A model generated the notes under the pieces. The model saw only the letters and a list, made by a program, of their open reading frames with translations. It did not search any database and was not told where the DNA came from. This document shows, in pieces, positions 1-21,851 of a DNA stretch of 21,851 nt. The stretch spans positions 1-21,851 of the IMG/VR virus record IMGVR_UViG_3300025771_000224; one strand, given 5' to 3'. The stretch comes from a virus. A program made the translations under genes and the position numbers. Position 1 is the stretch's first letter, and every line of letters begins with the position of its first letter.

Positions 1-3000
1 TCAGCATTGGTAACTCCAGTGTATCTGTAAATTGATTTTGATGTTTCATCGCCAACTCCATCAGCAACAAGACCCAATCTACCAAAGGAAGAGTTGGAGT
101 TTGTTAAGTCGCATTGCCCACCAGATGCAGTAAAGATTGCAATATCATCACAAATAGTGAAGATAGAAACCAACTGAGCATATGCACCATTTGTAATAGA
201 AACTCCGATGCCACCTTGATTGTATTGGGTATAAGAATCAACACTCATAGTTCCAGTAACACCAATATCTGGCAAATCACCGGGTTCTGCCTCAAATCCA
301 TCAATTCTCATTCCGATACTATCTGGAATAAAATTGGTGCAGTTTCTAATATAAGGACCTTGTACAATATTACCAACACCTTTAGAATATGGTGGAATTA
401 CAACGCCACCAACAACATAGGTATGACCAATTCCAGTAGTTCCCACATTAACAGAAAATTCACCAGTGGTATTATCTGCGGATAAAACACTGAATACGTA
501 TCCATTGTTTCCAGTTGGGAATATGGTTGTTGTTGCAGCACCACTTGAACATGCAAATTCTAAGTCTCTTAAAGTTACAAAGTCGCCGCTTCTTAAATTA
601 ATTCCAGGTGCTGTTATAGTTACAATACCTGTGGTATTACTATATTCTGCTTCAGAAACTGGAATCGTCCTGTTAATTACATACCCGCCAGAAACATAAT
701 TATGTGAAATTGTAGAGATTCCAGTATAAACATCAAAGGAATTATCAGAATTGACTTTGGTCACATAAAACTCATATCCATAATATCCTGATGGGAATTT
801 CTGAGTTGATGTTGGACCTCCAGAAGAACACGAGAATATAAGATCTCTAATTTCAATTAAATCACCGACTTTTGGAGTGAATCCTAGAGTCTTAATTGTA
901 GTTTTTCCGGAAGTATTTTCATAAACGGCACTTGAAACTCCTGCAAGTGTATCAAATCCATTTCCTCTATTTCCGGGGTATGTGGTGTTAAATCCAATAG
1001 TTGAAAATGCAGTAGATCCAAGACCAACAATTGTTGTTACAACACCAACACAAACCTTCATGGCGGAAGTCACATCAGCACAAGAATTAATAACATTATT
1101 AAATCCTGTATAAGGATCTGGTTGCATCGCCAGATCTTTTACTTGTAAGAACTCATTCTGGAAGTTCTCGTACTTTTGAACGGTTCCACCAGAAACATAA
1201 GTGTGAGGAAGAACTGTTCTACCACCAACAAACTCAAATGTATTTGGTCCAACTACAGATTTAACTGGGAAAATATAATTAAATGTTCCATCTGGGAATG
1301 TATTTGTCGTATAATTGGAAGTAAGTGTACCACCTTCAACATAAGTATGATCTAATGTTGAAATTCCAACATTTACTTTAACCACATTTGATGTGTAGAG
1401 TGCGGGATAAGAACTAAGATTCCCTGCAGTAATTACAGTTGTAATAATTCCGATCAAATTATCAATATTTGTTCTTACATCAGCACATGAAGTTTCATCC
1501 TGATTATCACCAGTTAAAGGATCAGCAGTAATTGTCAGGTCTTTAACATTTAATTGATTAGTAATTGCTTTCTTAGCATAATCGCGTACTGCATTAAATG
1601 CAGTTACACTTTCCGCCTCTTCGCCAATCAATCCACCAGAAATTGGTGTACCATCTTTATTAAAGTATGCTCTAGTTGCCTCACGAATAAACTTATTGGT
1701 TCCGTATCTTACATCCTTGATTAATGCGTCTACAATGTATCCAATATCTCTACGGCACTTATTCTCACCAGAAACAAAGATACCTGGATTATTGTAAATT
1801 GTATTGAGAGAAGAAAGTGAACCGGCAGAGATGACTGTCGTGGCAAGAGAAGTTAGAGTATCTAAAGCACTTTGAACGTTTGCACAAGAATCAGGATCAG
1901 TATTAGATCCAGTGGATGGATCTGCAGTAAGAGTTAAATCCTGAATCGTAAGTTGGTTTGTAATTGCCTGCTTCATCAGATCTCTTGCCTGATTAAAAGC
2001 ATAAACTGATTCAGTTTCTTCTCCAACTAAACCATTAGAAATTGGAGATCCATTATTAAAATATTGCTTTACAAACGCGATTACATAAGAATTGCCGCCA
2101 GTAAAGATATCAGTCGAAATAGCATCAACAAAATACCCAAGATCGCGCTTACACTTGGTTTCTGTTGCAGAAATTCCAGGATACTCGGAAACAGTTGCAG
2201 ACCAAGCACTATTGACAATCTCAGTTCTGTTTTGTTGGATTAAACGATAAGAGTCCTTAAATCTAGAGAACCTTGTTGTTTGAACATCATTTGGATAATA
2301 GAAATCGGGATGAGAAATTGCAATTGCTGCAAGTGATTTATCAATAATTTCAGTTCTATTACTTTGAATTAAGTTTGAAGCATCAATATAACGATTATCT
2401 GTAGTGGCAATTACGGTGAAGTCATATCCAAGATTACCTGATGGGTAATATGCAGTTGAGGGTCCACCGCCACTATTACACTCCCAAACAAGATTTTCTA
2501 ATTTAATCTTTTTACCAGGTTCAATAAACAAATGTGCTCCCGTAGTTGTTCCCAACCCGACCGCAGTTACAGTTGTAATACCTGTGGTGCGATCATAAGA
2601 TGTAGTTGAAATTCCAAAGATAGGTGTATAAAGTTTAGAAACTTGCCCACCATACTGATAATCATGATCTAATGTAGAAACTCCAACATTTACTGTGAAT
2701 GTTTTTCTATCTAAAATATCTTGAACTGTAAATTCATATCCAAGATTTCCCGATGGATAAATTGCAGTTGAAGGTCCTCCACCACTATCACATTGGAATA
2801 CTAATCCTTCAAGTTTAACTCTGTCTCCAGACTTAATTGGGAGTGCGGAAGATGTTTCAACTGTAGAAATTCCAGTAATTCTATCATAAGAAGCAGTTAC
2901 AACTCCTACAGGGAAACCGGCAGATCCTGAAGTACACGCATAAGTAAGACCCTGAACTTTGACTGGATCATTTTGAGATAGACCATGATTAATTGCAGTT

Positions 3001-6000
3001 ACTGTTGTAATACCAGTTTGAGCATCAAAAACAGCATCTACAACTGTAGTTCCCAACCCAACAGGATAACCACCCCATGAACAATTATTAATTACTGCTC
3101 TTGCAATATTGAATGAATAGTCAAAAGTTGATATAGTTTGCTGAACTTCTCCTGGATTTTTAAGGATTCCACTCTTCAATGTCCAATCTTCATTGTAGTA
3201 TGCTTTTCCTGAAGTAACTGATCTAGAATTACCACCTCTTGTAATATCATAAATTATTCCTCTCCAGACATCTTTAATATCATCAGCACAGTCATTACTT
3301 TCTAAAGTAACTCCATATCTAACTGCAGGAGCACCACTAGTTGAACCTGCACCAATCATACTAGTAACAATACCTACAAGTTGAGTAATTGTCGTTCCTA
3401 CACCTACACAACCACCCTCAACCTGTATTACCGAAAGATTCTTAACCTGAGATACGCTATTCCCAACACCCTGATATGAGATTGATGGGGTTAAATTATT
3501 AATTACATGTGTTGCAATACCTGCAGCATAATCAAGTGCAGCAATTGTTGCTTCCGAAACACCAACTCCAGTAATATGAATTAAACCACCAGAACTACTG
3601 AAATAAGAATAACCTGCACCAATTGATTTACGATTACTATTTGCCTTTAGATCATAAGACACTGCCTGCATAATGCTAACGACATCTTCTTTGCAATTTG
3701 TATAACTACTAATTCCAAGTGTAAAATTATATCCAGAGGGTGATGTTAGGAATCCAACTGCTTCAGCAGCAATGTAATTTAAATTCGAATCAATTAATCT
3801 TGCAGCATCTTGCTCTCTATGATTACCAGCAAATCCACTAAATCCACTGGTTAAGAAACCTACAGATTCTCTTGCAATATAATCAAGATTTATTCTAATC
3901 ATTCTTGCAGCATCAAAGAATCTGTCTGTTGATACTCCAAGTAATGGTTGTAGTGCAACAACAGCAGCACCATTTGTTACTGCAGGTCCAATAAAACTAC
4001 AATCAGTAATATGACATCCATTATTTACATAGATTAAATCTTGATCTAAGTTCTTGGGTGTAATTACACAGTTTCTAAGTTCAGTACCTTCAATAGAAAC
4101 TGTCTTGGCAAGAACAATTGGATTATCTTCAACATAAGTACCTGGGAATACTTTAATAGTATCTCCAAACACTGCAACAGATGCTGCTGCTTTAATTGTT
4201 TTCTTAGGATAGTTTTCTGCTAAACCAGTATTATCATCATTACCATTTTGTGATACGTAAATAGTTTTTCCAACTGGTTTATATGATTGAATTTCAACTT
4301 TACCTTTACCGGGAATTTGAGTTTCAAATATATCAATGCCAATACCAGGAACAATTTGAGTGACAATTCCAACTAAAGTATCACCAGAACCAAAATATTT
4401 TGTTGCGGTTGTAGTTCCAGCAACTGTTAAAGTTTCTGTTATTATACTCGTTCCGATTCCAACACTACCAGAAGAAGGATTATATACTAATTTTTCAGAT
4501 GAAACATATTCAAGATTTGTTGTTCCGCTTGTTTGTTCTAAGAATGATGGATAATATGTTTTATCAGTAGTATTATTATCTTGAACAAAAATTAAACCAG
4601 ACCCAGGTATTCCTTGTAAACCTTGTGTTCCCTGTGCTCCTTGCAGACCCTGGAGACCTTGAAGACCTTGGGTACCTTGAGGTCCTTGAGATCCAACACC
4701 TTGAAGACCTTGTGTACCCTGAGTTCCTTGAGTTCCTTGAAAACTTTGAACACCCTGGACTCCCTGGACTCCCTGGACTCCTTGAGTACCTTGGCGTCCT
4801 TGAAGTCCTTGAAGTCCTTGGGTTCCTTGATTTCCCTGAACTCCCTGATTTCCTTGAGTGCCTTGAGTACCTTGATTTCCTTGAGTACCTTGGAAATTAC
4901 TTAAAGATCCTTGAAGTCCTTGAAGTCCTTGAAGTCCTTGATTTCCTTGAAGTCCTTGATTTCCTTGAAGTCCTTGATTTCCCTGAACTCCTTGATTTCC
5001 TTGACGACCTTGAACACCTTGAGAAGATTGAAGTCCTTGAGTACCTTGGAAATTACTTAATGTTCCTTGAAGTCCCTGATTTCCCTGAGCTCCTTGATTT
5101 CCTTGAGAAGATTGGAGTCCTTGGGAACCTTGATTACCTTGAGTACCTTGGAAATTACTTAAAGATCCTTGAAGTCCTTGAGCACCTTGAGCATTTTGAA
5201 GACCTTGGGAACCTTGAGCACCCTGACGCCCCTGAACTCCTTGATTTCCCTGAGCTCCTTGTGAACCTTGGCGTCCTTGAGCACCTTGATTTCCTTGAGT
5301 ACCTTGGAAATTACTTAATGTCCCCTGAGTACCTTGTCTACCTTGACTACCTTGAAGTCCTTGATTTCCCTGAAGTCCTTGATTTCCTTGAGCACCTTGA
5401 TTTCCTTGAGTACCTTGGAAATTACTGAGATTGCCTTGAGTACCTTGGAAATTACTTAAAGATCCTTGAAGTCCTTGAGCACCTTGGCGTCCTTGAAGTC
5501 CTTGAGCACCTTGAGTTCCTTGAGTACCTTGGAAATTACTTAAAGATCCTTGAAGTCCTTGAGCACCTTGGCGTCCTTGTAAACCTTGGAGTCCTTGTAA
5601 ACCTTGGAGTCCTTGAGTACCTTGGAAATTACTTAAAGATCCTTGAAGTCCTTGAAGTCCTTGAAGTCCTTGGAGTCCTTGATTTCCTTGGGTACCCCCA
5701 CCTTGAAGTCCTTGATTTCCTTGAGTACCCTGGCGTCCTTGAGCACCTTGATTTCCTTGAGTACCCTGGCGTCCTTGAAGTCCTTGATGTCCTTGAAGTC
5801 CTTGATGTCCTTGAAGACCTTGAGTACCCTGCCAACCAGAACCTTGAAGTCCTTGAAGTCCTTGAAGTCCTTGGAGTCCTTGATGTCCTTGAAGTCCTTG
5901 TGAACCTTGGCGTCCTTGTAAACCTTGGAGTCCTTGAAGTCCTTGAAATCCTTGTAAACCTTGGAGTCCTTGATTTCCTTGAAGTCCTTGATTTCCCTGA

Positions 6001-7412
6001 AGTCCTTGTGAACCTTGGAGTCCTTGATTTCCTTGAAGTCCTTGATTTCCTTGAAGTCCTTGATTTCCTTGAAGTCCTTGATTTCCCTGAAGTCCTTGAT
6101 TTCCTTGAAATCCTTGAACACCTTGAGGTCCTTGCCTTCCTTGTGGTCCTTGAGATCCTTGAGATCCTTGAGGTCCTTGAGGTCCTTGATTACCTAGTCT
6201 TCCCTGAGCACCTTGGCGTCCTTGAGCACTTTGATGTCCTTGTGCACCTTGAGATCCTTGCCTGCCTTGTGGACCTTGTGGACCTTGTGGACCTTGCGGA
6301 CCTTGACGACCTTGTACACCTTGAAAATTACTTAAGGATCCTTGAATTCCTTGATTACCTATTCTTCCCTGAGCACCTTGGCGTCCTTGAGCACTCTGAT
6401 GACCTTGAACTCCTTGATTTCCCTGACGACCTTGAAGACCTTGTGTACCCTGAGTTCCTTGAGTTCCTTGAGTGCCTTGGAAATTACTTAAGGATCCTTG
6501 TAAACCTTGGCGTCCTTGTGCACCTTGAAGTCCCTGATTTCCTTGGGTTCCTTGATTTCCTTGAGTACCTTGGAAATTACTTAAAGGTCCTTGAAGTCCT
6601 TGAAGTCCTTGGAGTCCTTGGAGTCCTTGGAATCCTTGGAGTCCTTGAGTACCTTGGCGTCCTTGAAGTCCCTGATTTCCTTGGGTTCCTTGATTTCCTT
6701 GAGTACCTTGAAGTCCTTGAAGTCCTTGAGTACCCTGGAAATTACTTAATGTTCCCTGAAGTCCTTGAAGTCCTTGAAATCCTTGTAAACCTTGGAGTCC
6801 TTGATTTCCCTGAAGTCCCTGTAAACCTTGGAGTCCTTGAAGTCCTTGAAATCCTTGTAAACCTTGGAGTCCTTGATTTCCTTGAAGTCCTTGATTTCCT
6901 TGAAGTCCTTGATTTCCCTGAAGTCCTTGTGAACCTTGGAGTCCTTGATTTCCCTGAAGTCCTTGTGAACCTTGGAGTCCTTGATTTCCCTGAAGTCCTT
7001 GTGAACCTTGGCGTCCTTGAAGTCCTTGTGCACCTTGGAGTCCTTGAAGTCCTTGAGTACCTTGTCCAGCAAACTCACCAGATAATCCTCTAGGGCCTTG
7101 AACTCCCTGAACACCTTGAGCACTTTGATGCCCCTGAACACCTTGAACTCCTTGAGGGCCAGTTGCTCCAGAAGCATAAGGAAGATCATTCCAAGGTGTT
7201 TCACCATCACCAAATTTAAATTGATTTGTATCAGACTCTACACCGAGTTGACCTTCTTCTAAGATCTCATTTTCTTCAACCCATAAACTAGAAATTTGAT
7301 ATTTTCCCGATTGTAAATTTTCGGGAACATTTGGTGCAGTAATATTTTTAAAAAATGTTACTTTTTCGTTAAAATAGGATTCTTGACCAAATACTTGTAT
7401 ATCGTCTGACAT
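1..7412 (-). CDS. Giant collagen-like virion structural/fibre protein (3' end outside window)
   Basis: Reading down from an ATG at 7412, this frame has no stop to the window edge, so at least 2,470 codons are present and the C-terminus is missing. The start lies one base after the TAA of the upstream needle gene, and an AGGA ribosome-binding motif precedes it. Residues 1-81 end in an EEGQLGVESDT...FGDGETPWNDLPY pattern like the N-terminal domain of Mtd-type fibre proteins. Residues about 82-939 are Gly-X-Gln collagen-like triplets. Residues about 1047-1137 (starting TIYVSQNGNDDNTG) look like the start of a right-handed beta-helix. The rest is a series of repeated helical and beta modules, and the last visible part is rich in Ser/Asn/Gly beta-helix-like sequence. 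The likely role is a tail-fibre or surface virion protein, inferred from its position at the end of the baseplate operon and its architecture. The exact attachment site is unknown. An incomplete frame like this is easily missed by ORF callers. Confidence 0.88.
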   Translation of the reverse strand, partial: MSDDIQVFGQESYFNEKVTFFKNITAPNVPENLQSGKYQISSLWVEENEILEEGQLGVESDTNQFKFGDGETPWNDLPYASGATGPQGVQGVQGHQSAQGVQGVQGPRGLSGEFAGQGTQGLQGLQGAQGLQGRQGSQGLQGNQGLQGSQGLQGNQGLQGSQGLQGNQGLQGNQGLQGNQGLQGLQGFQGLQGLQGLQGLQGNQGLQGLQGFQGLQGLQGTLSNFQGTQGLQGLQGTQGNQGTQGNQGLQGRQGTQGLQGFQGLQGLQGLQGLQGPLSNFQGTQGNQGTQGNQGLQGAQGRQGLQGSLSNFQGTQGTQGTQGTQGLQGRQGNQGVQGHQSAQGRQGAQGRIGNQGIQGSLSNFQGVQGRQGPQGPQGPQGPQGRQGSQGAQGHQSAQGRQGAQGRLGNQGPQGPQGSQGSQGPQGRQGPQGVQGFQGNQGLQGNQGLQGNQGLQGNQGLQGNQGLQGSQGLQGNQGLQGNQGLQGLQGFQGLQGLQGLQGRQGSQGLQGHQGLQGLQGLQGLQGSGWQGTQGLQGHQGLQGHQGLQGRQGTQGNQGAQGRQGTQGNQGLQGGGTQGNQGLQGLQGLQGLQGSLSNFQGTQGLQGLQGLQGLQGRQGAQGLQGSLSNFQGTQGTQGAQGLQGRQGAQGLQGSLSNFQGTQGNLSNFQGTQGNQGAQGNQGLQGNQGLQGSQGRQGTQGTLSNFQGTQGNQGAQGRQGSQGAQGNQGVQGRQGAQGSQGLQNAQGAQGLQGSLSNFQGTQGNQGSQGLQSSQGNQGAQGNQGLQGTLSNFQGTQGLQSSQGVQGRQGNQGVQGNQGLQGNQGLQGNQGLQGLQGLQGSLSNFQGTQGNQGTQGTQGNQGVQGNQGTQGLQGLQGRQGTQGVQGVQGVQGVQSFQGTQGTQGTQGLQGVGSQGPQGTQGLQGLQGLQGAQGTQGLQGIPGSGLIFVQDNNTTDKTYYPSFLEQTSGTTNLEYVSSEKLVYNPSSGSVGIGTSIITETLTVAGTTTATKYFGSGDTLVGIVTQIVPGIGIDIFETQIPGKGKVEIQSYKPVGKTIYVSQNGNDDNTGLAENYPKKTIKAAASVAVFGDTIKVFPGTYVEDNPIVLAKTVSIEGTELRNCVITPKNLDQDLIYVNNGCHITDCSFIGPAVTNGAAVVALQPLLGVSTDRFFDAARMIRINLDYIARESVGFLTSGFSGFAGNHREQDAARLIDSNLNYIAAEAVGFLTSPSGYNFTLGISSYTNCKEDVVSIMQAVSYDLKANSNRKSIGAGYSYFSSSGGLIHITGVGVSEATIAALDYAAGIATHVINNLTPSISYQGVGNSVSQVKNLSVIQVEGGCVGVGTTITQLVGIVTSMIGAGSTSGAPAVRYGVTLESNDCADDIKDVWRGIIYDITRGGNSRSVTSGKAYYNEDWTLKSGILKNPGEVQQTISTFDYSFNIARAVINNCSWGGYPVGLGTTVVDAVFDAQTGITTVTAINHGLSQNDPVKVQGLTYACTSGSAGFPVGVVTASYDRITGISTVETSSALPIKSGDRVKLEGLVFQCDSGGGPSTAIYPSGNLGYEFTVQDILDRKTFTVNVGVSTLDHDYQYGGQVSKLYTPIFGISTTSYDRTTGITTVTAVGLGTTTGAHLFIEPGKKIKLENLVWECNSGGGPSTAYYPSGNLGYDFTVIATTDNRYIDASNLIQSNRTEIIDKSLAAIAISHPDFYYPNDVQTTRFSRFKDSYRLIQQNRTEIVNSAWSATVSEYPGISATETKCKRDLGYFVDAISTDIFTGGNSYVIAFVKQYFNNGSPISNGLVGEETESVYAFNQARDLMKQAITNQLTIQDLTLTADPSTGSNTDPDSCANVQSALDTLTSLATTVISAGSLSSLNTIYNNPGIFVSGENKCRRDIGYIVDALIKDVRYGTNKFIREATRAYFNKDGTPISGGLIGEEAESVTAFNAVRDYAKKAITNQLNVKDLTITADPLTGDNQDETSCADVRTNIDNLIGIITTVITAGNLSSYPALYTSNVVKVNVGISTLDHTYVEGGTLTSNYTTNTFPDGTFNYIFPVKSVVGPNTFEFVGGRTVLPHTYVSGGTVQKYENFQNEFLQVKDLAMQPDPYTGFNNVINSCADVTSAMKVCVGVVTTIVGLGSTAFSTIGFNTTYPGNRGNGFDTLAGVSSAVYENTSGKTTIKTLGFTPKVGDLIEIRDLIFSCSSGGPTSTQKFPSGYYGYEFYVTKVNSDNSFDVYTGISTISHNYVSGGYVINRTIPVSEAEYSNTTGIVTITAPGINLRSGDFVTLRDLEFACSSGAATTTIFPTGNNGYVFSVLSADNTTGEFSVNVGTTGIGHTYVVGGVVIPPYSKGVGNIVQGPYIRNCTNFIPDSIGMRIDGFEAEPGDLPDIGVTGTMSVDSYTQYNQGGIGVSITNGAYAQLVSIFTICDDIAIFTASGGQCDLTNSNSSFGRLGLVADGVGDETSKSIYRYTGVTNA
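405..2780 (-). repeat. Dispersed YPSGNxGYxF beta modules in the fibre protein
   Basis: A short module with a (Y/F)P(S/T/D)GxxxYxF core, followed after about 20 residues by (D/S/G/P)H(T/N/D)Y(V/Q)xGG, recurs in the giant protein. Cores are seen near 500-545, 770-800, 1270-1305, 2410-2450 and 2735-2765. HxYxxGG ends are seen near 405-430, 685-705, 1185-1210, 1335-1355 and 2655-2670. Several copies carry a Cys-Ser/Asp-Ser-Gly stretch just before the core. The copies are interleaved with the helical modules, so the array probably grew by internal duplication. The pattern fits small beta domains of a fibre shaft; I cannot name a characterised family. Confidence 0.65.
1425..3930 (-). repeat. Duplicated module array in the fibre C-terminal half
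   Basis: Within the giant protein, a superunit of two short helices followed by two longer Cys-containing modules occurs twice. Superunit 1 has helices like DAARxIxxNLxYI at about 3860-3930 and 3755-3825, then modules beginning NCKEDV (about 3345-3705) and NDCADDI (about 3080-3300). Superunit 2 has helices like LIQxNRTEI at about 2315-2395 and 2175-2260, then modules beginning KCKRDLGY (about 1825-2165) and KCRRDIGY (about 1425-1765). The last two are clearly homologous over about 112 residues, sharing ISxGLxGEExESVxAFNxxRD and KxAITNQL. The first two are more diverged but share the CxxDI, YYN/YFN and VINN positions. Boundaries are approximate and come from reading by eye. Confidence 0.7.
4596..7169 (-). 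repeat. Collagen-like Gly-X-Gln repeat tract with regular interruptions
   Basis: About 858 codons (roughly 280 triplets) read Gly-X-Y, with Gln at nearly every Y position and Leu, Phe, Asn, Arg, Thr, Ala, Val or Ser at X. Proline is rare. The DNA is a degenerate 9-bp tandem repeat (plus-strand consensus CCTTGAAGT with variants). Longer units also occur, for example a 36-bp unit present twice exactly at 6929-6964 and 6965-7000. Twelve copies of an LSNFQG interruption shift the Gly register by one residue. They lie near 4889, 5047, 5150, 5305, 5417, 5441, 5528, 5623, 6326, 6479, 6570 and 6738. Because of the repeat, all six frames are nearly free of stops here, so the many other open frames across this stretch are not credible genes. 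Confidence 0.95.
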
Positions 7413-7413
7413 A

Positions 7414-7968
7414 TTAGAATCCTATTACATTTGTTTTTGCTATATCAAATGCTGCAGAAACTACATCAGCACCAACAAAACTCTTTGAAAATACGTCCAT
7501 TCCAAAAGTACTTTTCACTAGATTTCCAGTTAATCCATCCTGATCTAGTTTATTTCCCTTCATAACAACTCTTCCTGATCCAGAATTAAGACTGATGTTT
7601 CTTCCGGCTTTAATATCAACATCTTCATCAGATTCTATCATTATATTCTTACCTTTAATTCTGACAGAACCATTTCGCATGGCGGTAATGGTAACATCCC
7701 CATTCATGCCTGCAATTACAACATCAACCCCATCACTTTTTTCTTTATTACCTGCTATAATTTCAATTTGACGATCATTGTAAATTCTATATAAACCACT
7801 TTCAGTCATTCCAGAAAGATTAACATCATTATTGTCAGTTACTGAATAAAAATTATACACCGATTCCCCAGAACATCCCATCTGAGGATTATTGTTTTCA
7901 ATTCTAAATTGTGGTCCTAGACTAAAAATGTTTCTAGATTCCCAATTTAAATTCGGTCTTTCTGCCAT
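7414..7968 (-). CDS. Baseplate needle-like beta-helix protein (gp5 C-terminal-like)
   Basis: This 184-aa protein has no recognisable enzyme domain. Its centre (about residues 70-145) alternates short beta strands with Gly/Asp/Asn turns, for example VDVVIAGMNGDVTITAM, then GSVRIKGKNIMIES, then VDIKAGRNISLNSGSG. This resembles the intertwined beta-helix of the T4 gp5 C-terminus and VgrG-type spikes. It lies three bases after the gp5-like gene and one base before the fibre gene, so it is surely part of the hub operon. The inference is that it forms a separate puncturing needle that docks on the gp5-like OB protein. The last 40 residues, rich in Val, Ala and Phe, could form a tip or an anchoring helix. 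A simple structural protein is the alternative. I see no PAAR-type metal-binding motif. Confidence 0.65.
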   Translation of the reverse strand: MAERPNLNWESRNIFSLGPQFRIENNNPQMGCSGESVYNFYSVTDNNDVNLSGMTESGLYRIYNDRQIEIIAGNKEKSDGVDVVIAGMNGDVTITAMRNGSVRIKGKNIMIESDEDVDIKAGRNISLNSGSGRVVMKGNKLDQDGLTGNLVKSTFGMDVFSKSFVGADVVSAAFDIAKTNVIGF

Positions 7969-7971
7969 TTT

Positions 7972-10125
7972 TTATTCCACACAATCAACTATTATTTTCA
8001 GATCTCCTATTTGAGATTCTTCTTCCAGAGATGTAGAAATTTCGCCAACAATTGGTTTTAATATTGCACCAATTCCAGTTTCAGATATGATTCTCATTGA
8101 TGGTGGTGGCGAATCACTAGTTATTACGTTAGTATTTATTGTAGGTGTTCTACGAACTATATTTTCATTAGGTAGTTCTCTTTCTTCATCAATGTTTTCT
8201 GATAATGGGATACCAACTTCTATGTTTGCAGAAATTATGGTTCCAAAATCTTCATCTATATTAAGAGTATACTTATTACCATAGTTATCGATAGCATAAT
8301 CACCCTTAGAATATCCCGATCCAGAATCAACAACAGTTACTCTAGATACTCCATATATTGGAGAATCCGTAAAGTCTGCTGTAGATATTGAGGATGATGG
8401 GTCAATATTACCTATTGGATAATTTTCTCCGACAGACACAATATAAATGTCTTCAATTTCTCCATCATCATTAATTACAGATCTAGCAATAGCACCATAT
8501 CCTTGATTACAATTATCTTCAATCTCTACGAAAGGAGGGTATCTATATCCCTTACCCTTTTTCTTCATTTTGATTCCAATTACACTTGCGGTTATACCTC
8601 CACCAAGAACAGGATCAACAATTTCATTTTTTGCAAACGATCCCAAAATTACCGATGCCTCTGCACCTTCTCCCCCACCACCAAATATATTAACTTTTGG
8701 TGGATCACAGGAGGTTGGATATCCTACATAACAATCTTTTAAAGATTTATTTTTTTTAGTTTTCTTTTTCTTTTCATTAAATACATCAAAATCAAGATTT
8801 TTTAAGTTTGATTTAGTTGCATTTAGTTCTCCTACAATATCTTTAAATAATGATTTCTCATTAATGCTACTTCTTGCACCACATCCTATAGTCCACTCTT
8901 TAATTAATCCCTGACACTTTGACTTTGATTGGTTGCAATCAAATAAACCACCTATAGATTTAATGATATCAATACCACTTCTAAGAATATTGACAATATT
9001 AAATCCTGCGCTAAGTATTTTAGTTACACCACCCAACACTCCAGAAAGACCACTACGAATTTTATCAATGATTCCATTTATAAATGCACCAGCAAATTGA
9101 GTTCCAGCACAAGTAACAAACTTTTTAACATTATTTAAAACAGATTTAAGAAGATCCTTCACCATTCCAGCAAGACCATTTACAACTGTTGCTGCAACGC
9201 ATGGAATTGCTTTTTCTAAAAGTTTAACAGGAGGTACCATTGCAGTTTGTGCAGCAACACCTGCCAAATGAGCGGCAATAGGACTACCTGTTGCCGCCAA
9301 AACTGCTGCATATACTTTTTTGTATAATAGATCCAATCCTTTTTGAAGAATTGGAATCAACTTATTAAACAAAGAATTAAACATTTGACCAACAATATTA
9401 TTAGCAATCCCTACTATTTTTTCAACCGAACGATTTATTTCGCTTGTAAAATTTGCTACCTTGTTTAATCCAGATTCAAATTTATCCAATAAATTTGTAA
9501 CTTCAGAAACTATACCTTTAACTGCAGTATCATCACAACTATTTGCAAGAACTATTTTTTTACCAATTCCAGAATAAGAAGTTATTTCATCTTTTCCCTT
9601 TTTGGTATTATTTAATCTTTGAGTAACTGAAGTAGGAACATCTCTAGGACTTTTTTGTGATTTAGCATTTTGCTCATTAGTTTCACTTGGATATACTTGC
9701 CCATTAGGTTTATCAATATTGCTGGTGTATCCAGTAAAAGGAGTGAATGGTGAACTGTACTCTTTTGTTGAGACGCCTTCTGTTCTTCCAAAACAACCCA
9801 TAATAACAGGAAGTTGACCGTTATCACCATCAAGAAAAAATCCAAAAACTATATCTCCAGGTCTAATTTTTTGGGTGACTGCTAAATTTGATGCCCCAGA
9901 TCCAGAAGTTGTTGGCAACAACACTTGAGCCCAAGGAAGGTCTTCATTAGAAAGTTCTACAGGATTATCTGGATGATATCCCATAATACGAACTTTACAG
10001 CGATTTCCCCATCCACCACCACTAGACTGTTTACCATTAGATTCTATTGGTGGTACCTGCCCAATCCACCATCTAAATCCATCTCTACCTACAAAATTAC
10101 TATTAACTAATGTTTGATCGATCAT
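7972..10125 (-). CDS. 5: gp5-like baseplate hub protein with OB-fold N-terminus
   Basis: This 717-aa protein begins with an OB-fold region at residues 1-115, with FRWWIGQVPP, a glycine-rich loop, CKVRIMGYHPDN, LPWAQVLLPTTSGSG and IRPGDIVFGFFLDGDNGQLPVIMG. These are hallmarks of gp5/VgrG OB domains in T4-like phages. Unlike T4 gp5 there is no lysozyme domain after the OB fold. Residues about 200-390 are helical and hydrophobic, with Ala/Gly-rich segments. From about 475 to the end there are beta repeats of the GxGYxxPPxVxI ... GxGAxAxxxI type seen in cyanophage virion proteins. The ATG overlaps the stop of the gp27-like gene by four bases (ATGA), which suggests translational coupling. The expected role is a trimeric hub under the tail tube, binding gp27. 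The T4 name rests on the OB domain and synteny. Confidence 0.85.
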   Translation of the reverse strand: MIDQTLVNSNFVGRDGFRWWIGQVPPIESNGKQSSGGGWGNRCKVRIMGYHPDNPVELSNEDLPWAQVLLPTTSGSGASNLAVTQKIRPGDIVFGFFLDGDNGQLPVIMGCFGRTEGVSTKEYSSPFTPFTGYTSNIDKPNGQVYPSETNEQNAKSQKSPRDVPTSVTQRLNNTKKGKDEITSYSGIGKKIVLANSCDDTAVKGIVSEVTNLLDKFESGLNKVANFTSEINRSVEKIVGIANNIVGQMFNSLFNKLIPILQKGLDLLYKKVYAAVLAATGSPIAAHLAGVAAQTAMVPPVKLLEKAIPCVAATVVNGLAGMVKDLLKSVLNNVKKFVTCAGTQFAGAFINGIIDKIRSGLSGVLGGVTKILSAGFNIVNILRSGIDIIKSIGGLFDCNQSKSKCQGLIKEWTIGCGARSSINEKSLFKDIVGELNATKSNLKNLDFDVFNEKKKKTKKNKSLKDCYVGYPTSCDPPKVNIFGGGGEGAEASVILGSFAKNEIVDPVLGGGITASVIGIKMKKKGKGYRYPPFVEIEDNCNQGYGAIARSVINDDGEIEDIYIVSVGENYPIGNIDPSSSISTADFTDSPIYGVSRVTVVDSGSGYSKGDYAIDNYGNKYTLNIDEDFGTIISANIEVGIPLSENIDEERELPNENIVRRTPTINTNVITSDSPPPSMRIISETGIGAILKPIVGEISTSLEEESQIGDLKIIVDCVE

Positions 10126-11450
10126 TTATTTTTTTGCTGTTTTTTCCCAAAAGTATCTCTAACTAATTTCATAGATGTATATGATCTATTGACATCAAAA
10201 TGATGACATAATTCTTTTATCATATATAGTCCACTTGTTTCTGGATCATACTCTTTTGCATCAGATTCTGAAATTTTAGGAAAATTGCATTCGATAATAT
10301 CACCAGCTCTTAAATTAGTGTTGCAAGAAATCATAACATCTAGAGATTGAGTAAATAACACGTTATACCTCATCAATCCCTGAGATTGATATTTTCCAGG
10401 ATCAGCATTTTCCTTAGTAGAAACACCTTGTTCCATAGTACCAATATCTAATACTTGAGATATAATTCTTGTTGGTACATCTCCAAGACCAGTATTAGAA
10501 CTATTTGAAATTTTTGGAAGTTTCAATTCGCTCCCCAAATTATTAGTCTTCTTTGAATAATCTGATAATTTAAAAACACTATTTGTAAATGAAAAATTAA
10601 GAAGATTGAAATAAGACCTTTGACTACAATATGTCCCCATCCTTAATTTTTCAATTAGATTTTGATTTCTGTCTACTAAGTAATTTAGAATTCTAAAGTC
10701 ATCATCAACTTTATTAGTATCGTCATAATTATTTGTAACTTCACTGTGAGTGTAAGTTGCCTTTGCCGCTTGATCATTTAATCCATCAATTGATCTAAAT
10801 TGAAATCCATCCCTAGTCTGATAAAATAAGAATCCTGCTGTTCCATCTCCAGAAGATACTGGTACTCCTTTTGAAGCTAACCACACCAAAACTGTAAATG
10901 GTTTCCGCATATTTCCAATAAATCCATAATTATTGGATGTTTTATCAATTGTACCTATTTTGTCAGTTTTTAAATAATCGGAAAGAATACTTCTAACAGA
11001 AGTATCAATACTTGATGATGATGGATATTTTTTAGGTACTCTAGATGTCTCATTAGTAATTGCCTCTCTAGAGACTAAATGCAAAGTAAAACTTTCTTTT
11101 TGAGTTTCTGAAATGACATCAGAAATACTAGATACATAAAAATAGTCTTGAGATTTTTTTGAAAAATCTAGTCCAGGATTATTTTTACTATTTCCTGAAA
11201 TTTTTACCGCCAATCGTTCACCACCACGAAGTGGAAGACCATTATATAAAGACTGTTTACTTCCATCTGGATTATCTTTTGATGATATTGTATTTCCAGT
11301 ATTAACTACTTTAACTTTTGCAGTTATTGTGGGTGAAAAAATATCTTCAAAGTATTCAAAAGAAATTACACCAGAAGTAATGTCAACTGTTCTACTTCGA
11401 TCATTAGACTCTATAAAAAACTCTTCGAATATGGATTGTTTTGTTGACAT
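10122..11450 (-). CDS. 27: gp27-like baseplate hub protein
   Basis: This 442-aa protein lies directly upstream of the gp5-like gene, as gene 27-type hub genes do in many myoviruses. The N-terminus (VDITSGVISFEYFEDIFSP, then a region with LPLRGGERLAVKISG) has the beta-rich pattern of hub proteins whose domains form the torus joining tube and spike. A central region with LVWLASKGVP followed by FLFYQTRDGFQFRSIDGL matches the second tube-like domain of hub proteins. Near the C-terminus come LRAGDIIECNFPKIS and GLYMIKELCHHFD. T4 gp27 is somewhat shorter (about 390 aa). The start codon overlaps the stop of the lysozyme gene by one base (TAATG). I did not find a single diagnostic gp27 motif, so the assignment leans on order, size and fold-like patterns. 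Confidence 0.68.
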   Translation of the reverse strand: MSTKQSIFEEFFIESNDRSRTVDITSGVISFEYFEDIFSPTITAKVKVVNTGNTISSKDNPDGSKQSLYNGLPLRGGERLAVKISGNSKNNPGLDFSKKSQDYFYVSSISDVISETQKESFTLHLVSREAITNETSRVPKKYPSSSSIDTSVRSILSDYLKTDKIGTIDKTSNNYGFIGNMRKPFTVLVWLASKGVPVSSGDGTAGFLFYQTRDGFQFRSIDGLNDQAAKATYTHSEVTNNYDDTNKVDDDFRILNYLVDRNQNLIEKLRMGTYCSQRSYFNLLNFSFTNSVFKLSDYSKKTNNLGSELKLPKISNSSNTGLGDVPTRIISQVLDIGTMEQGVSTKENADPGKYQSQGLMRYNVLFTQSLDVMISCNTNLRAGDIIECNFPKISESDAKEYDPETSGLYMIKELCHHFDVNRSYTSMKLVRDTFGKKQQKNK

Positions 11451-13384
11451 TATAGATAAGACAAATCTAGTAGAATTTTTTGTTTAATAAATCTATTTAA
11501 CACATTAAGTTCATTCAAAAATTGACCCTGTATTTGTTTTTGTGGTTTTGGCATTGTTGCCGAAACCACTTGTTGTGGTGTAGGTGCTGGAGGATCAACA
11601 ACAACAATTTGCTGCCCCTTTCTTTCTGGAGTTATTGATTGTGGTATTTGCGATTTTACCACTGGATACAAAGTAGATGTTTTTTGTTGACTTACACCTT
11701 CAGTTGCCTTTGATCCGGGGGCACCATGCGATACAGTAATTCCACCAGTACCGATAATTTCTGCTTCTCTACCATAACCACCTCGATAATAAACTTCACC
11801 AACAGCGAACGGAAATTTAGTTGCGGATCCTACTTGAGATGGGAAAGTTTGTTTTACATTTGGATTATGCTCTTGAATATCAACAGCAGCACTACTTCTT
11901 GCACCATGGGCTTTTTGTTCTGCAGATATCAAACCTTTTAATTTTTGATCGTCGGTATTTTTATCTGCATTTTTTTTAATATTACCAAAATGAATCCAAG
12001 ACCCTCTAGCAAACATTGCCTTTGCTGCTCTAAAAGCAACTTCACGAATATTTGCCAACTGTTGAGCAGTTGGATTTGCAGTTTTAGCATCTATATGAAA
12101 GTGAGTTGCATATGTAGTTTCACCACCTTTTCCAGATCCCCCCTGAATAAGTCCACCAGATCCGGTTTGTGGTATTAGATTCATAGTTCCAGTAGATACT
12201 GGTCTTGGTGGTGTTGGTGTTGGTGTTGGTGTTTTTGGTGGTTGTGATTGTCCACTAGGTTTAAAATTTCTAATAAATGCATTATGCTGCTGTTTTCTTG
12301 CACCTCTAACTCTTTCGGAAGGTCTCTCCCATTTTACCATCCACCACTGTGCCGCATCTTCTGGTGAAGAAAACTGTGTCTTCAAATATGCAGGACCAGC
12401 ATCCTCAACTAGAGCATAGTCTAACTGCCCTTTCCAGTTTCTCTGCCAGTTTGGAACATTTGCTGCCATTCTATCACTTCTTGGTTTCTTCCATTGGAAC
12501 AAACCACCAGCACCACCATCATCACCACTCTTTGCACCAACTCTAAACTTACTTTCTCCCTCAATGTTTGCAAGAATACCCATGGCATGGGCATGAGAAA
12601 TTCCCTTTTGCCTTAAATATGAATAAACTGCTTGTGGACTTACTCTACCACCAGAAGTTTCTGGTTCTTTAGTCTCTCCAGGTTGATATGGTTCAGGGTA
12701 CAAAGTATCTGGTGCAGGTTGACCTGGTAGTGGTGCCTCTTCACCGGTATCAATAGATTGAGTCAAAGGTGTTGTCAATAAACTATATCCTTCCAGTATT
12801 TCTCTGTTTACCGATTCTATCGCATCATTCAATTCAGTAAGCGATGTTCTTACTCTATTGGATTGATCAGTAAAATCCAAATTTAAAATATTCGACCCCA
12901 CACTATGAAGAAGTGTGCCAAATCGTTGTACTATTGTGATCATTCCTCCCAAAAAATTTGAGATTATAGATCCCATCTTATAGACTCTAGAGATAAATTC
13001 TTTACCTATAAAAATAATAGTAGGTAAATTTTCAACAAGCCATCCAGCAGTAATAAATCCCAAAAATCCAAGCAATCTTTGAAAAGGACCTGCAGAACTA
13101 TTCGAAATCATAGATGCAGATGCTTTAAATGTATTTGTAGAAACTTTAGATGCTTCGATTCTGTCCTCTATAATTTTTCTTTTTTCATTTTCTCTACGTC
13201 TTAAATCTAAAATATTTGACTTATATGCTATCGTTTCCTTAAGTTTTATATTACTAGATATTACTTGATTTATTTTATTGACAGAAATATTGGATTTTAA
13301 TATTTCTGTTTTAGCTGAAGAAATAGATTTATTAGCACTTTGAGTAAATCTAAACGATGATCTAAGTGAATCTGATATTGCCAT
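11450..13384 (-). CDS. Tail lysozyme-bearing hub/tape-like protein
   Basis: This 644-aa multidomain protein has a helical, charged N-terminus (residues 1-95), a hydrophobic stretch with LLGFLGFITAGWLVENLP and a following helical segment (about 101-165), and a linker. A phage tail lysozyme-type domain follows at about 248-375. The domain shows AMGILANIEGES, where Glu277 of the NIxxES motif is the probable catalytic acid, then GGLFQWKKPR, an aromatic WQRNW stretch and AAQWWMVKWERP. A Thr-Pro linker (about 384-393) leads to a second conserved domain at about 422-555 with THFHID, AHGARSSAAVDIQE and TVSHG. The C-terminus is Gln/Pro-rich. The likely job is cutting host peptidoglycan during injection, the role that T4 builds into gp5. 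It sits one base after the upstream gene. It could also serve as part of the tape measure, since its N-terminus resembles that of the preceding protein. Confidence 0.8.
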   Translation of the reverse strand: MAISDSLRSSFRFTQSANKSISSAKTEILKSNISVNKINQVISSNIKLKETIAYKSNILDLRRRENEKRKIIEDRIEASKVSTNTFKASASMISNSSAGPFQRLLGFLGFITAGWLVENLPTIIFIGKEFISRVYKMGSIISNFLGGMITIVQRFGTLLHSVGSNILNLDFTDQSNRVRTSLTELNDAIESVNREILEGYSLLTTPLTQSIDTGEEAPLPGQPAPDTLYPEPYQPGETKEPETSGGRVSPQAVYSYLRQKGISHAHAMGILANIEGESKFRVGAKSGDDGGAGGLFQWKKPRSDRMAANVPNWQRNWKGQLDYALVEDAGPAYLKTQFSSPEDAAQWWMVKWERPSERVRGARKQQHNAFIRNFKPSGQSQPPKTPTPTPTPPRPVSTGTMNLIPQTGSGGLIQGGSGKGGETTYATHFHIDAKTANPTAQQLANIREVAFRAAKAMFARGSWIHFGNIKKNADKNTDDQKLKGLISAEQKAHGARSSAAVDIQEHNPNVKQTFPSQVGSATKFPFAVGEVYYRGGYGREAEIIGTGGITVSHGAPGSKATEGVSQQKTSTLYPVVKSQIPQSITPERKGQQIVVVDPPAPTPQQVVSATMPKPQKQIQGQFLNELNVLNRFIKQKILLDLSYL

Positions 13385-13385
13385 C

Positions 13386-15179
13386 TTAGATTACCACGTT
13401 GTAATTTAAAAGAGAATATAATATATAAAAATTATCTGGATTTGACGATTTTATCAATGGAACATCAGTAACACTTTCATCATAATTTGGTTGAGATTGA
13501 GTAGATACTTGTTGTTTTGGTTGTGGTTGCTGTGCAACTATTACATCTGGTTTTGGTTCTGGTAAAACATCAATTTTAGGAACTTCTTTAGTTACTGCTG
13601 AAATTTCCGGTTCTTTAGTTTGTGTGGTTACTTTTGGTTCCTCTAACCGCATTTTACTCCAATCATACCCCTTTGATTCTGCCCATTGCTTTGCTTGTTG
13701 TTTATCATCATCACTCATTTTTGACCAAGCACTTTCAATTTTCCCTCTAGCAAGAGGATTATCTTTGTATTGCCAAGCTCTTTCATATTGTTTAACCTTT
13801 TCCTCAGGTATTACAAGGGAAGGTTGTGATTTCATCAAATTCTCTTGAGGTTCTATCTTAGTTTCCTGAGATGGTTGAGAACTTTGGGATTTTATTAGTG
13901 GTGTTGAAAGTGGTGGTGTTACAGGAGTTACTGTATTTGAAGTTGGGTTTGGTGGATTAGAAGTGGTGGTGGTAGAATTTGCAGCAGTAGAAGTGGTAGA
14001 TGGTTTTGAAGTTGGGTTTGGTGGATTAGAAGTGGTGGTGGTAGAATTTGCAGCAGTAGAAGTGGTAGATGGTTCGGATTTTTCAGTATTATTCGCTCCA
14101 GTCATAGTATCGGATAATTTTCCCCCCATATCCCAACCCAACATACCAGCACCAATTGTAAGTGGAAATTTTACAATTCCGGGAAGAGGTAATTTAGAAG
14201 TTACTTTCATTGCAGTGCTGGAAGCAGCCATACTTGACACGCTTCCAGCGCCTGCCTGAAGATTAGTTTGTCCTTCTGATTTTCTACCTAAAAAATCTAT
14301 ACCTCCAGCGGCTAAAGTAAATGCATTAGATGCAATAGAAGTTGCCTTAGAAAAAAATCCAGAAGTTGGTTTTGGAGTTGAAGAAGACTTTGGTGATGCA
14401 GAAGATGAAGGAACTGGTTTTTTATTGCCACCAACTAACCGCCTAATTGCATTTATTCCTGATACAAATGGAGCAGTTATAACTTTACCAATAAGAGATA
14501 ATATTTTACCTGTTAATCCTACAATTAACTTTATTGCTAATCCAATTCCACCATTAATTGCAAATAAAACTCCACCCGCTATTCCCAGTTTCTGTAATAT
14601 ATTATTTTTAATTTCAGTTAATTTATCAGTATCACCTTCATTTTGGGCATCAAAATATTTTACTATTTCATTAGTTAACCAACCGGTAAATAAAAATAAT
14701 AAAGAACGTTTAATATTTTCAAACATGTTAGTAACTTTTGGTGCCAATTTTTGAACTGGTACCACAAGAGCTGCCTGGATTCTATTTTCAATTTCGTTTT
14801 CTTTTCCTACTCGTACTTCCTGTTCAGTATATCGTCGATTTTTTTCCAGATCTGCATTTAGTCTTGCTTGGTCTCCAGCAGCATCTTTTTCGAGTAATTG
14901 AGCAATAGTAGTAAGACCAGCATTTAAAGTTACTATCTGCTGGTTTAAATTGTTAATTTGAGTGTTAACACCAATTAATGACTCTTGATTAGTTTGTATT
15001 AACTCTAATTTTTGCTTATTATCATTTACATACTGAGATATAAAACTATCTCGATTAAAAGCAGTGCCAGATATTCTCGTTTTATTAAATATTGCCTGTC
15101 TTACTTCTTTAGACAATGGAGATCCTGTAATGGGATCTACCCCACTTGAAGCAACTGAATTTAAATCAACCTCAGCCAT
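13386..15179 (-). CDS. Probable tape-measure or hub-core protein (gp29/gp28 position)
   Basis: This 597-aa protein is encoded directly after the gp26-like/frameshift pair, where T4-like phages carry hub-core and tape-measure genes. Residues about 45-135 read as a coiled coil (Gln/Asn/Glu-rich, including INNLNQQIVTLNAGLTTIAQ). A hydrophobic LLFLFTGWLTNEIVKYF stretch lies at about 160-176, and further membrane-like segments (LGIAGGVLFAINGGIGLAIK, IGKVITAPF) at about 198-240. Residues about 367-414 are Ser/Thr/Pro/Asn low complexity caused by a 69-bp tandem duplication. A Gln/Pro/Glu-rich tail includes an AWxxxxxxxxDKQQAKxWAESKGYDW helical piece. T4 gp29 has a similar length (590 aa), but I see no sequence proof of homology. 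The ATG overlaps the upstream small ORF by eight bases, consistent with coupled translation. Confidence 0.6.
   Translation of the reverse strand: MAEVDLNSVASSGVDPITGSPLSKEVRQAIFNKTRISGTAFNRDSFISQYVNDNKQKLELIQTNQESLIGVNTQINNLNQQIVTLNAGLTTIAQLLEKDAAGDQARLNADLEKNRRYTEQEVRVGKENEIENRIQAALVVPVQKLAPKVTNMFENIKRSLLFLFTGWLTNEIVKYFDAQNEGDTDKLTEIKNNILQKLGIAGGVLFAINGGIGLAIKLIVGLTGKILSLIGKVITAPFVSGINAIRRLVGGNKKPVPSSSASPKSSSTPKPTSGFFSKATSIASNAFTLAAGGIDFLGRKSEGQTNLQAGAGSVSSMAASSTAMKVTSKLPLPGIVKFPLTIGAGMLGWDMGGKLSDTMTGANNTEKSEPSTTSTAANSTTTTSNPPNPTSKPSTTSTAANSTTTTSNPPNPTSNTVTPVTPPLSTPLIKSQSSQPSQETKIEPQENLMKSQPSLVIPEEKVKQYERAWQYKDNPLARGKIESAWSKMSDDDKQQAKQWAESKGYDWSKMRLEEPKVTTQTKEPEISAVTKEVPKIDVLPEPKPDVIVAQQPQPKQQVSTQSQPNYDESVTDVPLIKSSNPDNFYILYSLLNYNVVI
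13936..14073. repeat. Perfect 69-bp tandem duplication
   Basis: Two back-to-back copies, 13936-14004 and 14005-14073, are identical over all 69 bases. Each encodes 23 residues of Ser/Thr/Asn/Pro-rich linker (TSTAANSTTTTSNPPNP is the core) in the tape-measure-like protein. The unit keeps frame. Identity at every base, silent positions included, points to a recent duplication. Confidence 0.97.
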
Positions 15180-15345
15180 TAGCGTTATTCTTTAGGTTTT
15201 CCTCTTCAATATATTGTTGAAGAAGGGAAATATAAACTTCCCTTTCCCAAGGAATCATATTTTCTATCTCTGTCAAAGAGTATTTATGATGCTGAATGAG
15301 AGCAAAATTAACTTTATAATATGACTCAATAGATTCATGAGCCAT
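15172..15345 (-). CDS. Small tail-chaperone-like ORF downstream of gp26 (gene 51 position)
   Basis: This 57-aa ORF starts at ATG 15345, two bases past the TAG of the gp26-like gene, and its TGA overlaps the ATG of the next gene by eight bases. The product is helical and acidic, with a central IPWEREVYISLLQQYIEEE stretch; short IPWERE-type helices of this kind are common in small phage tail-assembly proteins. Its position matches T4 gene 51, but the T4 protein is much longer, so I do not claim homology. It lies exactly in the -1 frame of gp26. A slippery heptamer at the end of gp26 would fuse it to gp26 through Arg-Leu-Val, giving a product of about 298 aa. No good ribosome-binding site stands just before its own ATG, which favours synthesis as a fusion or by coupled reinitiation. 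Confidence 0.75.
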   Translation of the reverse strand: MAHESIESYYKVNFALIQHHKYSLTEIENMIPWEREVYISLLQQYIEEENLKNNANG

Positions 15346-15374
15346 AACTAGGCGAAAAAACTAGACAATCCCTC
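15321..15374 (-). promoter_or_regulatory. Predicted -1 programmed frameshift signal (gp26 to small ORF)
   Basis: On the minus strand three elements line up. A Shine-Dalgarno-like GAGGGA lies at 15374-15369. Eight bases later comes the slippery heptamer T TTT TTC (15360-15354), in the correct frame (codons AGT TTT TTC). After an 8-base spacer there is a stem-loop at 15345-15321, with 8-bp arms ATGGCTCA/TGAGTCAT (one G-U pair) around a 9-base loop. A -1 slip skips the TAG at 15350-15348 and reads CGC CTA GTT ATG straight into the small ORF. The layout parallels dnaX-type signals and the lambda G/GT chaperone frameshift. Function is inferred; the elements themselves are read directly. Confidence 0.75.
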
Positions 15375-16067
15375 AATTACAATGTCACTCTCTACATCAG
15401 TGTTTGGATTTCTAACTTTTATTGTATGGGAAAGTTTTGGCATAGTTTCAAAAAACTTTTCAATCATCTTAAATTGATTTGAAGTTAATTGCTCAAGAAA
15501 TCCAATAAGTTCTTTTTTTGTACAATCAGAAGCAGACCAAGATTCCTCTTCATTATAAATTTGCTCAATACATGAACATATTAATTCAAATGTATCATCA
15601 ACACTAATTTCTTGACCGTTTGCAAAATTAGTTTTCACAAATTCTTTCATGGAAGGATATTTCATCCTAATCGATAAATTACCATCAAGTTGAATATCCC
15701 GAGAGTGATCATCACCAATTTCTACATTAATTTCATCAATATTAATACTAACTGGTACCTGAGTCTTTCCATCATCTGGACATGTAATTAAAAGATCTAC
15801 AGACTCTCCTACAGATTTTCCCCGTATATTTAAAAACAAATATTCTATATCAAATGTTGAAAGATTCTCTACCTTTACTCCACGAGTTATAATACAATTG
15901 GAGATAACAGTTTTTATTGCCTCAGCGATTTGATTTGAATCCTCACTTTCCATCGCAATAATTAATATTTTTTCTTCTTTAACTAAAAAAGGTCTATACT
16001 TAATGCTTTTTTTTAATGATGGTATTTCCAACTCATATGTTGGTGTAGAAATGGCAGGTAATGGCAT
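15348..16067 (-). CDS. 26: gp26-like baseplate hub assembly protein / tail chaperone
   Basis: This 239-aa protein is of the T4 gp26 baseplate family. The N-terminus (ISTPTYELEIPSLKKSIKYRPFLVKEEKILIIAMES) and the following IAEAIKTVISNCI plus STFDIEYLFLNIRGKSVGE patterns are typical of this family in T4-like phages. The second half has a DDTFELICSCIEQIYNEEE segment and an ELIGFLEQLTSNQFKMIEKFFETMPKL helical region. T4 gp26 is close in size (about 208 aa) and is needed for hub assembly. Gene order here (gp26, a -1 frame extension, then a tape-measure-like gene) makes a chaperone role like lambda G attractive; that is inference. An AATAAATA late promoter lies 26 bases upstream of the ATG (16101-16094), and a GGGA motif lies just before the start. 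Confidence 0.85.
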   Translation of the reverse strand: MPLPAISTPTYELEIPSLKKSIKYRPFLVKEEKILIIAMESEDSNQIAEAIKTVISNCIITRGVKVENLSTFDIEYLFLNIRGKSVGESVDLLITCPDDGKTQVPVSINIDEINVEIGDDHSRDIQLDGNLSIRMKYPSMKEFVKTNFANGQEISVDDTFELICSCIEQIYNEEESWSASDCTKKELIGFLEQLTSNQFKMIEKFFETMPKLSHTIKVRNPNTDVESDIVIEGLSSFFA

Positions 16068-16093
16068 AATAATCCCATAAATTCAGGTATGTT

Positions 16094-16101
16094 TATTTAT
16101 T
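16094..16101 (-). promoter_or_regulatory. Candidate late promoter for gp26
   Basis: Minus-strand AATAAATA fits the T4-like late promoter consensus (NATAAATA). It spans the stop codon of the upstream gene and lies 26 bases before the gp26 start, leaving a short leader with a GGGA ribosome-binding motif. It would give extra transcripts of the chaperone and downstream hub genes. Confidence 0.5.
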
Positions 16102-16894
16102 GCCTCTTGCCGTATAAAGATTCATATAATGTCAAATCGGAGGGAAATAATTCAACTCCATTAGAAGGTATTGAACCAGGAGATCTAGGTATTAATCTTT
16201 TTGAAGAATCTACTGTAGACGATTGTTTTGGTGTGGATGATTGTTTATTATTATCAGTATTTTGATAAATTGGAAGACTACTAATCTTTCCACAAACATA
16301 TCTTTCATATTGAAATGATGCAGATACAGTCATAACATTAGATGAACTATATGAAACTGGAATAGATGAGACACTTATTGGGAAAAGTCCAATAAAATTA
16401 TAGTTAAGTTCTCTCCTATAATCTCTCTCAAATTTTGTTATAGTAGTAAAATTTGACTTATAATATGATGGGTACTGCATTCTCACAAAATATGCATCAT
16501 GCCCCTGATTGATGGGTCCAGAAATTCCATCTATTGGATTATGAGATCCACTACTCATAAATTCCATCCAATGCTCTAAAAATTTTATTACTTTATATTT
16601 TTTATCAACATAAAACTCCATGTTAATTGGAGCATAAATTTTTGAATGTGCAAATTTTTCTTGAACACCTATATGATTATATACTTCACCAGATGCAAAT
16701 GAAAATGTTGGAAGAGTTGTTGATGAGCAAAGCAATCCCAAATCTTCATATATAAATCTCGCATCCACTCCTCTTTGTGAGAGATAAAATAATAATTCCG
16801 AACTTAGTCCACCAAATTTAACTTCATAGTGGGAAGTTTGAGCAACATTTGTAAAAAGTGGTTTAATATCGGATATTTTACGTGAATATGGCAC
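16097..16894 (-). CDS. 54: gp54-like baseplate tail-tube initiator
   Basis: First gene of the long minus-strand hub operon, 265 aa, starting at GTG 16894 with an AGGT ribosome-binding motif seven bases away. The protein looks like a tail-tube fold. It opens with HYEVKFGGLSSELLFYLSQRG. It then has MEFYVDKKYKVIKFLEHWMEFM and YPSYYKSNF, followed by LNYNFIGLFPISVSSIPVSY and VMTVSASFQYERYV. These patterns are typical of gp19/gp48/gp54-type tube and tube-initiator proteins. The last 55 residues are a Ser/Lys/Pro linker ending in LFPSDLTLYESLYGK. With a gp48-like gene in the divergent operon, gp54 is the more economical name. T4 gp54 is longer (320 aa). The tail tube itself (gp19) or a paralogue is less likely given the operon. 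Confidence 0.68.
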   Translation of the reverse strand: MPYSRKISDIKPLFTNVAQTSHYEVKFGGLSSELLFYLSQRGVDARFIYEDLGLLCSSTTLPTFSFASGEVYNHIGVQEKFAHSKIYAPINMEFYVDKKYKVIKFLEHWMEFMSSGSHNPIDGISGPINQGHDAYFVRMQYPSYYKSNFTTITKFERDYRRELNYNFIGLFPISVSSIPVSYSSSNVMTVSASFQYERYVCGKISSLPIYQNTDNNKQSSTPKQSSTVDSSKRLIPRSPGSIPSNGVELFPSDLTLYESLYGKRQ

Positions 16895-16895
16895 T

Positions 16896-16934
16896 CTAAA
16901 TACCTATATTAGGTTTATATTATTAACTATTTAG
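16896..16934. promoter_or_regulatory. Divergent late promoter pair between hub and gp4 operons
   Basis: The 40-bp gap between the GTG of the gp54-like gene and the ATG of gp4 has CTAAATA on the plus strand at 16896-16902 and CTAAATA on the minus strand at 16934-16928. Each lies about 33 bases upstream of the start codon it would serve, and each abuts the other gene's start. CTAAATA/NATAAATA is the late promoter motif I know for T4-like cyanophages. Between them sits a perfect 13-bp inverted repeat, ACCTATATTAGGT (16902-16914). Its minus-strand AGGT is the ribosome-binding site of the gp54-like gene. Confidence 0.65.
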
Positions 16935-17372
16935 ATGTCATACAAAGGTAAATATAGTCCATCACATCCCAAAAAATATAAGGGAGATCCAACTAATATC
17001 ATTTATCGTTCTTTGTGGGAAAGACGTTTCATGAATTATTGTGACTTAAATGAAAATATTTTAGAGTGGGGTTCTGAAGAACTAGCACTTCCATATAGAT
17101 CACCACTTGATGGAAAAATTCACAAATATTTTCCAGATTTTTATGTTAAAGTGAGACAAAGTGATGGAAAAATTCAAAAATATATAATTGAAATAAAACC
17201 AAAAAAACAAACTATAGAACCAAAGGTTCAAAAAAAGAAAACAAAGGGATATATTTTTGAAGTAACTGAATGGGTAAAAAATCAAGAAAAGTGGAAAGCA
17301 GCTAAAGAATTTTGTGAAGATCGTCAATGGCAATTTAAAATAATAACCGAAGATGAACTAGGTATCAAATAA
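16935..17372 (+). CDS. 4: gp4 head completion protein (nuclease-fold)
   Basis: This 145-aa protein is close to T4 gp4 (150 aa), needed to complete DNA-filled heads before tail joining. The N-terminus (MSYKGKYSPSHPKKYKGDP...IIYRSLWERRFMNYCD) and central PDFYVK...KYIIEIKPKKQ are typical. Glu29 in SLWER, Asp68 in FPDFYV and Glu86-x-Lys88 in IEIKP form a PD-(D/E)xK-like set, as in TnsA-type endonucleases, so a nuclease-like fold is expected; activity is inferred. It is the first gene of the plus-strand late operon, with a CTAAATA element 32 bases before the ATG. I see no strong ribosome-binding site at normal spacing. Its TAA overlaps the next ATG by one base. Confidence 0.92.
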   Translation: MSYKGKYSPSHPKKYKGDPTNIIYRSLWERRFMNYCDLNENILEWGSEELALPYRSPLDGKIHKYFPDFYVKVRQSDGKIQKYIIEIKPKKQTIEPKVQKKKTKGYIFEVTEWVKNQEKWKAAKEFCEDRQWQFKIITEDELGIK

Positions 17373-17929
17373 TGGCATTAACAGGACACGAAAAACCATT
17401 AAACGAATATACTAAAAAAGAATTAATTCAAATTGCAAAATCGTATGTAATTTATTATGTTTCCGAAAAAGGATCTGGAAGAACGGGTGGGTATGAGAAA
17501 TTAAATAAAGAAAAATTAATTTCTTTAATTCAAAATGATATAGATTATCGAAGATCAAATCCAAATTTACAAAATAGACCCAACAATAGGATAGAAAAAT
17601 TAGTTAATAGTTTATATGGTAGTGAAACTCCAGAAGAATTAATGGATGCAATTATAGAATCTTTATCAGATAATGAATCAAATAGCATTAGTTCTGGTGG
17701 ATATTACACATTCATCTATTATGCAAAAACACCTGGAATCATATATGATCAACATCCATTGATTCTTGCAGGTGACATAACTGAGAACGGATTTTTTGGA
17801 TTCAATTATCATTGGGGAAAAATAAGACAATATACATATCCAGAAGTAGCAAGTCCTCTGTTTCCAGTATCTTTATACGAATTTAATTCACTAAGACAAT
17901 TACCCTATGCAAAATTTATCAGAAGATGA
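17372..17929 (+). CDS. Conserved phage protein of unknown function, coupled to gp4
   Basis: I do not recognise a characterised family in this 185-aa protein. The N-terminus (residues about 9-58) looks like a SAP/HeH-like two-helix unit: LNEYTKKELIQIAKSY, a Gly-rich loop, then LNKEKLISLIQND. Such folds often bind nucleic acid. A polar middle part (about 66-104) leads to a C-terminal domain with YYTFIYYAKTPGIIYDQHPL and then GFFGFNYHW. I associate this YD-x-PL ... GFNxHW pattern with uncharacterised proteins of many phages. The ATG overlaps the gp4 stop (TAATG), so the two are probably made together. Head completion, DNA-end handling or tail assembly are all possible. It ends 22 bases before gp48. 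Confidence 0.8.
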   Translation: MALTGHEKPLNEYTKKELIQIAKSYVIYYVSEKGSGRTGGYEKLNKEKLISLIQNDIDYRRSNPNLQNRPNNRIEKLVNSLYGSETPEELMDAIIESLSDNESNSISSGGYYTFIYYAKTPGIIYDQHPLILAGDITENGFFGFNYHWGKIRQYTYPEVASPLFPVSLYEFNSLRQLPYAKFIRR

Positions 17930-17930
17930 T

Positions 17931-17938
17931 GATAAATA
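17931..17938 (+). promoter_or_regulatory. Candidate late promoter before gp48
   Basis: GATAAATA matches the NATAAATA late consensus and lies directly after the TGA of the preceding gene, 13 bases upstream of the gp48 ATG. The leader would be only a few bases long, with no Shine-Dalgarno motif, so gp48 may depend mainly on readthrough from gp4. Confidence 0.4.
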
Positions 17939-17951
17939 ACTATAAAAAATA

Positions 17952-18845
17952 ATGGCTCAATTAAGATACCCATTAAAAAATATAGGTATAAATGACGATT
18001 ATTTAAAGATAGAGATCGTCGAATACATACCCCCTGGTTTATCTCAATCTGGCAGTGGATTTGCTTTAGGAACTACAGATCAGGCTATTAGAAATAATAA
18101 AAAATTATTAGAGACTATTATTTTACCGATACCACAAAACATAAGTGATTCTAATTCTACGAGTTGGGGAGAAAATAGTTTAGATGCAGTTTCCGGCGGA
18201 TTAATGTCTGGTGCTCAGGAGGTAATAAAATCTGGAACACCTCTCCAAACTGGATTGAATGCTGTGAAGGGAGCACTTGATAAAATAGGTGGTGCTGTTA
18301 CTGATGCAACTGGGCAAAATGCAGCATCGGCAACATTTGCAGGATTGGCAGTACAGCAATTAATCAGTGGAGAATTAAATATCAATCAACTAGTTTCTAG
18401 AGCAACAGGTGCTGTAGTTAATCAAAACGTAGAACTTTTATTTGGTGGAACTACGATTAGAACACCATTTCAATTTTCTTATGATTTAATTCCCAGATCA
18501 AAACCAGAATCTGATATGGTTAAAAAGATAATTAGACTATTCAAACAAAATATGACTGCAAGTAAAGGATCTGCAGAATCTACGGGTGGTGGATTTTTTA
18601 TAAAATCACCAAATGTATTTCTATTGTCATATATGAGTGGTGGAAAAGAACACCCATTCTTACATCGATTCAAACCATGTGCCTTAGTCAATATGGGAGT
18701 TAATTATACTGCATCGGGAACATACGCAACATATTCAGATGCGACCCCAGTACATTTACAATTATCTCTTGCTTTTCAAGAATTATCTATTGTATATGCT
18801 GAAGATTATAATCAAGGAGAAGGTGAACTAGGAGTAGGTTACTAA
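17952..18845 (+). CDS. 48: gp48-like baseplate tail-tube cap
   Basis: This 297-aa protein begins AQLRYPLKNIGINDDYLKIEIVEYIPPG, a start typical of T4-like gp48 proteins. The central region (about residues 70-145) is Ala/Gly-rich and could be an inserted flexible or helical segment. The C-terminal half has tube-like beta patterns: NVELLFGGTTIRTPFQFSYDLIPRS, then EHPFLHRFKPCALVNMGVNY, then ATPVHLQLSLAFQELSIVY. gp48 sits on the hub with gp54 and starts the tail tube. It is placed immediately before gp53, with TAATG overlap. The alternative is that this is gp54 and the minus-strand protein at 16097 is gp48; both are tube-initiator relatives and hard to separate by eye. Confidence 0.75.
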   Translation: MAQLRYPLKNIGINDDYLKIEIVEYIPPGLSQSGSGFALGTTDQAIRNNKKLLETIILPIPQNISDSNSTSWGENSLDAVSGGLMSGAQEVIKSGTPLQTGLNAVKGALDKIGGAVTDATGQNAASATFAGLAVQQLISGELNINQLVSRATGAVVNQNVELLFGGTTIRTPFQFSYDLIPRSKPESDMVKKIIRLFKQNMTASKGSAESTGGGFFIKSPNVFLLSYMSGGKEHPFLHRFKPCALVNMGVNYTASGTYATYSDATPVHLQLSLAFQELSIVYAEDYNQGEGELGVGY

Positions 18846-19498
18846 TGACATATTTCAGAGAACTTCCTAACGTAGAATATCAGTCACCATTAAATACAAG
18901 ACTATCTTCTGATGAATATATAATTGTTAAAAATTTGTTCAGAAGAGCAAAACTTAGAGATGATCTTCAAAATGTTTTTACACTATTCAACAAATATGAA
19001 ATAAAAGATGGATCTAGACCTGATACAGTTGCTAAAGAATTATATAATAGTTCGGAGTATGATTGGGTAGTATTGATTAGTGCAGGAATAACAAACATAA
19101 GAGATCAATGGCCTTTATCAGATAAAGACTTATACGATTTCTGTTTCGAAATCTATGGATCAAATTTAAATCAAATTCATCATTACGAAACTATCGAAGT
19201 TAAAGATTCTGAAAATAGATTGATTCTTCCATCAGGAAAAGTTGTTGATGGAAACTTTACTATACCAGACCCACAAAATAAATTATCAAATATTAGTCCA
19301 CCACCAGTTGTTGGAATAAGTAACTATGAATATGAAGTTAGAAAAAATAATGAAAAAAGAACAATATATGTTCTTAAACCTGGTTATTTAAAACAAGTAA
19401 TTAAAGATATGAGAACTTCTTTAATCTATGACAGGTCCTCGGAGTATGTTAATGAAACATTGATAAAGACAGAAAATACAAGAAATACTATATTATGA
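18845..19498 (+). CDS. 53: gp53-like baseplate wedge protein
   Basis: This 217-aa protein resembles T4 gp53 (196 aa), the last protein added to baseplate wedges, which links them to the hub. The N-terminus, TYFRELPNVEYQSPL, and the following VKNLFRRAKLRDDLQNVFTLFNKYEI are typical of the family. So are PDTVAKELYNSSEYDWVVLISAGI and WPLSDKDLYDF. The C-terminal part (KRTIYVLKPGYLKQVIKDM) is also family-like. The ATG overlaps the gp48 TAA by one base. It is the last gene of the plus-strand operon and overlaps by six bases the end of the convergent Mom-like gene. I see no clear terminator between them. Confidence 0.88.
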   Translation: MTYFRELPNVEYQSPLNTRLSSDEYIIVKNLFRRAKLRDDLQNVFTLFNKYEIKDGSRPDTVAKELYNSSEYDWVVLISAGITNIRDQWPLSDKDLYDFCFEIYGSNLNQIHHYETIEVKDSENRLILPSGKVVDGNFTIPDPQNKLSNISPPPVVGISNYEYEVRKNNEKRTIYVLKPGYLKQVIKDMRTSLIYDRSSEYVNETLIKTENTRNTIL

Positions 19499-20083
19499 CC
19501 ATAAGAGTTTAAGGTTTTTATCAAAAGTCATAACATATCGGTGCTTGCGGGAGCGTTCACGCCATTCTCCCTCAGCACCTTTTACTTTTCCACGAGAGTG
19601 TTTAGTTCCGTCTGCATAGTAAAAATCTTTTTTTGGTTCTGTAAGACCACAATACTTAAAGTTACAAGCGCGATAGATTGTGCCAGTATGAAAATCGTTA
19701 TCAGCGTAAGAGATGATTGCTTTAACTTTAGTATCCTTTCGTAACTGTTTAATCGCTCTTGAAACAAACCAAGAAGTGATATTATATTCTGATTGTTGGG
19801 TTTCAGGGTGTATGCAAAGTCGTGAAAGTTCAAAGAGTCCTTCTTGTTCATTTCTTTCTAATCCAAATGCTCCTTGCGCCACTTCTGGTACTGGAAGTCC
19901 AGTAAAAATACAAACTCCAACTGGTCCTCCAATATTCAAAGGAGAAAACTCATTTTTTCGGAACAAACCATAATTATATCCTGATTTGTAACCCTTAGAA
20001 TAATCTTTAAGATAGTGATAGGTTAGAAGAAGTTCTTCAGCATCCTTCTTAGAAATCCTATCAATATGGTAGTCAGATTTCAT
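19493..20083 (-). CDS. Mom-like DNA modification / GNAT-related protein
   Basis: A 196-aa protein with the look of the phage Mu Mom family, GNAT-fold relatives that add a methylcarbamoyl group to adenine N6 and so block restriction. Supporting patterns are AEELLLTYHYLKDY near the N-terminus, IGGPVGVCIFTG, the FELSRLCIHPE strand-helix junction (about 85-95) and the ISYADNDFHTGTIYRACNFKYCG signature (about 124-146). The C-terminus is basic (WRERSRKHRYV). I chose ATG 20083 over an ATG at 20113 because the longer N-terminus would be translated gp32 terminator (VRPPLFF). A sigma70-type promoter also places the transcript start near 20105, downstream of that ATG. No good ribosome-binding site precedes 20083. 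A GNAT enzyme with another substrate is the alternative. Confidence 0.65.
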   Translation of the reverse strand: MKSDYHIDRISKKDAEELLLTYHYLKDYSKGYKSGYNYGLFRKNEFSPLNIGGPVGVCIFTGLPVPEVAQGAFGLERNEQEGLFELSRLCIHPETQQSEYNITSWFVSRAIKQLRKDTKVKAIISYADNDFHTGTIYRACNFKYCGLTEPKKDFYYADGTKHSRGKVKGAEGEWRERSRKHRYVMTFDKNLKLLWS

Positions 20084-20111
20084 AAAAAAGAGGGGAGGTC
20101 TCACTCCCCTC
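20084..20111 (-). terminator. Rho-independent terminator after gp32
   Basis: On the minus strand, the perfect 8-bp stem GAGGGGAG/CTCCCCTC (arms 20111-20104 and 20097-20090) closes a TGAGAC loop and is followed by six T (20089-20084). It starts 14 bases past the gp32 stop. The T-run runs directly into the ATG of the Mom-like gene. Confidence 0.93.
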
Positions 20112-20140
20112 ATTATAGCACCTGATCAGTCTTCTGCCAA
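20112..20140 (-). promoter_or_regulatory. Sigma70-type promoter for the Mom-like gene
   Basis: A minus-strand TTGGCA (20140-20135), a 17-base spacer and a perfect TATAAT (20117-20112). The -35 box lies within the last gp32 codons. The predicted start near 20105 falls inside the terminator hairpin, so the new transcript would lack most of the 5' arm and could not form it. Confidence 0.75.
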
Positions 20141-21046
20141 ACGAGCAAAGTAACTGAGGGCGTCATCGTCCTCATCATCATTTGATGATGCAGTACGACT
20201 TGGTTTCAAGTTACTAATTTCTTGACGAAGATCCTCAGTGAGTTCACGAGAAGAACCACGAGTGTACTCTTCTTCATCTTCAACTTCTTCATCAATACGA
20301 GTAGAAGTTTTAGTTCCAAGAACAGAACCCATACGCTTTTTCAGTTCATCATAGGTTTTAAATTCACTTGGGGAGATGAATTCAGCAAGAGAATGCTGTT
20401 TCTTCCAGATTGCTTCCATAGCATCATCGTCATCCAGAAGAGCACCTTGATTTGAAAATTCACTGGAATCATAATTACGATAACCAGCAACGTTCTTTGC
20501 CTTCAGTTTAAAGTTAGCACCTTGCCAGAAATCAAATGGATCAATTGCTTGCTCATCTTCAAACTCAGGTTGCATTGCTTCGGTAATCTTATCAAAGATT
20601 TTCTTACCATACTTAAATAAGAATACCTTACCTTCATTAGCAGGATTTGCAGGATCCTTCACAACGTAGATGTTAGAGACGTAAGTCAGTTTACGCTTTT
20701 GTTTACGAGCAACTTCTTTACCTGCATCAGTTCCATTGTTCCATAGTCCAGAATTGTGCTCACAAACAGGACACTTTTGATTGATAGTGGTCAGGCAATT
20801 ATCGATTAACCAACCGCCAGGACCTTGAAATGCGTGTGAATAAATCTTTACAAACGGAAGATCTTCACCATCAGGTGCGGGGAGGAAGCGAATAACAGCA
20901 TAACCGTTACCACTTTTATCACATTCCAGTTTCCATACACGCTCATCACTGGAATTGCCAGTATTATTCATTTTTTCTACTTCTTTGACTAATTTAGCAG
21001 TCAAAGAACCAAGTTTAGATTGCTTTTTAAGATCGGCAAATGCCAT
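20126..21046 (-). CDS. 32: gp32 single-stranded DNA-binding protein
   Basis: T4 gp32 homologue, 306 aa from ATG 21046 (MAFADLKKQSKLGSL). It coats ssDNA in replication, recombination and repair. The basic KKQSKLGSL near the N-terminus corresponds to the cooperativity domain. The core holds a zinc site of T4 type with His71, Cys84, Cys92 and Cys95 (CPVC). Aromatic and basic stretches such as RKLTYVSNIYVVK and VFLFKYGKKIF match the OB-fold groove. Residues about 251-306 form an acidic tail ending ALSYFARLAED, the partner-binding domain. An upstream in-frame ATG at 21100 is rejected because GAGG lies at proper spacing before 21046 and the extra 18 residues would overlap the promoter. It lies downstream of DUF1825 and gp59, as in a replication cluster. 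Confidence 0.97.
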   Translation of the reverse strand: MAFADLKKQSKLGSLTAKLVKEVEKMNNTGNSSDERVWKLECDKSGNGYAVIRFLPAPDGEDLPFVKIYSHAFQGPGGWLIDNCLTTINQKCPVCEHNSGLWNNGTDAGKEVARKQKRKLTYVSNIYVVKDPANPANEGKVFLFKYGKKIFDKITEAMQPEFEDEQAIDPFDFWQGANFKLKAKNVAGYRNYDSSEFSNQGALLDDDDAMEAIWKKQHSLAEFISPSEFKTYDELKKRMGSVLGTKTSTRIDEEVEDEEEYTRGSSRELTEDLRQEISNLKPSRTASSNDDEDDDALSYFARLAED

Positions 21047-21090
21047 GTTAGATACCTCGGATAGTTTGGATTCGGGGGATTTACTCGGAT

Positions 21091-21119
21091 AGTATAACAA
21101 GGATTCCCTCAGTTGTCAA
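21091..21119 (-). promoter_or_regulatory. Sigma70-type promoter for gp32
   Basis: A minus-strand consensus TTGACA (21119-21114), a 17-base spacer and TATACT (21096-21091). The -35 box overlaps the last codons of the DUF1825 gene. The start near 21084 gives a leader of about 38 bases with GAGG before the gp32 ATG. A 10-bp direct repeat (plus strand ctcggatagt) lies at 21084-21093 and 21056-21065, overlapping the -10/start region and the ribosome-binding site. Confidence 0.82.
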
Positions 21120-21441
21120 GATATTTTTTGAGGGATTCGATTGTCTGGTTCATACTATTGAATAAAGTTTGCATATCAGTCTCTGATGGAAATCCCATCA
21201 GGACAACTGATTTGCGTAGGTTCTCTTTCATTTCAACCGCTTTTGGGTCGTCCGAAAGAGATAACCTAGTATACATCACTCTCTGCTTTTCTAGCAAGAC
21301 TTGAAGTTTCTCAATGTGATTTATCTTAGTCTCACGATCCATTACCCCAAAAGTTAAAATACTTCCGTAAATTTCCTCTTGAAGTTTATTAATTTCTTTC
21401 AATTCGTCCTGAATAATATCAGATTCAAAAAAATTACTCAT
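21109..21441 (-). CDS. DUF1825-family protein
   Basis: This 110-aa, all-helical protein starts SNFFESDIIQDELKEINKLQEEIY and continues with FGVMDRETKINHIEKLQVLLEKQRVMYTRLSLSDDP. This matches my memory of the cyanobacterial DUF1825 family (about 105-110 aa, function unknown, opening FF(D/E)SEIVQ, with FDREGKK and MxRYRIFxxR-type helices). The ATG overlaps the end of gp59 by eight bases, so the two are co-translated. In T4 the gene after gp59 is gp33, the late-transcription coactivator, and some cyanophage annotations may carry this ORF under that name. I see no sequence link to T4 gp33. Host origin of the family is inferred from its presence in cyanobacteria. Confidence 0.75.
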   Translation of the reverse strand: MSNFFESDIIQDELKEINKLQEEIYGSILTFGVMDRETKINHIEKLQVLLEKQRVMYTRLSLSDDPKAVEMKENLRKSVVLMGFPSETDMQTLFNSMNQTIESLKKYLDN

Positions 21442-21851
21442 TGATTATAGACCGTAAAATTTTTCTATAGTTAAACACATCAATATTTAGGAATGGCATA
21501 TATTTTTTTAATTTCAAACTTACGGTTTCCCATACAGGATCGTCAAGTTTCTTATCAAACGTATTCCCGAACAGGAATATCTTATCATATATCACCAGGG
21601 TTTCTAGGGAAATTTTCCCGCCCAGGAACATTTTTAGAACGGGCGGATGACCTTTCGAACAGTCGAAAACACTCTCTAATTCGTTCTCCGAGAACAATTC
21701 GCTGCTTTGTTCTTTGAACAAGTATGTCAAACTCTGTTGTCGTTTCATCCATTCGGCGTAGTTTCTTTCGCCAGAATTTATAATTTCCCCAATCCATAGG
21801 TTCTGTGGGTTATCGGTGGCAGTGAAATTGGATACAAGAAAATCTACGACT
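21434..21851 (-). CDS. 59: gp59-like helicase loader (5' end outside window)
   Basis: The C-terminal 138 residues of a T4 gp59-type protein, which loads the gp41 helicase onto gp32-coated DNA. The frame is open from the window edge (first full codon 21850-21848, reading VVDFLVSNFTATD). It has NLWIGEII, then a GHPPVLKMFLGGKISLETLVIYDKIF region. DDPVWETVSLKLKKYMPFLNID near the end aligns well with the T4 C-terminus (LVWNNYSIKLKAYRKILNID). T4 gp59 is 217 aa, so roughly the first third is missing. The in-frame ATG at 21748 is internal. The TAA overlaps the DUF1825 start. Confidence 0.9.
   Translation of the reverse strand, partial: VVDFLVSNFTATDNPQNLWIGEIINSGERNYAEWMKRQQSLTYLFKEQSSELFSENELESVFDCSKGHPPVLKMFLGGKISLETLVIYDKIFLFGNTFDKKLDDPVWETVSLKLKKYMPFLNIDVFNYRKILRSIINE

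Follow-up and report, generated by a model that had tools for sequence, protein, structure and literature searches.

In the sequence of an uncultured T4-like cyanophage analysed here (the whole stretch of 21,851 nucleotides, hereafter the window), gp26 and the small ORF that follows it, 'gp51', very probably constitute one gene with two tail-assembly chaperones as its products: programmed −1 frameshifting would yield a long form of 298 aa beside a short one of 239 aa. From the junction and its relatives we infer that slippage occurs in the cell: the majority of ribosomes would end at the gp26 TAG and release the 239-aa short chaperone, and a minority would move back by one base at T TTT TTC and continue in the 'gp51' codons to complete the 298-aa long form. 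Slippage would be aided by pairing of an upstream GAGGG with 16S rRNA and by a hairpin just downstream. By analogy with lambda gpG/gpGT, the short and long forms probably coat the tape-measure protein and prepare it while the tail is being assembled.

Anatomy of the gp26–gp51 junction

The gp26 ORF lies on the minus strand (15348–16067; all window features below are on this strand) and encodes 239 residues that match the Pfam family T4_baseplate (PF12322, E 1.9e-74) and phrog_150 (E 7.8e-81). We take its product as the candidate short tail-assembly chaperone (TAC-N), an analogue of lambda gpG. The 3′ end of gp26 reads ATT GAG GGA TTG TCT AGT TTT TTC GCC TAG, followed by TT ATG GCT CAT. The slippery heptamer T TTT TTC occupies 15354–15360 within the zero-frame codons AGT TTT TTC, a phase that is right for simultaneous −1 slippage. 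Of 7113 codon positions in genes of the window, 5 carry an in-frame T TTT TTN, and the gp26 copy is the sole case at a gene end. A Shine-Dalgarno-like run inside gp26, GAGGGA (15369–15374), is a putative stimulator 8 nt 5′ of the heptamer, and a hairpin with a 9-bp stem and a 9-nt loop (15320–15346) is found 7 nt 3′ of it. From the heptamer, the −1 frame is open to a stop at 15172 (segment 15172–15354), reading ...SSFF-RLVMAHES... through RLV into the 57-aa ORF (15172–15345, with its ATG at 15343–15345), for a total of 298 residues. This −1 segment, the candidate C-terminal domain of the long form (TAC-C), matches phrog_634 (E 6.6e-27) and positions 239–278 of phrog_150 (E 3.3e-07).

Much of this arrangement had been described in a sequence-only reading of the same DNA, and it withstands re-examination: the heptamer is in the correct frame near the gp26 stop, GAGGGA stands eight bases upstream of it, translation is continuous into the 57-aa ORF, and the ORF lengths agree with the proposed products of about 239 and 298 aa. 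The stem-loop is present too, but it had been counted as 8 bp; an outer U-A pair brings the stem, which includes one G-U pair, to 9 bp. It covers the ATG of the small ORF, as was claimed, and no Shine-Dalgarno-like run precedes that ATG at normal spacing, in keeping with the reported lack of a ribosome-binding site.

Conservation of the slip site

We compared 80 gp26 relatives from viral contigs, 69 of which are non-redundant at less than 95% identity. The heptamer T TTT TTC stands exactly nine bases before the gp26 stop, with the −1 frame open, in 79 of the 80 relatives, the exception being locus L035. All 69 non-redundant relatives have TTT at codon −3 and TTC at codon −2; within the same genes, internal Phe-Phe is encoded by TTT TTC in 4/69 cases, and TTC makes up only a quarter of the other Phe codons. 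The third base of the preceding codon is likewise T in 69/69, though the residue may be Ser, Ala, Asn or Asp. Two further scans returned T TTT TTY at the same place in all 90 further unique loci. The −1 frame is short in only two of these junctions, in loci of about 2.2 kb that are apparently cut at the contig end. Because the heptamer is kept so consistently in both sets, a chance origin is untenable.

Beyond these loci, 11 annotated phages share the heptamer, each with a downstream −1 domain; several are distant, with protein identity falling to about 25%. At every heptamer locus compared, the −1 frame reads through into the same domain. These phages belong to Kyanoviridae, Straboviridae (Schizotequatrovirus, for whose relatives our scan comprised two loci only, and Ceceduovirus), Chakrabartyvirus, Menderavirus and Pootjesviridae, together with a Methylophilales phage. 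By host, the heptamer is seen in phages of Vibrio, Aeromonas, Pseudomonas, Stenotrophomonas, Agrobacterium and methylotrophs. Alignment of the junction across relatives had been proposed as a check by the sequence-only reading, and both heptamer and frame proved conserved. We also examined the relatives for a small ORF in another frame and for silent changes that break the heptamer, and what we found does not refute frameshifting.

Two departures from the general pattern were observed. Locus L035 (3001–3894) carries gp26 and gp51 fused in a single frame of 297 aa; relative to the 92%-identical L024, a 2-base difference removes the slippery site together with the stop of gp26. Such a fusion would yield only the long form and, known from one contig only, may be a natural variant or an error. 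In the Ackermannviridae-like Vibrio phages K413 (L089) and SD25 (L094), gp26 homologues lack the heptamer, and the gp26 stop overlaps the start of a −1-frame small ORF as TAATG, suggesting coupling in place of slippage.

Candidate stimulators of slippage

Upstream of the heptamer, the Glu codon of the GAG GGN run is GAG in 60 of the 69 non-redundant relatives, versus 31% GAG elsewhere in gp26. Within the window's clade, GGAGG occurs in the 24 nt before the heptamer at 37/71 loci, against 7/1919 background windows, and this enrichment falls at a dnaX-like spacing. Frameshifting in E. coli dnaX involves an upstream Shine-Dalgarno sequence, a heptamer and a downstream hairpin. The order of elements is the same in the window's cassette and the spacing similar; the gene, the heptamer and the purpose differ.

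Downstream, the hairpin has a predicted energy of −9.4 kcal/mol, and an equal or better fold is found in 0.26% of 27-nt windows on the same strand. The 111-nt junction region folds no better than shuffled sequences (z 0.23), and fold energy alone would therefore not prove the hairpin. Covariation supports it: among 68 sequences, 33 have changed on both sides at one pair, and one central pair is U-A in 31 sequences, G-C in 28 and A-U in 4. This signal is due largely to a single pair, since most of the others in the stem show little variation. Across the alignment, 91.5% of hairpin cells can pair, versus 25–43% when one arm is slid by 1–3 bases, and 0 of 500 shuffles did as well. The hairpin is nonetheless not universal. 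Its mean z is −3.5 in the window's clade, 0.12 in a P-RSM4-like clade (absent) and −1.2 in a third set (weak), and in the window's clade itself, four loci (L019, L020, L027 and L040) have lost both a hairpin arm and the ATG and kept the heptamer. We suggest tentatively, at just under even confidence, that the hairpin is a clade-specific addition to an older cassette of slip site plus Shine-Dalgarno run, maintained by compensatory change; it would stimulate slippage and block initiation at the embedded ATG, with stimulators turning over around a fixed slip site.

Fusion versus separate gene

The ATG of the small ORF is kept at 68 of the 71 loci of the window's clade, and this bears on two alternatives to frameshifting as the only route to gp51. 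In the first, the −1 frameshift would give the long form and the retained ATG some free gp51 in this clade, the hairpin setting the balance between them. Retention of the ATG here and not in other clades would suit such a dual output, as would its position under the hairpin. However, the ATG also serves as the Met codon of the fusion and belongs to the hairpin stem; these two roles suffice to account for its retention, and it is lost at the four loci that lack the hairpin arm. We consider production of both free and fused gp51 unlikely.

In the second, gp51 would be a separate 57-aa protein made by re-initiation at the ATG after the gp26 stop (translational coupling), and the slippery run would be incidental. 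The window's ATG does lie only 2 nt past the TAG and is retained as described, gp51 is annotated as its own gene in public records, and the TAATG overlaps of K413 and SD25 occur where the heptamer is missing. Yet this explanation accounts neither for the invariant TTT TTC nor for the invariant T before it, and the ATG is hidden in a hairpin with no Shine-Dalgarno sequence at normal spacing and has been lost within the window's clade. T4 gp51, moreover, carries the same domain fused. In two other clades, no ATG, GTG or TTG is present in the first nine codons of the −1 ORF at 32/44 and 28/36 loci, respectively; an independent start thus cannot be the general mode. On the strength of these clades we reject coupled re-initiation as the sole mechanism, and overall we give a separate gp51 very little credence.

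Finally, the single 297-aa frame of L035, two bases away from an L024-like sequence, could be taken to point to one long gene whose frame break arose through faulty sequencing or assembly. But no fewer than 69 non-redundant contigs show the same break, as do isolate genomes, and the unbroken variant is confined to one contig; the independent genomes rule out an error to near certainty.

Relation to T4 gp26 and gp51

In hhalign comparisons, the short form pairs with T4-type gp26 (E 4.8e-21) and the entire fusion with T4-type gp51 (E 9.9e-18, T4 gp51 residues 7–246), whose C-terminus matches the −1 segment (E 4.5e-06). Profile comparison also relates T4-type gp26 to gp51 (E 9.6e-15). With tblastn, the fusion is matched as one piece (23–283) in Aeromonas phage 31 gp51, and in 1334 phage records a match at a single locus spans 80% or more of T4 gp51. 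T4, Aeromonas phage 31 and Acj61 each have genes 26 and 51 placed back to back, one on either strand. The two T4 genes are thus separate and divergently oriented; in the window there is a single gp26 frame plus a −1 segment, and a complete gene of its own for the long form was not found in the viral record, where this locus is the single match. These homologies, together with the separate T4 genes, indicate that the T4 group encodes by two paralogous genes what the window phage would make by frameshifting. The end of T4 gene 26 has no heptamer: the T4 gp26 Phe-Phe that aligns to the slip site (L082, 3303–3929) is coded TTC TTT, and cannot be the same heptamer. In a review of T4, gp26 and gp51 are listed as hub assembly chaperones, with gp51 absent from the final particle (PMC3004832), which fits a reading of gp51 as the long chaperone.

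The proposal of the sequence-only reading that gp26 and the small ORF form a G/GT-type pair is strongly supported from several sides: the conserved heptamer and frame, the Shine-Dalgarno run, the covarying stem, the loss of start codons and the homology to a single-frame gp51.

A chaperone model predicted from gp26 rows only (pLDDT 77.6, with a low-confidence C-terminal domain) gave no significant match in a PDB fold search; its match to the HK97 chaperone 2ob9 was weak and local (E 2.2, probability 0.51, 62 columns at 2.8 Å). At the sequence level, gp26 found no matches in the PDB. Foldseek against a viral library retrieved mainly baseplate-hub gp26/gp51 relatives, adding nothing beyond sequence.

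Neighbouring tail genes

The junction lies in a minus-strand run of tail genes comprising a tail-tube family protein, gp26, the 57-aa ORF, proteins of 597 and 644 aa, and relatives of tail and hub-lysozyme proteins. The tail-tube family protein (16097–16894; phrog_45, E 2.4e-37) is encoded upstream of gp26. Downstream, the gene for the 597-aa protein (13386–15179) overlaps the end of the −1 ORF. It had been called tape-measure-like, and by position it is a candidate; no tape-measure profile matches it, the only match being phrog_3405, a family of unknown function. In relatives, the N-terminal part of this protein is conserved, and lengths are mostly 412–729 aa. The adjacent 644-aa protein (11450–13384), which has a tail lysozyme domain (Pfam Phage_lysozyme2, E 6.9e-19), is an alternative candidate, with a weak match to phrog_9570, 'tail length tape measure' (E 7.5e-09). 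The N-terminal parts of both proteins (11450–15179) match phrog_3405, and the two neighbours may be related to each other.

At locus L040, a reversed 217-aa ORF (3890–4543), assigned by eye as GIY-YIG-like and of homing-endonuclease type, lies between gp51 and the downstream gene. Relatives other than L040 have no gap at this point.

Discussion

The lambda heptamer is G GGA AAG. It differs from the T TTT TTC of the window, and no sequence homology is shown between the two systems. Lambda gpG/gpGT and other tail-chaperone frameshifts pair a short product with a low-level −1 fusion beside tail-tube and tape-measure genes (Xu, Hendrix and Duda 2004); the same pairing is predicted for the window, next to a tail-tube family gene and candidate tape-measure genes.

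Frameshifting of this kind has precedent in the T4-like phages themselves. The abstract of the study by Vladimirov, Gautam and Davidson (Virology 2022) is said to describe frameshifting as conserved in several T4-like groups, with T4 using genes 26 and 51. As summarised in the PRFect paper, the same 2022 study found that some T4-like phages have one short and one long chaperone gene and do not frameshift (PMC10885494), and a paper on phage Adele cites it for slippery poly-T runs in the TAC-N genes of T4-like phages (PMC12846349). The claim of the sequence-only reading that such a cassette was undescribed for the family does not hold, since, going by these two accounts, T4-like chaperones were reported in 2022 (PMID 34826709). 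On the same accounts, the TAC-N/TAC-NC proteins belong to the same gp26 and gp51 families as those of the window, and no difference in kind is established. Possibly new here are the clade-specific covarying hairpin, the Shine-Dalgarno bias and one natural in-frame fusion.

Most of the public records that we examined list cyanophage gp26 ('baseplate hub') and gp51 ('baseplate hub assembly catalyst') as separate genes, and in several the second gene is missed altogether. If the pair is treated as a single chaperone gene with a frameshift, hundreds of records would have their annotation corrected. The long-puzzling gp51 of T4 would gain a natural explanation as the long form of the chaperone, and these phages would form a natural series for comparing how slip site, Shine-Dalgarno run, hairpin and gene duplication each serve to fix a protein ratio.
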